DNA from: Arthrobacter sp. PGP41
GTDB taxonomy: Bacteria > Actinomycetota > Actinomycetes > Actinomycetales > Micrococcaceae
NCBI RefSeq assembly: GCF_002953935.1
Contig: NZ_CP026514.1
Span: 3,410,001-3,474,000 of the forward strand
Direction of reading: 5' to 3'
DNA: 64,000 bases
Positions within the stretch are counted from its first letter, which is position 1. Every line of letters begins with the position of its first letter. The notes under the pieces were generated by a model. It did no database searches. It had not been told where the DNA came from and saw only the letters and a list, made by a program, of their open reading frames with translations. A program made the translations under genes and the position numbers. Below, piece by piece: positions 1 through 64,000 of this stretch.

Positions 1-522
1 AATCATTCCGGCCTGCAGGAAGTCCGCTTCCGCGCTTTCGTCCCGGAGCCGGACGGCAAGGAAATGGTCGCCAGCTTCAACTGGCAGGTGGGCATCCAAA
101 ACGGAAAATCCCCGTCGAACGTCTCCAGGTACCCGTTCCTGCGCGGCAAGGGCTGGTACACGCACGCCCTGTACTGCGAGGCCTCGGTCCGCAGCCTCCC
201 CCTTCCCGACGGTCCGGTTTCAGGCATCTGGACGCCAGTAGTGGGGCTGACCACCCATCCTGACGGCTCACTCCCGGCCACCCACTCATTCATCGCGATC
301 GACCCGGACTTCCACGGTTCCCCGCCAAACCGCGGAACCGTGCTGTGGGACGCCGCCGGCCCCTACGGCCCCGAACCTTTTGGGGCTGCTCCCCTTTCCA
401 TCGACACCCGGACACTGGCCAACGGCGTGCACAAGCTGCACCTGAGGACCTCGTGCCGCGACAACACCCTGGGTTCAACCAACGCCGGCGTGACCGTGAT
501 TCCCTTCACGGTGGCCAACTGA
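1..522 (+). CDS. C-terminal part of an unrecognised, probably secreted protein
   Basis: The reading frame is open from the first base of the window and ends at a TGA at 520-522, so only the last 173 residues are visible and the true start lies outside. The segment is rich in Gly, Pro, Ser, Thr and aromatic residues and has no membrane segment. It alternates short hydrophobic and polar stretches, as beta-sandwich extracellular domains do. It has two cysteines, one in each half (CEAS and SCRD). I do not recognise a family. The next 230 bases have no convincing gene. Confidence 0.6.
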   Translation, partial: NHSGLQEVRFRAFVPEPDGKEMVASFNWQVGIQNGKSPSNVSRYPFLRGKGWYTHALYCEASVRSLPLPDGPVSGIWTPVVGLTTHPDGSLPATHSFIAIDPDFHGSPPNRGTVLWDAAGPYGPEPFGAAPLSIDTRTLANGVHKLHLRTSCRDNTLGSTNAGVTVIPFTVAN

Positions 523-752
523 CGGCCCCGGCGGCGGCACCGGCGTCGTGCTTCGCGTTTGGAATCAGTACGCCCTGCTGAGGTGCTCGACTGGCAAATT
601 CAGTTTCGACACGGATGCTCCACTGCGCAGCCCATATATCGGCTGCGTCAGGTCAGAGGAGCGTCGAGACGGAACAAGGGCGTCGCCCACCGTTGTCCAC
701 ATAGCAGCAGACACCCCTCCCGCGCCCGCCCGGCAGCTGGGATCGTCAATCC

Positions 753-1727
753 ATGCCAGATATGCCTCCGCTCTTCTTGTCCCGCGAGCGCATCCTGCTT
801 GGGATCACCCCGAATGAGCTCGCCAAGCGCGTGAAGGCCGGCGATTTGGCCCGTATCCGGCACGGCGTCTACACGGACGGTGCAGCCTGGCGCAATCTGA
901 AGCCATGGGAGCAGTACCGGCTCCGCGTGCAGGCAGCGGCCGAAACGTTCGAAAAGCCCACGGTCTTCGCACGCCACTCCGCAGCCAGCGTCTGGGGAGT
1001 GCCCACCGTCGGCTTGCACCACCCGGTGGAGGCCCTCACCATGAAGAACGACGGCGGCCGGTCGCGGGCCGGGGTCAGCCGTCACTACGCGGCGCCGGCG
1101 GGGCTTCAGATAGTCAGGCGGGAGGGGCTTCTGGTCACAGACCGCATCCGCACCGTCCTGGACCTGGCAGCGTATACTCCCTTCGCCGAGGCTGTTGTAC
1201 CTATGGACCATGTGCTTCGCCCGGACAGAATACGAAGGCTGGCTGCCCTGACCAAGGCCGAACTCGAAGGCGCCATCGAACCGAACTACTCCGCTGCCGC
1301 CGGGCGGAGGATCCGTGCGGTTATTGAGTTTGCTGATCCTGCCTCTGGGTCGGCCGGAGAATCGTTGAGCCGGGCACTGATCCATCTGGCTGGCTTCGAG
1401 CCTCCGGTTCTCCAACAAGAGTTTGTGGACGCAGCCGGCCGTGTGGGCTACGCGGATTTCCATTGGAAGCAGTGCAAAGTTGTTGGCGAATTCGACGGCG
1501 ACGAAAAGTATGTCAAGCCGGAATATGTCAAGGGCAGGACCGCGTCGCAGGCCGTGATAGCGGAAAAGAGGCGCGAGGACCGGATCCGGGCCTTGGGGCT
1601 GAAGGTTGTGCGCTGGCATTGGGCTGACCTCATGGAAGCCGGGACCCTGCAACGGAAGCTGGCGGCGGCCGGCGTGCCCCGCCGTCGTACGCGCTCTGCC
1701 GTAATCGACGCGCAAACGCGTCCGTGA
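753..1727 (+). CDS. AbiEi-antitoxin-like protein with DUF559/Vsr-like nuclease C-terminus
   Basis: The product is 324 aa. The N-terminal ~70 residues have a winged-helix pattern (LAKRVKAGDLARIRHGVYT), typical of the AbiEi-type antitoxin domain found in many actinobacterial orphan proteins. The C-terminal ~100 residues resemble the DUF559/Vsr-like PD-(D/E)xK nuclease fold: an acidic residue in YADFHW, then GEFDGDEKY, then a lysine-rich helix and a final LGLKVVRW strand. No AbiEii-type toxin partner is adjacent, so this is probably an orphan nuclease-like protein and not a working type IV toxin-antitoxin pair. The ATG at 753 has no strong Shine-Dalgarno sequence, and the ATG at 762 is an alternative. 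It stands alone upstream of the sigma-54 gene. Cellular role unknown. Confidence 0.7.
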   Translation: MPDMPPLFLSRERILLGITPNELAKRVKAGDLARIRHGVYTDGAAWRNLKPWEQYRLRVQAAAETFEKPTVFARHSAASVWGVPTVGLHHPVEALTMKNDGGRSRAGVSRHYAAPAGLQIVRREGLLVTDRIRTVLDLAAYTPFAEAVVPMDHVLRPDRIRRLAALTKAELEGAIEPNYSAAAGRRIRAVIEFADPASGSAGESLSRALIHLAGFEPPVLQQEFVDAAGRVGYADFHWKQCKVVGEFDGDEKYVKPEYVKGRTASQAVIAEKRREDRIRALGLKVVRWHWADLMEAGTLQRKLAAAGVPRRRTRSAVIDAQTRP

Positions 1728-1906
1728 CGCGCATGTTCCCCGGCGCCCCCGTTATCCCCGCGTCGACAAGGAATATGCGCGTCGAGAAGGAGTTTGCGCA
1801 CGAGGAACGGGATGCGGGCGCAACCAGCAGGGAAACCGTCGGGGGAGGCTGTGCAGACGCAGGTTCGGGGCTTCCCGAGACGCAGCGGCCGGGGCTAGCC
1901 TGAGCC

Positions 1907-3184
1907 ATGGTCACTCTGGGACCGGCAGGCCAGGGCATGGAGCTACAGGCGGGGCTCAGCACTGAGCTGCGCGCCTTGCCCGGCCTGCTGAAGGCGCTGG
2001 GCATGCTGGCCATGACACACCTGGAGGTGCAGCAGGCCACCGAGAACTGCCTGGCCGAGAACCCCATGCTGGAGCGGACGGACGGCCATCCGTGCCCCGG
2101 CTGCGGCCGCCATGTCCAGTCCGGCTCCTGTTACCGCTGCCGGGACCAGGGAGCCGCCCTGCACTACCAGGACGGGCCCGAGCCAGGCACTGACCCGTTC
2201 AGCACCCTTGAAGCAGATGCCGGGCTGGAAGTACGGCCGGACTCCCGCACTGCCCTCGAATACGTGATGGCGCACCTGACGCAGCGGGGAACCCTGGACG
2301 CGGAGCCGGACGAGATCGCGCAGTTGCACGGGCTGAAGACCGGCCAGGTGCAGGAAGCCCTCCGGGCCCTGCGCGCCGTAGGGCCGCCCGGCATCGGGGC
2401 ACCAAGCGTCACGGCCCTGCTCACCGCCCAGGCCGAGGCGCTGGTGGAGGCGGGCGAGGCGCCGGCCTGGCTCCCCCGCCTGGTCAGCGACCACCTGGGC
2501 GATCTTGCCGCGGGAAGCACTGCCGACGTCGGACGCGCCCTGCAGATCCCGGAAGTGCAGGTCCTGGAGGGACTCGCCGTCATCAAGGAACGGCTGAGGC
2601 CCTTCGCCGCCGCGGAGACCGGCCGGACGGACGCCGCCCCCACCGCCGACGTGTTCCTCTACCGCAGGCCCGACGGGTCCCTTGAGGTGGAGGTGCCCGG
2701 GAGCGCCTGGTTCGGCCTCAAGCTGGTGGAGCTGTGCGACGGCGTGAAAAGGGCTCCCGAGGCGAGGCAGTGGCTCGCCGAGCACGAACTGGCTGCCCAG
2801 CGGCACATCTACCAGATTGACCGCCGGGCCAGCGTCCTGCTGCGCATCACCGAATGCGCCGTGGCCCGGCAAAAAGATTTCCTGGACCACGGCGACGGGC
2901 ACCACCGGCCGCTCACCCGCACCGCAGTAGCGGAGGAAATCGGCGTGCACCCTTCCACCGTCAGCCGGGCTGTCCGCGGGAAGCGGCTGCGGCTGCCCTC
3001 CGGTGCGGTTGCCGACCTTTCCTGCCTGTTCGGCAAGGGCCTGGCCCCCAGGGCGGCACTCCAGGGGCTCCTCGCCGGCGGCCCGGAGCGCCTGTCCGAT
3101 GAAATGCTCCGCGCAGAACTGAGCCGGCAGGGCTTCAGCATCGCCCGCCGGACCGTCACCAAGTACCGCCACTCCCTCCAGTAG
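1907..3184 (+). CDS. rpoN: Divergent sigma-54 (RpoN-type) RNA polymerase sigma factor
   Basis: The product is 425 aa. Sigma-54 directs RNA polymerase to -24/-12 promoters and needs an AAA+ activator to open DNA. Residues 11-56 match region I, ending in ENPMLER (canonical ENPxLE), although the usual glutamine-rich TPQL stretch is lost. Residues 63-78 hold C63-x2-C66-x8-C75-x2-C78, a zinc-ribbon-like pair that normal RpoN lacks. Residues 336-359 form the helix-turn-helix (GVHPSTVSR; canonical GLHESTVSR). Residues 413-421 are the RpoN box ARRTVTKYR (canonical ARRTVAKYR), which reads the -24 element. The ATG at 1907 or the one at 1937 could start the protein. A sigma-54 promoter and its operon follow directly, and an activator gene closes the region. 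No -24/-12 site precedes this gene. The family is rare in Actinobacteria, which suggests transfer or an ancient diverged lineage. Confidence 0.9.
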   Translation: MVTLGPAGQGMELQAGLSTELRALPGLLKALGMLAMTHLEVQQATENCLAENPMLERTDGHPCPGCGRHVQSGSCYRCRDQGAALHYQDGPEPGTDPFSTLEADAGLEVRPDSRTALEYVMAHLTQRGTLDAEPDEIAQLHGLKTGQVQEALRALRAVGPPGIGAPSVTALLTAQAEALVEAGEAPAWLPRLVSDHLGDLAAGSTADVGRALQIPEVQVLEGLAVIKERLRPFAAAETGRTDAAPTADVFLYRRPDGSLEVEVPGSAWFGLKLVELCDGVKRAPEARQWLAEHELAAQRHIYQIDRRASVLLRITECAVARQKDFLDHGDGHHRPLTRTAVAEEIGVHPSTVSRAVRGKRLRLPSGAVADLSCLFGKGLAPRAALQGLLAGGPERLSDEMLRAELSRQGFSIARRTVTKYRHSLQ

Positions 3185-3196
3185 GCCCGGGCCGCC

Positions 3197-3271
3197 GCGA
3201 ACCCGCTTTCGCGCAAGCGAACCCGGCTTCGGCTCCGCGCTGCCGCGAATGAACCACCTGCCAGCGAACCG
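3197..3271. promoter_or_regulatory. Candidate upstream activating sequence for the sigma-54 activator
   Basis: GCGAACCCG occurs at 3197-3205 and again at 3217-3225, exactly 20 bp apart (about two helical turns). A third copy, GCGAACCG, is at 3264-3271. These lie 25-100 bp upstream of the -24/-12 element, where activator hexamers normally bind. The first two copies flank an imperfect GCTT...AAGC palindrome. Assigning them to the activator encoded at 10261-11655 is inference from position. Confidence 0.45.
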
Positions 3272-3296
3272 GCCCTCCCCGAAGCACCCATCCGCG

Positions 3297-3313
3297 TTGG
3301 CACGAATTGTGCA
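3297..3313 (+). promoter_or_regulatory. Sigma-54 -24/-12 promoter
   Basis: The sequence TTGGCACGAATTGTGCA has the invariant GG at 3299-3300 and GC at 3311-3312 with the required spacing. It matches TGGCACG-N4-TTGC at all positions but one (GTGC for TTGC). The start site would be near 3323, giving a leader of about 60 nt before the ATG at 3386. It sits in the only sizeable gap between the sigma-54 gene and the seven-gene operon. Confidence 0.85.
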
Positions 3314-3385
3314 GTAGGAGGGGTATGCGGTGTTCCGCGAGGGTGTCCCCCAAGGCACCCGCAAGACTCCGGGAAGGAAATACTC

Positions 3386-4105
3386 ATGCACGACATCGAC
3401 AGGGCCCTGTTCGAAGGCCAGGACGAAGGCACCTGGGGCGAGGTGATGGATGAAGAATCCGGCCTCTCCTATGAAGGCGAACAATCCCCGTTCCAGGCGG
3501 AAGAGTCCAATGAGGACAGCGCCGGCGAATTCTGGGGCGAGACCGACAGCCAGGAGATGGATGAACTGTCCCTGGCCGCTGAACTGCTGGCCGTCAGCGA
3601 CGAAGGCGAGCTGGACCAGTTCCTTGGCAGCCTGGCCAGGCGGGCCGTTTCAGCAGCACGCGACTTCGCCGGATCCGACGCCGGACGGGCCGTGGGCAAC
3701 ATCCTGAAGTCCGCGGCGCGGAAAGCACTTCCGCAGCTGGGCCAGGCCGTGGGCAACTACATTGTCCCCGGCGCCGGCGGACAGGCCGGACGCCAGGTGG
3801 GCAAGTGGCTTGGCAGCAGGTTCGAGACAGGGCTCCAGCTTGAAGGCCTCTCGCCGGAAGACCGCGACCTCGAGACCGCCCGGGCGTTTGTCCGCTTTGC
3901 CACCTCCACGGCCCAGCGCGCCGCGGCCATGCCCAAGAGCGTCCCTGGCCCCCTTGCAGCGCAAAAGGCCGCAACCGCCGCGGCCCGCCAGCACCTTCCG
4001 GGGCTGCTGAAGCGCCCCGGCCAGGCCGGCTCCCCTGCGAAACCTGCGAACAGCGGCCGCTGGGTCCGCCGGGGCAACAACATCGTGATCATCGGCGCCC
4101 GATAA
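3386..4105 (+). CDS. Unknown acidic/glycine-zipper protein A, first gene of the sigma-54 operon
   Basis: The product is 239 aa with no signal peptide. Residues 1-65 are very acidic and include YEGEQ. Next comes a helical block (ELLAVSDEGELDQFLGSL), then a Gly/Ala-rich stretch (about 105-150) with GxxxG spacing that could insert in or associate with membranes. An Ala-rich basic helix follows, and the tail is GRWVRRGNNIVIIGAR. The next gene is a clear paralog with the same order of blocks. The RBS is GGAAGG just upstream of the ATG. I have seen this layout only as unassigned proteins and know no function. A membrane-active effector or a scaffold are both possible. The gene lies directly behind the -24/-12 promoter, so sigma-54 control is the strongest statement available. 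Confidence 0.8.
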   Translation: MHDIDRALFEGQDEGTWGEVMDEESGLSYEGEQSPFQAEESNEDSAGEFWGETDSQEMDELSLAAELLAVSDEGELDQFLGSLARRAVSAARDFAGSDAGRAVGNILKSAARKALPQLGQAVGNYIVPGAGGQAGRQVGKWLGSRFETGLQLEGLSPEDRDLETARAFVRFATSTAQRAAAMPKSVPGPLAAQKAATAAARQHLPGLLKRPGQAGSPAKPANSGRWVRRGNNIVIIGAR

Positions 4106-4142
4106 CCCCACCCACAGAACAACCGACCCAAAGGATATTGAC

Positions 4143-4904
4143 ATGAGCACCAACTACTACGCAGGCGAGACTGAATCGGCTTTCCCCTGGGCGCAGGAGG
4201 AAGAGGACGAAGGCAGCTTCAGCGGTTACGAAGGCGAACAGGACAACGAGGAAAACCTGGAGTCCGAGCTGGCCATGGAGCTGCTCAGCATCACTTCGGA
4301 GGAGGAACTGGACCAGTTCCTCGGAAAGCTCGCCCGGAGCGTGGTGCGGAACGCCTCCAAGTTCATCAAATCACCCATCGGCAAGGCCCTGGGCGGTGCC
4401 CTGAAATCGGTGGCCAAGAAGGCGCTGCCCATCGTGGGAGGCGCAATCGGCTCCTTCGTTGCTCCCGGCGTCGGCACTGCCATTGGAAGCAAGCTCGGCT
4501 CCCTGGCCGGCGGGCTGCTCGAGGCCGAGGAGGCGGAGTCGATGGACGAAGCCGAGGCCGAGGAGGAGGCGGCCCGCCGCTACGTCCGGTTTGCCCGGGC
4601 CTCCTACCGCAACGCCGCACGGACCCCGGTGTCCGTGCCGCCGGCCGCGGCTGCCCGCGCCGCTGCCACCAGTGCGGCCCGGCGGTACGCCCCGTCCCTG
4701 CTGCGTTCCCGCCGCGCTGCCCGCCGCGGTTACCGCGGGGGAACCCGGATCTACGGCGACCAGTACGCCGGTGCAGTGTGGGGCGCCCCCGACGAAGGCT
4801 GGGACAGCCAGCCAGACGGCGGCTCGAACGGCAACTCCAACGGCGGCGCCGACGAAGGCCGGTGGATCCGGCGTGACGGACGCGTCATCCTGCTCGGCGT
4901 GTGA
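4143..4904 (+). CDS. Unknown acidic/glycine-zipper protein B, paralog of the preceding gene
   Basis: The product is 253 aa. It shares with protein A the acidic start with YEGEQ, the EEELDQFLGKLARS block, a KKALPIVGGAIGS glycine-zipper stretch and the tail GRWIRRDGRVILLGV. The glycine-zipper portion (about residues 95-125) is more hydrophobic than in A. A 40-residue Gly/Asn/Ser-rich linker precedes the tail and is absent from A. Start ATG at 4143 has AAAGGA 7 nt upstream and a 37-nt gap to the preceding stop, so it is cotranscribed. Tandem paralogs suggest a hetero-oligomer or two related substrates of one system. Function unknown. Confidence 0.8.
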   Translation: MSTNYYAGETESAFPWAQEEEDEGSFSGYEGEQDNEENLESELAMELLSITSEEELDQFLGKLARSVVRNASKFIKSPIGKALGGALKSVAKKALPIVGGAIGSFVAPGVGTAIGSKLGSLAGGLLEAEEAESMDEAEAEEEAARRYVRFARASYRNAARTPVSVPPAAAARAAATSAARRYAPSLLRSRRAARRGYRGGTRIYGDQYAGAVWGAPDEGWDSQPDGGSNGNSNGGADEGRWIRRDGRVILLGV

Positions 4905-4939
4905 CGGCCCAGGCGACGAGCAGAAGGGAGGCGAGCCGG

Positions 4940-6265
4940 ATGGACACAAAGACCCTTGGCACCAGCCTGATCGAGAGCGAAGCAACCGGCCTGCTGACCC
5001 GCCTTGACCAGGTTAAGCCGTTCGTCATGCACGAAACGATGGTCCTCGCCGCCGCCCTGCCCCGGGACGCCCAGCTGCTGATCGAACGGTTCCTCCACTC
5101 CGGACGCAACGACCTCCGCCGGCAGCTGGCATCCTTTCTGGACTGGCTGCACGATGAGGGCCGGTTCGCCACGGCCGCCGAGCAGCAGCACCGGTTCGTC
5201 CTCATCCGCCTGCAGTTCAACGTGGTCCTGGCCCAGTTCGATCTCTTCACCGAAGTGGTGACCCAGCGCAGCGAACACTCCACCGGCGTGTGGCTTTCGG
5301 GCCTGGACATCCTCGCGCAGGATGCGCTGCGGGTTGAAACGTCCGACGACGGCGACGCCAGGCTGGTGGTCTACCTCGCCAGGGGTGCGGGTGCTGCGAT
5401 CCGCCGGGCCAAAACCCGGCTCCCCGGGGGCAAGCCAAATCCCGTGGGGATCATCAGGCTTCCCCGGGAGCGGATGATCGGCAGCGGGATCGCCTCGTCA
5501 CTGGTCCATGAAGTGGGGCACCAAGGTGCCGCGCAGCTGGAACTGGTCCCCTCCCTGCGCGCCGAAATCGAGCGGCGCACCACCGGGAACCCGGGCGGGG
5601 TGTGGGAGGCATTCTCCCAGTGGGTCAGCGAGGTGGTGGCAGACCTGTGGTCCGTGGCCACGGTGGGCATCACATCCACAATCGGGCTGCTGGCCGTGGT
5701 CAGCCTCCCGCGCTATTTCGTTTTCCGCCCCAGCGGCACCGACCCGCACCCGATGCCGTACCTGCGGGTGCTGATCTCCGCCGCCATGGGAAACGCCCTC
5801 TACCCGCACCCCCAGTGGCTGGAACTCACCCGGGTCTGGAAGGCGATGTATCCGCTTGCCGGCCTTCCGGCCGAACACGCTGCCTGGATCCGAAACTGCG
5901 AAGCCCGGATCGGGGACTTCGTTGAGCTTCTGCTGGCCCACCCCGTGCCGCTGGCGGACGGCCGCGACCTCGGTTCCATCTTCCCCCTCGGCGAGCGCCA
6001 GCCCGAACAATTGCTCCGCCTCCACCAGGCGTGGGGCGGCGACTTCGGCGTCATGGCCCGCCAGCGGCCGGCCCTGGTCTTTGCCGTCCTGGGCCAGGCC
6101 AAGGCAGCCGGACGCATCACGGCAGAGGAGGAAAGCTCCCGGCTGTCCTCGCTGCTGACCGCCTGGGCGGTCCGGGGCAGCCTGGACGTCCTGGGCTCCC
6201 CCGCGCCTGTCAGGGGACACGCAACGCCCAACTTCACCACAACAGCACCAACAACAAGGAGATAG
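4940..6265 (+). CDS. HExxH zinc-metalloprotease-like protein
   Basis: The product is 441 aa from the ATG at 4940, which has GGGAGG 8 nt upstream. An in-frame GTG at 4901 would add 13 residues but overlaps the previous gene and lacks an RBS. Residues 190-194 are HEVGH, the zincin metal site, in a helix preceded by IASSLV. A probable third ligand, E231, lies in the helix SEVVADLW 37 residues later, as in gluzincins. No signal peptide is present, so it acts in the cytoplasm or is exported by another route. The C-terminal half is helical with no recognised domain. In this operon it could process the two glycine-zipper proteins; that is inference from position. No named peptidase family is assigned. 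Confidence 0.7.
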   Translation: MDTKTLGTSLIESEATGLLTRLDQVKPFVMHETMVLAAALPRDAQLLIERFLHSGRNDLRRQLASFLDWLHDEGRFATAAEQQHRFVLIRLQFNVVLAQFDLFTEVVTQRSEHSTGVWLSGLDILAQDALRVETSDDGDARLVVYLARGAGAAIRRAKTRLPGGKPNPVGIIRLPRERMIGSGIASSLVHEVGHQGAAQLELVPSLRAEIERRTTGNPGGVWEAFSQWVSEVVADLWSVATVGITSTIGLLAVVSLPRYFVFRPSGTDPHPMPYLRVLISAAMGNALYPHPQWLELTRVWKAMYPLAGLPAEHAAWIRNCEARIGDFVELLLAHPVPLADGRDLGSIFPLGERQPEQLLRLHQAWGGDFGVMARQRPALVFAVLGQAKAAGRITAEEESSRLSSLLTAWAVRGSLDVLGSPAPVRGHATPNFTTTAPTTRR

Positions 6266-6267
6266 CC

Positions 6268-7833
6268 ATGGATTTCACCCGACGGCCATCCGCTCCGGTC
6301 TATGCCGGACAGGAAGTGGCCTTCCGTTTCGAGCTCGAGGGCTGGGAAAAGCCGGGCGACTACGACTTCCAGATCATAGACGAACGGGGCCGGACTGTCC
6401 CGATGGGAGGGAGCAAGGGCGGCGTTGTCACCAAGCTCATGGGACCCGGCAAGGACTTCGAACCAACGGTCATGCTTTCTGATTCGGGCGAATACAGGGT
6501 GCGCGTCCGCTCCCATGTCCTCCGCGGCAAGCCGGCACGCTGGTCCGTTCTGGACACGATAAACGTCGAACCGCCGGAGTCGGCTCCCGTGCTCAAGGTC
6601 GCACTCCAAACGGACGCGGCGCCCAACAGCGGCCACAAAGACCTGTGGGGGTTTATAGGGGGCGTCGCCTCGAACCTCAAGTTCGGAAACTTCGCCCGCT
6701 TTGCAAAAGCCAAGGGTGCCAGCCTGGGGACCAAGCCGCCGTTCGGGTCCATGACGTACGACATCCTGCATGCGCTGTCCAAAGAGTTTGTTACCGAGGG
6801 TGCCCTGGGCAACATGTACCCGTCGTCGGGCAAGAAATCGGCCTGGGGTCCAGGAAAGCTTAGCGGCACGGCGATCCCTTTGTCGTACGTCACCGACCAA
6901 AGGAACGTGCCGTACAAGCCCTTCCCGACAGGCATCCCGCGCGGCCAGTACCCATTGGAGCTGGTGCCGTTCGTGGAGCTGATCTACGTGTACTGGCTGG
7001 AGGAAGCCATGCTGTTCCAGTCATTGAACCGCATCATTGCGCGCTTCCAGAACCGCCGTGCACCCGGGGGAAGGGATCCGCTCTCGCGGCTCGCCGTCAA
7101 CCCGCTCATGCCGCTGCGGGGACTCTTGTGGGGCCTCGCCGAGGCCGAGGACGAACGCCTCTCGCTGCGGCGCCGGGCCGCCGAGTATGAGTACCAGTAC
7201 GGACTGCAGCTGATCGGCCGCGCGGTTCCGCCGGCTGAGCTGCTGGTGGAACGGCGGACGCAATTCCTGGAGGCCTTCCACAGCCTGCTCAACGCCTGCC
7301 ACCACTATTACAAGGAGCTCAACGACAAGACCGTGGACGCGGACGCGTTTCCGCTGCTCAGCCACCTGCAGGAGCTGCACCTGGTGCTGGCCAAGGGCGC
7401 AAACAACCAGTTTGCCGACATGGCCCTCATAGCCCGCATTGAAACCATGGATGTGCAGTGGATGCTGGCCCAGCCGGAAATGCATCAGTTCCTGGGCGGG
7501 CCCACCATGGTCCCGTATGAAGAAGAGTGGATGGACCGGGTGGACACCATGAAATCCATGCAGGGGTGGTCCGACGTCAGCGTGACACACTTCTACGATC
7601 TGGCTGTCCACGGCGAGCAGCTCCTTTTGTCCGTCCGCCACGGACGCTGGAACGAATCCACCATGAAGAGCGATGACGCGAAGAACTGGGCCATCGCCTG
7701 GAAGTCGTCAGTCCAGCGCTACATCCACGCCTACCGGGCCGTCACCGGGGTGGACCTCAGCGAGCGGGTGGATACCACCATGCCGTCCACGCTGCTGCAG
7801 CGCCGGCTGGCCCAGAAGCTCGTCCGATACTGA
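6268..7833 (+). CDS. Unknown 521-aa protein of the sigma-54 operon
   Basis: The ATG at 6268 has AAGGAG 6 nt upstream and lies 2 nt after the preceding stop, so I take it as the start. A longer open frame upstream is only read-through of the previous gene. Residues 1-105 look like a beta-sandwich (short alternating strands; PVYAGQEVAFRFELEG... and SGEYRVRVRS), suggesting an Ig-like or C2-like domain. The remaining 400 residues are mixed helical, with many aromatic and His residues (CHHYYKEL, HLQELHLVL, THFYDLAVHGEQ). No transmembrane segment, Walker motif or catalytic signature is visible. I do not recognise the family. It is probably the largest structural or enzymatic component of the operon. 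Confidence 0.75.
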   Translation: MDFTRRPSAPVYAGQEVAFRFELEGWEKPGDYDFQIIDERGRTVPMGGSKGGVVTKLMGPGKDFEPTVMLSDSGEYRVRVRSHVLRGKPARWSVLDTINVEPPESAPVLKVALQTDAAPNSGHKDLWGFIGGVASNLKFGNFARFAKAKGASLGTKPPFGSMTYDILHALSKEFVTEGALGNMYPSSGKKSAWGPGKLSGTAIPLSYVTDQRNVPYKPFPTGIPRGQYPLELVPFVELIYVYWLEEAMLFQSLNRIIARFQNRRAPGGRDPLSRLAVNPLMPLRGLLWGLAEAEDERLSLRRRAAEYEYQYGLQLIGRAVPPAELLVERRTQFLEAFHSLLNACHHYYKELNDKTVDADAFPLLSHLQELHLVLAKGANNQFADMALIARIETMDVQWMLAQPEMHQFLGGPTMVPYEEEWMDRVDTMKSMQGWSDVSVTHFYDLAVHGEQLLLSVRHGRWNESTMKSDDAKNWAIAWKSSVQRYIHAYRAVTGVDLSERVDTTMPSTLLQRRLAQKLVRY

Positions 7834-7842
7834 GGGGCGGAG

Positions 7843-8910
7843 ATGTCCGCAGCATTCGGGAAGGCCGACGGCGGGGCGGACTTCACGTCCGCGCTCTTCC
7901 TGGGCCAGCACCATCCCAGCGCCGGGTTCCGTCCGTGGGCTGAATTCACCACGGGCGTTCCCGCGGCGCTGCGGGAACTGCCGGACGCGGAAAGGCTTGC
8001 GCGTGTAATCGCCGGTCAGCAGCAGGCCGGGTCCGGCCTGGTTGCCCGCTCGGCCCTGCACGGGATGATGGATGTGCTGCAGGCACTTCCCTGCCCCGGG
8101 GACCTGCTGCTGGTGGACGGGGGCGCCTACCCTCTGTCCCAGTGGGCCTGCCGGGCAGCGCAGTCCCGGGGCGTACGGGTGGTGACGTTTCCGCACTTCC
8201 GGCCGCCCGCCGTCGTGCCTGGAACCAGGACGTGGCTGGTGACCGACGGCTGGTGCCAGGGGTGCGGCCGTCCGGCGCCGCTCGCCGCGCTGCAGGCGCT
8301 GGCCGGGAAGACCGGCGGCCAGGTGATCGTGGACGATTCCCTGGGCTTCGGTGTCCTGGGGCGGCGGTCCGTGGAGGGCAGCTTCGGGGACGGAACGGGG
8401 ACGCTGCGGTGGGCAGGGTTGAAGCACGACGGCGTGGTGTGGCTTGCGTCGCTGGCGAAGGCGTACGGGACCCCCGTCACGGTCATCACCGGGGAGGGCG
8501 GGGCCATTAGCAGGCTGTCCCGGCTCGGCGGCAACCGCCTGCACAGCAGCCCGCCGTCGGCAGCAGACCTCGGCGCCGGCCTCAGTGCCCTCCGCGACAG
8601 CCGCATGCCCCGCCTGCGTGCCCGCCTGTTCCGGCTCACGCGGTGGCTGCGGCAGGCGTTGAACGATCTGGGACTGGCCCCGTTGGGGCTGCCGTTCCCC
8701 ATTGTGGGAACCCGCGTGGACTCGCTCCTGCTGGCACGGCGGTGGCGGAACGGCCTCGCGGCCCGGGGCGTGCAGGCCCTGGTGCAGCTGCCCCGCTGCC
8801 AGCCCGGCGCGCTGCTGTCCGCGGTGGTACGGGCGGACCACTCGCAGGCGGACCTTGACCGCCTGGTCCGGGGCCTCGCCCAGGTCACCCGGGACCGGCG
8901 GGCGGCGTGA
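7843..8910 (+). CDS. PLP-dependent fold-type I enzyme resembling alpha-oxoamine synthases
   Basis: The product is 355 aa. VIVDDSLGFGVLGRRS (161-176) corresponds to the D-E-A-H-x-x-G-x-x-G signature of 8-amino-7-oxononanoate synthase and 2-amino-3-ketobutyrate ligase. D164 is in the position of the PLP-nitrogen-binding Asp. SLAKAYG (204-210) supplies the Schiff-base lysine K206. Two features differ from the family: the usual E-A-H is D-S-L, and the chain is about 40 residues shorter at the N-terminus, where the family's substrate-binding strand lies. The substrate is therefore unclear, and a condensation with acyl-CoA should not be assumed. The gene starts 9 nt after the preceding stop with GGGGCGGAG as RBS, and overlaps the next gene by one base. 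Confidence 0.75.
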   Translation: MSAAFGKADGGADFTSALFLGQHHPSAGFRPWAEFTTGVPAALRELPDAERLARVIAGQQQAGSGLVARSALHGMMDVLQALPCPGDLLLVDGGAYPLSQWACRAAQSRGVRVVTFPHFRPPAVVPGTRTWLVTDGWCQGCGRPAPLAALQALAGKTGGQVIVDDSLGFGVLGRRSVEGSFGDGTGTLRWAGLKHDGVVWLASLAKAYGTPVTVITGEGGAISRLSRLGGNRLHSSPPSAADLGAGLSALRDSRMPRLRARLFRLTRWLRQALNDLGLAPLGLPFPIVGTRVDSLLLARRWRNGLAARGVQALVQLPRCQPGALLSAVVRADHSQADLDRLVRGLAQVTRDRRAA

Positions 8911-9704
8911 TGAAGCACCTGGTCATCGACTCGCACGTGCACGTAGGCACGGCCGGCGTACCCCTTGGGCCGGCCGATCCGGAAACGTCCTTTGCCCTGT
9001 GGCAGGCCCGGGCCGCCGCCGCCGGGATATTCGGGGCGGTGCTGATGGCGGCGCCGGTGCGGACGTATGCGGCGGCCAACCGCACAGTCGCGGAACTTGC
9101 CGGGCGCGATCCCGCCAGGTGGCTCTGGTACGCCTTTGTGAACCCGGCCACGGACCGCGGGAGGGTGGGCGCCGTGGTGGCTGCCGCCGTCGTCCGTCAT
9201 GCCTGCGGGATCAAGGTGCACTGGTCCGACGCCATGGCCACGGACGAGGTGGCCGACGCCGCGGAGCGCCACGGCATGCCCGTCCTGTTCGATTCCGGCG
9301 GGGATGTGCAGCGGGTGGCCTACCTGGCGGCACGCCACCCCGATGTGCCGTGGATTGTGCCGCACCTCTCCTCCTTCGCCGACGACTGGCGTGCCCAGAA
9401 GCGGCTGATCGATCTCCTGGTGCGTGCGCCCAACGTTTTCACCGATACATCCGGGGTGCGGTATTTCGACCTGCTGGAGGAAGCCGTTGCGCGGGCCGGC
9501 GCCCACAAGGTGCTGTTCGGCAGCGACGGGCCGTATCTCCATCCGGCCCCTGAGCTCGCCAAGATCTTCGCGCTTGGCCTGATGCCCGAAGACCGGGACC
9601 TTGTCCTGGGCGGCAACATCCTGCGGCTTACCGGTCCAGCCCGAAAGGCCGCCGGCGCCCGAAACCCCACCACGCACTCCAGGAGGAATGAAGCATGGCT
9701 ATGA
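8910..9704 (+). CDS. Amidohydrolase-2-type metal-dependent hydrolase
   Basis: The product is 264 aa from the ATG at 8910, which shares its A with the preceding TGA (translational coupling); GTG at 8907 is the alternative. IDSHVHVG (6-13) supplies the HxH metal pair of strand 1. IKVHW, then VLFDSGG, then a PHLSSFADDW strand and FGSDGPYLHP near the C-terminus follow the order of the amidohydrolase-related TIM barrel (the Asp of strand 8 in GSD). The length fits the family. Likely cytoplasmic hydrolysis or decarboxylation of a small molecule, perhaps the product of the PLP enzyme before it. The substrate is unknown. The last 10 bases overlap the next gene. Confidence 0.8.
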   Translation: MKHLVIDSHVHVGTAGVPLGPADPETSFALWQARAAAAGIFGAVLMAAPVRTYAAANRTVAELAGRDPARWLWYAFVNPATDRGRVGAVVAAAVVRHACGIKVHWSDAMATDEVADAAERHGMPVLFDSGGDVQRVAYLAARHPDVPWIVPHLSSFADDWRAQKRLIDLLVRAPNVFTDTSGVRYFDLLEEAVARAGAHKVLFGSDGPYLHPAPELAKIFALGLMPEDRDLVLGGNILRLTGPARKAAGARNPTTHSRRNEAWL

Positions 9705-10303
9705 CCACGTTGGGCAAGGGACCCGAAACCATCACCGATGCGGGCCTCGCCGAGATCAAGCCGGACAACACTGCGGCCATCCGGAAGGGACTGAACCAGC
9801 TGCGCGACTATGTAAAGCAGAGCAAAGCGGCGCGCAGCGGAACCGGTGCACCCCGGCAGGCCTGGATGCAGGGAAGCGAGCCGGAACGGAATTCAATATG
9901 GCTGGTCACGTACTCACCCTGGTCGGCGAAATCCGGCCCTCCCACCCATGTTCGCGTGTTCGCCCACCAGGTGGACCGCAGCGAACTGGTGAAGGGAAGT
10001 TCCCTGCCCGGCGTTGACCGCCTACTCCTGTCCCGCCGTGAGCTCCCGAAAGTGGAGCTGCCCAAGATGATCCCGTTTCCCCACCCCAAGAAAGCCGACC
10101 TGTTCGGCCTCACCGTGGAATCGTATGTGCGGGACGCCTTCGCGCAGGCCTACAAGCGCCCCCGGCAAAAGCCGCAGCGGCTGGGCCGCAAAGGCCCGGA
10201 CGTCCTGTGGCGCGAGCTCGAAGAACTGTTCCGCGAACTGGCGGAGGAGACGGGCGACAGTTACTGGCGCGAGGTGGCGGACGAGCTGTCGGCGGGTGTC
10301 TGA
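9695..10303 (+). CDS. Unknown 202-aa protein ending the sigma-54 operon
   Basis: A very strong AGGAGG lies upstream of the ATG at 9695, which overlaps the amidohydrolase gene by 10 nt. The N-terminal 60 residues are helical and Lys/Arg-rich. The middle has a hydrophobic strand (SIWLVTYSPWS) and a Pro/Lys-rich stretch. The C-terminus is a charged helix ([24 protein letters not shown]). There is no signal peptide and no known motif. Its 3' end overlaps the 3' end of the convergent activator gene by 43 bp. No function can be assigned. Confidence 0.7.
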   Translation: MAMTTLGKGPETITDAGLAEIKPDNTAAIRKGLNQLRDYVKQSKAARSGTGAPRQAWMQGSEPERNSIWLVTYSPWSAKSGPPTHVRVFAHQVDRSELVKGSSLPGVDRLLLSRRELPKVELPKMIPFPHPKKADLFGLTVESYVRDAFAQAYKRPRQKPQRLGRKGPDVLWRELEELFRELAEETGDSYWREVADELSAGV

Positions 10304-11655
10304 CACGCGCCGTCGGGGCCCGTTTTCCTGGCCTGCCGCTGCTGGATGGCCCGGTCAGTGAGGCCCAGCATGGCGGCGGCGGAGTGCACGTTTCCGCCGC
10401 TGCGTTCCACTGCCACGTCCACCGCCGCCTCCGCCGCACGTTCCTTGATGTCGCGCAGGCCCAGCCCGCGGTCCACGGCCCAGGCCACCGCTGCCCTGAA
10501 AGGATCGCCGCCTGCACGTGCTCCGGCGGCCGGCGCGGAATGCATGGAGACGGGCCGGTCCTCCCGGGGCAGGTCACCCGGAGTGATGGCGCCCGGACCC
10601 ACGTGGCGTGCGGCAATCCGGAAGGCCAGCTGGCGCAAGTCGCGGAGGTTGCCCGGGTAGGCCCTGCGCAGCAGCACGTCCTGGACCGAGGCGTCCACGT
10701 CCGGGTCCGCAGCTAAACCGCTGACCTCCCGGCAGAACCGGGCAAAGAGGGAGAGGATGTCTTCCACCCGTTCCCGCAGCGGCGGCATGGTGACCATCGA
10801 GGCGGCGATCCGGTGGTACAGGTCGGCGCGGAAGCTGCCGGCCGCCACTTCATCCTTGAGGTCCCGGTTGGTGGCACAGATGAGCCGGAACTTGCTGTTC
10901 AGCCACTTGTCGCCGCCGACGCGTTTATAGGTGCCCTCCTGGACCACGCGGAGCAGTGCGGGCTGCAGGTCAAGCGGCAGCTCCCCCACCTCGTCAAGGA
11001 AAAGGGACCCCTGGTCCGCTCCCGAGCACGCTCCGGTCCGGACACTCACGGCGCCTGTGAAGGCTCCGCGCTCGTGACCGAAAAGCTCGCTCCCCATCAG
11101 GGTTGGCACAATGGTGGTGCAGTCCACGGTCACCAGGTTGCCGCGCTGGTGGCTGACCGCGTGGGCCACCCGGGCCGCCAGCTCCTTGCCAGTCCCCGTT
11201 TCGCCCTGGATCAGGATGGGGCCCTGCCCGAACCGGGCCGCCACCACGAGGTCCCGGAGCGCGGACCGGAAGGCGGGGCTGTTGCCGGTCAGTTTTTCCC
11301 GGACCGCAACCGAATCGAGGACCGCTTCAACATCCTGGATCCGCTGCATCCACGCCGATACAGCTGGCACCTGCCCCTGCCACGCAATGCACTCCGCTGC
11401 GCCCGCATCCAGCACAGGCCAGGGCTTCAGCTTCCCGTTTGGAGGCCCGATGACCATCACCCGGCTCCGGCCATACTCGGCCGCCCCGAGGGCAGCCCTC
11501 AGGTCCTGGGAATCCGATACGGACAAGATGATGCCGGCCGTTGAGCCGCCGGACGGGGCATCGGATTCCGCCAGGGCCACCCCTCCTGCGCTGAGCGCGG
11601 CGATCGCCTCCCGGGCCCATAATTGCCGCCCTGTGAGATCGATCAGCCATGGCAT
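10261..11655 (-). CDS. Sigma-54-dependent AAA+ transcriptional activator (enhancer-binding protein)
   Basis: The product is 464 aa from the ATG at 11655, which has GAAGGGG 9 nt upstream. An in-frame ATG at 11712 adds 19 residues without a good RBS. Residues 1-120 are an unrecognised sensory domain, perhaps receiver-like but without a visible phospho-acceptor set. The AAA+ core has Walker A GETGTGKE (151-158), the sigma-54-contacting GAFTGA loop (197-202), Walker [11 protein letters not shown] (218-227) and CATNRDL. The C-terminus carries a Fis-type helix-turn-helix ([20 protein letters not shown]). All residues needed to remodel sigma-54 are intact, so it is the obvious activator of the 3297 promoter. 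It is convergent with that operon and overlaps its last gene by 43 bp. Confidence 0.92.
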
Positions 11656-11804
11656 AACACTGATCCCCTTCACATGAGGCACCCCAGGAACGAATGCAAA
11701 GACGCGAGACATATGATCATCCGTCGCGTTACGGGAGCGTTACAGTCCACGCTGCAGGCCGGGGAACGAGTCAGCTGACGGCGGTATCCATCCCGGGCAT
11801 GGAA

Positions 11805-11944
11805 GCGCCCCGATGTTATTGGGGGATACATCGGGGCGCCTGCAAAACAGAATAGGTCCGGGTTTTATTCAAATCAAATGCCAAACCCGTACGGCAAGGC
11901 GAAGGATATGGCCCAACCCCCAATAGGATTCCTAGGCCATATCC
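11805..11944. other. Structured non-coding segment with complementary hairpin loops
   Basis: Hairpin 1 has perfect 12-bp arms (11805-11816 and 11828-11839) and the 11-nt loop TATTGGGGGAT. Hairpin 2 has perfect 10-bp arms (11904-11913 and 11935-11944) and a 21-nt loop containing CCCCCAATA (11917-11925). That is the exact complement of TATTGGGGG in loop 1 (11817-11825). A 7-bp stem, CGGGTTT/AAACCCG (11859-11865, 11883-11889), lies between them. The loops could kiss in RNA or in extruded DNA. The segment starts about 150 bp upstream of the activator ORF, so it may be its leader, a separate RNA, or a recombination or regulatory site. Confidence 0.5.
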
Positions 11945-12215
11945 CCGCCGGTCAATGGGTTCCCGCAGGGACGCGAAAACGCTGTTTTCTGCACAGTGGA
12001 TCCCATAGCGCCGGCGTACCTGCGCACGGGGGCGAGGCGCCGACTGGCGACGGTCGGAGGGTGACTGGCCCCGGCCCTGCGGACGGCGGGCCTGGCGGCC
12101 ACAGACAGGGACCTCCGGGAAACACTGAGAGGCCGCTGCATGACCTCTCAGAGAATACCAAGATCAGCACCCCGGCGTTAATGTCACCGCTCCGTCCCAG
12201 GCGGATGCCGCGGAA
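11945..12215. other. Intergenic region without a supported gene
   Basis: No convincing coding frame. The open frame at 11878-12219 starts inside the hairpins and has no RBS or recognisable domain. A further inverted repeat, CTGAGAGG/CCTCTCAG, is at 12125-12132 and 12144-12151 with an 11-nt loop. It may belong to the structured segment or terminate it. Confidence 0.4.
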
Positions 12216-13073
12216 CTAGGTGCCGGCGTGGGCGAGGATTTCCGCGGCAGTTGCACCGGGCGCCCCGTGCTGGACGATATGTGGCTTGCCCGGTATTTCC
12301 ACGAACCGGCCGTCCGGCGCGGTGGCGGCCAATTTTTCGCACCAGGGCCCCGGTGCCACCGGATCGCGCGAGCCGCGGAGGACCAGGACCGGCTGGGACG
12401 CGACCGCCACGTTGGCCTCCAGCGCGTAGGACATCATGACCGGAAGTTCGGTGAGGTACCAGCGCAGGCCGGAGCGGACGTAATCCCCGAGGACGATCGC
12501 ATTTCCCGCCGGGCTTTCCCTCAGCGCGTCCAGGCCCAGGGCCAGGGATTGCTGGCGGACGGTCCGGCGTGCCGGGTCCACCACTGGCCCCAGGAGCACA
12601 AGGTGGGAGACGCTGGCGGGGTGCCGGACTGCGAGCTCGGCGGCGAACTGGGCACCCATGGAGTGTCCCACCACCACGGCCGGACCGGCGCCCATCTTTT
12701 CCAGCGTTGCGGCGGTGTGATCAGCGTAGTCGGGGATGCTGAGCTGCCGGTCCGGCGTGGGCGTTGACCCGAAACCGGGCAGGTCGATGGCGTGCGTGTC
12801 CCCGTGCCGGGCAAGGATGGCCTGGAGCCTGCGGAAGTACCGGTGCGACATCCCGATGCCGTGCAGCAGGACGAAGACCGGTCCGGATGAGCCCGGAGGA
12901 CCTGCCAGGGTGTGGACGTGTGAGGTCAGGGATCGGGTGGTGACGATCCTCGGAACCAGCGGCCGGCGCATCCAGGGCAGGGACCCGCGGAATGACGGTG
13001 GTTCGACGCCGGGCGGCTGGCTGGGTTGGGTGTGCACGGGTTTCCTTTCAACGCGCTCGTTCTGCTGGTTCAT
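12216..13073 (-). CDS. Alpha/beta hydrolase
   Basis: The product is 285 aa. FVLLHGIGMS (about 68-77) forms the oxyanion-hole HG motif. GHSMG holds the nucleophilic serine, and the acidic and histidine members are plausibly in SRDPV and GKPHIVQHG near the C-terminus. There is no signal peptide, so it is cytoplasmic. Substrate unknown: esters, lactones or haloalkanes are all possible for this fold. Its ATG overlaps the stop codon of the upstream lipid-kinase gene by one base (TAATG), so the two form a translationally coupled operon. That pairing hints at a lipid-related substrate, which is only inference. Confidence 0.85.
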   Translation of the reverse strand: MNQQNERVERKPVHTQPSQPPGVEPPSFRGSLPWMRRPLVPRIVTTRSLTSHVHTLAGPPGSSGPVFVLLHGIGMSHRYFRRLQAILARHGDTHAIDLPGFGSTPTPDRQLSIPDYADHTAATLEKMGAGPAVVVGHSMGAQFAAELAVRHPASVSHLVLLGPVVDPARRTVRQQSLALGLDALRESPAGNAIVLGDYVRSGLRWYLTELPVMMSYALEANVAVASQPVLVLRGSRDPVAPGPWCEKLAATAPDGRFVEIPGKPHIVQHGAPGATAAEILAHAGT

Positions 13074-13972
13074 TACCCTAAAGTGGCCAGGGCAGCCGGG
13101 ACGCTTTCAATGGTGATCCGCGTGTTGGCATCAACGGATTTCACTTCTCCGTCCACCTGGTACGGAATGGGTTTGAGCGTGGTGAACCAGTAACTGCTGG
13201 CGCTGGGCTGGTGGCCGAGGCCTTTGGTGGCTGCCCGGAGCGCTGTCAGGAGCACCTGCAGTTTGGAGCGGTGGGGGAACATGACTACTTCGAATTTGCC
13301 GTCCGAGGGCAGGTTGTCGGCTTCGCTGAGGGTGGCGTATTTGGCCATCCGCGGGATGTTGGCGAACACAAGGCTGTCGAACTTGCGGCGCCCTCCTCCG
13401 CTTTGGCGGATTTCGAACGGCTTGAACTTCGAAAAAGTCCTCATCACGGAAAACAGTTCCTTCAAGGCGCCCTTGCTGCCCTTTTCCAGGTCGATCGCCA
13501 TGACCGGCGTCAGGCCGAAGCCGATGTAGGAATGTGCATACTCGGCAGCAGCGTCCGGCCCGTCGCCCTTCCTGATGCGCAGGAGGTCGATATGGCGGAC
13601 GGCACCGCCGGTGATGGCAGCCCCCAGGGGCCCGGTGCCGGTGGTGCGGCGGTGATCGTTGGCGTTCCCCGCCGCCATGACCGCGCATACCGCGCGGGGG
13701 TTGCCGGCCTGCATCACACCGTTGACAACTTCGTTGTAGCCGCCGTCTCCGCTGACGGAGACGATCAGCACGTCCCGGCCGCCCGAAGCAGCATCGCGGG
13801 CCAGCTCAACGGCATGCCCGGCGTGGTCCGTGGGTTGCAGGGTGACATCCGAGGCATAGGGAAGAAGCTCTCCGAGCTCCTCCCGCAGTTGCTCGGCAAG
13901 CCGTGGGGCGTCGCCGCTGCTGTTGGGATTAAAGATGATGACGATTGACTCAAAGGCCTGTTCAGTTTTCAT
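13073..13972 (-). CDS. Diacylglycerol kinase family lipid kinase
   Basis: The product is 299 aa. FNPNSSG near the N-terminus and SGDGGYNEVVNG (about 93-104) are the nucleotide-binding motifs of the DAGK catalytic fold (canonical GDGTxNEV). MAAGNANDHRR matches the following GT-N-D-x-A-R region. It should phosphorylate a lipid alcohol such as diacylglycerol at the inner membrane face using ATP. GG replaces the usual GT in the P-loop-like motif, a common family variant. It is the first gene of a two-gene operon with the alpha/beta hydrolase. Confidence 0.85.
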   Translation of the reverse strand: MKTEQAFESIVIIFNPNSSGDAPRLAEQLREELGELLPYASDVTLQPTDHAGHAVELARDAASGGRDVLIVSVSGDGGYNEVVNGVMQAGNPRAVCAVMAAGNANDHRRTTGTGPLGAAITGGAVRHIDLLRIRKGDGPDAAAEYAHSYIGFGLTPVMAIDLEKGSKGALKELFSVMRTFSKFKPFEIRQSGGGRRKFDSLVFANIPRMAKYATLSEADNLPSDGKFEVVMFPHRSKLQVLLTALRAATKGLGHQPSASSYWFTTLKPIPYQVDGEVKSVDANTRITIESVPAALATLG

Positions 13973-14164
13973 AATGGCTTTCGTGGTGTTTACGCATCCT
14001 CAGGCCGGCGGTCCCTGCGCTCTAGCGGCCGCATTCTTGGCTCGGGCTCAGGCGTGGGGGCAGCGGCCTCAAACTCAATGCCTTGCGCGGGACATCGGGG
14101 GGATCTGAGGGATTTCCAGGCGTCCGCGGCTGGAATCCCGCAGGCTGGACAAATCGTACGTGGA

Positions 14165-14209
14165 CTGATGCAGGGCGCGGCACCGTTGTGGTGCCGCGCC
14201 CTGCATCAG
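14165..14209. terminator. Long perfect hairpin, probable terminator of the 14245 gene
   Basis: Two 20-nt arms (14165-14184 and 14190-14209) are perfectly complementary around the loop GTTGT. It lies 35 bp past the stop of the minus-strand gene at 14245. No U-tract follows, which is usual for actinobacterial hairpin terminators. Confidence 0.7.
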
Positions 14210-14244
14210 GTCAGCTCCCGGCCTTGCGGGCCGGATAAGCGGTG

Positions 14245-14520
14245 TTAGGAGTGCGTGCCGTGGGCACGGTTACCGGCCTTCGCCAAGCCGCGGGCGATCA
14301 TCAGGCCAACTGTGAGGAAGGTGATGTACTGCATGGCCTGGCTGGCGTTGAAGACGTCGACGCCGTTCTCGCTGGCATCATCCCCGACAACCGCGGCCGT
14401 GATGATGGTGGCCAGGACCGCTGCAACGTAGACGGCGAACTCGAGGGTGCGCGTCGAGATCTTGATGTCATTGGCGTTGCGGACAGCGCTGGAATGGTCA
14501 TTGTGGGTGTTTACAGACAT
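14245..14520 (-). CDS. Small two-span membrane protein, unknown function
   Basis: The product is 91 aa from the ATG at 14520, which has AGGAG 6 nt upstream; a longer frame to 14592 lacks an RBS. Two hydrophobic segments are visible (about 24-44, FAVYVAAVLATIITAAVV, and about 58-76, MQYITFLTVGLMIARGLA), separated by a short acidic loop with DDASENGVD. The N-terminus is hydrophilic with His and Asn. The pattern fits a small integral membrane protein with both ends in the cytoplasm. I do not recognise a family. A palindromic element lies upstream. Confidence 0.7.
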   Translation of the reverse strand: MSVNTHNDHSSAVRNANDIKISTRTLEFAVYVAAVLATIITAAVVGDDASENGVDVFNASQAMQYITFLTVGLMIARGLAKAGNRAHGTHS

Positions 14521-14604
14521 GTAATGCTCCTGAGGGTTTGGTGAGCGGCCCAGATTGGCCGTGCAAACTCTGATCCCTCTACTCGAAACCATGTCAACAA
14601 CTTC

Positions 14605-14632
14605 TCTACACCGTAGACTTTACTTGTAGACC
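14605..14632. promoter_or_regulatory. Candidate operator upstream of the small membrane protein gene
   Basis: TCTACACCGTAGA (14605-14617) is a 5-bp-arm palindrome with a 3-bp spacer. A further half-site, TGTAGACC, follows at 14625-14632. On the minus strand TTGACA lies just downstream, so a repressor here would block that promoter. CTAC/GTAG half-sites resemble BlaI/MecI-family operators, but no such regulator is in the window. Confidence 0.35.
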
Positions 14633-14805
14633 GCTTAATAAGCAAACTTACGTTCATGCCCGCGTTGCCGTTATCCGGGGCTGCAGCCGCTTCGAACGGG
14701 CGCTGGTACGTGTTAGGTAGAACTGCCGCGAGATTGGGTAGGCGCCGGTGAAGATTGGGTAGATTCAGCCCCGCGATCCAGCGCGGACTGCGGCGTTACG
14801 GTTGA

Positions 14806-15015
14806 CGCAAATTCCTAAGTTCCGCAGCTGTATCCGGGTTCCTGTTCACGACTCTCGTCGTCGTGGCATCGGCGGCTTCGGCCGCTCCCATCGCCTGTCC
14901 AGGCGGGCAGACCGTCACCAAGGTCGATGGGGGCTGGCAGTGCATCAATAACGGCAGGAACGGCAGCAATAAGGAGAACCCGAAGAACCCCAACGCGGGT
15001 AAGGACAAGTTCTAG
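14806..15015 (+). pseudogene. Start-less copy of a small secreted-protein gene
   Basis: The frame encodes a signal-peptide-like core (LFTTLVVVASAASAAP), then ACPGGQTVTKVDGGWQC and an Asn/Lys-rich tail ending AGKDKF. A TGA at 14803 lies upstream, and no ATG, GTG or TTG occurs before the hydrophobic core, so the n-region and start codon are missing. The other copy is at 19995-20180. Function unknown. Confidence 0.6.
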
Positions 15016-15071
15016 GGTTGCGCTCAATCGGGCCGCCTCCAGCGTGGAGGCGGCCCCCTTCATGCACCCGG
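14834..15071. repeat. 238-bp direct repeat, left copy
   Basis: Nearly identical to 19999-20236 at a constant offset of 5165 bp, with only a few substitutions. It carries the body of a small secreted-protein gene and its terminator. Similarity starts at CCGGG and ends at CACCCGG; the flanks differ on both sides. The 5 kb between the copies holds the large GH16 gene. Confidence 0.9.
15030..15056. terminator. Hairpin terminator in the left direct repeat
   Basis: GGGCCGCCTCC (15030-15040) pairs with GGAGGCGGCCC (15046-15056) around AGCGT and is followed by CCTTC. It lies 14 bp after the TAG of the small gene. Confidence 0.75.
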
Positions 15072-15077
15072 TCTGCC

Positions 15078-15117
15078 GGTCATGCCCGGTTCGCAGGTGC
15101 GGTTGCCCGAGGCATGG
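15078..15117 (-). pseudogene. 40-bp remnant of the FAD/Fe-S oxidoreductase 3' end
   Basis: This stretch aligns with 20325-20364, the part of the oxidoreductase gene encoding its last Cys-containing segment (NRTCELGMT), with about four mismatches. It follows the left direct repeat just as the real gene follows the right one, with intervening bases lost. It is a footprint of a duplication that once extended into that gene. Confidence 0.6.
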
Positions 15118-15158
15118 GATGTTCGGTGGCGAAAGCGCCAGCGGGAACGAGTAACGAC

Positions 15159-18100
15159 CTACTTGAGGGTGAGGACGAGTTTGGGTGCGGCCGTGCTGCC
15201 GGCCTCCCTGGAGTTCAGGTCCAGGCCGTCGCTGCTGCTGGTGTCCATACCCAGGGAAAGCAGCTGGCCGAGCTCACCGTTCACTGCGGCGGCGTTCAGC
15301 GAAACGCTGTAGTTGGTGTTGGTCGTTGTCGGCCCGACGAGCGTGCCGATGGTGGTGCCGAGCGGCGGTTTGTTGCTGTATGTGATCCCGGTCTCACTCC
15401 AGTCGTCATTGCCGACCAGCTTGACGTTCTGCGTACCTTTTGACCCGCTCCGGGCACTGCGCAGTTGCAGTGTCGCACTCTCCAGCGTCCTGCCCGCATA
15501 CGCCGACAGGTCAAACTTCAGGTACGTGACCTCCACCGGGCTGCTGTCCACACCCAACGTGGTACTTGTGCCAAAGTTCGTCGTCGCTGTTCGGCTGGAC
15601 ACGTAGCTGTCAGCGATGGCCGTCAGCGTGACCGTCTCCGACGCGCCCCCGCCGGAGACGACGCTCCAGGAATGCGTCGCTGCTGTCCCGTCGGTGTTGC
15701 CGGCTGCATCGGTGGCCCAGACATCGAAAGTATGGGATCCGATCGACAACCCGGCATAGGTCTGCGGCGAGGTGCACGCCACGCGCGGTCCACCATCCAG
15801 GCTGCACTGGAACGTCGAATTCGCCTCACTCGAAGTAAAGGCAAAGGAGGCACTGGTCGACGTCGAAGACGCAGGCGGCCCCGACGTAATCGTCGTCTCC
15901 GGAGCCGTCGTATCACCACCACCCCCACCGCCGCCGCCGAGGGTGAGGACGAGTTTGGGTGCGGCCGTGCTGCCGGCGTCCCTGGAGTTCAGGTCCAGGC
16001 CGTCATTGCTGCTGGTGTCCATACCCAGGGAAAGCAGCTGGCCCAGCTCACCGTTCACTGCGGCGGCGTTCAGCGAAACGCTGTAGTTGGTGTTGGTCGT
16101 TGTCGGCCCGACGAGCGTGCCGACGCTGGCCCCGAGCGGCGGTTTGTTGCTGTACGTGATCCCGGTCTCACTCCAGTCGTCATTGCCGACCAGCTTGACG
16201 TTCTGCGAACCCGTTGACCCGTTCCCGGCACTGCGCAGCTGCAGCGTCGCACTCTCCAGCGTCCTGCCCGCATACGCCGACAGGTCAAACTTCAGGTACG
16301 TGACCTCCGCCGGGCTGTTGTCCACACCCAATATCGTGCTCGTGCCAAAGTTCGTATCCAGCAACCCCGTCCCGTTGGTGACGTAACTGTCAGCGGCCGC
16401 CGTCAGCGTGACCGTCTCCGACGCGCCCCCGCCGGAGACGACGCTCCAGGAATGCGTCGCTGCTGTCCCGTCGGTGTTGCCGGCTGCATCGGTGGCCCAG
16501 ACATCGAAAGTATGGGATCCGATCGACAACCCGGCATAGGTCTGCGGCGAGGTGCACGCCACGCGCGGTCCACCATCCAGGCTGCACTGGAACGTCGAAT
16601 TCGCCTCACTCGAAGTAAAGGCAAAGGAGGCACTGGTCGACGTCGAAGACGCAGGCGGCCCCGACGTAATCGTCGTCTCCGGAGCCGTCGTATCACCACC
16701 ACCCCCACCGCCGCCGCCGAGGGTGAGGACGAGTTTGGGTGCGGCCGTGCTGCCGGCGTCCCTGGAGTTCAGGTCCAGGCCGTCATTGCTGCTGGTGTCC
16801 ATACCCAGGGAAAGCAGCTGGCCCAGCTCACCGTTCACTGCGGCGGCGTTCAGCGACACGCTGTAGTTGGTGTTGGTCGCCGTCGGTCCGACGAGCGTGC
16901 CGATGGTGGTGCCGAGCGGCGGTTTGTTGTTGTACGTGATCCCGGTCTCACTCCAGCTGTCATTGCCGACCAGCTTGACGTTCTGCGAACCCGTTGACCC
17001 GTTCCCGGCACTGCGCAGCTGCAGCGTCGCACTCTCCAGCGTCCTGCCCGCATACGCCGACAGGTCAAACTTCAGGTACGTGACCTCCGCCGGGCTGTTG
17101 TCCACACCCAATATCGCGCTCGTGCCAAAGTTCGTATCCAGCAACCCCGTCCCGTTGGTGACGTAACTGTCAGCGATGGCCGTCAGCGTGACCGTCTCCG
17201 ACGCGCCCCCGCCGGAGACGACGCTCCAGGAATGCGTCGCTGCTGTCCCGTCGGTGTTGCCGGCTGCATCGGTGGCCCAGACATCGAAAGTATGGGATCC
17301 GATCGACAACCCGGCATAGGTCTGCGGCGAGGTGCACGCCACGCGCGGTCCACCATCCAGGCTGCACTGGAACGTCGAATTCGCCTCACTCGAAGTGAAG
17401 GCAAAGGAGGCACTGGTCGACGTCGAAGACGCAGGCGGCCCCGACGTAATCGTCGTCTCCGGAGCCGTCGTGTCGCCGGGCGGGGCGGTACCCGGCTCCC
17501 TCGATCCGCTGTCTGTCTGCATCCCGCCATGGACAGGGCGGAACTCCCACGAGTAGGAGCCATCAGCTTTAAGGCTCATCCTCAGATGGCCCCACGTGTC
17601 GCTGAATTTCTTCTGCACATAGGCCGGGTCGCTGAGGAAGGGCCGCAAATCGATACCGCCGGTGGACACCTGGAACTGCTGCATCCCGTCCGTGACGCAC
17701 TGGTCCGCGTTGTCCACCGGGCAGGTCCGCTCATAGTTGTGCTGTGAACCTGACAGGAGCAGCTTGACCCGGTTCGCCCAGAACATGTCGATCCAGGGCT
17801 TGGCCTGAGTGAAGCGGGTATGGATCGAGGTGTCCGATGTGAAGTACGGGTCGTGGTATACAACAGCCAGATGCTTCCCGGCCGCTTTCGCCGCCTTCAT
17901 ATCAGCGTCCATCTCCGCGGTCATGGCCTGTGCCCTCGTGGGGTTGTACAGCCACGTGGCCGTAGGAGCTGCCACAATGTGCCAGTTGCCCTTGTCAAAC
18001 GAGTACCATTCAAGGGCGTCCTGGAACCGGCCAAGAGTGGTGTTCGCTGCGCTTTTCGTCGTGGACACACATTCACCATTCATGAACCTGTCCACGTCAT

Positions 18101-19160
18101 CATTCACACCGGGATCCACGTCATGCCCCGGCCCGGCCGTCCAGAACGTCTTCGCTTTCACCCCACCCCATAGGGTGTCCCAAGCAACGAGGGCCGAACA
18201 GGTGCCCTGGTTGTACTGGAAGTCACCGATACCGATGAAGTTGTCCAGTGACCCGTCGTTCAGGCTCGCGGTGATGCTGGCAGCGTTCTGGCCCGATGCG
18301 GACGAGGTGGACGTGTTCCCTTCCGGGTTCATGTCACCTACAGCGGCGAACTCCCACGAGTCACCGGAGGGTGGAGGCGGGGAAACGACCGTGCCGGCCG
18401 CGGCGTATACCCGGACCCAGTCCACCCGCATTTCCCCAGCGCCGTCAGGGGTGGAGTCGGGGAACCAGTCCAGCTGGAGGGTCTGATGCATGGAACCCGG
18501 AGGCTGGTGCGACGCGGTGTTGTCCTGGAACCACTGGACTCCATCCACGTACCCAGTGATACCGGCCGGTGACCAGTCAACGGCGTAGTTGTGGAACTGG
18601 CTCACGTCGAGTGCCTTCGATGCGAACGTCTGCAAGTTGGAGCAGGAGTAGTGATGGAAGAACTGGATGACGTTCCAGTCACCCGTGGTTTCGGCGTAGT
18701 CAATTTCGCCGTCGCAGGGCCAGTTCTCCGAATCGGGCCACAGGATGGAGACCATGTGGTATTCGTTGTCGCCCGAGCCCGCGGCACGGACCTCCCAGCG
18801 GCCGTACTTCTGGTTGGCGAACTTGGCGCCCATGCCCGCGGTTGTGCCGTTGGGCGTCCCGTTCATGACCATCTTGGTGCCGTCCACGGTGACCTGGGCG
18901 GGTGAACGAAGGCCGTTGCCTGCATGCCCGGCGCTGTTGTAGACGTTCCATTTCAGCGGGTCGGGTGCACCCACATAGTTGAACTCGTCCCCGGCAACGA
19001 CGGACCCCCAGTTATGGGCTTCTGCCGCGGTAGTCCCGTCAGTTGAGAGTGCGGCAACCGCCCTAGGGTCACCACTGGCCCCGGAACCCAACAAAACAAA
19101 GGCGCCAACCGTTACCGCCGCGAGAAGTGACGCCACAAACGTTCGGGATTCAGTGATCAC
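15159..19160 (-). CDS. Secreted multidomain GH16 / metallophosphoesterase / triple Ig-CBM96-like protein
   Basis: The product is 1333 aa with a signal peptide (about 1-30). Residues 50-255 are a GH16 beta-glucanase-type domain with the catalytic E-x-D-x-x-E intact (E152, D154, E157 in GEIDYAET). Residues 267-555 resemble a secreted metallophosphoesterase: VGDMN, IGDFQYNQG, GHD, VVYHDPY and GSQHNYER hold the metal ligands. Three near-identical ~260-aa units follow. Each has an Ig-like module (DTTAPETTITSGPP...) and a DNRLRE/CBM96-like module (ADSYV...), joined by poly-Gly. A C-terminal DNRLRE module closes the protein. It probably binds and cuts an extracellular polysaccharide and releases phosphate, though the substrate is unproven. 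The gene stands alone between direct repeats. Confidence 0.85.
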   Translation of the reverse strand: MITESRTFVASLLAAVTVGAFVLLGSGASGDPRAVAALSTDGTTAAEAHNWGSVVAGDEFNYVGAPDPLKWNVYNSAGHAGNGLRSPAQVTVDGTKMVMNGTPNGTTAGMGAKFANQKYGRWEVRAAGSGDNEYHMVSILWPDSENWPCDGEIDYAETTGDWNVIQFFHHYSCSNLQTFASKALDVSQFHNYAVDWSPAGITGYVDGVQWFQDNTASHQPPGSMHQTLQLDWFPDSTPDGAGEMRVDWVRVYAAAGTVVSPPPPSGDSWEFAAVGDMNPEGNTSTSSASGQNAASITASLNDGSLDNFIGIGDFQYNQGTCSALVAWDTLWGGVKAKTFWTAGPGHDVDPGVNDDVDRFMNGECVSTTKSAANTTLGRFQDALEWYSFDKGNWHIVAAPTATWLYNPTRAQAMTAEMDADMKAAKAAGKHLAVVYHDPYFTSDTSIHTRFTQAKPWIDMFWANRVKLLLSGSQHNYERTCPVDNADQCVTDGMQQFQVSTGGIDLRPFLSDPAYVQKKFSDTWGHLRMSLKADGSYSWEFRPVHGGMQTDSGSREPGTAPPGDTTAPETTITSGPPASSTSTSASFAFTSSEANSTFQCSLDGGPRVACTSPQTYAGLSIGSHTFDVWATDAAGNTDGTAATHSWSVVSGGGASETVTLTAIADSYVTNGTGLLDTNFGTSAILGVDNSPAEVTYLKFDLSAYAGRTLESATLQLRSAGNGSTGSQNVKLVGNDSWSETGITYNNKPPLGTTIGTLVGPTATNTNYSVSLNAAAVNGELGQLLSLGMDTSSNDGLDLNSRDAGSTAAPKLVLTLGGGGGGGGDTTAPETTITSGPPASSTSTSASFAFTSSEANSTFQCSLDGGPRVACTSPQTYAGLSIGSHTFDVWATDAAGNTDGTAATHSWSVVSGGGASETVTLTAAADSYVTNGTGLLDTNFGTSTILGVDNSPAEVTYLKFDLSAYAGRTLESATLQLRSAGNGSTGSQNVKLVGNDDWSETGITYSNKPPLGASVGTLVGPTTTNTNYSVSLNAAAVNGELGQLLSLGMDTSSNDGLDLNSRDAGSTAAPKLVLTLGGGGGGGGDTTAPETTITSGPPASSTSTSASFAFTSSEANSTFQCSLDGGPRVACTSPQTYAGLSIGSHTFDVWATDAAGNTDGTAATHSWSVVSGGGASETVTLTAIADSYVSSRTATTNFGTSTTLGVDSSPVEVTYLKFDLSAYAGRTLESATLQLRSARSGSKGTQNVKLVGNDDWSETGITYSNKPPLGTTIGTLVGPTTTNTNYSVSLNAAAVNGELGQLLSLGMDTSSSDGLDLNSREAGSTAAPKLVLTLK
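15167..17480. repeat. Three tandem ~780-bp repeats inside the GH16 gene
   Basis: Units at 15167-15940 (774 bp), 15941-16720 (780 bp) and 16721-17480 encode the Ig-like plus CBM96-like modules. The second and third differ at only a handful of bases; the first (C-terminal) has diverged more in one 60-bp stretch and lost 6 bp. Such similarity allows unit gain or loss by recombination, and short-read assemblies may miscount it. Confidence 0.95.
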
Positions 19161-19902
19161 CGGGCACTCCCTGAGCGGCCCCTGATTCGACTCGAGTGGT
19201 CCCTGGTTCCCGAGGCGATGGCGGCTTCATTCTTCTCCCTAGTGTTTCGTCAGGCGTCGCGGCAAGCGTCTGACTTTAGGTGGATCGTGCGCCGTGCCCT
19301 TCGAACACGGCGCGAAGCCTTCTATCGGGCCGTAAACGGAAACGTTGGTTCGCCGGAATTCCAGAGCTCGGAGGAACCGACGAGGAAGTTTGCGGGGTCA
19401 GCAGGCTGCGCCTCGGTCGCCTTCGGGCCGTTCATTCCGCCCGGGGCATGTGCGTTAATCCGGGGCGCGTGGAAGTGAGACTGCCGGCCCATGCGCAGCA
19501 TGATGATGGCGGGGTTCATTGGGGCGTCTTCCGGATTCCACGCGCGCACCCGGACCCTCGGAGTATGACAATTCGGGAGACTGCGCACAGACATGGCGTC
19601 CTACGTTCTGCCAGTCGCGGGCGTCCCCAGCACCGAACCGTGAGATGTACCGATTGTTATCAAGCCAATGAGACTTGGCCAGTGTATGTCCGGAACAAGA
19701 AACCATCCAGCGTGCCGAGAGGCTTCCAGGTACTTGTTTTTTCCGCTGGCACTACCCGTCTCTTAGCCCGGACTACTCGCTACCCGGCTGTCTCCCATCC
19801 TTGGCCCTCCCTTCCGCAGCCAAGGCGAGCGCGCGAGCGGTCAAGGTTCGGGCAGGCCGCAACTGACAGTTTCACCCGCCCAGGCGGCTTCAAAAGCGGG
19901 TA
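19161..19902. other. 742-bp intergenic region, no supported gene
   Basis: Upstream of the GH16 gene. Short open frames exist on both strands, but none has an RBS, a recognisable domain or the expected codon pattern. AT content is higher than in neighbouring genes, consistent with degraded or foreign DNA. It probably contains the GH16 promoter, which I cannot locate. Confidence 0.5.
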
Positions 19903-19989
19903 TCAAGCGGCGTGCATTCTCAGGGACCGCAACAGGTAGCTGGTTTCGACCAGCGCCTCGTACTCATCGTCAGACATCAGCGCTGCCGG
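19903..19989 (-). pseudogene. Remnant of a YefM/Phd-type antitoxin gene
   Basis: The minus frame ending at the TGA at 19903-19905 reads PAALMSDDEYEALVETSYLL followed by RSLRMHAA. This is very close to the conserved middle of YefM/Phd antitoxins (MSxDEYEsLxETxYLLRSP). The N-terminal DNA-binding part and the usual C-terminus are missing, and no RelE/YoeB toxin follows. It abuts the right direct repeat. Confidence 0.6.
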
Positions 19990-19994
19990 ATGAA

Positions 19995-20180
19995 TTGGCC
20001 GGGCTCCTGTTCACGACTCTCGTCGTCGTGGCATCTGCGGCTTCGGCCGCTCCCATCGCCTGTCCCGGCGGGCAGACCGTCACCAAGGTCGATGGGGGCT
20101 GGCAGTGCATCAATAACGGCGGGAACGGCAGCAATAGGGAGAACCCGAAGAACCCCAACGCGGGTAAGGACAAGTTCTAG
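19995..20180 (+). CDS. Small secreted protein, right-hand copy
   Basis: Up to 61 aa if the TTG at 19995 is used; no better start or RBS is visible, so this copy may also be truncated. A hydrophobic core (LLFTTLVVVASAASA) ends in a plausible signal-peptidase site before APIACPGG. The mature part is about 40 residues with two Cys (ACPGG and WQCINN), many Asn and Lys, and no known domain. It resembles the left copy at 14806-15015 and is followed by the same terminator. Function unknown. Confidence 0.4.
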   Translation: MAGLLFTTLVVVASAASAAPIACPGGQTVTKVDGGWQCINNGGNGSNRENPKNPNAGKDKF

Positions 20181-20236
20181 GGTTGCGCTCAATCGGGCCG
20201 CCTCCAGCGTGGAGGCGGCCCCCTTCATGCACCCGG
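19999..20236. repeat. 238-bp direct repeat, right copy
   Basis: Partner of 14834-15071. It runs into the intergenic space just before the oxidoreductase stop codon at 20265, so this copy is probably the ancestral context. Confidence 0.9.
20195..20221. terminator. Hairpin terminator between convergent genes
   Basis: The same stem as at 15030-15056 (11-bp arms, AGCGT loop). Here it separates the small plus-strand gene from the minus-strand oxidoreductase and could stop transcription from both sides. Confidence 0.75.
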
Positions 20237-20264
20237 GCGGCAGCCGGCCGGAAGGGCCGTCCCG

Positions 20265-23114
20265 TCACCGCGTCACCTCTTCCAGCAGCTCCAGCACGTG
20301 CCGGTAATCGGCACCTGTGGCCCGGGTCATGCCCAGTTCGCAGGTCCGGTTGCACGACGCATGGGCCGCGGCGCCCAGCTGCGCAACTTCCTCCCCCTGC
20401 TTCCGGGTGGCGGACGCCGTAAGTTCGGGGTGGAGCATGCCCCGGTCCCCCGCGAACGCACAGCAGCCCCAGTTCACCGGAACATCCACCTTGTCCGCCA
20501 CTGCAGCCGCCACCGCATCCAGGGAACCGTTGATCCCCATGCGCGTGGAGGAGCAGGTGGGGTGCAGGGCCAGCGACTCGAGCTTCGAATGCTCCGGCAG
20601 CTTGGGCAGGATGTGCTCGGCGGCGAAGTCCACGGCGTCCACGATCCGCAGCGGCCGCTGGCCCGCCAGCGGGACGTCCGATTCCACGGCCTGGCGCAAG
20701 CCCTCGGTGCAGGACGACGCATCGCAGATGATGGCAAGCTCGCCGTCCCGGGTGGCCTCCCGCAGCGCGGCCACCGTCTTCTCCTGCATGGTCGCCTGGC
20801 CGGCCACCATGCCCTTGGAGGACCAGGGAGTGCCGCAGCAGAGCCCGTCGATGCCCGCCGGCACCATCAGCGTAATGCCCGCACGTCCGCACAGCTGCTC
20901 GAAGCTGTACTGGACGCCGCGGCCTGGAGACGCACCGGCAGGACCGGCCTGGCCGGAACCAGCCTGTCCCGCCGGCCCGAACATCGTCCCCACGCACGCA
21001 GGGAAGTAGACGGCGTCCGGCGGCCCGTCCGGCGTCGGACGTTTCCGCACGGAACCTCCGCCCGGCAGCTCCGGCGAGTACAGCGGCACCGTGTCCGTCC
21101 CCAGGACCGCCCGGGCAGCCTTGTTGGGTGCGCCCACGGCCGCGGCCGGGAGCTTGTCCACCACGGTGAGGGCCAGCGACGCTCCGCGGGTGACGCCTTC
21201 CCAGTGCTTCGCGGCGGCGTTCCAGGCGCCGTTGGCCACGGGCCCGGCATCGGAGCGCCGGATCCGCTTGACCAGCTGGCCGGTGTTGATGTCCACGGGA
21301 CAGGCCGTCTGGCACATGCCGTCCACGGCGCAGGTCTGCACGGACTCGTAGTCGTAGTCCTTTTCCAGCTGCTTCACCAGCGCCGTGTCTCCGGCCAGGC
21401 GCGCGGATTCGATGGCGCGCAGGGTGACGATCCGCTGCCGCGGCGTCAGCGTCAGGTCCTTGCTGGGGCACACCGGCTCGCAGTAGCCGCAGGAGACGCA
21501 GCGGTCCACCTCCTCGGCCACCGGCGGCGCCGTCTTGATGTGGCGCAGGTGCGCCTGCGGATCGTCGTCCATGAGGACGCCGGGGTTCAGCATCCCGGCG
21601 GGATCGAACAGCTGCTTGATCCTGCGCATCACGCCGTACAGCTCGTCCCCGTACTGCCGCCGCACGTAGGGCGCCATCACCCGGCCGGTGCCGTGCTCGG
21701 CCTTGAGCGAGCCGCCCTCGGCCAGGACCAGGTCCACCATGTCCTCCGTGAACGAGCTGTACCTGTCCAGTTCCTCGGCCGTGGTGAACCCGTCCGTGAG
21801 CATGAAGTGGACGTTGCCGTCCTTGGCGTGGCCGAAGATCACGCTGTTGCTGTAGCTGTACTTGTCGAACAGCCCGATCAGTTCCCGGCACGTCCGGCCC
21901 AGCGCCGGCACGGGCACCACAATGTCCTCCAGCAGGGCCGTGGTTCCCTGCGGGCGGGCGCCGGCCACCGAGGCGTACAAGCCCTTGCGGAGGTGCCATA
22001 GCCCGGCCCGCGCCGAGGCATCCCCGGTGAACCGGGCCTCGGCCGAGAGGTTCAGCCCCGGCAGGATGCCCTCGCCGCCCTGCCGCAGGGCGTCCAGCTG
22101 GTCCGGCCCTTCGGCCGAATATTCAACCAGCAGCGCGGCATGGTCCCGCACCACAAGATCGCGCACGACGGCGGGAGTCCCCTTCAGCGCCTGGCCCACC
22201 TTCAGGGACAGGGCGTCCATGAGTTCCACCGTGGCCGCGCCGGTCCCCACCAGCTCCGGCAGCGCAGCGTTCGCTGCCTGCAGGTCCGGGAAGACCAGCA
22301 GCCCCGTGGCGGCATGCTGCAGCCGCGGGATGGTGCGGAACACCGCCTCCGCCACGAAGCCCAGCGTGCCTTCGCTGCCCACGATCAGGTGGGCCATGAT
22401 GTCCACCGGGGTGCTGTGGTCCAGCAGCGAGTTCAGGCCGTAGCCCATGGTGTTCTTCATGGAAAACTGCTGCCGGATCCGGCGGACGGACTCGCTGTTG
22501 CCGCGCACCCGGGCGGCAAGCTGCGCCAGGCCTTCGTACAGTTCCGGTTCCAGCGTCCGCAGCTTGCGGTCCGCATCCGGCGCCCCTGTGTCGATGACCG
22601 TGCCCGAGGGCAGCACCACCGTGAGGGATTCCAGCGTCCGGTAGGCGTTGTCCACCGTGCCGCAGTTCATTCCGGACGAGTTGTTGGCCACCACGCCGCC
22701 GATGGTGCAGGCCGCCTCGCTGGCCGGATCCGGGCCGAACTTGCGGCCGTACGGTGCCAGCCTCGCATTCAGTGCCCGCACGGTGACACCGGGCTGCACC
22801 CGGACCCGTGCGCCGCCGTCGAGCACTTCAACGTCCCTGAAGTTGCGCCGCACGTCCACCAGCACGCCGTCGGTGACCGCCTGGCCACTGAGGCTGGTGC
22901 CGCCCGAGCGGAAGGTCAGCGGGACGCCCTGTTCGGCGCTCGCCCGCAGGAGCCCGCCCACGTCCGCCGCGTTTTTGGCCGTCACCACGGCCTGCGGGAT
23001 GAGCAGGAAGTGCGAGGCGTCGTGGGCATTGGCGTGGAGGTCGATGGCCCGGGTCTTGACCTGGGCGGGATCGCTGACGGCCGCGCGGAGGCCGGCGAGG
23101 TCCAGGGACGGCAT
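20265..23114 (-). CDS. Fused FAD-linked oxidase / 4Fe-4S oxidoreductase (D-lactate or 2-hydroxy-acid dehydrogenase)
   Basis: The product is 949 aa from the ATG at 23114. Residues 1-530 are a GlcD/Dld-type FAD-binding oxidase (PLTFRSGGTSLSGQ, NNSSGMNCGT, IVGSEGTLGFV, AKDGNVHFM, LKAEHGTGR). Then come two 4Fe-4S clusters, CVSCGYCEPVCP and CAVDGMCQTACP, and two CCG-like domains (CCGTPWSSKG, GCCAFAGDRG). It should oxidise D-lactate or glycolate-like acids and pass electrons through Fe-S to the membrane chain. GlcD and GlcF are separate proteins elsewhere; here they are fused. The start overlaps the stop of the LctP gene (ATGA), so uptake and oxidation are coupled. Confidence 0.9.
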   Translation of the reverse strand: MPSLDLAGLRAAVSDPAQVKTRAIDLHANAHDASHFLLIPQAVVTAKNAADVGGLLRASAEQGVPLTFRSGGTSLSGQAVTDGVLVDVRRNFRDVEVLDGGARVRVQPGVTVRALNARLAPYGRKFGPDPASEAACTIGGVVANNSSGMNCGTVDNAYRTLESLTVVLPSGTVIDTGAPDADRKLRTLEPELYEGLAQLAARVRGNSESVRRIRQQFSMKNTMGYGLNSLLDHSTPVDIMAHLIVGSEGTLGFVAEAVFRTIPRLQHAATGLLVFPDLQAANAALPELVGTGAATVELMDALSLKVGQALKGTPAVVRDLVVRDHAALLVEYSAEGPDQLDALRQGGEGILPGLNLSAEARFTGDASARAGLWHLRKGLYASVAGARPQGTTALLEDIVVPVPALGRTCRELIGLFDKYSYSNSVIFGHAKDGNVHFMLTDGFTTAEELDRYSSFTEDMVDLVLAEGGSLKAEHGTGRVMAPYVRRQYGDELYGVMRRIKQLFDPAGMLNPGVLMDDDPQAHLRHIKTAPPVAEEVDRCVSCGYCEPVCPSKDLTLTPRQRIVTLRAIESARLAGDTALVKQLEKDYDYESVQTCAVDGMCQTACPVDINTGQLVKRIRRSDAGPVANGAWNAAAKHWEGVTRGASLALTVVDKLPAAAVGAPNKAARAVLGTDTVPLYSPELPGGGSVRKRPTPDGPPDAVYFPACVGTMFGPAGQAGSGQAGPAGASPGRGVQYSFEQLCGRAGITLMVPAGIDGLCCGTPWSSKGMVAGQATMQEKTVAALREATRDGELAIICDASSCTEGLRQAVESDVPLAGQRPLRIVDAVDFAAEHILPKLPEHSKLESLALHPTCSSTRMGINGSLDAVAAAVADKVDVPVNWGCCAFAGDRGMLHPELTASATRKQGEEVAQLGAAAHASCNRTCELGMTRATGADYRHVLELLEEVTR

Positions 23115-24847
23115 CAGGGAACCATCCAGCCCAGGACAGGGGTGGACTGCAGGTAGATCAGCACTGTGATGAGGGCCAGGAGGCCCAGGCTCCAGCCGAT
23201 GAGCTTGCGGAAGAGGGTGCCCTCGGCGCCGTCCAGGCCCACCGCTGCCGAGGCGACCGCCAGGTTCTGCAGCGACAGCATCTTGCCCATCACGCCGGCT
23301 GAGGAGTTGGAGGCTGCCATCAGCACCGGCGACAGTCCGGTCTGCTGGGCGGCGGTGGCCTGCATCTGCCCGAACAGCGAGTTGGAGGAGGTGTCCGAGC
23401 CGGTCAGGGCAACACCGATCCAGCCGATCAGCGGCGAAAGGAGGGCGAAGAAGCCGCCGGCCGAGGCCAGGGCGAACCCCAGCGTGGTGGTCTGGCCGGA
23501 CAGGTTCATGACGAAGGACAGTCCCAGGACGGCGGTCACTGTGACGATGGTCCAGCGCAGCTGCACCAGGGTGTCCCGGTAGATGCGCAGGCCCTGCGAT
23601 GCGGTGATCTTGTAGAGCGCCATGGTGATGATGCCGGAGAGCAGGAGCAGGGTGCCGGTGGCCTTGAAGTGGTCCAGCTTGAACTTTGTTGCCGCCACGG
23701 GCTTGCCGGCGGAATCGGTGATGTCCAGACCCGGCCAGGCGAATGTCACGCTGCCAACCTGGCCCAGCCATGCCTTCACGAACGGGATCTGGGCCACCGA
23801 GAACACCGCGATGATGATCAGGTAGGGGGCGATCGCCATCCAGATCTGGCGCGGCCCGGGCCGGGAGTTGTCAGTGGGAATGCTGGCGCCGGCTGCGGCG
23901 GCGGTTCCAGCGGCTGGCGCAGTAGAATCTGTTCCGTTTGCCGGCCCGGCGGAGCGGGCACCCGCGCGGGCGCCGGCTCCTGCATGCGCGGTTTCCGGCG
24001 CAACCTCCACGGCGCCTTCGATGCCAACGTTTTCCGCCGGCTGCCAGACCTTGAGCATCAGCAGGACCGCGGCCACGGTGACGACGGCGGCCACCACGTC
24101 CGTCAGTTCGACGGCGAGGTAGTTGGAGGTGACGAACTGGGCGGCCCCGAAGGCGGTGCCGGCCACCAGGGCCACGGGCCAGGTCTGCTTGAGGCCGCGC
24201 TTGCCGTCCACGATGAAGACGAGCAGCAGGGGCACGATCAGGGCGATGAAGGGCGTCTGGCGGCCGGCCATCGAGGACAGGTCATGGAGCGGCAGGCCGG
24301 TGACCCCGTTGAGGGCGATGATCGGCGCGGCCATGGCGCCGAACGCCACCGGCGCGGTGTTGGCCAGCAGCGAGACCACGGCCGACTTCAGCGGCTTCAT
24401 GCCGGCCGCCATCAGCATTGCCGCCGAAATGGCCACCGGCGCGCCGAAACCGGCCAGCGACTCCAGCAGCGCGCCGAAACAGAAGGCGATCAGGATCGAG
24501 AGGATCCGCAGGTCGTTTGAAATGGACCGGATGGTGCGGCCGAGCACTTCAAACCACGGCGTGGCCACGGTAAGCCGGTAGATCCACAGCGCGTTGACCA
24601 GGATCCACAGGATGGGGAACAGTCCGTAGAACATCCCGGCGGCAGTGGCGGCCAGGGCCTGGCCGGCCGGCATCCGCCAGCCGATGACGGCCAAGACGAG
24701 GGAAAGCGCAAGGCTGGCCAGGGCCGCTATGGGTGCCTTGACCCTGAAGACGCCCAGAAGGACGAAAAGCAGGATGAGCGGAAGGGCCGCACAGAGGGCG
24801 GAAATCAGTAGGGACCCGGCAATGGGATCAAGGATCTGCTGAAACAT
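23114..24847 (-). CDS. lctP: L-lactate permease, LctP family (copy 1)
   Basis: The product is 577 aa. It has many hydrophobic helices, the conserved block ESLAGFGAPVAISAAMLMAAG, LLANTAPVAFGAMAAPI and the C-terminal GSDTSSNSLFGQMQ and NSSAGVMGKM signatures of LctP lactate/glycolate proton symporters. A poorly conserved Ala-rich cytoplasmic loop at about 280-325 interrupts the helices. It is the first gene of an operon with the fused oxidoreductase and is divergent from a GntR regulator, which probably represses it. A second copy, at 28007-29758, is closely similar outside that loop. Confidence 0.92.
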   Translation of the reverse strand: MFQQILDPIAGSLLISALCAALPLILLFVLLGVFRVKAPIAALASLALSLVLAVIGWRMPAGQALAATAAGMFYGLFPILWILVNALWIYRLTVATPWFEVLGRTIRSISNDLRILSILIAFCFGALLESLAGFGAPVAISAAMLMAAGMKPLKSAVVSLLANTAPVAFGAMAAPIIALNGVTGLPLHDLSSMAGRQTPFIALIVPLLLVFIVDGKRGLKQTWPVALVAGTAFGAAQFVTSNYLAVELTDVVAAVVTVAAVLLMLKVWQPAENVGIEGAVEVAPETAHAGAGARAGARSAGPANGTDSTAPAAGTAAAAGASIPTDNSRPGPRQIWMAIAPYLIIIAVFSVAQIPFVKAWLGQVGSVTFAWPGLDITDSAGKPVAATKFKLDHFKATGTLLLLSGIITMALYKITASQGLRIYRDTLVQLRWTIVTVTAVLGLSFVMNLSGQTTTLGFALASAGGFFALLSPLIGWIGVALTGSDTSSNSLFGQMQATAAQQTGLSPVLMAASNSSAGVMGKMLSLQNLAVASAAVGLDGAEGTLFRKLIGWSLGLLALITVLIYLQSTPVLGWMVP

Positions 24848-24895
24848 GTGTCTCCAGATGTGTGTTAGGCGTCACAACTCCGTGGCGCCTTCAAA

Positions 24896-24948
24896 TTGTC
24901 TAACAAGTACACATGACGGTCAAGTTCAGATGCTGACTTGTCTGGCAA
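24896..24948. promoter_or_regulatory. Two GntR-FCD operator sites between lctP and its regulator
   Basis: TTGTCTAACAA (24896-24906) fits the FadR-subfamily consensus TnGTnnnACnA exactly. TTGTCTGGCAA (24938-24948) fits with one change. They lie 42 bp apart in the divergent intergenic region, where a regulator could control both genes. Confidence 0.6.
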
Positions 24949-24984
24949 AATAGGGAACCGGGGACAGTTTTGGGAGGAACGCCA

Positions 24985-25680
24985 GTGGCCGGACGTGTTG
25001 CAGCAGTCTCGATCGTGGATGCGATCGCCGCGGATTTACGGAGCCGCGTCTTCTCCGGTGAACTCGGCTCGGGCGTGGCGCTCACCGAGACGGACGTGGC
25101 GTCTTCCTACGAGGTGGCCCGCCCCACCGCCAAGGCCTCGATCGAGAAGCTCGTCGCCGAGGGGCTGCTGGACCGCGGCGCCCACAAGACAGCGCGGGTG
25201 GTGGACCTGGGGCCGGAATCCGTCCGCGACATCTACCTGGCCAGGGCGTACCTGGAAAGCGAAGTGCTCCGGCGGCTGGCGTCCGGCCGGACGGTGCCGG
25301 CGGGTGCCGTGCAGGCCAACAACGACATTGCCGCCCTGAAGACCGGCGCCCCGCTTGACGTTGTGGAACCGGACATGCGGTTCCACACAAGCCTGATTGA
25401 CGCGGTGGGCAACCAACGCATCAGCCGGATGTACCTGTCCCTGGTGGGGGAAGTCCGCCTGTGCATGTCCCGCGTGCAGTCACTGCACCTCCTGGACACT
25501 GCCCTGATCCAGGCCGAGCACCAGAAGCTGCTGGAACTCATCGAGGCCGGCCGCGGGGACGAAGCCGCCCAGCTGCTGGACATCCACCTCGGCCGCGCCC
25601 GCGAACGGCTGGTGGCCGCGATGGGAGGCACGCCGGGGCCGGAAGCCGACCTGCCGCCGTCGGACGCTGCTGCCGGCTAG
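24985..25680 (+). CDS. GntR family regulator, FCD domain (lactate operon)
   Basis: The product is 231 aa from the GTG at 24985 (GGGAGG 7 nt upstream). A TTG at 24970 is less likely. The N-terminal winged helix (LTETDVASSYEVARPTAKASIEKLVAEGLL) is followed by an all-helical FCD effector domain, with metal-ligand-like D/H residues in MRFHTSLIDAVGN and EHQKLL...HLGRARERL. FCD-type GntR proteins bind organic acids, so lactate or a related 2-hydroxy acid is the likely ligand. It is divergent from lctP with operator-like sites between. Confidence 0.85.
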   Translation: MAGRVAAVSIVDAIAADLRSRVFSGELGSGVALTETDVASSYEVARPTAKASIEKLVAEGLLDRGAHKTARVVDLGPESVRDIYLARAYLESEVLRRLASGRTVPAGAVQANNDIAALKTGAPLDVVEPDMRFHTSLIDAVGNQRISRMYLSLVGEVRLCMSRVQSLHLLDTALIQAEHQKLLELIEAGRGDEAAQLLDIHLGRARERLVAAMGGTPGPEADLPPSDAAAG

Positions 25681-25693
25681 GCGCCGGGCATGA

Positions 25694-26419
25694 TCAGGGT
25701 CGGGCCCTGGCCGTCTGCTCGTGGAGCCAGCCAATGTGGCGGCGGAGCAGGTCCGCGGCAAGGTCCGCGTTCCGTGCTTCCACGGCGTTGAAAATTGCGT
25801 GGTGGTGCGCCCTCAGCTCAGCGAGCACCACCGGCCACTGGCCCAGGGCCGCAAGGGCGTCCTTGATGTAGCCGCGGATGGAACCGCTGAGGGAATCCAT
25901 GATGGTTTCGATTACCGCGTTTCCGGCCAGGGCACTGAGGGCCAGGTGGAACTGCGCGTCCAGGGCGTGGAACGTTTCCGGATCGATGTCCGGGGCATCC
26001 ATCGCCAGGAGCAGCTCCCTGGCCCGCTGGATGCCCTCCGGATTGTCCCTTTCGGCCGCGGTCCGGGCCGCCCAGGTTTCCAGGAGGATGCGGGCCTCGA
26101 CGATGTCTTCCACGGGAAGGCGGCTGCTGGCGACGTGCAGGCGGAGCGTGGAAGACAGTCCGGCCGACGGCTCTGAGACGATGACGGCGCCGGACTTGGG
26201 GCCGGACTTGTTCGAGCTGCGGAGGATCCCCATGGCGTCGAGGAGGCGCATGGCTTCGCGGACAGAGGCACGCGAGATGCCGTAGGTTTCCGCCAGGATG
26301 CGTTCTCCCGGAAGCTGGTCCCCTGCCTTGAAGCGTCCGGACCGCAGGCCCGCTTCGACGTCGTCCAGCAGGACATCGTAAGTCCGCTTCGGTGAGGATT
26401 CCGCTGCTGATTCGGCCAT
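25694..26419 (-). CDS. GntR family regulator, FCD domain (glycolate/lactate operon)
   Basis: The product is 241 aa from the ATG at 26419; upstream in-frame codons lack RBS support. The winged helix (LPGERILAETYGISRASVREAMRLLDAMGIL) is classic FadR-type. The FCD domain follows, with an Asp in DAQFHLALSALAGN and His residues in LRAHHHAIF and LRRHIGWLH as metal ligands. It lies 125 bp downstream of the GlcD gene, in the same orientation. The strong palindrome at 29876-29909 upstream of lctP copy 2 and malate synthase is its likely target (inference). It is not a close copy of the other regulator. Confidence 0.85.
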   Translation of the reverse strand: MAESAAESSPKRTYDVLLDDVEAGLRSGRFKAGDQLPGERILAETYGISRASVREAMRLLDAMGILRSSNKSGPKSGAVIVSEPSAGLSSTLRLHVASSRLPVEDIVEARILLETWAARTAAERDNPEGIQRARELLLAMDAPDIDPETFHALDAQFHLALSALAGNAVIETIMDSLSGSIRGYIKDALAALGQWPVVLAELRAHHHAIFNAVEARNADLAADLLRRHIGWLHEQTARARP

Positions 26420-26544
26420 GCTTCCATCCTGCCCTACCGGACCATCCATCACTGCGTTCCCGCCGGAGTGCCGACGGCGGAAAGGGGCAACAGAACCGGC
26501 GCCGCCACCCCTTTCCACCGCCGCCGCTGCGGCGGCTCGGACTG

Positions 26545-27915
26545 CTAGATCGCCTTGCCGGGGTTGAGGATTCCCTGGGGGTCGAAGACATTGCGGATGG
26601 CGCGCTGGAGTTCGAGCGAGATCCCGCCGAGCTCATCCTCGAGCCAGTCGCGCTTGAGCAGGCCCACGCCGTGCTCGCCCGTAAGCGTGCCGCCCAGGCG
26701 TTGTGCCAGGTAGAACATGTCGCCAAGGGCCTTTTTGGCAGGTCCTTCGGTGATGGATTCGCCAGGTTCGACGACGATCATCGGGTGGAGGTTGCCGTCT
26801 GCTGCGTGCGCCACGTTGAAAATCCGGACGCCGGTCTTCCGGGAAATGTCCTCCAGGCCGGCGAAAACTGCCGCCAGCCGGTTCCGCGGCACGCCGATGT
26901 CGCAGATGGATACCCGGCCAAGCTTCTCAAGTGACGGGATGGCTTCCCGCCGGGTGGCCACGAGCGCATCCGCTGCCGCCGTGTCCTCCGCCTTCTCGAT
27001 GTGGCTGGCGAACGGCTGGATGGCCTGGAGGAGGACGTCCTGCTCCAGGAATGCGCCGTAGCCGTCGGTCTGCGCCAGCAGGAAGGCGCCGCCCTTGGAT
27101 CGGTGGCTGGTGCCGTGCGCCGCGTCAACGGCTTCCAGGGTGGGACCGTCCATAAGTTCCAGCACCGAGGGCTGCAGGCGCGCGGCGATGATGGCGGAGG
27201 CAGCCAGGGCGGCGGCATCCACATCCGGGAAATACGCGGCAACGGTGGCGGTCTGGACCGGCCGTGGCCGCAGGCGCAGGGTGGCCTCCACCACCACGCC
27301 CAGTGTTCCTTCGGAACCGATCATCAGGGCATTCAGGTCGTACCCGGTGACGCCCTTGATGGTGTTCCTTCCCGTGCGCAGTACCCTGCCATCGGGCAGG
27401 ACAACACGCAGCGCCAGGACGGATTCCCGGGTGACGCCGTATTTTGCGCACCACATGCCGCCGGCGTTGGTGGCGATGTTGCCGCCGATGGAACAGATGG
27501 CCGTGCTGGCCGGATCCGGGGCATAGAAGAGTCCGTGCTCCCGGGCGGCGGCGTTCACGTCCGCGTTAAGGACGCCGGGTTCAACCACCGCCAACTGCTC
27601 CACCGGGTCGATGTGGAGGATCCGGTTCATGCGGGCCATGTCCAGGACCACTTCGCCCGCCCGGGCCGACGCTCCGGCGGCCAGGCCCGTCCCGGCCCCG
27701 CGGGGAACAACCGGCACGTTGTGGGCTGCCGCCAGTTTCATGGTGGCCACCACCTCCTCCGTGCTGGTGGCGTATACGACGCCGTCCGGGAGGCTGGGAG
27801 GCACGTAGCCGGAGCGGTCCGTGCTCACCCGGACACGTTCGTCCAGGTCCGTGGAAGCATGTGCGCTTGCAGTAAGAAGCGCCGATGATGCTGTTGCAAC
27901 TGCCGATGTACTCAT
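26545..27915 (-). CDS. FAD-linked oxidase, GlcD-type (glycolate/D-lactate dehydrogenase subunit)
   Basis: The product is 456 aa from the ATG at 27915. PVVPRGAGTGLAAGA and SIGGNIATNAGG bind FAD in the VAO/PCMH fold; MIGSEGTLGVV, HAADGNLHP and GEHGVGLLK are the C-terminal FAD-oxidase signatures. The length is normal for a stand-alone GlcD. There is no GlcE or GlcF partner next to it, so its electron acceptor is not evident; the Fe-S half of the fused enzyme is one possibility. It is 91 bp downstream of lctP copy 2 in the same direction, so probably an operon. Substrate likely glycolate or D-lactate. Confidence 0.88.
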   Translation of the reverse strand: MSTSAVATASSALLTASAHASTDLDERVRVSTDRSGYVPPSLPDGVVYATSTEEVVATMKLAAAHNVPVVPRGAGTGLAAGASARAGEVVLDMARMNRILHIDPVEQLAVVEPGVLNADVNAAAREHGLFYAPDPASTAICSIGGNIATNAGGMWCAKYGVTRESVLALRVVLPDGRVLRTGRNTIKGVTGYDLNALMIGSEGTLGVVVEATLRLRPRPVQTATVAAYFPDVDAAALAASAIIAARLQPSVLELMDGPTLEAVDAAHGTSHRSKGGAFLLAQTDGYGAFLEQDVLLQAIQPFASHIEKAEDTAAADALVATRREAIPSLEKLGRVSICDIGVPRNRLAAVFAGLEDISRKTGVRIFNVAHAADGNLHPMIVVEPGESITEGPAKKALGDMFYLAQRLGGTLTGEHGVGLLKRDWLEDELGGISLELQRAIRNVFDPQGILNPGKAI

Positions 27916-28006
27916 GGAAGGGAAACCTCTTTGTTTCTGTGGGCATGGGGGCCGGGGGCGGACGCACTCCCCCGGCCCTGTCTCATTTGTAAGGGCGGCG
28001 GGACGT

Positions 28007-29758
28007 TTAGGGAACCATCCAGCCAAGAACAGGTGTTGACTGCAGCAGGACCAGGACGATCATGATGGCCAGGAGCCCAAGGCTCCAGCCCAGGAGCTTC
28101 CTGAAGAGTGTGCCTTCGGATCCCTCCAGGCCCACCGCGGCTGCTGCCACCGCCAGGTTCTGCAGGGAGAGCATCTTGCCCATGACGCCGGCGGAGGAGT
28201 TGGCCGCCGCCATAAGGACCGGAGGCAGGCCGGTCTGTTCGGCTGCCGAAACCTGGAGCTGGCCGAAGAGGGAGTTGGAAGAGGTGTCGGAGCCGGTCAG
28301 GGCGACGCCCAGCCAGCCGATCACCGGTGAAAGGACAGCGAAGAATCCGCCGGCCGAGGCGAGCGCCAGGCCCAGGGAGGTGGTCTGCCCGGACAGGTTC
28401 ATGACGAAGGACAGGCCCAGGACGGACATCACGGTCACGATGGTCCACCGCAGCTGCTTGAGGGTTTCCCCGTAGATGCGGAAGCCGGCGGCTGCCGGAA
28501 TGCGGTACAGGGCCATGGTGATCATGCCCGAGATCAGCAGGAGCGTGCCGGTGGCCTTGAGGTGGTCGAACTTGAACTTCTGCGCCGCCACGTGCTTTCC
28601 GTCCGCGTCCACAACGTCCAGGCCCGGCCACGCAAAGCTTACGCTTCCGGCCACGCTGAGCCAGTTCTTTACCGCCGGAATCTGGGCGATGGAGAAGATG
28701 GCCATGATGATCAGGTACGGGGCTACGGCCATCCAGATTTCCCGCGGCCCGGGCCGCTGTGCGGTGCTGCCGGCAGGCGCCATGACCCGGGTGGTTGCCG
28801 CTGCGGAGACGGCCTCGGTCACGGAGGCAGAGGCCGGAACCCTTCCCGGGGAGGGGCGGCCGCCCGTGACGGGACCTGGGGTGAACCCTTCCTCGTCCTG
28901 CTCAGAGCCGCTAGCCTGCCCGGACATCTCGATGATCTCCCGGGGCTGCCACACCCGCAGCATCAGCAGCACGGCGGCTACCGTGGCTACAGCTGCCACC
29001 ACGTCCGTGAGTTCAACGGCGAAGAAGTTCGACGTAATGAACTGGAAGATTCCAAACACGGCGCCGGCCACCAGGGCCACCGGCCAGGTCTGCTTCAGGC
29101 CGCGCTTGCCGTCCACGATGAAGACGAGCAGCAGGGGTACCACCAGGGCGATAAAGGGGGTCTGGCGGCCGGCCATCGAGGAGAGGTCGTGCAAGGGCAG
29201 GCCGGTGACGCCGTTGAGCGCGATGATCGGCGCGGCCATGGCGCCGAAGGCCACCGGCGCGGTGTTGGCCAGCAACGACACAACAGCGGACTTGAAGGGC
29301 TTCATGCCCGCCGCCATCAGCATTGCCGCGGTGATGGCCACCGGTGCGCCGAACCCTGCCAGGGACTCCAGCAGCGCACCGAAGCAGAAGGCGATCAAGA
29401 TCGAGAGGATGCGCAGGTCATTGGAGATGGACCTGATGGTCCGGCCCAGGGCATCGAACCATGGCGTGGCGACCGTGAGTTTGTAGACCCACAGGGCGTT
29501 GATCAGGATCCAGAGGATGGGAAAGAAGCCATAGAAGGCGCCGGCGGCCGTGGCGCTGAACACCTGGTCCAGCGGCATCTGCCACACGACGGCCGCCAGG
29601 ATGATGGACAGCAGCAGGCTGGCCAGGGCAGCTTTCGCGGCTTTCACGCGGAAAACGCCCAACAGGACAAACAGGAGGATCAACGGCAACGCCGCACAGA
29701 GGGCCGACAGGCCCAGCGAACCCCAGAGAGGGTCCACGACTTGCTGGTAAGTGCTCAC
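28007..29758 (-). CDS. lctP: L-lactate permease, LctP family (copy 2)
   Basis: The product is 583 aa from the GTG at 29758, which has AAGGAG 6 nt upstream; a frame to 29857 would add 33 residues without an RBS. All LctP signatures of copy 1 are present (ESLAGFGAPVAITAAMLMAAG, TSSNSLFGQLQ, NSSAGVMGKM, QSTPVLGWMVP end). The two copies diverge chiefly at the N-terminus and in the Ala-rich loop at about residues 285-335. It is transcribed with the GlcD-type oxidase and divergent from malate synthase. The pairing suggests glycolate uptake feeding glyoxylate to malate synthase, although lactate transport is equally consistent. Confidence 0.92.
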   Translation of the reverse strand: MSTYQQVVDPLWGSLGLSALCAALPLILLFVLLGVFRVKAAKAALASLLLSIILAAVVWQMPLDQVFSATAAGAFYGFFPILWILINALWVYKLTVATPWFDALGRTIRSISNDLRILSILIAFCFGALLESLAGFGAPVAITAAMLMAAGMKPFKSAVVSLLANTAPVAFGAMAAPIIALNGVTGLPLHDLSSMAGRQTPFIALVVPLLLVFIVDGKRGLKQTWPVALVAGAVFGIFQFITSNFFAVELTDVVAAVATVAAVLLMLRVWQPREIIEMSGQASGSEQDEEGFTPGPVTGGRPSPGRVPASASVTEAVSAAATTRVMAPAGSTAQRPGPREIWMAVAPYLIIMAIFSIAQIPAVKNWLSVAGSVSFAWPGLDVVDADGKHVAAQKFKFDHLKATGTLLLISGMITMALYRIPAAAGFRIYGETLKQLRWTIVTVMSVLGLSFVMNLSGQTTSLGLALASAGGFFAVLSPVIGWLGVALTGSDTSSNSLFGQLQVSAAEQTGLPPVLMAAANSSAGVMGKMLSLQNLAVAAAAVGLEGSEGTLFRKLLGWSLGLLAIMIVLVLLQSTPVLGWMVP

Positions 29759-29875
29759 AAAAAACTCCTTTGTGTTTGGAGCAGGGAGGTGGAGGAAACG
29801 CGGACGGGGATGAAGTTCCAGTAGTAATTCCACGATGTGAGAGAAGAATTTCTTCAAGTGGATCCGAGACTACGT

Positions 29876-29909
29876 ATCGGTCAGACCATTAGTCAATGGT
29901 CTGACCGAT
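29876..29909. promoter_or_regulatory. 15-bp-arm palindromic operator between lctP-2 and malate synthase
   Basis: ATCGGTCAGACCATT (29876-29890) and AATGGTCTGACCGAT (29895-29909) are perfect inverted repeats around AGTC. Each arm itself holds a GGT-nnn-ACC core like FadR/PdhR-type GntR operators. It is placed to control both divergent genes. The GntR protein at 25694-26419 is the best candidate ligand. Confidence 0.75.
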
Positions 29910-29985
29910 TTACTTTGAGGCATTGTTTTTTCATCTGACAGAATATATTGTCCATAATGCGAAAACCGTCGAAAGGACCCCCGCA

Positions 29986-31602
29986 ATGCCCCTGACCCGG
30001 ATCACCAACCCGCCCTTTGAACGCGCCTCCGAGATCCTGACACCGGAAGCCCTGGAGTTCCTCGCTGAACTCCACAGCCGTTTTGCCGCCGAACGCGACG
30101 CCCGCCTGGAATCGCGGCATGCCCGCCGCGCAGAAGCCAGCCGGACCGGAACCCTGGACTTCCTCCCCGAGACAGCAGCGGTCCGGCAAGGTGACTGGAC
30201 AGTGGCTGCCGCCCCGCCGGCCCTGCAGGACCGCCGGGTGGAGATCACCGGCCCTGCCTCTCCCGCCAAGATGGCGATCAATGCCCTGAATTCCGGCGCA
30301 AAAGTTTGGCTGGCAGACCTTGAAGATGCCAGCTGCCCCACGTGGTTCAACGTCATCGACGGCCAGCTCTCGCTCTATGACGCCGCCCGCGGAACCCTGG
30401 CCTACGCGTCGCCCGAGGGCAAGACCTATGCCCTCCGCACTGACGCGCCCACCGCCGTCGTCATTATGCGTCCCCGCGGGTGGCACATGGAGGAGCGGAA
30501 CCTGGAGTTCGACGGACGGCCCGCCGTCGGAGCCCTGGTGGACTTTGGCCTGCACTTCTTCCACAACGCCAAGCAGCTCATCGACAACGGCCACGGCCCC
30601 TACTACTACCTGCCCAAGATGGAAAGCCACCTCGAAGCCCGGCTGTGGAATGACATCTTCGTTTACGCGCAGGATGCCCTCGGGCTGCCGCAGGGGACCA
30701 TCCGGGCCACCGTCCTAGTGGAAACCATCCCCGCGGCCTTTGAAATGGATGAAATCCTGTACGAACTGCGCCACCACGCGTCCGGCCTCAACGCCGGCCG
30801 CTGGGACTACCTTTTCAGCATCATCAAGTACTTCCGCGATTCCGGCCCGAAGTTCACGCTTCCGGACCGCGCGGCTGTATCGATGACAGTTCCGTTCATG
30901 CGGGCGTACACCGAGCTCCTGGTCAAAACCTGCCACCAGCGCGGCGCCTTCGCCATGGGCGGCATGGCGGCCGTCATCCCGAACCGCCGCCAGCCGGAAG
31001 TCACCGAGCAGGCCTTCGCGAAGGTGCGCGCGGACAAGACCCGCGAGGCCAACGACGGATTCGACGGCTCCTGGGTGGCGCACCCGGACCTGGTGCCCGT
31101 CTGCATGGAAGTGTTCGACGGTGTCCTGGGCGACGCCCCGAACCAGGTGCAGCGGACCAGGCCTGAGGTTAATGTCACCGCCGAGCAGCTGCTCGATATT
31201 GAATCGGCGCCCGGAGAAGCCACCGAGGCCGGCCTCCGGGGCAACCTCTACGTGTCCGTTGCCTACACGGCCGTGTGGTTGTCCGGCAACGGGGCGGTGG
31301 CCATCCACAACCTGATGGAGGACGCCGCCACCGCGGAAATCTCCCGCTCCCAGGTGTGGCAGCAGATCCGCAACACAGTCGTCCTGGCGGACACGGGCAA
31401 CACGGTGACGCGGGAACTGGTGGAGCGCCTGCTGGCCGAGGAAACCCGGAAACTCCGCGGTGAAGTGGGTGAAGACCTGTTCAGCCGGTACTACGAGCCC
31501 GCATCCCGGATTATTTCCGGGATCTGCCTCTCGGAGGAGTACACGGACTTCCTCACCACTCCGGCATACGACCTGCTCGAATCCGTTGTAGCTGTGCGGT
31601 AA
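29986..31602 (+). CDS. aceB: Malate synthase A
   Basis: The product is 538 aa from the ATG at 29986 (AAAGGA 8 nt upstream), the usual length for the A isoform. It condenses glyoxylate with acetyl-CoA to malate. Visible signatures are KVWLADLEDASCPTW, MRPRGWHM, the catalytic-base region AAVIPNRRQPEVTEQA..KVRADKTREANDGFDGSWVAHP, and NLYVSVAYTAVWLSGNGAVAIHNLMEDAATAEISR (segments). It is divergent from the lctP-2/glcD operon across a strong palindrome. That supports glyoxylate from glycolate oxidation as its source. No isocitrate lyase gene is nearby. Confidence 0.95.
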   Translation: MPLTRITNPPFERASEILTPEALEFLAELHSRFAAERDARLESRHARRAEASRTGTLDFLPETAAVRQGDWTVAAAPPALQDRRVEITGPASPAKMAINALNSGAKVWLADLEDASCPTWFNVIDGQLSLYDAARGTLAYASPEGKTYALRTDAPTAVVIMRPRGWHMEERNLEFDGRPAVGALVDFGLHFFHNAKQLIDNGHGPYYYLPKMESHLEARLWNDIFVYAQDALGLPQGTIRATVLVETIPAAFEMDEILYELRHHASGLNAGRWDYLFSIIKYFRDSGPKFTLPDRAAVSMTVPFMRAYTELLVKTCHQRGAFAMGGMAAVIPNRRQPEVTEQAFAKVRADKTREANDGFDGSWVAHPDLVPVCMEVFDGVLGDAPNQVQRTRPEVNVTAEQLLDIESAPGEATEAGLRGNLYVSVAYTAVWLSGNGAVAIHNLMEDAATAEISRSQVWQQIRNTVVLADTGNTVTRELVERLLAEETRKLRGEVGEDLFSRYYEPASRIISGICLSEEYTDFLTTPAYDLLESVVAVR

Positions 31603-31637
31603 AGGCTGCCGGACACCAACGGGACCGGACACCAAAA

Positions 31638-31676
31638 CGCGCGGGCTGCCCTCCATGATGGAGGGCGGCCCGCGCG
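31638..31676. terminator. Terminator between convergent aceB and PRC-barrel gene
   Basis: Arms at 31638-31654 and 31660-31676 pair over 17 positions with one T-G pair around the loop ATGAT, followed by TCTT. It sits between convergent genes, so it may act in both directions. Confidence 0.75.
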
Positions 31677-31712
31677 TCTTGAAACTAGCGCAGATCCCGA
31701 AGGCGCTGCTTC

Positions 31713-32489
31713 CTAGCGGCGGTTGCGGCCGTCGTCGTCGAGCTCTACGTTCTCTTTGCGGACCTCTTCGGTGACGGTGTGCTCATCGGTGACGGTGTCC
31801 TTGTCCAGGCGCACGCGCTCCACGGGGACCGTTTCCTTTTCAACCACGGGGCGCTCCTCGTGGAGGATGACCTCGTGCTCTTCCTCGCTGATGGCGGGCC
31901 CGGCCATGGCGTTGCCGCGGTTGGCGTCCGTGATGGGCTCGCGCTCCAGGCGGACTTCTTCACGCTGGACCGGGACGGTGGTGGTGACGTTCTCGGTGAC
32001 CACGTGCTTGCGCAGGCGGGCACGGCCGGTCTCTTCGCGCTCAGTGCCCACGTGCAGCTGCTCTTCCGAGCGGGTCATGGCGTCGTCCGTGGTGGGGCCT
32101 GAGGTGTCGTGGCCTACGGTGCCATGGGAGTTCGTGGTCGCGTCGCGGTCCGTGCCGGCGAAGCCTGCGCCGCCAGTGACGCCGTAGTAGGCGTAGAGCC
32201 GCTCTTCCTCGGCGGGCTCCAGGTGGCCGTCGGGAGCAACGCGCGGCGCGTCCTTGACCTTGTCCTTGGTGTGGGCAATAACGATGTCGTTGCCCTCCTG
32301 GGTTGCGGAATCCAGCGGTGCGAAGGACTCGTGGTTGCCGAAGAGCCCGGTCTTGACCGTGACCCAGGTGGCCTCGGAGGTCTGGTCGTCAACGTAGATC
32401 TGGCCGACGGACCCGATCTTGCTGCCGTCGGAGCCGAGGACGTGTCCGCCGGCGGTGGTCAGTGCAGAAAGGTTCTCAGTGCTGATCAT
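31713..32489 (-). CDS. PRC-barrel and DUF2382 domain stress protein
   Basis: The product is 258 aa. Residues 10-100 are a PRC-barrel (VLGSDGSKIGSVGQIYVDDQTSEATWVTVKTGLFG). A Gly/Ala/Thr-rich linker follows (110-145). Residues 150-250 are DUF2382 (YsnF/AvaK-like), with the repeated E-x-V pattern and alternating charges (LRKHVVTENVTTTVPVQREEVRLE). Such proteins are cytoplasmic and tied to general stress in Micrococcaceae; no activity is known. The upstream region is AT-rich and carries several AAGTA/TACTT-type half-sites. Confidence 0.9.
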   Translation of the reverse strand: MISTENLSALTTAGGHVLGSDGSKIGSVGQIYVDDQTSEATWVTVKTGLFGNHESFAPLDSATQEGNDIVIAHTKDKVKDAPRVAPDGHLEPAEEERLYAYYGVTGGAGFAGTDRDATTNSHGTVGHDTSGPTTDDAMTRSEEQLHVGTEREETGRARLRKHVVTENVTTTVPVQREEVRLEREPITDANRGNAMAGPAISEEEHEVILHEERPVVEKETVPVERVRLDKDTVTDEHTVTEEVRKENVELDDDGRNRR

Positions 32490-32542
32490 GTGTTTCTCCT
32501 TCTAATGCTGCCTGGTTGTGAGCTGATGGAGCAGTCAGTGGG

Positions 32543-32662
32543 TCAGCCTTTGAAGCGGTTCCGCGGCGGCCTGGCCTGCGCCGCGCGGAGCTGCCTGGCC
32601 TTGCGGGCCTTTTGCACCCTGCTGATGATGGTGGGCAGGAAGAATAGGAACAGTCTTTTCAC
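32543..32662 (-). CDS. Small 39-aa protein, hydrophobic N-terminus and basic tail
   Basis: GTG start at 32662 with GGGGAGG 9-10 nt upstream, a very strong RBS that supports translation. The sequence begins KRLFLFFLPTIISRVQKARK and ends PRNRFKG, so a short membrane-associating helix is followed by a strongly basic segment. It lies between the PRC-barrel gene and the flavoprotein. I do not recognise it. An antimicrobial-like or ribosome- or membrane-associated peptide is possible. Confidence 0.5.
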   Translation of the reverse strand: MKRLFLFFLPTIISRVQKARKARQLRAAQARPPRNRFKG

Positions 32663-32872
32663 AGTTGGCGTCCTCCCCCCGGCATGTCGAGATAGTAAGT
32701 ATGGTTACTACTTAGATACTAAGCACACTTGCTATCCATCGTGCAAGGCGAAACCGCCAGACTCCCCTCCCAACCAGGCAGGAACGCACGCACAAGCCGG
32801 GCAGTCCGTCCCGCCGCCGGCTGCGAACCACAAAGTGGCACCAAGGAAATCCACCGACGGCAAGGAAGACTG

Positions 32873-33481
32873 ATGGCTGACCTCACTGCATTCGCCCTTA
32901 TCTGCTCCCTGACCCCCTCGCCCGAGCCCTCGAGCAGCGACCTCATTGCCCGCCACGTGCTGGACGAGCTTGCAGCGCACGGGGTCAGCGGGAGTTCGGT
33001 GCGGGTGGTGGACCACAATGTGATGCCCGGCGTCCAGGTGGACATGGGCGCCGGCGATGCCTGGCCGGGGATCCGCGAGAACATCCTGGCGGCGGACATC
33101 CTGGTCCTGGCGACCCCCATCTGGATGGGCCACCCGAGCAGCATCACCCAGAGGGTGCTCGAACGGCTGGATGCGGACCTCGCCGAGACGGACGACGCCG
33201 GAAGGCCTGTCATGTACGGGAAGGTGGCGGTCGTGGCGGTGGTGGGCAACGAGGACGGGGCCCACAAGACCGTAGCGGACACGCAGCAAGGGCTGAACGA
33301 CGTCGGCTTCACCATTCCTGCCCAGGGCGCCACCTACTGGGTGGGCGAGGCCATGCAGACAGTGGACTACAAGGACCTGGACAGCGTCCCCGGGAAGGTC
33401 GCCGCCGCCACGGCGGGGGCCGCACGCAACGCCGCGCACCTGGCGCGGTCCCTCACCGCGGCCCCTTATCCTGCCGGATAA
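32873..33481 (+). CDS. Flavodoxin/NADPH-FMN reductase family protein
   Basis: The product is 202 aa from the ATG at 32873 (AAGGAAG upstream). FALICSLTPSPEPSSSD resembles the FMN phosphate-binding loop, and ADILVLATPIWMGHPSSITQRVLERL is the second FMN loop of WrbA/NAD(P)H:quinone-oxidoreductase-like flavoproteins (TPIWxGxPSS). VVAVVGNEDGAH follows. Cytoplasmic; likely a quinone or FMN reductase. Convergent with the cupin gene 10 bp away. Confidence 0.85.
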   Translation: MADLTAFALICSLTPSPEPSSSDLIARHVLDELAAHGVSGSSVRVVDHNVMPGVQVDMGAGDAWPGIRENILAADILVLATPIWMGHPSSITQRVLERLDADLAETDDAGRPVMYGKVAVVAVVGNEDGAHKTVADTQQGLNDVGFTIPAQGATYWVGEAMQTVDYKDLDSVPGKVAAATAGAARNAAHLARSLTAAPYPAG

Positions 33482-33491
33482 GGCTCCGGGC

Positions 33492-33866
33492 TCAGGCGGG
33501 CTTTGCGAAGATCGCGGCGCTCATGACTTCGTAGCCCACGAATGCCTCGTCACCTTCCACCCAGGCATCATGGCCGGCCGGAATGGTGTATGCGTGGCCG
33601 GGGCTGACCGTGGCCCGCGTTCCGTCCTCCAATTCCACCGTGAGCGTTCCTGCGGTGCAGATTCCCACGTGGTTCACCTGGCAGGTATCCGTGTGGACCA
33701 CGGTTTTTACCGTCTCGGACCACCGCCAGCCCGGCTCGAAGGTGAACCTTCCCAACGTGGTGTCGCCCAGGGTGACCACGTCCACCTGGGTCTTCGGCGG
33801 GCGGCGCTTTTCATCGGGTTCGTCAAAGGACTTTGCCTCAAGGGCGTTTACGGTTACTCCGGCCAT
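33492..33866 (-). CDS. Small cupin-domain protein
   Basis: The product is 124 aa from the ATG at 33866; a longer frame to 33977 is not supported. A single double-stranded beta-helix is visible: FEPGWRWSETVKTVVHTDTCQVNHVGICTAG (segment), then the second motif PGHAYTIPAGHDAWVEGDE. H-x-H-type metal residues are only partly present (HTDTCQVNH), so metal binding is uncertain. Function unknown; cupins of this size are often sugar-binding, oxygenase or signalling proteins. Confidence 0.8.
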   Translation of the reverse strand: MAGVTVNALEAKSFDEPDEKRRPPKTQVDVVTLGDTTLGRFTFEPGWRWSETVKTVVHTDTCQVNHVGICTAGTLTVELEDGTRATVSPGHAYTIPAGHDAWVEGDEAFVGYEVMSAAIFAKPA

Positions 33867-34100
33867 TTCGATTCTCCAGACAGGGAGTGCTTGGACTGTT
33901 CGTCCGGGGCGCCCAGACCGCACCCGGGGGCGTTGGCTGGCCGACGCACGCTGAGTCAACACCGCCAACATTGGCACCCAGCGGTATCAGCGTGCGCCCG
34001 CGAAGGCACAGTGTCAATACGCGCAGCAGGAGTCCCCCGCGAAGGAATCTGCCTGGCCGCGACGGAACCCCCGCGCGGACAATCCGGCTACGATTCCGGG

Positions 34101-34247
34101 ATGGGACTCATAATCACACTGCTTGTTGCCTGGCTTGTTCTGTCCATCCTGGGCTTCGTCATCAAAGGCCTGCTGTGGCTGGCCGTCGTCGGCCTGGTGC
34201 TGTTCGTCGCCACTGCCGTCTGGGGCTGGCTGAAACGCAACGCCTGA
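34101..34247 (+). CDS. 48-aa hydrophobic small membrane protein
   Basis: ATG at 34101. Nearly the whole chain (LIITLLVAWLVLSILGF...LLWLAVVGLVLFVATAVWGW) is two closely spaced hydrophobic segments, ending in LKRNA. Small proteins of this pattern are common in Micrococcaceae genomes and carry no assigned function. The RBS is weak (CCGGG). Confidence 0.55.
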   Translation: MGLIITLLVAWLVLSILGFVIKGLLWLAVVGLVLFVATAVWGWLKRNA

Positions 34248-34291
34248 CGCCTGATGAGGTGCTTCGCCCGCGAAGGCGGGGGCAGTCGTCG

Positions 34292-34633
34292 TCAGCTCGC
34301 GGGGTCGAACTGGAACTCCCTGACTTCCTGCGCGCAGCGGCAGGCGACGGCGATCTTCGCGGCCCACTCCAGTGCCGCCTCCCGCGAGGGCAGCTCGAGT
34401 ATGGCGTAGCCGCCGTTGGGTACGGTGTGGCCCGGATAGGTGCCCTCGGTGACGGTGCCGTCCCCGGCGACGAGCACGGGGGCAACGGCCTCGTTGATCC
34501 CGCCGCCGAAGACGTACACTCCCGCAGCTTTGGCCTCCTCAATGACGGCGTGGGAGTCTTCCACCACCGCTTCGAACTCCTCCTCGGGGACCACCATTGC
34601 CTCACCGGGGAACGAGATCAGGTACTTCGTCAT
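34292..34633 (-). CDS. YCII-related (DGPF-type) protein
   Basis: The product is 113 aa from the ATG at 34633 with AAGGAG upstream. KYLISFPGEAMVVPEEEFE and the C-terminal PNGGYAILELPSREAALEWAAKIAVACR match the YCII/DGPF ferredoxin-like fold. Such proteins are often encoded near ECF sigma factors, but none is here. Activity unknown. Confidence 0.8.
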   Translation of the reverse strand: MTKYLISFPGEAMVVPEEEFEAVVEDSHAVIEEAKAAGVYVFGGGINEAVAPVLVAGDGTVTEGTYPGHTVPNGGYAILELPSREAALEWAAKIAVACRCAQEVREFQFDPAS

Positions 34634-34847
34634 TCGAGGACTCCTTTGATTCGGCGGCATGATGCGGCCCTGCCCAGCGGCCCTACTCCGGCGCCCAGCC
34701 GATTATGGCCCCGGAACCCGGCACGCAGTCAAGGAGTCACAGCACGCCGCAACGCACCAGCGACCGTGCCATAGCAGCCGAAGCGAAGTGGCGGGATCCC
34801 AGCCTCGGCACGGACATGGCCTGACCCTGCCTCCCGGCACCGAGGCG

Positions 34848-35225
34848 TCAGCCGTGGGCGGGTTCGCCCGTGATGCGGTGGTCAGCGTGGTTGATGGTTT
34901 CGCGGATGAGCCGCACCAGGTGGCCGTCGTGGAGTGAATAGATCACGTGGCGGCCGTCCTTGCGGGTGTCCACCAGCCCGCTCAGCCGGAGTTTGGCCAG
35001 GTGCTGGCTCACCACTGTGCGCGGCACCGCCGCCGCTGCCGTGAGCTGGGTGACGGTCTTGGGTCCCTCGGCCAGCTGCCACAGCAGGTGCAGGCGCGTT
35101 GGTTCGGCGAGCATCCGCAGCGTGGCGGAGGCCGTCTCCAGCAGTTCCGGGCCGGGGGTGACCGGGTGGACCAGCGAGGGCCGGTCAGGGCCGGGGCGTG
35201 GTTCGCCGAAGGGCTGGCTGCTCAC
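34848..35225 (-). CDS. ArsR family transcriptional regulator
   Basis: The product is 125 aa from the GTG at 35225 with GGGGAGG upstream. The winged helix LHLLWQLAEGPKTVTQLTAAAAVPRTVVSQHLAKLRLSGLV (segments) and RKDGRHVIYSL are typical ArsR. The metal-site CxC of ArsR/SmtB is absent, but HDGHL and HADHRITGEPAHG give a His-rich C-terminus that could bind Zn or Ni, as in the NmtR/KmtR type. Its start lies 41 bp inside the upstream MFS gene, so they are cotranscribed. It probably acts on the palindrome at 36482-36513. Confidence 0.88.
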   Translation of the reverse strand: MSSQPFGEPRPGPDRPSLVHPVTPGPELLETASATLRMLAEPTRLHLLWQLAEGPKTVTQLTAAAAVPRTVVSQHLAKLRLSGLVDTRKDGRHVIYSLHDGHLVRLIRETINHADHRITGEPAHG

Positions 35226-36468
35226 CGTGCTGTTCCTCCCCTGCGGCTTCCGTGGCTGGCGTGTCCGCGTGCCGCGGCCAGGACAGGAACGCTCCTGCAC
35301 TGGCTATTATCGCAACAATTGCCAAGGCCATCGCCGCCCGGTCCAGGCCCGCCGCAGCGCCCGCCCACCCGGCCAGCGGATAGGTGAGGATGTAGCAGGC
35401 GTGCGAGAGGGAGAACTGGGCCGTAAAAACGTACGGCCGGGTGTCCTCGGTGGATGCGTCGCGCAGGAGCCTTGGCGACGGCGTGAGGATGGCGGCACAG
35501 GCAGCGCCCAGCAGGAGCCACAGGCCCAGCAGCAGCCACCACCCGCTTCCGGCCGGGCCCAGGGAGAGCGCGGCCGCGCCGGCCAGGGCAATGGGGATGA
35601 CGGCTGCGCCGGCGAGCATCACGGCCCTGTCACCGAACCGGTCAAGGACCCGCGGGGCGGACAGCGCCACGGTCATGGACCCCATGCCGAAGCAGGCCAG
35701 CGCCAGGGCCAGGTCAGTATCCGGACGCAGCAGGACCTCCCGTACGTAGACCACCGTGTTGACCAGCACCAGCGCCGTCGGGGCCGCGACCACCAGGTTG
35801 AGGGCCAGAAGCGACCGCAGCCGCCGGTTCCGCCAGAAGATCCTGGCGCCCAGGGTGGTGCGGTGCCACAGCGAGGCCTGCGGCACCGCAGCCGGTGCGC
35901 GTTTGGGCAGCGCGCTGATGGCCACCATGGCGGCGGAGGACAGGAAGCCGAAAACAGTCCCGAGGAAGAGGTTGCCGTAGTCCAACACGGTCAGCAGCAG
36001 CGCGGCTATGGCAGGGCTGGCCAGGGTTTCCAGGTCATAGGCCAGCCGGGACAGGGACAGCGCCCGGGTGTAGTCCCGCTCATCCGGCAGGACGGTGGGG
36101 ATCAGCGACTGGAAGGCAGGAGTGAAGGTGGCGGAGGCGGACTGGAGCAGGAAGACCGCCACGTAGATCTGCCAGGCGTCCGTGATGAACGGCAGGGACA
36201 GCGCCATCGCCGCGCGCACCATGTCGGCACCGATCAGGACCCGCTTCGTCGGCCACCGGGCCGCCAGCGCATTGATCACCGGCGCCAGGCCCACGTAGGC
36301 AAACATCTTGACCGTCAGTGCAGTCCCCAGGACGGCCCCGGCGTTGCCGCCCGCACGGTCGTAGGCCAGCAGCCCGAGGGCAACGGTCAGAAGGCCGGTC
36401 CCGATCAGGGCAACCACCTGCGCGGCGAACAGCCGGCGATATGTGGTGTTCCCCAGCACCGACAGCAA
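35185..36468 (-). CDS. MFS transporter
   Basis: Twelve hydrophobic segments are visible in about 427 aa. GTALTVKMFAYVGLAPVINALAARWPTKRVLIGADMVRA (segments) corresponds to the loop 2-3 region. TTG codons at 36477 and 36468 both open the frame; AAGGAG at 36478-36483 is 9 nt from the TTG at 36468, so I choose that. The Shine-Dalgarno sequence overlaps the left arm of the palindromic operator, so repressor binding would block transcription directly. With a His-rich ArsR regulator in the same operon, metal or toxic-ion efflux is plausible; the substrate is unproven. Confidence 0.85.
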   Translation of the reverse strand: MLSVLGNTTYRRLFAAQVVALIGTGLLTVALGLLAYDRAGGNAGAVLGTALTVKMFAYVGLAPVINALAARWPTKRVLIGADMVRAAMALSLPFITDAWQIYVAVFLLQSASATFTPAFQSLIPTVLPDERDYTRALSLSRLAYDLETLASPAIAALLLTVLDYGNLFLGTVFGFLSSAAMVAISALPKRAPAAVPQASLWHRTTLGARIFWRNRRLRSLLALNLVVAAPTALVLVNTVVYVREVLLRPDTDLALALACFGMGSMTVALSAPRVLDRFGDRAVMLAGAAVIPIALAGAAALSLGPAGSGWWLLLGLWLLLGAACAAILTPSPRLLRDASTEDTRPYVFTAQFSLSHACYILTYPLAGWAGAAAGLDRAAMALAIVAIIASAGAFLSWPRHADTPATEAAGEEQHGEQPALRRTTPRP

Positions 36469-36481
36469 TGGGCCCAACTCC

Positions 36482-36513
36482 TTGAGTGCATATGTGCATG
36501 ACTATGCACTCAA
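36482..36513. promoter_or_regulatory. ArsR-type palindromic operator
   Basis: TTGAGTGCATA (36482-36492) and TATGCACTCAA (36503-36513) are perfect 11-bp inverted repeats. A TGTGCATGAC core between them adds a further GCAT half. The site lies immediately upstream of the MFS/ArsR operon and touches its RBS. Confidence 0.8.
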
Positions 36514-36540
36514 CGCTAGCGGCAGGGGAAGGAAAAAGGA

Positions 36541-36569
36541 AAGGTGCGGCTCCGTTGGAGCCGCACCTT
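36541..36569. terminator. Terminator downstream of the CsbD gene
   Basis: 13-bp perfect arms (36541-36553 and 36557-36569) around GTT, with an A-rich run before it that becomes U-rich in minus-strand RNA (TTTTCC). It ends the minus-strand CsbD transcript ahead of the MFS promoter region. Confidence 0.75.
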
Positions 36570-36586
36570 CACTTGCCGTAAGGCAT

Positions 36587-36763
36587 TTAATCCCTCTTGA
36601 AGGCGTCCTTGACCTTTTCTCCGGCCTGCTTCAGGTCGCCCTTGGCCTGGTCGGCCTGCCCTTCGGCTTTCAGGTTCTCGTCACCGGTTGCTTCGCCGGC
36701 GGCCTCTTTACCCTTGCCGCCCAGCTTTTCGGCGGTGTTTTCGATCTTGTCATCCAAACCCAT
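36587..36763 (-). CDS. CsbD family general-stress protein
   Basis: The product is 58 aa from the ATG at 36763 with AGGGAGA upstream. GLDDKIENTAEKLGGKGKEA and QADQAKGDLKQAGEKVKDAF are the CsbD repeats, with a high charge and no hydrophobic core. Cytoplasmic; induced by general stress in relatives; molecular role unknown. Confidence 0.9.
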   Translation of the reverse strand: MGLDDKIENTAEKLGGKGKEAAGEATGDENLKAEGQADQAKGDLKQAGEKVKDAFKRD

Positions 36764-36925
36764 GGTGTTTCTCCCTACGGTTGGTGTCCGCCGGACCCCG
36801 CCGGCGGCTAACACTTCCATCGTAACCACACCGTCGATGGATGATGGCCTTGGCCACCGCAGCGCCCAGGGGCGCCCGCCCGCCGTCGTTCGCTGCTCCT
36901 GCCCTCGCCGGACCAGGGCGGGATC

Positions 36926-38083
36926 CTAGGGGATCCACACGGTACAGTCGGCGGCGTCCGCCACCACCTCCTCCAAATCCCCGGTGCGGTGCAGCACTTC
37001 CAGCTGGCGGGACGCGCCGGTGCCGGCATAGAGCAGGTCGTCCACCAGTTCCTCCACCCGCGGCAGGTCCCCGATGTCCTCCAGCGCTTCCCGGACATGG
37101 TTCAGGAGGGAATTTACGACGGCGAGCGCCGGGGTTGGGCGGGATGTGTGCGGGTCCAGCAGCTCTCCCCGCAGTCCCCAGCGGCTGGCCTTCCAGCAGG
37201 CAAGCCGCAGCAACTCGGTGGGAACAGCTGCGGGTGCGACGCCCTCCCGCCACTCGCGTGCGGCAGTCTCCACCAGTCCACGGGCGATGCCCGCCAGCAG
37301 CACGGTGTTCTGAGGCCGCAGGCAGACGTCCGCGATCCGGATCTCCACGGTGGGATAGTGCCGGGACAGCCGGGCGTCGAAGTAAATCATTCCCTCATCC
37401 AGCGCGACGCCGGTGCTCACCATGTCGTGCACCAGCTGGTGGTAGGCCTCGGGTGAGCCAAGGACCTGAAGGGGACCCGCGGACGGCCACCGGCTCCAGA
37501 CCTGCGAGCGGTAGCTGGCGTAGCCGGTGTCCTCGCCGTGCCAGAAGGGGGAATTGGCACTCAATGCGATCAGTACGGGCAGCCAGATCCTGATCCGGTC
37601 CAGCACCGCCACCCCCTCTTCTGCGGAATCCACCGAGACGTGGATGTGGCAGCCGCAGGTCAGCTGCTCCCTGGCGGTGAGCCCGTACTCGTGGGCCATG
37701 GCCGCGAAGCGCCGGAGCTGCACCGGATGGGGATCGCACGGCAGGGGCGAGGTGCCCAGGGCCGCAACCCGCACCCCCACGCGGCTGGCTGCGGCATGCG
37801 CCAGGGACCGGCCCGCGATGATGTCCGCCTCCAGCGAGGCCATGGTGGGGTGCGGCGGCGTGACCACCTCGATCATTTCCTGCTGGAATTCGGCCGTGAG
37901 GACAGGGCCGGGGGCGGCAGCGGGATCTCCGGACCGGGCCGGTCGGCGCCCCTCCAGGAGCCCGGCGGCCATGGGAACAGGCTCCCCGGTGCCGGGATCC
38001 ACCAGGAGGAGTTCCTCCTCGATCCCGAATGTCCTGGTGCCCCCGCCGCCGCTGCCGCTGCGATCGATGCCCGGGGTGCCCAT
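36926..38083 (-). CDS. ybdK: Carboxylate-amine ligase, YbdK/GCS2 family
   Basis: The product is 385 aa from the ATG at 38083. TFGIEEELLLVDPGTGEPV opens the glutamate-cysteine ligase type 2 fold. GCHIHVSVDS and PTVEIRIADVCLRPQNTVLLAG are further signatures. The family forms gamma-glutamyl-cysteine in vitro at low rate. Actinobacteria use mycothiol, so the physiological substrate is unclear. Longer upstream frames are not supported. It stops about 160 bp before the CsbD start and follows the coiled-coil gene on the same strand. Confidence 0.85.
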   Translation of the reverse strand: MGTPGIDRSGSGGGGTRTFGIEEELLLVDPGTGEPVPMAAGLLEGRRPARSGDPAAAPGPVLTAEFQQEMIEVVTPPHPTMASLEADIIAGRSLAHAAASRVGVRVAALGTSPLPCDPHPVQLRRFAAMAHEYGLTAREQLTCGCHIHVSVDSAEEGVAVLDRIRIWLPVLIALSANSPFWHGEDTGYASYRSQVWSRWPSAGPLQVLGSPEAYHQLVHDMVSTGVALDEGMIYFDARLSRHYPTVEIRIADVCLRPQNTVLLAGIARGLVETAAREWREGVAPAAVPTELLRLACWKASRWGLRGELLDPHTSRPTPALAVVNSLLNHVREALEDIGDLPRVEELVDDLLYAGTGASRQLEVLHRTGDLEEVVADAADCTVWIP

Positions 38084-38117
38084 CGCCGTCGTCCCTTGAA
38101 CTTCGGTGCCCCCGCCC

Positions 38118-38387
38118 CTACAGGGGGGAGGAATCCTGAACGGCCGGTCCGCCCGTCCGGCCCGAGGTGCCCCACCCTTGTGCCAGGCGCTCATAAACCA
38201 GGTCCAGCAGTTCCGCGGCCCTCTGGTTCGCCCTGCGTGAGTCATCCAGGCTCCGGTCCAGCCGGGCTATCTCCGCCCGCAGCTGGGCGATGTCCGACGC
38301 GGCTATGGCCAGGCGCAGGTGGACCTCTTCGAGCGGGTCACTCAGTGGCTCGTGGTCATGCAAAGCCTCAATCAGGGGATCGTTCAT
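38118..38387 (-). CDS. Small coiled-coil protein
   Basis: The product is 89 aa from the ATG at 38387. Residues 18-70 form a heptad-like coiled coil (LRLAIAASDIAQLRAEIARL, DRSLDDSRRANQRAAELLDL). The N-terminus is acidic. It is 34 bp upstream of the carboxylate-amine ligase and probably cotranscribed. No family recognised. The upstream region has the palindrome GGTAAGCGTGCTTATC (38465-38480). Confidence 0.65.
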   Translation of the reverse strand: MNDPLIEALHDHEPLSDPLEEVHLRLAIAASDIAQLRAEIARLDRSLDDSRRANQRAAELLDLVYERLAQGWGTSGRTGGPAVQDSSPL

Positions 38388-38692
38388 GGCAGTGTCCTCG
38401 GTTGTGTCGGCGGGGCTTTGGCACGGCGGGTGACGGGCTTTGCTTACCGCCAAAAGAAGAACATGATAAGCACGCTTACCAGTGCCCGGGAAGGCTTGTC
38501 CGGGATCAAGCCCTGCCCAAGTCCCCTCCCGCCGCATCAGGTGTTGCCTCCAGGGGCCGCCACCGGGCGGGGCTCGCCTGTACTTCCCCTTCTGTGACGC
38601 GTAATCTCAGGAGTGCGACGGGAATCACTTCCCGTCCCTCCCGGCCCCCTGCACAGGCCCCCGGAGCAGCCGCTGTAGTAAACCGGCGGCAC
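38388..38692. promoter_or_regulatory. 305-bp divergent intergenic region with a TAAGC/GCTTA palindrome
   Basis: GATAAGCACGCTTACC (38465-38480) is an inverted repeat of GGTAAGC/GCTTATC. It lies upstream of the coiled-coil gene and may be an operator. Related AAGC/GCTT or TAAG/TTAC elements occur near 32700 and 61098. The rest shows no gene. Confidence 0.4.
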
Positions 38693-38994
38693 ATGATGCA
38701 GCAGCCGAATGGGCCAACCATGGCAACATCGCACTTCCAGCAGTTCCTTGATGAAGCCACAGTTTTCGATCCGTCCAGCGACGCCGTCCCGGGCCCCGAC
38801 GACGACGGCGGCCGCACATTTGCCCTGTTCGCCGGGGCAGCGGCGACTCTTGCGGCGGCGTGCTGATGGAACGCCATGGCATCACCCATGACCAAGCACT
38901 GCAACAGATGATCCACGATGCTCGGGCGGCCGGCGCCTCGTTGGTCAAGGTCAGTGAAAGGCTGGTCGCCAAGGTACCGCCTTCCGAAAGTTAG
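38693..38994 (+). pseudogene. Broken GAF-ANTAR regulator gene
   Basis: Two frames meet at TGATG. Frame 1 (38693-38866) reads HFQQFLDEATVFDP, the usual start of GAF-ANTAR proteins, and then jumps to RTFALFAGAAATLAAAC, which resembles the end of the linker. Frame 2 (38866-38994) reads MERHGITHDQALQQMIHDAR then AGASLVKVSERLVAKVP, a recognisable ANTAR RNA-binding domain. The GAF sensor (~120 aa) is missing and the reading frame shifts by one. It could be a pseudogene, or a coupled pair in which a 42-aa solo ANTAR is made. Confidence 0.65.
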
Positions 38995-39002
38995 GAGGGG
39001 AT

Positions 39003-39317
39003 GTGGGCTTTGATCCACGCGAACCGGAGCAGCGCAGACGCCTTAATAAGGCCCTGGCTGCTGCGGACCTCACCGCGGGCGAGCTTTGGCTCCGATACTT
39101 CGGCATGAGCGGGTCTGCCGGCGAGTATGAGGTCCAGGCATACCTTGAGGGCCTTCTTTCCCTCCCGTCCAACGAGCGCGACCTGCTGGCCTTGGCGGCG
39201 AATGAGCTGATCCGCGAGACACCGGAGCTGATCATCCGTGACGCCCCTCCGCTGCTGGCACCCCTTGGGGACCAGTTGAACGGCTCCGCGGAGGGCGGGC
39301 GGTCCAGGGGCGAGTGA
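39003..39317 (+). CDS. Unknown 104-aa protein
   Basis: GTG at 39003 (AGGAGGGG upstream); the ATG at 39001 is out of frame. The sequence is helical with LNKALAAADLTAGELWLRYFG and a charged C-terminal half (NERDLLALAANELIRET). This is a small actinobacterial protein family of unknown role that often sits near ANTAR proteins. No catalytic motif. Confidence 0.65.
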   Translation: MGFDPREPEQRRRLNKALAAADLTAGELWLRYFGMSGSAGEYEVQAYLEGLLSLPSNERDLLALAANELIRETPELIIRDAPPLLAPLGDQLNGSAEGGRSRGE

Positions 39318-39520
39318 CAGTCCCGCCCAACCAGGAATCACGATGATGCCGAGAACGAAAATCCCGGCGATCTTGATGCCATCGGGGCGTTCGAAGACGT
39401 GTGCAACCGGCACCTGCCCCGCCTCCCCGAAGGTCACACGAAAATCACTGGATTGAAACAATTCAGCAACCTTGCCACGGCATGCTGGGCATACGGGGAC
39501 ACAACAGCAGGAGGCGCATC

Positions 39521-39745
39521 ATGGAGGCACGGAAAGTTCTCACCGGCCAGCTTCGGATCGGCGACCAGATCGAGGCGTGGCACAACGGCAAGCTATTCCA
39601 CCGGGGGCGGGTGACCGACGTCGTACCCGCCCTGGAACTGTTCTGGATCCTGGACGCGAGGACGGGCGCGCGGAAGCTGCTGGACCCGGAGGCGCTGGAG
39701 ATCCGGCATGTCAAGGAGCAGGCCAAGCCGCTGGCTCCGGCCTGA
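39521..39745 (+). CDS. Unknown 74-aa protein, SH3-barrel-like
   Basis: The product starts at the ATG at 39521 with AGGAGG 8 nt upstream. LRIGDQIEAWHNGKLFHRGRVTDVVPALELFWILDARTG is a compact run of beta strands with the spacing of an SH3-like barrel. The longer frame from 39401 is not supported. Function unknown. Confidence 0.65.
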   Translation: MEARKVLTGQLRIGDQIEAWHNGKLFHRGRVTDVVPALELFWILDARTGARKLLDPEALEIRHVKEQAKPLAPA

Positions 39746-39875
39746 TTTAGGCCATGTTGACGGTGCCGTCGGGGGTAAATGGGCGGCACCGGGGCGTGCA
39801 TAGAATGGACCCATTGCGGCACCGCTGCGGCAGTACGGGCGTCACCCGCCCGCAACCACCACGAAGGAGCACACC

Positions 39876-40139
39876 GTGATCGGATTCATCGTTGCAGGCC
39901 TCATCATCGGCGCACTTGCCCGCCTCATCAAGCCGGGCAAGCAGAACCTGGGCCTGCTGGCCACCCTCCTGCTGGGCCTTGCCGGCTCGGTCATCGGCGG
40001 CGTGGTGGCTTCGCTCCTGGGCACCGGTGACATTTTCGAGCTGAACTTCCTGGGCTTCATTGTGGCCGTCATCGCCTCGGTGCTCCTGGTGGGCACGGCC
40101 GAAGCGGTGGCCGGCCGCCGGAATTCAATGCGCCGCTAG
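39876..40139 (+). CDS. GlsB/YeaQ/YmgE family membrane protein
   Basis: The product is 87 aa from a GTG at 39876 with AAGGAG upstream. Three hydrophobic segments with Gly-rich packing (IVAGLIIGALARLIKPG, LLGLAGSVIGGVVASLLG, GFIVAVIASVLLVG) match the transglycosylase-associated GlsB/YeaQ family of small stress membrane proteins. Convergent with nhaA. Confidence 0.9.
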   Translation: MIGFIVAGLIIGALARLIKPGKQNLGLLATLLLGLAGSVIGGVVASLLGTGDIFELNFLGFIVAVIASVLLVGTAEAVAGRRNSMRR

Positions 40140-40157
40140 GTCTGCCTCACGGCCATC

Positions 40158-40220
40158 CAACGCGGGGTCACTCCGTGTCCTCACCAAGCGGTTAATTGGG
40201 CGTGAAGTGACCCCGCGTTG
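40158..40220. repeat. AACGCGGGGTCACT inverted repeat between convergent genes
   Basis: CAACGCGGGGTCACT (40158-40172) and AGTGACCCCGCGTTG (40206-40220) are perfect 15-bp inverted repeats with a 33-nt loop. The same 14-bp core occurs in the hairpin at 54195-54267. Both copies lie between convergent genes, which suits a bidirectional terminator. It is probably a dispersed genomic repeat. Confidence 0.8.
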
Positions 40221-40223
40221 TTG

Positions 40224-41591
40224 TTAGGCCCTGCCCTGGTACACGTCCGGGATGCCGTCCTTGTCGGCGTCAACCTTCTCCAGCTCTTCGGCCACCCGGT
40301 ACTGCCGGTTCCGGGCCTTCAGCACGGCCGTGGCCAGCAGGGCGGCCAGCAGGGACGCGGCCAGGATGCCCACCTTGGCGTGGTCGTCCTGCAGGGTGCC
40401 CTGCCCAAAACTCAGCTCGGCCACCAGCAGGGACACGGTGAAGCCGATGCCGGCCAGGAGTGCCACGCCGAAGATGTCGATCCACTTGAACGAATTGTCC
40501 AACTCCGCCCGGGTGGCCTTGGTCAGGACCCAGGTGGTGCCCAGGATGCCGATCGGTTTGCCCAGCACAAGCGCCGCGATGATGCCCAGGGCCACCGGGT
40601 CCGCGAGCGCCGAGGCCAGTCCTTCCAGGCCGCCCACGGCCACGCCGGCGGAAAAGAACGCGAAGACGGGTACCGCGATGCCGGCAGAAATAGGCCTGAA
40701 CCGGTGCTCGAAGATTTCCGCCAGGCCCGGCCCTGCCTCCGGGCCGCCGCCGGCCTGTGACCGGATCACCGGGATGGCGAAGCCCAGCAGCACCCCGGCC
40801 ACCGTGGCGTGGATGCCTGAGGCGTGGACCAGCGCCCAGGTGGCCGCGCCGAGCGGCAGCAGGAAGACCCAGGATGCAAAGACCTTGCGGCCGAAGAAAT
40901 GGCGGAACTTCTGGGCCAGGAACGCATAGATGGCCAGCGGAATGAGGGCCAGGAGCAGCGGCGCGGGCTGCAGGTCGCTTGTGTAGAAGAAGGCAATGAT
41001 GGTGATGGCGATGAGGTCGTCCACCACGGCCAGCGTCAGCAGGAAGATCCGCAGCGCGCTGGGCAGGTGCGATCCGATGATGGCCAGCACCGCAACGGCG
41101 AAGGCGATGTCCGTGGCAGTGGGGATGGCCCAGCCGCGCAGGGTTTCAGGACTGGTGAGGTTGATTGCCACATAGATCAGCGCCGGAACCACTACGCCGC
41201 CCGCCGCTGCTGCCACGGGAACTATCGACTTGCTGATCTGGCGCAGGTCCCCGGCCACAAATTCGCGTTTGAGCTCCAGGCCCACCAGGAAGAAGAAGAT
41301 GGCCAGCAGTCCGTCTGCGGCCCAGGCGCCGAGGCTGAGGTTAAGGTGCCAGGGCTCGTAGCCCACTTTGAAGTCGCGGAGGGCAAAGTAGCTGTCCGAC
41401 GCCGGCGAGTTGGCCCAGAGGAGGGCGATGAGCGCAGCGGACACCAGCAGGGCCCCGCCCACTGTTTCCTTGCGGAGAATCTCCCCGATCCGGAGCGCCT
41501 CCGCGTAGCTGCCGCGGGAAAAGACCGCGGGCTTCCGTCGCGGAGAAGGGGGCGTGGTGGGCGAGGGATGGTTCACAGGGGCTCCCGGCAT
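40224..41591 (-). CDS. nhaA: Na+/H+ antiporter NhaA
   Basis: The product is 455 aa. It is an electrogenic antiporter of the inner membrane (two H+ in, one Na+ out). [18 protein letters not shown] and [12 protein letters not shown] are the signature helices; the adjacent Asp pair is the Na+/H+ site. [15 protein letters not shown] and [15 protein letters not shown] follow the family order. The start is an ATG at 41591 with GTG alternatives a few codons later. The last ~25 residues are a hydrophilic tail ([18 protein letters not shown]), longer than E. coli NhaA. Confidence 0.93.
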
Positions 41592-41706
41592 CTGAGGTCG
41601 ACAAAGTCATGCCGACCAGACTTCCCGGCGCACCTTTGTCCATCCTAGCGGCAGGCAGGCTCGGGAAGCCCGGCCGCTGCCGCAGTGAGGGTACAGGAGC
41701 TGTGCC

Positions 41707-42378
41707 CTAGCCTGCCGCCCGCTGGCGCACCGGCCTCCGTTGCCCGTCCATCGCAATGGCCTTCACAGCCGTTTCCAGGTAGTTGCGCGATTCCGCGGAG
41801 TTGGCCAGCTGCACAAGCTCCGCTGCGACCACCACCAGCTTCACGTTCCGGTGGCTGCTGGTGCTGACCAGCATCTGGAAGGCATCCTCCGATCCCATCT
41901 TCAGCTGGCCCATAAGGATGCCGCGTGCCTGGTCGATCACGCTGCGGGTGGAGGTTGCCCCTTCCACCGCATCCCGCGCCGTCTGCTCGGTTTCGCGCTG
42001 AAGCGTCGCGGTGAGGTCGATCATCACCCCTTCCAGGGCGGTGACCTTGCCGCCGTCCGTGATTCCGTCGCCGGATGTCAGAACCCGCCTGGTCCGCCCC
42101 TGGGCATCGATAATCCGGTGGTACATGCAGAAGTAGCCTCCCGTGCGAGCGACCTGGGCAACAATCTCCTCGCACCGAGGCCTGTCCTCGGGATGCTTGT
42201 GGGAGAAAAGCAACTCGAGGGTGGGCACAACCTCTCCCCGCCGGTATCCGTGCAGTTGGAACATGCCTTCGGACCAGTGGATCTTCCCCGACCCAAGATC
42301 CACATGGAACGTTCCGGCACCGCAGAGGCTGTCCCCCAGCGCGCTCGAGTAGGTGTAAGGGCCACTCAGATCCGTCAC
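41707..42378 (-). CDS. PAS and ANTAR domain regulator
   Basis: The product is 223 aa from the GTG at 42378 with AAGGAGG 8 nt upstream. Residues 10-125 are a PAS domain (GAGTFHVDLGSGKIHWSEGMFQLHGY, PEDRPRCEEI, then PAC-like YHRIIDAQGRTRRVLTSGDGI). Residues 150-205 are ANTAR (ARGILMGQLKMGSEDAFQML, then LVSTSSHRNVKLVVVAAELV). ANTAR proteins bind tandem hairpins in nascent RNA to prevent termination. The PAS signal is unknown. Nearby is a broken ANTAR gene. Confidence 0.88.
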   Translation of the reverse strand: MTDLSGPYTYSSALGDSLCGAGTFHVDLGSGKIHWSEGMFQLHGYRRGEVVPTLELLFSHKHPEDRPRCEEIVAQVARTGGYFCMYHRIIDAQGRTRRVLTSGDGITDGGKVTALEGVMIDLTATLQRETEQTARDAVEGATSTRSVIDQARGILMGQLKMGSEDAFQMLVSTSSHRNVKLVVVAAELVQLANSAESRNYLETAVKAIAMDGQRRPVRQRAAG

Positions 42379-42509
42379 GGGCCACCTCCTTGTAGCAGTC
42401 GACACGTCCGCGGGCCGTTGGCACACGCACTGCTCTAAGTATCGCCGCCCGGAGACGCGCCGGATAGTGCCCATAGCCCCTTTGCCGGGGCGGGGAGCAG
42501 CCAAAAAGC

Positions 42510-42538
42510 TTGACCAATATACCCCCTAGGGGTATATT
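42510..42538 (+). promoter_or_regulatory. CsoR-type copper operator within a sigma-70 promoter
   Basis: AATATACCCC (42516-42525) and GGGGTATATT (42529-42538) are perfect inverted repeats around CTA, the classic CsoR site. TTGACC (42510-42515) and TATATT (42533-42538) form -35 and -10 boxes 17 bp apart, so the repressor would cover the promoter. No csoR gene is in the window. Confidence 0.85.
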
Positions 42539-42658
42539 CAAGGTGTTGTCAGTGAAGTGGTATGTCCCGGCCGGTGCCCGCACCGCCATCACAGCCGTTC
42601 AACCCCAGCACCCTGCTACTCCAGCAAGGACTCATCCTTCACAAGGAATGGAACTGAC

Positions 42659-42994
42659 ATGTTTGACATTGAACACAGGACCGCACTCCCCCTGGCCTCC
42701 AGCGCCGGCTGCAGCTGCTGCTCCCCCGCCGGACACGCACGCCAGGCGCCGTCCGCCGTCGTAATTTCCGACGCCGGCACAGGCTCCCGGCGGACGTTCG
42801 CCGTTGAGGGCCTCACCTGCGGGCACTGCGTCCAGACCGTCGAGAAGGCCGTCTCCGCCCTTGACGGCGTTGAGTCGGCATCCGTTGACCTGGTAGCGGG
42901 CGGCCGTTCCGGCCTCACCGTGGCGGGCACCGCTTCGGACGCGGCGGTCCGGCAGGCCGTCACCTCGGCCGGGTACTCCCTGGCTTCCAACTGA
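42659..42994 (+). CDS. Heavy-metal-associated (CopZ-like) copper chaperone
   Basis: The product is 111 aa from the ATG at 42659 with AAGGAAT upstream. The C-terminal 65 residues are an HMA domain, with the copper site GLTCGHC and ALDGVESASVDLVAGG. The N-terminal 45 residues add a Cys-rich stretch (AGCSCCSPAGHAR) unlike ordinary CopZ, perhaps a second metal site. It is first in a four-gene copper locus behind a CsoR site and donates copper to the ATPase next door. Confidence 0.85.
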   Translation: MFDIEHRTALPLASSAGCSCCSPAGHARQAPSAVVISDAGTGSRRTFAVEGLTCGHCVQTVEKAVSALDGVESASVDLVAGGRSGLTVAGTASDAAVRQAVTSAGYSLASN

Positions 42995-43047
42995 CTTTGC
43001 CGCCGGGGCTGACGGCCCCTGCTGCGGCGTCCTCCAAGGAGGAACAT

Positions 43048-45186
43048 ATGGAACACCCGCAGAACCACCAGCACATGCACCATCACGACGACGGCCGGCC
43101 CTCACGCGGGACCCTCACCAAACCCGCGGCTGCCCCGGCCGCCGGCAGGCCGGGAGGGCACGCCCGCAACGACGACGACCACGCCGTCCACACCCACGGG
43201 CAGCATGCCGGACACAGCACGGCCATGTTCAAGAACAGGTTCTGGCTCACGTTGGTACTGTCCGTCCCCGTGGTCTACTTCAGCCCCATGGTGGGCCACA
43301 TCCTGGGTTACATGGCCCCCATGTTTCCGGGCTCAGCCTGGATCCCGCCCGTCCTGGGCACCGTGATCTTCCTCTACGGCGGCCAGCCGTTCCTGAAGGG
43401 CGGCCTGCAGGAGCTGAAGGACCGCCGCCCGGGCATGATGCTCCTGATCGCCATGGCCATCACCGTGGCGTTCGCCGCCTCCTGGGTCACCAGCCTGGGC
43501 CTGGGCGGATTCGACCTGGATTTCTGGTGGGAGCTCGCACTGCTGGTTGCCATCATGCTGCTGGGCCACTGGATCGAGATGCGCGCCCTCGGGTCGGCGC
43601 AGGGAGCCCTGGATGCCCTCGCCGCCCTGCTGCCCGACGAAGCCGAACGCATCACGGAAACCGGCACTGAAACCGTTCCGGTCTCCGAACTCCGGCCCGA
43701 CGACCTGGTCCTGGTCCGTTCCGGCGCCCGCATGCCGGCCGACGGAACGGTGGTGGACGGGCAGGCAGAGTTCGACGAGTCGATGATCACCGGCGAATCG
43801 AAGACCGTGCCGCGCGGACCGGGCGACTCCGTGGTGGCCGGAACCGTGGCCACGGACACCAGTGTCCGCGTCCGGGTCACGGCAGTTGGCGACGACACGG
43901 CCCTGGCCGGCATCCAGCGGCTGGTGGCGGAGGCGCAGTCGTCGTCCTCGCGGGCCCAGGCGCTGGCGGACCGCGCCGCAGCCTTCCTGTTCTACTTCGC
44001 CGCTGGAGCCGGCCTGGTCACCTTCATCGCATGGACCCTGATGGGCAGCATTCCGGACGCCGTGACCCGCACCGTCACCGTCCTGGTCATCGCCTGCCCG
44101 CATGCCCTGGGCCTGGCCATCCCGCTGGTGATCGCCATCTCCACTGAGCAGGCTGCCCGCGCCGGAGTCCTGATCAAGAACCGGATGGCGCTGGAGCGGA
44201 TGCGGACCATCGACGTGGTCCTCTTCGACAAGACCGGCACGCTCACCACCGGCCAGCCGCAGCTGGTGGACGTTGCGGCCGCTGACGGGGTGGCTGCAGA
44301 CGAGCTGCTGGCCCTGGCCGCCGCGGTCGAGTCGGACAGCGAGCACCCCGTTGCGCGGGCCATCGTCCGCGCAGCCCGGGAACGCAACCTGGCCCTGCCT
44401 GCCGCCGCCGGATTCACCTCGCTGACCGGCCGCGGGGTCCGGGCCACTGTGGACGGGCGCACCGTGCACGTGGGCGGGCCTGCGCTCCTGCGCGAGCTTG
44501 GCGCCGTCGAGCCCTCCGCCCTGGCGCAGTCCACCCGCGGGTGGATGGACCGCGGCGCCGCCGTCCTGCACGTCATTGACGACGACGGCAGCGTGCTGGG
44601 GGCGGTCAGCCTTGAGGATGCGGTGCGGACGGAGTCGCGGCAGGCTGTGGCTGCCCTGCAGAACCGCGGCGTCAAGGTCGGCATGATCACCGGCGATGCC
44701 CGGCAGGTGGCCCGGGCCGTGGCCGCGGACCTGAAGATCGACGAGGTGTTCGCGGAAGTCCTGCCCGCGGACAAGGACAAGAAGGTGGCCGAACTCCAGG
44801 CCCGCGGGCTGAAGGTGGCAATGGTGGGCGACGGCGTCAACGACTCGCCGGCGCTGGCACGCGCCGAGGTGGGCATCGCGATCGGCGCCGGCACGGACGT
44901 AGCCATGGAGTCGGCCGGAGTGGTGCTGGCCGGAAACGATCCGCGGGCCGTCCTGTCCATGGTGGACCTGTCCCGGGCCAGCTACCGCAAGATGTGGGAG
45001 AACCTGGTGTGGGCCACGGGCTATAACATCCTGTCCGTGCCGCTGGCCGCAGGCGTCCTGGCGTTCGCCGGCGTGGTGCTCTCCCCCGCCGCGGGCGCGG
45101 TCCTGATGTCCGCATCCACTATTGTGGTGGCGTTGAACGCCCAGTTGCTCCGGCGGGTGAAACTCAACCCGTCCGAGGTACGTTGA
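43048..45186 (+). CDS. copB: Copper-translocating P1B-type ATPase (CPH type, CopB-like)
   Basis: The product is 712 aa from the ATG at 43048 (AAGGAGG upstream). The N-terminal 60 residues are His-rich (HMHHHDD, HAVHTHGQHAGH) in place of HMA domains. The transport motif is CPH (350-352 in ACPHALGLAIP), typical of the CopB subgroup. MITGES (actuator), DKTGTLTTG (phosphorylation Asp) and MVGDGVNDSPAL are all intact. It exports copper (or silver) across the membrane using ATP. It follows the HMA protein by 53 bp in one operon. Confidence 0.93.
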   Translation: MEHPQNHQHMHHHDDGRPSRGTLTKPAAAPAAGRPGGHARNDDDHAVHTHGQHAGHSTAMFKNRFWLTLVLSVPVVYFSPMVGHILGYMAPMFPGSAWIPPVLGTVIFLYGGQPFLKGGLQELKDRRPGMMLLIAMAITVAFAASWVTSLGLGGFDLDFWWELALLVAIMLLGHWIEMRALGSAQGALDALAALLPDEAERITETGTETVPVSELRPDDLVLVRSGARMPADGTVVDGQAEFDESMITGESKTVPRGPGDSVVAGTVATDTSVRVRVTAVGDDTALAGIQRLVAEAQSSSSRAQALADRAAAFLFYFAAGAGLVTFIAWTLMGSIPDAVTRTVTVLVIACPHALGLAIPLVIAISTEQAARAGVLIKNRMALERMRTIDVVLFDKTGTLTTGQPQLVDVAAADGVAADELLALAAAVESDSEHPVARAIVRAARERNLALPAAAGFTSLTGRGVRATVDGRTVHVGGPALLRELGAVEPSALAQSTRGWMDRGAAVLHVIDDDGSVLGAVSLEDAVRTESRQAVAALQNRGVKVGMITGDARQVARAVAADLKIDEVFAEVLPADKDKKVAELQARGLKVAMVGDGVNDSPALARAEVGIAIGAGTDVAMESAGVVLAGNDPRAVLSMVDLSRASYRKMWENLVWATGYNILSVPLAAGVLAFAGVVLSPAAGAVLMSASTIVVALNAQLLRRVKLNPSEVR

Positions 45187-45280
45187 ACGTGCAGGGCCGG
45201 TTTCCCCGTCCCTTTGGTAACGGCCCAGTCCTGCAGAAACCAGTCACGCAGAACCTGTCCCGCAGAAAGGAGGAAGCAGC

Positions 45281-45694
45281 ATGACCGCACGTACCCGCGT
45301 CCTGTCGGCCGCACTCCTCCGCGCAGGGCTGCTGGCTGCGGTCCTGGCCATCGTGGCCGGGATCTTCGGAATGCACGTCATGGCCGCCCACTCGTCGCAT
45401 GCGGGGCACCCCGCCGTCGCGCATTCCCACTCTGGGGATATGGCAGGGCACCCGGCCGGGCACGCCGCCGTCGCAAATTTTTCAGCAGCAGAGTCCTGCA
45501 GCTCCGGCTGCCCTGGCGCGCAGGAAGCCGGCGCACCCTGCATCCCGCTGGCCAAGACGGCTTCGCTCGCCGTTGTCCCGCCCCAGGCCGGCACGGCCGG
45601 GCCCGCGCCCACAGCCACGGCCCGGGGCGTCGTCGGTTACTCCTACATCCCGTCAAGCCCCACACCCTGCGACCTGTCCATCAGCCGGACGTAA
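45281..45694 (+). CDS. His-rich secreted/membrane protein, DUF6153-like
   Basis: The product is 137 aa from the ATG at 45281 with AAGGAGG upstream. A single membrane or signal helix (AALLRAGLLAAVLAIVAGIFGMHVMA) is followed by a His-rich stretch (HSSHAGHPAVAHSHSGDMAGH) and a Cys-containing segment (SCSSGCPGAQEAGAPC). The metal-ligand-rich outer part fits copper buffering in the envelope, consistent with its operon. No activity is known. Confidence 0.7.
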   Translation: MTARTRVLSAALLRAGLLAAVLAIVAGIFGMHVMAAHSSHAGHPAVAHSHSGDMAGHPAGHAAVANFSAAESCSSGCPGAQEAGAPCIPLAKTASLAVVPPQAGTAGPAPTATARGVVGYSYIPSSPTPCDLSISRT

Positions 45695-45769
45695 GCGGAC
45701 TGCGCCGCGCGGCTCCACGCGCACGAATTGGCCCAGTTCAAATTACTTCCCTGAAGGACACCTCAAAAA

Positions 45770-46390
45770 ATGAACACGAACATCAAAACCCTGACCATCG
45801 CCGCTGCCCTGGCAGCCTCGCTCGGCCTTGCCGGGTGCGCCGCCGGCTCCGGAAGCTCCGGCGGAAACACCATGCCCATGAACCACGGCAGCTCCCGCCC
45901 CATGGCCAGCATGATGCCGGACGCCAGCGCGGACCATAACCAGGCGGACATCATGTTCTCCCAGATGATGATCCCGCACCACGCGCAGGCGGTGGAGATG
46001 AGCGACATGATGCTCGCCAAGCCGGACCTGCCGACGGAAGTCACGGCGCTGGCAACCACGATCAAGAACGCCCAGGCGCCCGAGATCGAAACCATGACCG
46101 GCTGGCTCAAAAAGTGGAACGTACCCGTCATGATGCCGGACCATTCGGGCCACGGCATGGGCGGCATGGTGGATTCCCAGGGCCTGGAGAAGCTCAAGGC
46201 CGCCCAGGGAACGGAAGCCGTCCGGCTTTTCCTGGACCAGATGATCGGACACCACGAGGGCGCGATCGACATGGCGAAGCAGGAGATCGCCGCCGGCAAG
46301 CACGCCGGGTCCATCCAGCTCTCGCGGGACATCGTCACGTCCCAGGAGGCTGAGATCGCCCAGATGAAGGAGATGCTGGCCCGGCTCTGA
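45770..46390 (+). CDS. DUF305 copper-locus lipoprotein
   Basis: The product is 206 aa. LAASLGLAGCAAG is a lipobox, so the protein is anchored outside the membrane. The DUF305 core holds DIMFSQMMIPHHAQAVEMSDMM and, after a linker, FLDQMIGHHEGAIDMAKQEI. These are two four-helix units with HH and Met-rich motifs suited to Cu(I). It is the last gene of the copper locus. No terminator hairpin directly follows; a repeat array does. Confidence 0.9.
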   Translation: MNTNIKTLTIAAALAASLGLAGCAAGSGSSGGNTMPMNHGSSRPMASMMPDASADHNQADIMFSQMMIPHHAQAVEMSDMMLAKPDLPTEVTALATTIKNAQAPEIETMTGWLKKWNVPVMMPDHSGHGMGGMVDSQGLEKLKAAQGTEAVRLFLDQMIGHHEGAIDMAKQEIAAGKHAGSIQLSRDIVTSQEAEIAQMKEMLARL

Positions 46391-46406
46391 CCTCCTCCCC
46401 TCCCCG

Positions 46407-46635
46407 ACGCTCTCTCACTTAACGCGCCAAATCGGCGGACGCTCTCTCACTTAACGCGCCAAATCGGCCAACGCTCTCTCACTTAATGCGCCAAATCGGC
46501 CAACGCTCTCTCACTTAACGCGCCAAATCGGCCAACGCTCTCTCACTTTTTTTGGGAAAGTGAGAGAGCGTCCGTTGAAAAACCGCGTCAAGTGAGAGAG
46601 CGTCCGTTGAAAAACCGCATTAAGTGAGAGAGCGT
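46407..46635. repeat. 32-bp-period repeat array around a CTCTCTCACTT core
   Basis: The core ACGCTCTCTCACTT starts at 46407, 46439, 46471, 46503 and 46535, exactly 32 bp apart. The inverted core AAGTGAGAGAGCGT then starts at 46558, 46590 and 46622, again 32 bp apart. The other 18 bp of each unit are shared within the left set (GCGCCAAATCGGCC) but differ in the right set (CCGTTGAAAAACCGC). The centre is a large hairpin with a T-run loop. It lies between convergent genes. Confidence 0.9.
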
Positions 46636-46672
46636 CGGTTGGGGAGGGATGTGGGGGCCGCCCCCTTCGCGG

Positions 46673-47893
46673 TCAGGCGCGGGGCGTGACGTGCTCGGGG
46701 CGGATTCCGACGCCGACGAACCGGGCAGTCAGCCGGCGCAGCAGGGGTGAGGCAAACCGAAGGATCCCGATGAACCAACGCGGCGCGACACTGTTGCCCG
46801 CGGCGGCCCGGGCGATGGCCTTGTGCCCGTTGCGCTGAAGCAACTGCATCACCTTCACCGGTTTTTCCCTGCGCCGCTGCACCGCCGCGAGCTTTCCGAC
46901 CGGCACGGTCCCGGCGGCAAGGTCCCCGGCGATGGCGTTGAACAGCGCAACGGCGTCCTGGACGGCGAAGTTCACGCCGACGCCGAACATCGGGGACATC
47001 GCATGGGCGGCGTCGCCGATCGCGATGAATCCGGGACGGTACCAGCGGTGGAGCCGGTTGATCTGGACCGAAAGGAGCTTGATCTGGTCCCAGTCCGTGA
47101 GGGTTGTGGCAACAGGGCGCAGCACAGGCGCAGCATGGATGATCCGGGCCTGGAGGGCCTCCAGCCCTGCAGCCCGAAGCTGGCCGTACCCGCCCTTGCG
47201 GATGACCATGCCCGACTGGTAGCTGTCGCCGCGGTCGATGGTCAGGACCATGCCCTGGCGGGATATGTAGCCGAGGGTTGCCGACGGCGGCTCCGGCGGT
47301 TTGGGCAGGCTGAACCAGAGAACGTCAATGGGCACGCCAAACTCGTCGGGAATCATCCCGGCCGCGGCGCGAAGTGCCGACGCTCGCCCGTCCGCAGCGA
47401 CGGTAAGCGTCGCATGGACCTCAAGCTCGCCGACGTCCTCTGTAGCCGCCCGTACGCCGCGGACCTCATCCTGCTCAATGATGAGGCCAGTGGCTTCGGT
47501 GAGCATGCGCAGCTCGAAGTTGGGAAACACCGACGCCTCGCCGGCCAGGAAGTTCAGGAAATCCCACTGCGGCGCCATAACCAGGAAGTTATCCGGCTCC
47601 GGGAGGGTCCTGAAGTCCACGATGGTGAAGCGCCGGCCGTCCATGACAGCATCCATGGCGGGCAGGCGGGTGAGCGGCAGCTGCAGGAATTTATCGCGCA
47701 GCCCGAGCTCGCCGAGCAGCGTGACGGTGGACGGATGCACCGTGTCGCCGCGGAAGTCCCGAAAGAAGTCCGCATGCTTCTCGAGCACTGTGACGCGCAG
47801 CCCCTCGCGTGCCAGCAGGTAGCCGAGCACCATCCCGGCCGGTCCGCCGCCGGCAATGACGCAGTCACGCTCGATAACTTTCCCCACGGTCAT
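46673..47893 (-). CDS. FAD-dependent monooxygenase (PheA/TfdB/UbiH-like)
   Basis: The product is 406 aa from the ATG at 47893 with AGGAGG 10 nt upstream. DCVIAGGGPAGMVLGYLLAREG is the N-terminal FAD/dinucleotide fold. FRGDTVHPSTV and GFIAIGDAAHAMSPMFGVGVNFAVQDA are the GD and DG regions of flavin aromatic hydroxylases. It probably hydroxylates or oxidises a hydrophobic aromatic compound with NAD(P)H and O2; substrate unknown. Both flanks carry 32-bp-period repeats with the same core. Confidence 0.85.
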   Translation of the reverse strand: MTVGKVIERDCVIAGGGPAGMVLGYLLAREGLRVTVLEKHADFFRDFRGDTVHPSTVTLLGELGLRDKFLQLPLTRLPAMDAVMDGRRFTIVDFRTLPEPDNFLVMAPQWDFLNFLAGEASVFPNFELRMLTEATGLIIEQDEVRGVRAATEDVGELEVHATLTVAADGRASALRAAAGMIPDEFGVPIDVLWFSLPKPPEPPSATLGYISRQGMVLTIDRGDSYQSGMVIRKGGYGQLRAAGLEALQARIIHAAPVLRPVATTLTDWDQIKLLSVQINRLHRWYRPGFIAIGDAAHAMSPMFGVGVNFAVQDAVALFNAIAGDLAAGTVPVGKLAAVQRRREKPVKVMQLLQRNGHKAIARAAAGNSVAPRWFIGILRFASPLLRRLTARFVGVGIRPEHVTPRA

Positions 47894-47916
47894 ATCATCG
47901 TGCCTCCTGCCCGGAA

Positions 47917-47994
47917 AGGTGAGAGAGCGTTCCCCAAAAACCCGCATCAAGTGAGAGAGCGTTCCCCAAAAACCCGCATCAAGTGAGAGAGCGT
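47917..47994. repeat. Second 32-bp-period array with GTGAGAGAGCGT cores
   Basis: Cores start at 47917 (AGGTGAGAGAGCGT), 47949 and 47981, exactly 32 bp apart, separated by TCCCCAAAAACCCGCATC. It shares the 12-bp core and the 32-bp period with the array at 46407-46635 on the other side of the monooxygenase gene. It sits in the divergent promoter region. Confidence 0.85.
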
Positions 47995-48065
47995 GCGGGT
48001 GTTGCGTGTTAAGTTGAAATCCGCGGGCTGGACGGTCCGCGCACCGGCTGGAAAGAGAAATCCCC

Positions 48066-48740
48066 TTGGACACGTCCGCACCAGTAAAAATCCTGACCGT
48101 CTGCACCGGCAACATCTGCCGTTCGCCGGTGGCCGAGCGACTGCTGCAGGCGGGGCTGGACCAGGTGGTGCCGGGCGGTTTCGTTGTGGCCAGCGCGGGC
48201 ACCCGGGCCATGGTGGGCGACCCCATGCAGCCGCTCTCCGCGGACATCGTGCGCACTTTCGGCGGAAGCCCGGACAACTTCGCCGCCCGCCAGCTGACCC
48301 CGAAGATCCTCCGCGGCGTAGACCTGGTGCTCACCATGACCTCCGCTCACCGCGGCGAGGTGCTGCAGCTGGACGCCTCTTTCCTCAAACGGACGTTCAC
48401 CATCCGCGAGTTCGCCCGCATGCTCGACGTCCTGGACCAGCGCGCAGCAGAGTCCGGGGGCAGCATGCCCGCCGCTGTACCCGCGAGGGAGAACCACGAC
48501 GACGCCGGCTGGCTGGGCGCCAACACCGCCTTCTGGAAGAGCTTGCCGGCACGGGCTGCGGGGGTGCGGCACCTGTCCCTGCCCGCCGACGCTGCCGAGA
48601 ACGACATCGTCGACCCCTACCGGCGCGCGCCCGAGGTGTACCGGCGGATGGAGGACGAGCTCGCGCCGGCGATCGTGTCCATCCTCCGGCACGCGCGCCT
48701 TAACGCACCGGCTCGCGGGACACGTGCGGAGTCGCTGTAG
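48066..48740 (+). CDS. Low-molecular-weight protein-tyrosine phosphatase
   Basis: The product is 224 aa from a TTG at 48066; no better start is visible. VCTGNICRSP (about 12-21) is the C-x5-R P-loop and NDIVDPYRR holds the general-acid Asp. A ~60-residue insertion between (DVLDQRAAESGGSMPAAV...) makes it longer than the usual ~150 aa. These enzymes control tyrosine-kinase-dependent polysaccharide export. It is followed by an LCP gene, which supports a cell-envelope role. Confidence 0.88.
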   Translation: MDTSAPVKILTVCTGNICRSPVAERLLQAGLDQVVPGGFVVASAGTRAMVGDPMQPLSADIVRTFGGSPDNFAARQLTPKILRGVDLVLTMTSAHRGEVLQLDASFLKRTFTIREFARMLDVLDQRAAESGGSMPAAVPARENHDDAGWLGANTAFWKSLPARAAGVRHLSLPADAAENDIVDPYRRAPEVYRRMEDELAPAIVSILRHARLNAPARGTRAESL

Positions 48741-48895
48741 CGTTCCGGCGTTCCCCACCTCTCCCGCGACCCCGGCGCCACTCCCGGCGGCGACGTTCCC
48801 GCCTGCTGCAAGGTGACAGTTTGGACAACTTAGTAGCCAGCGGGGCACCGGCTGGCGGACACTGATCCCACCCATTCACAAAGAGGTGAGGCACA

Positions 48896-50014
48896 ATGAG
48901 CACGCCTGACGGTTCCGATCCCTCCGGCCCCAACGCATCCGGGCCCTCCCCCGGTCCCCACAACGGCAGCTGGGTGGCGCACGGCCGCCGGCGCTGGATA
49001 GCCGCACTGCTGGCGCTGGTCCTGGCGGCCGCCGCCGTCGTCGCAGTCATCAGCCTCAACCGTTCCGGCAGCGAGGCGCAGCCCGCGGCGACGCAGAGCG
49101 AATCGCCGTCCACGCCGGTAACCCCCTCGGAGACTCCTTCCGATACGCCGCCGGCCCCTGCTCCCCCTCCGCCACCGGAGCCCATCCCGGAGCTGCCGCC
49201 CGCGCCGATGAATGTGCTCGTCATCGGCAGTGACATGCGCGGCGTTGCCAGAGACGCCGCCGCCCACACCGCAGCCACCGGCGAAGCCATGGACCACCGT
49301 TCGGACACCCTCATGGTGGTCCACGTTCCGGCCGATCGCAGAACCCTGTACATCATCTCCATCAACAGGGATACGTGGGTGGACATCCCTGGCTTCGGCG
49401 GCGGGAAGATCAATGCCGGGCTGCAGTACGGCGGTATCGACATGACCACCCAGACGGTGCAGCAGTTGCTCGGCATCACCATCGACCACACGCTGATGCT
49501 TGATTTCGGGGGCCTCAAAGTCCTGGTGGACGGGCTGGGCGGGATCGACGTCAACGTCCCGGTTCCGTTCCAGTCCACGCACGACACCGGCCACGTCTTC
49601 GGACCCGGCGTGAATCACCTGGACGGACAGGCGGCCCTGGAGTTCTCGCGTGAGCGGTACGCATTTTCCGACGGCGACTTCCAGCGGGTGCGCAACCAGC
49701 AGGTCCTGCTCAAAGCCATTCTGGCCCGCCTGACCGGTGGAGGCGCCTTGAATGACGTCAATGCCGTCCGCGGACTGGTGAACTTCGCCTCGTGCTGCCT
49801 CACGGTGAACAAGGGCTTCGACCCTGTGCAGGCTGCCATCCTTGCCTACAGCCTGCGGAACCTGGACGTGAACGCGATCGGCACCATGACCCTGCCCACG
49901 GCGGGCTCAGGATTCATCGCGGGCCAGTCGGTTCTCTTCCCGGACTACGGGGCGATCAACGCCGTTGGGGCAGCGCTGCGGGAGGGGCGGATCGGGGAGT
50001 TCGCAGTTCCGTAG
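48896..50014 (+). CDS. LytR-CpsA-Psr family protein
   Basis: The product is 372 aa. One membrane helix (about 35-54) follows a Pro/Gly-rich cytoplasmic start. A Pro-rich outer stretch leads to the LCP domain (from about 105): NVLVIGSDMRG, HRSDTLMVVHV, SINRDTWVDIPGFGGGKINAG. Arg and Asp residues at the pyrophosphate site are in place. LCP enzymes attach undecaprenyl-linked polymers to peptidoglycan. The DUF-like C-terminal LytR domain is absent. It follows the phosphatase by 155 bp. Confidence 0.9.
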   Translation: MSTPDGSDPSGPNASGPSPGPHNGSWVAHGRRRWIAALLALVLAAAAVVAVISLNRSGSEAQPAATQSESPSTPVTPSETPSDTPPAPAPPPPPEPIPELPPAPMNVLVIGSDMRGVARDAAAHTAATGEAMDHRSDTLMVVHVPADRRTLYIISINRDTWVDIPGFGGGKINAGLQYGGIDMTTQTVQQLLGITIDHTLMLDFGGLKVLVDGLGGIDVNVPVPFQSTHDTGHVFGPGVNHLDGQAALEFSRERYAFSDGDFQRVRNQQVLLKAILARLTGGGALNDVNAVRGLVNFASCCLTVNKGFDPVQAAILAYSLRNLDVNAIGTMTLPTAGSGFIAGQSVLFPDYGAINAVGAALREGRIGEFAVP

Positions 50015-50033
50015 CGGCTGCCCCTGGCATTGG

Positions 50034-50103
50034 CGGACGAGCGCCCCGCCCCGCATGAACGTGCCGGGCAACACCGTTAATGCGGTCGAGGGCCGCTCGT
50101 CCG
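50034..50103. repeat. Inverted repeat downstream of the LCP gene
   Basis: CGGACGAGCG (50034-50043) and CGCTCGTCCG (50094-50103) are perfect 10-bp inverted repeats with a 50-nt loop. Possible terminator or dispersed repeat. Confidence 0.5.
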
Positions 50104-50197
50104 ATTAAGGCGCTCCACGCAGCTGTTCAACCGGGGCTCACCCGGGGTTCACCGGGGGGAAAACGTCCGTGCGCCCTGCACGTAAAGGCTGGACGGC

Positions 50198-51871
50198 ATG
50201 ACTGACATTTCACGCCGCACCATTGTCAAGGGATCCGTCCTCGCTGCCGCACTGGCAGCCGCACCCGCCGCCGCCCACGCCACCCCAGCCCAGTCGCCCG
50301 CCGGCGTCGCGCTGGTCCGGAACCGGCTCACCCTGCCCAGCGGCATCGCCACCGGAGACGTCACCTCCGATTCCGCCGTCCTGTGGTCACGGTCTTCAGG
50401 TGCCGGGCGGATGACGGCGGTGCTGCGGGCAGTGGACGACGGCGGCGAGGTCCTCCGCGGCCGCGGCGCCTTTGAGCGCGTCCTCCGCGGGCCCCGCGCA
50501 ACCCAGGCCTCCGACTTCACCGCCAAGATCCACGCCGGGAACCTGCCGTCCAACACGCGCTTTGCGCTGGAGATCAGCTTCGAGGACGACGGCGGCGCGG
50601 CCGGCGAGACGGCCAGCGGCAGCTTCCGCACGGCTCCGGACGCGGGGACGTACAACGGCAACGGCCGCACTGGTGACACAAGCGCCGGCGGCGAGGTGCC
50701 GGCGTCGTCCGCCCAAAGCTTTGTGTGGACGGGCGACACCGCCGGCCAGGGCTGGGGCATCAACGAGGAAATCGGCGGGATGCGCGGCTACCGCGCCATG
50801 CACCAGACCCGTCCGGACTTCTTCATCCACTCCGGCGACACCGTCTACGCCGACGGCCCCATCACGGAGACCGTGGTGGAGAAGGACGGACAGGTGTGGC
50901 GGAACCTGGTCACTGAGGAGGTGTCCAAGGTGGCCGAGACGCTGACCGAGTTCCGCGGCCGGCACCGTTACAACCAGATGGACGCCAACATGCGCGCGAT
51001 GTTCGCCGATGTGCCCCTGATCTCGCAATGGGACGACCACGAAACCACCAACAACTGGTACCCCGGCGAGATCCTGGACGATCCCCGCTACACCGTGCGG
51101 GACGTCAACACCCTCGCGGCCCGGGGCCGGCAGGCGTGGCAGGAGAACATGCCCATCGCGGACTCCTCGGCCCTCTGGCGGCCGGGAACGTTTGACGACG
51201 CCGGGCAGTACCAGCCGGCGCGCATCTACCGGAAAATTTCCCGCGGACCGCAACTGGACATCTTCTGCCTGGACATGCGGACCTTCAAGTCGCCCAACAC
51301 CGACGGGAAGGAACCGTACGCCACGGCCATCCTGGGCCAGGAGCAGGTGGATTGGCTGATCCGCGAGGTTTCACGCTCCAAGGCCACGTGGAAGGTCATC
51401 GCAGCGGACATGCCCGTGGGCGTCATCGTGGGTGACGGCCCGGTGAACCAGGAAAGCGTTTCAAACCGCGACGACGGCGCTCCCCTGGGCCGTGAGCTCG
51501 AGATCGCCGGGGTGCTGAGCGCCTTCAAGCACAACCGGGTTAAGAACGTGGTGTGGCTGACCGCCGACGTGCATTACTGCGCGGCCCACCACTACTCCCC
51601 CGAGCGTGCGGCCTTCACTGATTTCGACCCCTTCTGGGAATTCGTGGCCGGGCCGATTGCGGCGGGTTCGTTCGGCCCGAACAAGATGGACGGCACGTTC
51701 GGGCCCGAGGTGGTGTTCTCCAAGGCCGGCCGCTTCCCGGGCGAATCGCCCCGTAACGGTGAGAACCAGTTCTTCGGGCATGTCCAGCTGGATTCCGAAG
51801 TCTTCACGGTGAGCCTGCGCAACGCCAACGGCGCTACGGTGTTCTCGAAGGTGCTGACCCCGGAGCGGTAG
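50198..51871 (+). CDS. phoD: PhoD family alkaline phosphatase (Tat-exported)
   Basis: The product is 557 aa. A twin-arginine signal (SRRTIVKGSVLAAALAAAPA) starts at residue 5. Then comes a beta-rich N-terminal domain and the PhoD metallophosphatase core: VWTGDTAGQGWG, FIHSGDTVYADGP, SQWDDHETTNNWYPG, and ADVHYCAAHHYSPERA. Metal-binding Asp/His/Tyr residues are intact. PhoD hydrolyses phosphate mono- and diesters outside the cell with Ca/Fe. Phosphate starvation control is typical, but no PhoB box was identified here. Confidence 0.93.
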   Translation: MTDISRRTIVKGSVLAAALAAAPAAAHATPAQSPAGVALVRNRLTLPSGIATGDVTSDSAVLWSRSSGAGRMTAVLRAVDDGGEVLRGRGAFERVLRGPRATQASDFTAKIHAGNLPSNTRFALEISFEDDGGAAGETASGSFRTAPDAGTYNGNGRTGDTSAGGEVPASSAQSFVWTGDTAGQGWGINEEIGGMRGYRAMHQTRPDFFIHSGDTVYADGPITETVVEKDGQVWRNLVTEEVSKVAETLTEFRGRHRYNQMDANMRAMFADVPLISQWDDHETTNNWYPGEILDDPRYTVRDVNTLAARGRQAWQENMPIADSSALWRPGTFDDAGQYQPARIYRKISRGPQLDIFCLDMRTFKSPNTDGKEPYATAILGQEQVDWLIREVSRSKATWKVIAADMPVGVIVGDGPVNQESVSNRDDGAPLGRELEIAGVLSAFKHNRVKNVVWLTADVHYCAAHHYSPERAAFTDFDPFWEFVAGPIAAGSFGPNKMDGTFGPEVVFSKAGRFPGESPRNGENQFFGHVQLDSEVFTVSLRNANGATVFSKVLTPER

Positions 51872-51892
51872 CTTTCGGACTTTCGCTCCGGA

Positions 51893-51934
51893 TTCGGACA
51901 TGCGCTGCGTGGGCCCGGGCAGCGCATGTCCGAA
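51893..51934. terminator. 16-bp-arm hairpin between convergent genes
   Basis: TTCGGACATGCGCTGC (51893-51908) pairs perfectly with 51919-51934 around GTGGGCCCGG. It starts 21 bp after the phoD stop and separates it from the minus-strand HAAS remnant. Confidence 0.75.
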
Positions 51935-51981
51935 CCCGCAGCGGATTTGGTTACCGGAGGTCCGGGAAAGACGCAGGGTGC

Positions 51982-52134
51982 TCACGCGGTTGCCCCGAAG
52001 GCCGTTTGGCCGCTTTCACCGCTCTCGGCCAGGTGGCTGCTGACCTCCTGCAGCGTGCTGCTGACCATGTCTTCGTTCTGTTTCCGCTGGCGCAGTTCGT
52101 AGGCCAGGGCCTTCAGGTATTCCTCTGACGACAT
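51982..52134 (-). pseudogene. Truncated HAAS-domain gene
   Basis: 50 aa from the ATG at 52134. MSSEEYLKALAYELRQRKQN, VSSTLQEVSSHLAESGES and TAFG match the HAAS signalling domain that is normally encoded just after a PadR gene and continues into a membrane protein. Here it ends after about 50 residues (FGATA stop). The start directly abuts the PadR stop codon (TAAATG). Confidence 0.6.
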
Positions 52135-52407
52135 TTAGTGAGCCTTCTTTTCGTCTAGCAGGTTCTTGATGAGCGCTGTGAATTGGGTCCAGTCCCTGGC
52201 CGACTCGTGCAGCCGCTGCCGCCCTTCCGAGGTGAGGGAGTAGAACTTCTTTCCGGGGCCGTTGTCCCCTTCCCGCCACACCGAACTGACGAATCCGTCC
52301 GTATCGAGCCGGTTCAGGGCGGGGTAGAGCGTCCCGCCGCTGAGCCCGTCAAAACCGGAGGACCGGAGAACTTGGATGACGCGGTAACCATAGGCACCTA
52401 GCGCCGG
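52135..52407 (-). pseudogene. 5'-truncated PadR family regulator gene
   Basis: The frame upstream of TAA at 52135-52137 reads GAYGYRVIQVLRSSGFDGLS, GGTLYPALNRLDTDGFVSS and GKKFYSLTSEGRQRLHESAR, the winged-helix core of PadR. It is closed upstream by a TAA at 52408-52410 before the first helix, and no start codon is available. The first ~20-25 residues are lost. Together with the HAAS remnant it is a decayed PadR-HAAS pair. Confidence 0.6.
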
Positions 52408-52441
52408 TTATTTTGGACTCCCGCTGGGTACGCCGCTGGTA

Positions 52442-53260
52442 GTGTTCCTGCATTCGGAACGGCACGCAGACGGGGTGATTCTCTTGAACGACGACGGGCT
52501 GACAGAGGCTGTACAGGAAGCCGGGGCGGTGGAACTGCTGCTGATCCGGCACGGCGAGAGCGAAGGCAACGTTGCCGCCACCGAAGCCCGGGAGGCGGGG
52601 GCGGCGGTCATCGCCGTGCCGGCCCGTGACGCCGACGTGAACCTGTCCGACATTGGGCAGGAGCAGGCCAAGGCCCTGGGTGCGGCTTTGGCCCGGATCG
52701 CCGAGGAGTTCCGGCCGGACGCCGTGGTTTCCTCGCCCTATGCCCGTGCCCGGCAAACGGCGGAAATCGCCGTGGAGGTGGCCGGCTGGCCCGTGAAGGT
52801 GCGCACCGATGAGCGGCTCCGGGACCGCGAATTGGGCATCCTGGACCGGCTCACCCGGCTGGGCGTGGAGCAGCGTTTCCCGGATGAGGTGGAACGCCGC
52901 GAATGGCTGGGCAAGCTGTACTACCGGCCGCCGGGCGGGGAATCCTGGGCGGACGTGGCCCTCCGGCTGCGCTCCGTCCTGGCGGAACTGAACAATCTTG
53001 GCACCGGGCACCGGGTAATGCTGGTGTGCCACGACGCCGTGATCATGCTCTTCCGGTACGTGCTTGAAGGGCTGAGTGAAGCAGAACTCCTGGACCTGGC
53101 GGCCACCACCTCGGTGCTGAACGCCTCCCTGACCCGCTATGTGCGGCCCTCCGGCGCCGGCCCGTGGACGCTCGAAAGCTTTAATGTGGCGGACCACCTG
53201 ACCGAGCAGGGCGTTGCCGTGACCGAACATGCCGGGGACGCCAGTGTCCACCCGCGGTGA
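52442..53260 (+). CDS. Histidine phosphatase family protein
   Basis: Up to 272 aa from a GTG at 52442; a TTG at 52484 is an alternative, and neither has a strong RBS. LLIRHGESEGN is the RHG catalytic motif, SSPYARARQTAEIA the second Arg motif and VCHDAVIMLFRY the second catalytic His. RELGILDRLTR and GESWADVALRLR follow phosphoglycerate-mutase-like enzymes. Substrate unknown. It overlaps the NAD(P)HX dehydratase gene by 32 bp. Confidence 0.87.
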   Translation: MFLHSERHADGVILLNDDGLTEAVQEAGAVELLLIRHGESEGNVAATEAREAGAAVIAVPARDADVNLSDIGQEQAKALGAALARIAEEFRPDAVVSSPYARARQTAEIAVEVAGWPVKVRTDERLRDRELGILDRLTRLGVEQRFPDEVERREWLGKLYYRPPGGESWADVALRLRSVLAELNNLGTGHRVMLVCHDAVIMLFRYVLEGLSEAELLDLAATTSVLNASLTRYVRPSGAGPWTLESFNVADHLTEQGVAVTEHAGDASVHPR

Positions 53261-54182
53261 AGCGTCCGGGGCCGGAGCCAGGCAGCCAGCCCTGGTGACG
53301 CCGTCGCTCCTGCGCGATTGGCCGCTGCCCGCCGCCGGCGAGGACAAGTACTCCCGCGGATCGGTTTTGGTGATCGGCGGAGCCCGGGCGACCCCCGGTG
53401 CCGCACTGCTCTCCGGCGCCGCCGCCCTTCGGGCCGGCGCCGGGAAACTCACCCTGGCCGTCGCGGAATCGGTGGCTGTCCAGCTGGGCGTCGCGCTGCC
53501 GGAGTGCGGGGCGGTGGGGCTGCCGGAAACCCCTGGCGGGTCCGTAACGGCCGAGGGCCTGGACCGCATCGCCCCGTACCTGGACGGGGCAGATGCCGTG
53601 CTGGTGGGCCCGGGCCTCGATGACCTGGACTTGGCCGAGGAACTGCTCCGGGCCCTGCTCGGGCGGGAGGCCGCCCCAGGGAAAGGGAACGACGGCGGAG
53701 GTCCCGCCGTCGTCCTCGATGCCTACGCTTTGGGTGCTTTGGCCAACGTGGAGGACCAGTCCGGTCCGTGGAAGGGGCGCCTGATCCTGACGCCCAATCC
53801 CAAGGAGGCTGGGATCCTGCTTGGCCGTGAGCCGGGGGACCTGCCGGCTGATGTTGCCGAGATTGCCGAACGGTACCGGGCGGTGGTGAGCTGCCAGGGC
53901 CTGATCGCGAGGCCGCTAGGTGATGCGCCGGAAGAGGCGGAGCTCTGGAAAATCACCACGGGATACGGCGGGCTGGGGACCTCAGGCAGCGGAGATGTGC
54001 TGGCCGGTGCCATCGCCGGCCTTCGCGCCCGGGGAACCAGCGAAGCGCAGGCTGCGTGCTGGGGCACGCATCTCCATGCGGCTGCCGCGGACAGGCTTGC
54101 CAGCCGGCTGGGACCCCTGGGCTTCCTGGCGCGCGAACTCGCGGACGAGCTGCCCGCGCTGATGCTGGAACTCAACACCTGA
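53229..54182 (+). CDS. nnrD: ADP-dependent (S)-NAD(P)H-hydrate dehydratase
   Basis: The product is 317 aa. KYSRGSVLVIGGARATPGAALLSG and the C-terminal GLGTSGSGDVLAG are YjeF-C/NnrD signatures of the ribokinase fold; DAYALG and LTPNPKEAGILLG lie between. It repairs hydrated NAD(P)H using ADP or ATP. The NnrE epimerase half of bifunctional enzymes is not present or nearby. Translation is probably coupled to the phosphatase gene. Confidence 0.92.
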   Translation: MPGTPVSTRGEASGAGARQPALVTPSLLRDWPLPAAGEDKYSRGSVLVIGGARATPGAALLSGAAALRAGAGKLTLAVAESVAVQLGVALPECGAVGLPETPGGSVTAEGLDRIAPYLDGADAVLVGPGLDDLDLAEELLRALLGREAAPGKGNDGGGPAVVLDAYALGALANVEDQSGPWKGRLILTPNPKEAGILLGREPGDLPADVAEIAERYRAVVSCQGLIARPLGDAPEEAELWKITTGYGGLGTSGSGDVLAGAIAGLRARGTSEAQAACWGTHLHAAAADRLASRLGPLGFLARELADELPALMLELNT

Positions 54183-54194
54183 CCCCTCCGGGTT

Positions 54195-54267
54195 GAAGGC
54201 AACGCGGGGTCACTTACGGTCCATCCGACGTGGTTTTTTGGGCGGTAAGTGACCCCGCGTTGCCTTC
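54195..54267. repeat. Large AACGCGGGGTCACT hairpin between convergent genes
   Basis: Arms of 23 bp at 54195-54217 and 54245-54267 are perfectly inverted around a 27-nt loop. They share the core AACGCGGGGTCACT with 40158-40220. Probably a dispersed element acting as a bidirectional terminator for nnrD and hsp20. Confidence 0.85.
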
Positions 54268-54425
54268 TCCGGGCATGAGACGGCCCCCGGCCGAAGCCGG
54301 GGGCCGCCATACCGGGAAGTGCGGGTGTAGGCTGCCGGTGCGCTTTAAGCGCTGTGGCGTGCATACTGTGCAATCCGCCCTAAAGGCAGTCAGTAGATCC
54401 CCGACTTTCCGATCCTGTGTTGAAA

Positions 54426-54848
54426 CTAGGCGGCAATCTCTTGCTTGGCCCCCTTCGTCTCGATTTCAATCTTGCGCGGCTTGGCCTTTTCGGCGACAGG
54501 AATCCGCAGCGTCAGGACACCGGCGTCGTATGAAGCCTTCACGTTGTCGGTGTCCAGGGTGTCCCCGAGGATCAGCTGGCGGCTGAACACGCCGCGCGGC
54601 CGCTCGGAGGCGATCAACTCGGTGTCCTTGCCTGCAGGGTCGGGGCGCTCGGCCCGTACCGTCAGGACATTCCGTTCCACATCCAGATCCACAGAATCCA
54701 GTGCGACGCCGGGCAGATCAAAGGCGACGACAAATTCCTGGTCCTCCCGCCACGCGTCCATCGGCATCGCTGCCGGGCGCGCCGCCGTGCCGAGGACCTG
54801 CTGGGCCAGCCTGTCCAACTCGCGGAACGGATCAGTTCGCATCAACAT
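54426..54848 (-). CDS. Hsp20/alpha-crystallin small heat-shock protein
   Basis: The product is 140 aa. The N-terminal [15 protein letters not shown] is typical. The alpha-crystallin domain spans about 35-130 ([55 protein letters not shown]), including the A-x-x-x-n-GvL motif. It holds unfolding proteins in the cytoplasm. AT-rich DNA with possible operator repeats lies upstream. Confidence 0.92.
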
Positions 54849-54886
54849 GGCTTCCCTCCTCGTAAGAGACGGTCCAACACTTTTCG

Positions 54887-54912
54887 TATCAGCCGATCTG
54901 TATTGACTGATA
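54887..54912. promoter_or_regulatory. Possible operator upstream of hsp20
   Basis: TATCAG (54887-54892) and CTGATA (54907-54912) form a 6-bp inverted repeat with a 14-bp spacer in the AT-rich stretch before the gene. It is not the HAIR element of HspR. Low certainty. Confidence 0.3.
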
Positions 54913-55488
54913 TAGATTTTTTAGCACTGGGAGTTCAGGTCTGCAAGGGGTTCCGAGGGGGATTTTCGAAGTTTTTTGCGCCCTGGCGGGACATGGTTGA
55001 GGGGCCCTTCGCTGCACGCGAAATGGCCCCTCACATGCTCGGTTGTCAGCTCCGGGTCGGGTCCGGCCGAAGCGGTGCGGGACCTGGGTCCGGCACCGGC
55101 AGCGGGCCCGGGGGTTCCGGTGCAGGGAACGGATTGGGAGCCGGCGGACCGGGATGGGTTGGATCTGGCTGGTCCGGGCCTGGTTCCGGCGGAAACGGCT
55201 CGGGCTCGTGCACTGGCGGGATGGTCATGTGACGTTCCCCTCTCACGTTTGATGGACGTGCCTTGGCGTGAACAGGATACGCCCGCCGCCTCAAGCCCAC
55301 TAGGCCGGCGGCCCGCCGGCCCCTCAGCCCGGGACGGCACCCACCGGTCGAAACCAGGCGCGCAACTGGCGCAGCGCACCAGCGACAGCGCGCCCCGCCG
55401 TCGGACGCCCTTACTCCCCCGCGGAGGCGGCGATCCCCCGGTAGCGAACGGCCGGATAATTGTCGGCGGGGATCTATATATTGAAGGA
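54913..55488. other. Intergenic region before the S9 peptidase
   Basis: About 576 bp containing the small proline-rich gene at 55046-55228. The rest, 55229-55488, shows no gene; GATCTATATATT just before 55489 may be a -10 region for the peptidase. Confidence 0.4.
55046..55228 (-). CDS. Small proline-rich protein
   Basis: 60 aa from an ATG at 55228 with AGGGGAA 9 nt upstream. About 40% Pro, with PPxP and EPxP repeats and acidic residues (PPVHEPEPFPPEPGPDQPDP). No signal peptide or membrane helix. Probably disordered. Low-complexity composition means it could be a chance frame; the RBS favours a gene. Confidence 0.45.
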   Translation of the reverse strand: MTIPPVHEPEPFPPEPGPDQPDPTHPGPPAPNPFPAPEPPGPLPVPDPGPAPLRPDPTRS

Positions 55489-57720
55489 ATGACCCAGACT
55501 CCGCTGCGGGACTCCGCCACCACTGCCGCTCCCACACCGCCGGTTGCCAAGAAGATCCCGTCCGAACGTGTCCACCACGGGGACGTTTTCGTGGACAACT
55601 ACGAGTGGCTGCGGGACAAGGAATCCGCCGAAGTGGTGGAGCACCTGAAGGCCGAGAACGCGTACCAGGAGGCGGTCACCGCACACCAGGAACCATTGCG
55701 CGAGGCCATCTTCCAGGAGATCAAGGGCCGCACCCAGGAAACCGACCTCTCCGTGCCGCACCGCAAGGACGGGTGGTGGTACTTCAGTCGCTCCGTGGAG
55801 GGCAAGGAGTACGGCATCCAGTGCCGGGTCCGGGCCGCGGACACCGGGGACAACGTTGCCGACTGGACGCCGCCCGCGGTGCAGCCCGGCGTCGAAATCC
55901 CCGGCGAGGAAGTCCTGCTGGACGGCAACGTGGAGGCGGAGGGCAAGCCGTTCTTCTCGGTGGGCGGCTCGGCCGTGACCGTGGACGGGACCCTCTACGC
56001 CTATGCCGTGGACAACTCGGGGGATGAGCGCTTCACCCTCCGCATCAAGGACCTCCGCACCGGCGGGCTGTTGCCGGACGTCATCGAGAACGTCTTCTAC
56101 GGCGTCGCTTTCTCCCCCGACGGCACCCGGATTTTCTACACCGTGGTGGATGACTCGTGGCGCCCGTACCAGGTGAAGGCGCACGTCCTGGGCACGCCTG
56201 TTGCCGATGATGTGGTCATCTACCAGGAGGACGACGCCGCCATGTGGCTGGGCTTCGAGCTCTCAGCTGACCGGCGCCACCTCGTGCTGGGCATCGGCTG
56301 CTCGGAGTACAGCGAAACCCGCCTGCTCCGCTTTGACGATCCCGCCCAGGAGCTCACCACCGTGATCTCGCGGAACGACCGCGTGCTCTATGAGGCCGAG
56401 CCGTTCCTGCTTGCCGGGCCGGACGGCGAAAAAGAGGAGCGCATCCTCCTGACGCACAACCGCGGTGCGGTCAACTCCATGGTCTCCCTGGCGGACCCGG
56501 CCGCGCTCGCCAAGCCGCTGGCAGAGCAGGCCTGGGTCACCGTCGTCGAACATTCCGACGACGTCCGCATCAACGGCGCGGGCGTCACCTCCACGCACCT
56601 GGTCGTTTCCATCCGCAAGGACACCATCGAGCGCGTGCAGTTCATCGGGCTGGCAGGGCTGGGCACGCCCGCCCAGGAAGAACCCGTGGAGCCGGCCTTC
56701 GATGAGGAGCTCTACACCGCGGGCGTGGGCGGGTCCGACTACGAGGCCCCGGTCATCCGGCTGGGCTACACGTCCTACTTCACGCCGTCACGCGTGTACG
56801 ACTTCGTGCTGCCCACGCCGGAGCAGCCCGCGGGTGAGCTGCTGCTGCGCAAGGAAAGCCCGGTCCTGGGCGGCTACGACGGCAGCGACTACGTCGCCAC
56901 CCGGGAATGGGCAGACGCCGCGGACGGCACCAGGATTCCGCTCTCCGTACTGCGGCACAAGGCCGTGAAGCAGGATTCGACGGCGGCTGGCCTGGTGTAT
57001 GGGTACGGCTCCTATGAGCTGAGCATGGATCCTGGCTTCGGGATCGCGCGGCTGTCGCTGCTGGACCGCGGCGTGGTGTTCGTGATCGCCCACATCCGCG
57101 GCGGCGGGGAGCTGGGCCGGCACTGGTACGAGGACGGCAAGAAACTCACCAAGAAGAACACGTTCACCGACTTCATCGACGCCACAGACTGGCTGGCCGG
57201 TTCCGGCTGGGTGGATCCTGCCCGGATCGCCGCCCTGGGCGGTTCGGCCGGCGGCCTGCTGATGGGGGCCGTGGCGAACATGGCGCCGGAAAAGTATGCA
57301 GTGATCGTGGCGCAGGTGCCGTTCGTGGACCCGCTGACCAGCATCCTCGATCCCGAGCTGCCGCTGTCCGCCCTGGAGTGGGAGGAGTGGGGCAACCCCA
57401 TCACCGATCCCGCGGCCTACGCCTACATGAAGTCATACTCCCCCTACGAGAACGTCAGGGAGGCGGCGTATCCCAAGATCGCCGCCGTCACGTCCTTCAA
57501 CGACACCCGCGTCCTGTACGTGGAACCGGCCAAATGGGTGCAGGAACTGCGGAACAAGACCACCGGCGCCGAGCCGATTGTCATGAAGATCGAGATGGAC
57601 GGCGGGCACGGCGGTGCGTCCGGCCGCTATGTGCAGTGGCGCGAACGGGCCTGGGACTATGCCTTCATCGCCGATTCCCTCGCCGCCACCGAGCTGCTGC
57701 CCGGCGCCGGGCTGAAGTAG
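55489..57720 (+). CDS. Prolyl oligopeptidase family S9A peptidase (oligopeptidase B-like)
   Basis: The product is 743 aa from the ATG at 55489; an upstream open frame has no start support, and the RBS (GAAGGA) directly abuts the ATG, so a short leader is possible. The N-terminal beta-propeller (about 75-410) precedes the catalytic domain with YGSYELSMDPGF, IAHIRGGGELG and GGSAGG holding the Ser. DTRVLYVEPAKW and GGHGGASGR supply Asp and His. No signal peptide, so it acts on cytoplasmic peptides, probably after Arg/Lys or Pro. Confidence 0.92.
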   Translation: MTQTPLRDSATTAAPTPPVAKKIPSERVHHGDVFVDNYEWLRDKESAEVVEHLKAENAYQEAVTAHQEPLREAIFQEIKGRTQETDLSVPHRKDGWWYFSRSVEGKEYGIQCRVRAADTGDNVADWTPPAVQPGVEIPGEEVLLDGNVEAEGKPFFSVGGSAVTVDGTLYAYAVDNSGDERFTLRIKDLRTGGLLPDVIENVFYGVAFSPDGTRIFYTVVDDSWRPYQVKAHVLGTPVADDVVIYQEDDAAMWLGFELSADRRHLVLGIGCSEYSETRLLRFDDPAQELTTVISRNDRVLYEAEPFLLAGPDGEKEERILLTHNRGAVNSMVSLADPAALAKPLAEQAWVTVVEHSDDVRINGAGVTSTHLVVSIRKDTIERVQFIGLAGLGTPAQEEPVEPAFDEELYTAGVGGSDYEAPVIRLGYTSYFTPSRVYDFVLPTPEQPAGELLLRKESPVLGGYDGSDYVATREWADAADGTRIPLSVLRHKAVKQDSTAAGLVYGYGSYELSMDPGFGIARLSLLDRGVVFVIAHIRGGGELGRHWYEDGKKLTKKNTFTDFIDATDWLAGSGWVDPARIAALGGSAGGLLMGAVANMAPEKYAVIVAQVPFVDPLTSILDPELPLSALEWEEWGNPITDPAAYAYMKSYSPYENVREAAYPKIAAVTSFNDTRVLYVEPAKWVQELRNKTTGAEPIVMKIEMDGGHGGASGRYVQWRERAWDYAFIADSLAATELLPGAGLK

Positions 57721-57737
57721 GACGAAAGCGACGCAGC

Positions 57738-58190
57738 TCAGGACTGTGGATGCTCCGCCAGCCACTCGGCCAGCGTTTCGAGATTGGCGCGGACCGTCCG
57801 CCCCTGGGCCCGTTCCACCAGCGGGTCGGCCAGCTTGCCAAAGATGCCGCCCAGGCCGGACGCGGCTTCGATCCGCTCGGTAACGCGGGTGCCGCCGTCG
57901 GCTGGTTCGAGCGTGATGATAATGGTGAAGTCCAGTTTGCCCTCGACGGAACGGGACACCATGCGCCGGGGCGGATCAAACTCGGTGATTTCGGCGGTCC
58001 AGTCGAACTGCCGCCCCATGACCTTGCTGGTTCCGCGGCCACGGGAACCCACGCCCAGCGGGCCGTCACCGATCTGCTCGGAGGCGAGGACCGAGGAATC
58101 ATAGACGGCGATGTTTTCGAATTTCGACAGGAAGTCAAAGACCTCCTGCGGTGGCCGGGGGATGACGACGGTTTCTTCCACAACAGGCAT
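57738..58190 (-). CDS. SRPBCC family protein
   Basis: The product is 150 aa from the ATG at 58190 with AAGGAGA upstream. ETVVIPRPPQEVFDFLSKFENIAVYD is the classic START-like opening, and PPRRMVSRSVEGKLDFTIIITLEPADGGTRVT continues the beta-sheet. It binds a hydrophobic ligand or acts as polyketide cyclase-like protein; no ligand can be named. Confidence 0.88.
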   Translation of the reverse strand: MPVVEETVVIPRPPQEVFDFLSKFENIAVYDSSVLASEQIGDGPLGVGSRGRGTSKVMGRQFDWTAEITEFDPPRRMVSRSVEGKLDFTIIITLEPADGGTRVTERIEAASGLGGIFGKLADPLVERAQGRTVRANLETLAEWLAEHPQS

Positions 58191-58474
58191 TGGATTCTCC
58201 TTGGACAGGGGCCTGATGCCGGCCCGGCTCGGCCGGCAGGTAGGCACAGCGCCAGCTTGGCCCGACGGCGTGGGGCTGTCAAGGCGTAGCGGAAAGCTCC
58301 CCTCATGGTCCGTCCGGCGCTCCGATAATGCCCTTTTTGAGCCCCCGGAACGGCGTTTTTGGAGCATTCAATGGGGGTTCCCGGGGAAGCATGCACGCAC
58401 CCCTTTTATTTCTCCATCCGCTTTTCTTAACGCTCGATTTTAGTAAGGTAAGGCTGTACTAATAAGATCGTCGG

Positions 58475-61000
58475 ATGACCACGCAGCTTGATTTCGCGCG
58501 GGTTTCTTTCGCTGCCGATCTTGCGCGCTACGGAAACCGGCCTGCCATCCTCGCCGACGGGCTGACGCTGACCTACCGGGAGCTCGCCGACCGCGTCGAC
58601 AGTTTTTCCCGGAAGCTGGGCGCCGAACGGCGCCTTATCGCCCTTGCGGCGTCCAACGACGTCGAATCGCTGGTGGCGTACCTCGCCGCCCTCGCGTCCG
58701 GTCACCCGCTGATCCTCCTCCCGGAGGACAAGCCGGCGGCCCTCGAATCCCTCGTGGCGGCCTACGACCCCGACGTTGTGGTCCGCTCCGCGAATGGCGA
58801 GTGCGTCCTCGACGAACGCCGGCCCGGTACCCGGCACACCCTGCATCCGGACCTTGCCCTCCTCCTCAGCACGTCCGGCTCCACGGGCTCCCCCAAACTG
58901 GTCCGCCTGTCCCACGCCAACCTGCAGGCCAACGCCGAGTCCATCGCAACCTATCTTCGGATCACGCCCGGGGACCGGGCCGCCACCACCTTGCCGATGT
59001 CCTACTGCTACGGCCTCTCGGTCATCAACAGCCACCTGCTGCGCGGCGCGGGCCTGGTCCTGACCGGACTGTCAGTGGTGGATCCGTGTTTCTGGGAGCT
59101 GTTCCGGCGGGAAGCTGCCACGGCGTTCGCCGGCGTTCCCTACACCTTTGAGCTGCTGGAGCGCGTGGGCTTCGCGGACATGGACCTGCCCAGCCTGCGC
59201 TACGTCACCCAGGCCGGCGGCCGGCTCGCCCCGGAATCCGTCCGGCACTACGCGGAGCTGGGCCAACGGCAGGGCTGGGAACTCTTCGTCATGTACGGCC
59301 AGACCGAGGCCACAGCCCGGATGGCGTACCTGCCGCCGGACCTTGCCGCCGCCCATCCCGGCGCCATCGGCGTGCCAGTTCCCGGCGGCGACTTCCGGAT
59401 TGAACCCGTGGCCGGCCTCGAGGACGGCGAACTGGTGTACACCGGGCCCAATGTCATGCTGGGGTATGCCGAGACCCCGGAGGACCTGGCACAGGGCCGC
59501 ACCGTCACCGAGCTCCGTACCGGCGACCTCGCGGTGAAGAACGCCGCGGGCCTCTACGAGGTGCGCGGGCGGCGCAGCCGGTTCGTCAAGATCGTGGGAC
59601 TGCGTGTGGACCTGGGCCAGGTGGAACGCCTTCTGGCGGACCTCGGCGTGCACGCTGCCAGCGCGGGAACGGACCAGGGGCTCGTCGTCGCCGTCGAGGG
59701 AACCCATGACACCCGGCTGCTGACCAAAGTCCTCGCCCAGGGCCTCGGCCTGCCACGCGCCGCCGTCGAAATCCATGCCGTGGCGGAACTTCCCCGCCTG
59801 GCCACCGGCAAAGTGGACTACCCGGCCGTGGCGGCGCTCTCGGAAACTGCCCCGGCCCCGGCCGAACGTGCTCCGCAAGGAGAGCGCGGCAACTCGGCCG
59901 GGCCGGACACCGTCCGGCGCATCTACGAGGACACGCTGGAGCAGACGGACATCGCGGACACGGACACGTTCGTCTCGCTCGGCGGCGACTCCCTGTCCTT
60001 CGTGGCGGCCTCGGTCCGGCTCGAGCAGGCGCTGGGCCACCTGCCCCCGGACTGGCATGTCACACCGGTCCGCGACCTTGAGCCGCGCCGGCCAGGCCGG
60101 CCCGCCCGGACCCGGCTCGCACGGCTCTTTGCCCCCACGGACACCAGCCTGGTCCTCCGGGCCGTGGGAATCTTCCTGATCGCCGGCACGCACATCGGCC
60201 TGTTCAACTGGCAGGGCATGGCCCACGTGCTGATTGCCGCGGCCGGGTTCAACTTCGCACGCTTCCAGCTCTCCGGCGAAAGGCTTCCCCGCCTGCGCCG
60301 GCAGCTCACCAGCGTGGCCCGGATCGCCGTGCCCAGCATGGTGTTCATCGCCTTCGCCTACCTGGTCACAGACCACTACGGCCTCGTCAACATCGTGCTC
60401 CTGAACTCCATGCTGGGAGACGAGCAGATCACCACGCAGTGGCATTTCTGGTTCATCGAGGTGATCGTCTACATCCTGCTGGCCATGACGGCCCTGCTCT
60501 CCATCCCGTGGCTGCACCGGGCGGAACGCCGGTTCCCGTTCATTTTCCCGCTCATCATGTTCGGCGGCGGGCTGCTGACACGCTATGAAATCGTGGAGCC
60601 GGGTGTGCCTTACACCGTTCCGGCCCTCTGGCTCTTCGCGCTCGGATGGGCGGTGGCCAGGTCCCGCAACCTCGCCCAGCGCTGCACTGTCTCCGCCCTG
60701 GCCGTCCTCACGGTTCCGGGGTTCTTCGAGGATGCCAACCGCGACGCCACGGTGATTGCCGGCATCCTGCTGCTTGCCTGGCTGCCCGCCCTCCCCATGC
60801 CGCGGGCCCTGGGCCGCGTGACGGTCCTGCTGGCCAGCGCCTCCATGCACATCTACCTCGTCCATTGGCTCGTCTACCCGCCGCTGGCCGGCCTGGGCCT
60901 TCCGCTCGCACTGGCCGCCTCCCTGGCGGCAGGCGTGGCCTACTGGGCTTTGTGCAACAGGGTTGCCGGGGCCGCCCACCGTTTGCGCGCCCGGAAGTAA
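58475..61000 (+). CDS. NRPS-like fusion: adenylation domain, carrier domain and membrane acyltransferase
   Basis: The product is 841 aa. Residues 1-450 are an ANL adenylation domain: LLLSTSGSTGSPKL (A3), MYGQTEATARM (A5), YEVRGRRSRFVKIVGLRV (A8) and LPRLATGKVDY with the A10 lysine. Residues 480-550 are a peptidyl carrier domain; GGDSLSF holds the phosphopantetheine Ser. Residues 560-841 have about nine membrane helices with the acyltransferase-3 pattern (FLIAGTHIGLFNWQG, WHFWFIEVIVYI, YLVHWLVYPP). It would activate a small acid, load it on the carrier and transfer it to an acceptor at the membrane. ATG with a weak RBS. No PPTase nearby. Confidence 0.85.
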   Translation: MTTQLDFARVSFAADLARYGNRPAILADGLTLTYRELADRVDSFSRKLGAERRLIALAASNDVESLVAYLAALASGHPLILLPEDKPAALESLVAAYDPDVVVRSANGECVLDERRPGTRHTLHPDLALLLSTSGSTGSPKLVRLSHANLQANAESIATYLRITPGDRAATTLPMSYCYGLSVINSHLLRGAGLVLTGLSVVDPCFWELFRREAATAFAGVPYTFELLERVGFADMDLPSLRYVTQAGGRLAPESVRHYAELGQRQGWELFVMYGQTEATARMAYLPPDLAAAHPGAIGVPVPGGDFRIEPVAGLEDGELVYTGPNVMLGYAETPEDLAQGRTVTELRTGDLAVKNAAGLYEVRGRRSRFVKIVGLRVDLGQVERLLADLGVHAASAGTDQGLVVAVEGTHDTRLLTKVLAQGLGLPRAAVEIHAVAELPRLATGKVDYPAVAALSETAPAPAERAPQGERGNSAGPDTVRRIYEDTLEQTDIADTDTFVSLGGDSLSFVAASVRLEQALGHLPPDWHVTPVRDLEPRRPGRPARTRLARLFAPTDTSLVLRAVGIFLIAGTHIGLFNWQGMAHVLIAAAGFNFARFQLSGERLPRLRRQLTSVARIAVPSMVFIAFAYLVTDHYGLVNIVLLNSMLGDEQITTQWHFWFIEVIVYILLAMTALLSIPWLHRAERRFPFIFPLIMFGGGLLTRYEIVEPGVPYTVPALWLFALGWAVARSRNLAQRCTVSALAVLTVPGFFEDANRDATVIAGILLLAWLPALPMPRALGRVTVLLASASMHIYLVHWLVYPPLAGLGLPLALAASLAAGVAYWALCNRVAGAAHRLRARK

Positions 61001-61166
61001 GCGGACGACGGCGGCCCTCCTCCGCCGCCGTCCGTCACCTTGTGCCATCCGCACCATGAGCGGCTCTGGACACGGATGTATCCATTGACACTAATCATGC
61101 TTACTATTGTCTGGCGCTGGCTGCCCGCTGGGGGCAGGCCAACCAGCGCCGTACGTGGAGGTTTTT
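61001..61166. promoter_or_regulatory. Intergenic leader before the Asp/Ala-rich protein gene
   Basis: TTGACA at 61085-61090 may be a -35 box, followed by AT-rich DNA (TAATCATGCTTACTATTG) with a GCTTAC half-site. A correctly spaced -10 box is not clear. Confidence 0.3.
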
Positions 61167-61916
61167 GTGAGCATGGAAGAAATGCGTCCCCTGACCGACG
61201 ACGAATTGACGGCGGAACAGGCAACGGCCTTGCCGGACAAAGAAGTTGCCTCTGTCCTTGACCTGAATGCGGACCTTGATCTTGGCATCGATGCGGCGGC
61301 ACCCATCGATCTCGCCGTGGCCGCCAACGCCAACGTGGCCGCGCCGATTGACGCCGCGGCCTCCGCCAACATCCTCTCCTTCGGCTCCGAGGCGCAGGCC
61401 CTGGCGGACCAGGGCGTCATCATCGAGCAGGGCATCGTAGCCGACGCGAACGCCGCATCCACCCAGGACAGCACCATCGACCAGTCTGACGACACCGTTG
61501 GCGATGGCACGGTGGAGGACGGCGCGGCGGGCACCGGGACCGAGCCCGGAACCACCGCGGGAACGGTCGACGGCGGCGGCCTCCTTCCCGACGGCACGCT
61601 CCCCGACGGAAGCCTGCCGGACGGAAGCCTGCCGGACGTCGGCGCGCTGCCCGTGGATCCGGCTGCCGCACTCGACGGCGACCTGCTCAACGTCAACGTG
61701 GACCTTGCGGCCGACGCGGATATCGCAGCTCCGATCAACGGTGCCGTGGCCGCCAACGCCAACGTGGCTGCCCCTATCGACGCCGCGGTGGCCGCAAACA
61801 TCGGCTCCATCGACAGCCAGGCATACGCCGTGGCCGAACAGGATGCCATCATCTCCCAACACATCGAGGGCGAAGCCAACGCCACTGCCGACCAGCAGTC
61901 CGACCTCCGGCAGTAA
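61167..61916 (+). CDS. Asp/Ala-rich repeat protein, likely partner or substrate of the following protease
   Basis: 249 aa from the GTG at 61167 (GGAGG 5 nt upstream); an ATG at 61173 is possible. Two copies of a repeat, roughly LDLNADLDLGIDAAAPIDLA-VAANANVAAPIDAA, occur at 30-70 and 170-210, each followed by an AxAxxDQ...IIxQ segment. Between them is an acidic Gly/Thr-rich linker and LPDGSLPDGSLPD repeats. No signal peptide, no Cys and no membrane helix. This could be a self-assembling, structural or precursor protein. The next gene (7 bp away) encodes a PqqD-like domain fused to an M50-like protease, so a modified or exported peptide is a reasonable guess. The family has no known function. 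Confidence 0.75.
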   Translation: MSMEEMRPLTDDELTAEQATALPDKEVASVLDLNADLDLGIDAAAPIDLAVAANANVAAPIDAAASANILSFGSEAQALADQGVIIEQGIVADANAASTQDSTIDQSDDTVGDGTVEDGAAGTGTEPGTTAGTVDGGGLLPDGTLPDGSLPDGSLPDVGALPVDPAAALDGDLLNVNVDLAADADIAAPINGAVAANANVAAPIDAAVAANIGSIDSQAYAVAEQDAIISQHIEGEANATADQQSDLRQ

Positions 61917-61922
61917 GCACCC

Positions 61923-64000
61923 ATGACCCACGCAAGCGGCGGGCCGGCCTCGAAGGCGGGCCCGCCGTCGTCCGCTGCCATCACCGAACACCCGCCGCAG
62001 GTGCCCGCCCGGGCTGACGGCGTGCAGCTCATCGGGCCTTCCGAGGGATCCGGTTACCGGGAGCCGCCGTCGCTGGTCCGCCGCGCCGACGGCCAGACCC
62101 TCCAACTGACGCCGCTGCTGTTCGCAGTGCTGGAGGCAGTGGACGGGACACGGACCATGGAGGAGGTGGCCCGGCACGCCAGCGAGACGTCCGGAAGGCT
62201 GATCAGCGCGGACAACGTCCGGACATTGATGGACTCACAGCTGCTGCCGCTGGGCCTGCTGCGGCTTGCGGACGGATCCCAGCCCGAGGTAAAGAAAGCA
62301 GACCCGCTCCTGGGCATGCGTTTCCGCTACACAGTGACCGATCCGGAACGCACCCGCAAAATCACGTCCCCGTTCACGGTTCTGTTCAACCCGCTGATCG
62401 TGGTGGCCGTGACGGCAGCGTTCCTGGCGGCCTGCTGGTGGGTGCTGATGGTTAAGGGACTTGGCGCGGCCACCCATGAGGCATTCGAAAAGCCTGTCCT
62501 GCTCCTGCTGATCTTTGCCGTCACCATCCTGTCCGCGGGGTTCCACGAATTCGGGCACGCCGCCGCTGCCCGGAGGGGCGGGGCCACGCCCGGCGCCATG
62601 GGTGCAGGCCTGTACCTCATCTGGCCGGCGTTCTTCACGGACGTCACGGATTCCTACCGCCTGGGCCGGGGCGGCCGCATCATCACGGACCTTGGCGGCC
62701 TCTACTTCAACGCCATCGTTGCGGTGGCGATCATGGGCCTGTGGTGGGCTACAGGCCTGGACGCACTGCTCCTGGTGGTGGTCACGCAGATCCTGCAGAT
62801 GGTCCGGCAGCTGCTGCCCCTGGTGCGGTTCGACGGCTACCACATCCTGGCCGACACCACCGGCGTCCCGGACCTGTTCCAGCGCATCAAGCCCACTCTG
62901 TTGGGGCTTCTTCCGTGGCACTGGGGCCGGCCGGAGAACAAGGTCCTGAAGCCGTGGGCCCGGGCCGTGGTGACGTTGTGGGTCCTGGTGACTGTGCCGT
63001 TGCTGCTGTTCAGCCTGGCCATGATGGTGCTCGCCCTGCCCAGGCTGTTGGCCACCGCATGGGACAGCGCCGCGAAGCAACAGGAACTGCTCACCGACAG
63101 TCTCGCTGCCGGCGACCCGGCCGGCGCCGCCGTGCGCATCCTGGCGATCGTCGCCGTTGCCCTGCCAATGCTCGGCATGCTCTACATCCTGCTCCGGCTC
63201 CTGCGGCAACTGACCGTCGGCGCCTGGCAGAAAACCCGCGGCAGGCTGGTTCAGCGGTCATTGGCGATGGGTGCCGTGGCGGCCCTGCTGGCCGGGCTCG
63301 CCTGGGCATGGTGGCCCGACGGCGGGACGTACCGTCCCGTGCAGCCGTACGAACGCGGCATGCTGGCTGATGCTACGACGTCGATCCTGCCGGTTTCGGG
63401 CACCGCCCTGCAGGAAGGCGGCAGCGGACGCACCGTCGCCTTATGGCCCGAAGGCGCGGCCAGGCCCACCCGGGAGAACCCGCAGCTGAGCATGGTGCTG
63501 GTGCCCGTGGAAGGTGCGCCCGGCACCGTGCCCGCCCCGGCGGGCGGATCGTCCTCCGCCCCGGCCCCGTCCTGGGTGTTCCCGTTCGACCGGCCCGACG
63601 CCCCCGAGGAGGACGGCAACCAGGCCCTGGCCGTCAACACCACCGACGGGTCCGTGACCTACAGCGTCGCCTTCGCGCTGGTCTGGGCCGAGGACGGCGA
63701 ACCCGTTGATACCCGGAACGAGGCCTATGCCTTTGCCAGCTGCAGCGGGTGCGCGGCCGTGGCCGTGGGCTTCCAGGTGGTCCTCATCGTGGGGCAGACG
63801 GACGTGATTGTTCCCGAAAACCTGTCCGCGGCAGCCAATTACAACTGCTTCGAGTGCCTTACCTACGCACTGGCCAGCCAGCTCGTCCTTACCCTGGACG
63901 GTCCGCTGAGCGAAGCGGGCATGGCCTCCCTGCAGGCTCTGTGGGCCGAGATTGCCGAGTACGGCCGGAATATCCAGAACGTGCCGCTTTCCGAAATCCA
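61923..64000 (+). CDS. PqqD-like domain fused to M50-type membrane metalloprotease, C-terminus cut off
   Basis: The ATG at 61923 opens a frame still open at the window end (over 690 aa). Residues 50-120 look like a PqqD/RRE-type winged helix (LQLTPLLFAVLEAVDGTRTM, VRTLMDSQLLPLGLL), which binds precursor peptides in RiPP systems. A membrane helix leads to H208-E209-F-G-H212, the zinc site; LVRFDGYHILADTT supplies the distal Asp of the M50 site-2-protease type. Further helices and a large outer domain follow, with CSGC and NCFEC Cys pairs. Likely cleaves or exports the preceding repeat protein (inference). Confidence 0.82.
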   Translation, partial: MTHASGGPASKAGPPSSAAITEHPPQVPARADGVQLIGPSEGSGYREPPSLVRRADGQTLQLTPLLFAVLEAVDGTRTMEEVARHASETSGRLISADNVRTLMDSQLLPLGLLRLADGSQPEVKKADPLLGMRFRYTVTDPERTRKITSPFTVLFNPLIVVAVTAAFLAACWWVLMVKGLGAATHEAFEKPVLLLLIFAVTILSAGFHEFGHAAAARRGGATPGAMGAGLYLIWPAFFTDVTDSYRLGRGGRIITDLGGLYFNAIVAVAIMGLWWATGLDALLLVVVTQILQMVRQLLPLVRFDGYHILADTTGVPDLFQRIKPTLLGLLPWHWGRPENKVLKPWARAVVTLWVLVTVPLLLFSLAMMVLALPRLLATAWDSAAKQQELLTDSLAAGDPAGAAVRILAIVAVALPMLGMLYILLRLLRQLTVGAWQKTRGRLVQRSLAMGAVAALLAGLAWAWWPDGGTYRPVQPYERGMLADATTSILPVSGTALQEGGSGRTVALWPEGAARPTRENPQLSMVLVPVEGAPGTVPAPAGGSSSAPAPSWVFPFDRPDAPEEDGNQALAVNTTDGSVTYSVAFALVWAEDGEPVDTRNEAYAFASCSGCAAVAVGFQVVLIVGQTDVIVPENLSAAANYNCFECLTYALASQLVLTLDGPLSEAGMASLQALWAEIAEYGRNIQNVPLSEI

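Follow-up and report, generated by a model that had tools for sequence, protein, structure and literature searches.

A predicted single-promoter sigma-54 circuit around a seven-gene operon in an Arthrobacter genome

Can an operon be switched on through a sigma-54 promoter in a bacterium whose class almost lacks sigma-54? The question is raised by a cassette in the window analysed here, a 64,000-nt stretch of a complete one-contig genome of the Arthrobacter/Pseudarthrobacter type, the host being a soil-type bacterium. Surveys regard sigma-54 as absent from Actinobacteria (available parts of PMC3162934 and PMC12316311), and the available text of the second paper, from 2025, concludes that functional RpoN is effectively lacking in Actinomycetota. 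An earlier note on this DNA had likewise called sigma-54 absent or very rare in Actinobacteria. It is very rare in the class, with strong matches in 3 of 394 sampled genomes, but it is present in the phylum, whose sample gave 15 strong matches among 396 genomes, every one labelled outside the class. In a profile search of the genome studied here, rpoN of the cassette was the sole match to PF04552, and a single gene matched sigma-54 activators strongly (1.5e-53; the runner-up of seven reached 2.3e-8). Because rpoN and the activator gene are each single, there is no housekeeping sigma-54 network from which the cassette could have diverged, as the note had supposed.

Sigma factor, activator and operon genes

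The rpoN-like gene (1907..3184, forward strand) encodes a sigma-54 factor of 425 aa whose PDB matches were solved sigma-54 chains. Sigma54_DBD (E 2.4e-26; 92.8 bits against a Pfam cut-off of 22.8) and the core-binding domain Sigma54_CBD (E 7.3e-16; 58.9 against 22.9 bits) both exceeded their cut-offs. The ENPMLE motif, the HTH and the RpoN box ARRTVTKYR, which aligns with that of a solved sigma-54, were present as first described. Region I (AID) was recognisable below its cut-off (E 2.9e-4; 21.1 against 23.8 bits), residues 9-62 aligning to region I of a solved sigma-54, and the whole protein scored 155 bits against the NCBIfam equivalog, far below the cut-off of 277. Immediately after region I lies a Cys4 motif, CPGCGRHVQSGSCYRC, by which this RpoN differs from known sigma-54 systems.

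The convergent gene on the reverse strand has the likely extent 10261..11655, because alignments mostly begin at M20. Its product, a sigma-54-dependent activator (bEBP), consists of a degenerate N-domain, an AAA+ domain (PF00158, E 7.6e-53) and a C-terminal HTH, and carries GAFTGA, Walker A/B and R-finger motifs, which bears out the convergent AAA+ activator that had been proposed. The HTH may be of Fis type (PF02954, E 0.036, below cut-off), with a helix pattern conserved in relatives.

The seven operon genes (g2 to g8, 3386-10303, forward strand) are separated by 2-37 bp or overlap, in agreement with the earlier description of seven nearly gapless genes behind the -24/-12 site. The products of g2 (3386..4105, 239 aa) and g3 (4143..4904, 253 aa) are paralogues by their cross-matches and similar in architecture, that of g2 having an acidic N-terminus, a Gly-rich amphipathic middle and a basic W-V-R-R-G C-terminus; g2 had no Pfam match, and g3 had a weak glycine-zipper match below cut-off (PF13488, E 6.5e-4). 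A zinc metallopeptidase is predicted for g4 (4940..6265, 441 aa), with conserved HExGH and E-x2-AD motifs in which H190, E191, G193, H194, E231, A234 and D235 are invariant (alignment A5, 41 sequences); a fold search with g4 gave no match. The g5 product (6268..7833, 521 aa) combines a beta-sandwich N-domain with a conserved helical C-domain, for which no fold was identified. g6 (7843..8910) encodes an alpha-oxoamine-synthase-like PLP enzyme (PF00155, E 9.8e-4, just below cut-off; BioF/Kbl-type NCBIfam, E 6e-13, far below cut-off), g7 (8907..9704) an amidohydrolase (Amidohydro_2, PF04909, E 8.8e-18), and g8 (9695..10303, 202 aa) a protein with a partial weak Tox-REase-9 match over 28 residues (PF15650, E 1e-4, below cut-off; E 0.0099 in locus L013).

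In relatives, additional genes encode peptidoglycan amidase, glucosaminidase, peptidoglycan-binding or GIY-YIG domains, a faint hint that the operon might encode an envelope system, or one active on contact, whose cargo is interchangeable. Caulobacter Cdz, as described in the available part of PMC5380434, is a contact-dependent glycine-zipper bacteriocin with type I secretion genes and proteins of 84-86 aa. The cassette also encodes two related Gly-zipper-like proteins side by side, a resemblance only; they are 239 and 253 aa long, and, unlike in that account of Cdz, no type I secretion family was among the Pfam matches of the seven operon genes. Alternatively, g6 and g7 would make a small-molecule signal or cofactor, with the Gly-rich proteins as carriers. 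The family matches of both enzymes favour such a role, but in L102, L140 and L141, which retain g2/g3, g4 and g5, tblastn detected homologues of neither g6 nor g7, and the peptidoglycan-acting, peptidoglycan-binding or GIY-YIG domains of the extra genes also speak against it, so that we consider it rather unlikely.

Control sites and the proposed circuit

The -24/-12 promoter block TGGCACGAATTGTGCAGTA lies at 3298..3316 (forward strand), with a predicted start near 3324. Within it, TGGCACGAATTGTGCA at 3298-3313 has one mismatch to TGGCACN5TTGCW, and GG at 3299-3300 and GC at 3311-3312 are in sigma-54 spacing and invariant in 7/7 loci. The near-perfect site claimed at the outset is therefore present and conserved, except that its -12 element is GTGCA and not TTGCA. 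As a sequence match alone the site is no better than chance: 23 matches with up to two mismatches were observed in the window against 32.7 expected, and TGGCACGN5TGCA with up to one mismatch occurred 109 times in the genome against 120 for the reversed pattern. It exceeds chance because of its conservation, 19 consecutive columns of the block being invariant in 7/7 loci against only 1 of 56 columns upstream, in loci anchored on the exact core string of the promoter, which all seven intact genus loci carried.

A predicted enhancer (UAS), GCGAACCCGCTTTCGC-N4-GCGAACCCGGCTTCGG (3197..3232, forward strand), consists of two palindromes 20 bp apart and was found in 7/7 genus loci. The tandem palindrome, GCGAA-N6-TTCG, stands 69-121 bp upstream in these loci and, with up to two mismatches allowed, has no second copy in the genome, the reverse-strand match being the same site. 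The GCGAA site was upstream of the operon in all 10 loci whose activator HTH carries T-x-R-A and missing in all three with S-V-R-T. Downstream, the predicted 5' leader of g2 (3324..3385, forward strand) would form two hairpins, judged from single-sequence folds of 7 loci and an alignment of three; pairing in the second is kept despite changed bases in several loci. Right before the rpoN ATG, the -10-like element TAGCCT (1896..1901, forward strand) predicts a leaderless, housekeeping-type promoter; GGGCTA(G/A)CCTG precedes the start codon in 5/7 loci, L121 and L123 deviating. Upstream of the activator gene, the direct repeat GTAAC-N6-GTAAC (11728..11743, reverse strand; 6/6 loci), matched just once in 400 kb of genome sequence read on both strands, resembles a GlnR/MtrA-type box (consensus from PMC10704036 and PMC12323332).

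Very probably, the cassette is a complete single-promoter sigma-54 circuit around the seven-gene operon, likely allowing it to be switched on in a host without other sigma-54. The claim of an autonomous switch on one operon is matched by a closed circuit of one RpoN, one activator, one tandem palindrome and one -24/-12 site, and the prediction is that the cassette RpoN and activator, as a pair and alone, switch the operon on. The input signal and all transcription steps are inferred. rpoN would be transcribed from its leaderless housekeeping-type promoter, and RpoN would load host RNA polymerase at 3298-3316. A host signal would turn on or release the activator gene, possibly via a regulator of the GlnR/MtrA type acting at the GTAAC repeats, and activator hexamers at 3197-3232 would use GAFTGA to contact the polymerase and spend ATP on melting the promoter. 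RpoN domains, a -24/-12 promoter, tandem palindromic upstream sites and a GAFTGA AAA+ activator are common to known RpoN/NtrC-type bEBP systems; the cassette differs in holding sigma factor, activator and promoter in one locus, in a class nearly without sigma-54.

RpoN could instead be a decayed or repurposed relic, the operon being read from an ordinary sigma-70-type promoter. The sub-cut-off region I, the low equivalog score and the conclusion on Actinomycetota RpoN in the available text of PMC12316311 would fit a relic. On the other side, rpoN (pN 0.08-0.22 vs pS 0.32-0.56, five loci) and the activator gene (pN 0.04-0.16 vs pS 0.27-0.54, four loci) are, by these substitution patterns, under purifying selection, the -24/-12 block is invariant and the RpoN box and HTH are retained, and a truly decayed copy, the rearranged cassette remnant in G877, looks very different. 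Moreover, Citricoccus sp. SGAir0253, among the set-aside cases in the available part of PMC12316311, has a g4 homologue at 72%, and therefore its RpoN may belong to the cassette type. A relic is thus improbable. We think it similarly doubtful that RpoN also serves other promoters in a wider regulon: three exact TGGCACGN5TGCA sites exist in the genome, the cassette one included, but the other two are in ORFs and lack a palindrome of this kind within 1.5 kb, sites with up to one mismatch are not enriched, and the genome has a single strong bEBP. Contamination or misassembly, for which one weak case in a fragmented and partly contaminated assembly (G1132) could be cited, has a negligible chance given the complete one-contig genome, the left flank in common with same-genus genomes and full-length rpoN in seven of them.

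Conservation, relatives and origin

A search for the gene order in relatives, as the note had suggested, found the nine-gene order kept in 6/6 genus loci spanning the cassette, the window counted; a seventh, L122, ends at a contig edge. Sigma-54 and g5 occurred in the identical 3 of 394 class genomes and the identical 7 of 131 genus genomes, rpoN being full-length in all seven. In a second order, sigma-54 was found in 3 of 4 g5-positive genomes, and no convincing match in the 76 examined of 341 g5-negative genomes. In G1132 (670 contigs, 6% contamination) g5 was present and sigma-54 not detected; in G855 g5 is in two pieces, on another contig. This co-occurrence partly reflects physical linkage and shared descent. 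Cassettes of the second order have -24/-12 sites before both gene groups and activators with GSFTGA instead of GAFTGA. In Rhodococcus NPDC047139, and equally in Nocardia NPDC050793, the contigs bearing rpoN, g4 and g5 have the same length, so that the three genes are likely on one contig. g4/g5-related proteins also occur in Kribbella, Prescottella, Paractinoplanes and several Rhodococcus, which the sigma-54/g5 linkage tally leaves out.

Other actinobacterial families and Proteobacteria also have the operon core, the activator and the control sites. Unannotated operons on Paraburkholderia, Ensifer and Rhizobium megaplasmids have g2/g3-type, g4 and g5 homologues, a convergent bEBP and upstream GCGAA-N6-TTCG in 3/3 loci, with g6 and g7 each in two; 10/10 -24/-12 consensus positions are kept in Ensifer and Rhizobium, and a weak 7/10 in Paraburkholderia. 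They differ from the cassette in other cargo-like genes and in that no rpoN was found within about 14 kb in the three fetched 29-kb loci. Horizontal mobility, as earlier proposed, holds up in part: it is borne out across phyla, but within the genus the left flank is common to 6/6 loci and a single genome retains just a decayed, rearranged remnant. The window has no tRNA, and its scanned neighbouring genes matched no mobile-element families.

Since the Proteobacterial relatives have no linked sigma gene, the operon likely brings its own sigma to a host that lacks one. Core, activator and control sites would be an old module common with Proteobacteria, served there by housekeeping sigma-54, each actinomycete version seen being linked to its own RpoN with one exception. 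We tentatively suggest, as a possible rather than probable reading, an old phylum-crossing module with a dedicated Cys4-type RpoN for exactly one promoter, which would be the first sigma-54 to work in the class Actinomycetes. The system that it drives, of the envelope or active on contact, would have gone unrecognised so far, with peptidoglycan-acting or nuclease cargo that is interchangeable. The cassette findings contradict the 2025 conclusion on functional RpoN in Actinomycetota, as given in the available text of PMC12316311. If the circuit is conserved and maintained by selection, an entire class of transcription can arrive with a single operon. Experiments could then address whether sigma-54 is usable by the RNA polymerase of actinobacteria and by what path a sigma factor comes to serve one promoter. 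Such a naturally orthogonal single-promoter system would also give high-GC Gram-positive bacteria an orthogonal switch that is ready for use.

In the phylogeny that the note had proposed, this RpoN fell into a clade separate from the other RpoN proteins of Actinomycetota. In a midpoint-rooted tree of 190 RpoN-type proteins, with no outgroup, 70 cassette-type sequences lay on one side of a branch with SH-aLRT 87 (99 with two sequences added). Among the matches listed, the best 120 of 1947, a Chloroflexota Cys4-type arrangement (C-x2-C...C-x(1-3)-C after region I) occurred in 24 of 55 lower-ranked hits, which are not placed as a sister group because the root is arbitrary. A few of these 24 are named Ktedonobacterales or Ktedonobacteraceae, whose RpoN sequences have 30-32% identity to the cassette RpoN.

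Cassette genes and their conservation in the genus

The host genome is complete, in one contig of 4.27 Mb of which the window covers 3,410,001-3,474,000, and its closest named relatives are Arthrobacter and Pseudarthrobacter. The sigma-54 gene rpoN (1907-3184) forms the left end of the cassette, followed by the operon g2-g8 (3386-10303) and a convergent activator gene (10261-11655). In Pfam, the DNA-binding and core-binding domains of RpoN were clear, and its activator-interacting region I was discernible with a score under the cut-off. The cassette rpoN generated the sole PF04552 match in the host genome, and among seven PF00158 matches the cassette activator alone was strong (1.5e-53 vs 2.3e-8 or weaker). 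An AbiEi-like antitoxin-type gene (753-1727; PF13338, 25.1 bits, cut-off 25) lies directly upstream of the cassette; tblastn gave no match to it in the six other genus loci.

Eight of the 131 genus-sample genomes had an rpoN match, seven full-length and one a remnant, and g5 matched in the same seven as full-length rpoN; in G855, g5 was in two pieces on a different contig from rpoN. The nine-gene order was kept in all six genus loci spanning the cassette (window counted), the seventh (L122, from G855) running out at a contig edge and standing outside this count. The rpoN genes of the six other genus loci showed 65-74% identity to the window copy, and pN of 0.08-0.22 vs pS of 0.32-0.56 in five loci indicate purifying selection on rpoN.

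Promoter and other control sites

The 19-base -24/-12 block ahead of g2 (TGGCACGAATTGTGCAGTA) showed no variation across the seven genus loci, while 1 of 56 ungapped columns upstream of it was invariant; the loci were anchored on the promoter core string, which is present in all seven. As isolated -24/-12-type matches occurred at chance frequency in both the window and the genome, such a match taken alone is evidence of little weight. All seven loci also carry a palindrome pair, GCGAA-N6-TTCGC and GCGAA-N6-TTCG(G/C), with starts 20 bp apart; the pair precedes the -24 GG by 69-121 bp. The tandem palindrome occurs nowhere else in the genome at up to two mismatches, and the genome's two other exact TGGCACGN5TGCA sites lie within ORFs with no such palindromes nearby. 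The conserved 5′ leader predicted at 3324-3385 has two predicted hairpins; in some loci the second of them shows compensating changes. The leader may serve in protection or regulation of the operon mRNA.

A housekeeping-type -10 immediately adjoins the rpoN start in five of seven loci. The activator gene is preceded by GTAAC-N6-GTAAC in six of six loci, a repeat with one occurrence in 400 kb of genome read on both strands. It agrees with a published GlnR box (GTnAC-n6-GTnAC; PMC10704036) and, in spacing, with the predicted MtrA site (GTAACCN5GTAACC; PMC12323332). We infer that the repeats are read by a nitrogen- or envelope-linked regulator.

Genomic site and distribution

Upstream genes neighbouring the cassette in the other five spanning loci of the genus map to 3,401,484-3,409,089 of the host genome, immediately left of the host cassette, and the left flank is thus, judged from these positions, common to all six spanning loci. 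A gene of 315-353 aa comes next after the activator in four of six loci and is missing from that place in the window and L125. The remnant in G877 (L124:14606-14809) comprises about 70 rpoN codons and then a broken frame, and other cassette genes were undetected at E <= 0.01 in 19.9 kb. The remnant is decayed. Its site is also rearranged, since a 49-57% homologue of the 315-353-aa gene lies about 0.6 kb off on the opposite side of the remnant and a GTAAC-N6-GTAAC repeat is present in reversed orientation. Most genus genomes are without the cassette, 123 of the 131 sampled giving no match to rpoN. Given the shared left flank and the remnant, the cassette looks to have been inherited at one site within the genus, with losses in some genomes, instead of moving between sites.

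Strong sigma-54 matches (E <= 1e-20) were found in 3 of 394 Actinomycetes genomes, the same three that matched g5 at E <= 1e-80; weak matches were generated by four further genomes for sigma-54, one above cut-off, and by two further genomes for g5 (9.5e-4). The sigma-54 match above cut-off (G769, 2.6e-4) showed no similarity to the cassette RpoN. Within a second order, g5 occurred in 4 of 345 genomes, three of them with sigma-54 inside the cassette; the exception, G1132, without a sigma-54 match, is in 670 contigs and carries 6% contamination. In 76 of the 341 g5-negative genomes of that order, only three weak sigma-54 fragments appeared, one marginally above cut-off. In G050, from another family of the window's order, rpoN and the activator (locus L070) are divergent from g2-g4 homologues. 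Separately, 396 phylum genomes gave 15 strong sigma-54 matches (L074-L088), all outside class Actinomycetes; 13 were entered in the RpoN tree and placed apart from the cassette clade.

Francke et al. 2011 describe the sigma-54 system as missing from Actinobacteria (PMC3162934), and a 2025 survey found RpoN in 4 of 173 and judged the Actinomycetota to be effectively without functional RpoN (PMC12316311). Among the cases in that survey, Citricoccus SGAir0253 carries a 72% g4 homologue. Our literature search found no paper on this cassette.

A Cys4 motif after region I, predicted to bind zinc, was present by strict pattern in 65 of 70 cassette-type RpoN rows (the window, ten loci and best-ranked protein matches, the last labelled by rank with a minority viewed in genomic context). 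It was also present in 24 of 55 further RpoN matches (a few named Ktedonobacterales or Ktedonobacteraceae), in 0 of 53 rows from genome contigs of other phyla and in 0 of 15 from other Actinomycetota. In the tree, whose root is arbitrary and which has several long branches, the 70 cassette-type rows fell on one side of a branch with support 87, and 72 rows grouped with support 99.

Related cassettes and operon content

Megaplasmids of Paraburkholderia phymatum, Ensifer adhaerens and Rhizobium sp. CCGE532 carry homologues of g2/g3, g4 and g5. A g7 homologue is present in the first two loci and a g6 homologue in the last two, and all three have a convergent activator (43-46% identity). No rpoN match was found within the fetched megaplasmid loci; these operons are presumably served by chromosomal rpoN. 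The -24/-12 sites matched 10 of 10 consensus positions in Ensifer (TGGCACGGAGCTTGCA) and Rhizobium (TGGCACGGAGATTGCG), 7 of 10 in Paraburkholderia and 9 of 10 in L070. GCGAA-N6-TTCG lies upstream of the operon in all three megaplasmid loci (about 28.9 kb), with 1/1, 2/3 and 1/2 of its sites falling there.

In the second-order cassettes (L102, L140, L141), the activator recognition helix differs from the cassette type (3 of 3), GSFTGA stands in place of GAFTGA, and the GCGAA palindrome was not found in the scanned stretches. There rpoN lies between g4 and g2 and a -24/-12 site precedes each gene group, which suggests self-amplification.

Across relatives, g2/g3, g4 and g5 form the constant core of the operon. 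In or beside it are an amidase gene in L141, a glucosaminidase and DUF2272 together with a peptidoglycan-binding domain in L073, and peptidoglycan-binding with GIY-YIG in L072; the L071 counterpart had no family match, and the last gene in the window, g8, had a weak partial toxin-nuclease match. In their general outline, the two Gly-rich amphipathic proteins are similar to the Cdz pair of Caulobacter (PMC5380434). Based on the variable genes beside the core and this Cdz-like pair, the operon may be an envelope or contact-active system whose cargo is exchangeable, a tentative reading that is less likely than not. The window also encodes a 1333-aa protein (15159-19160) that matches glycosyl hydrolase 16 and contains three CBM96 modules.
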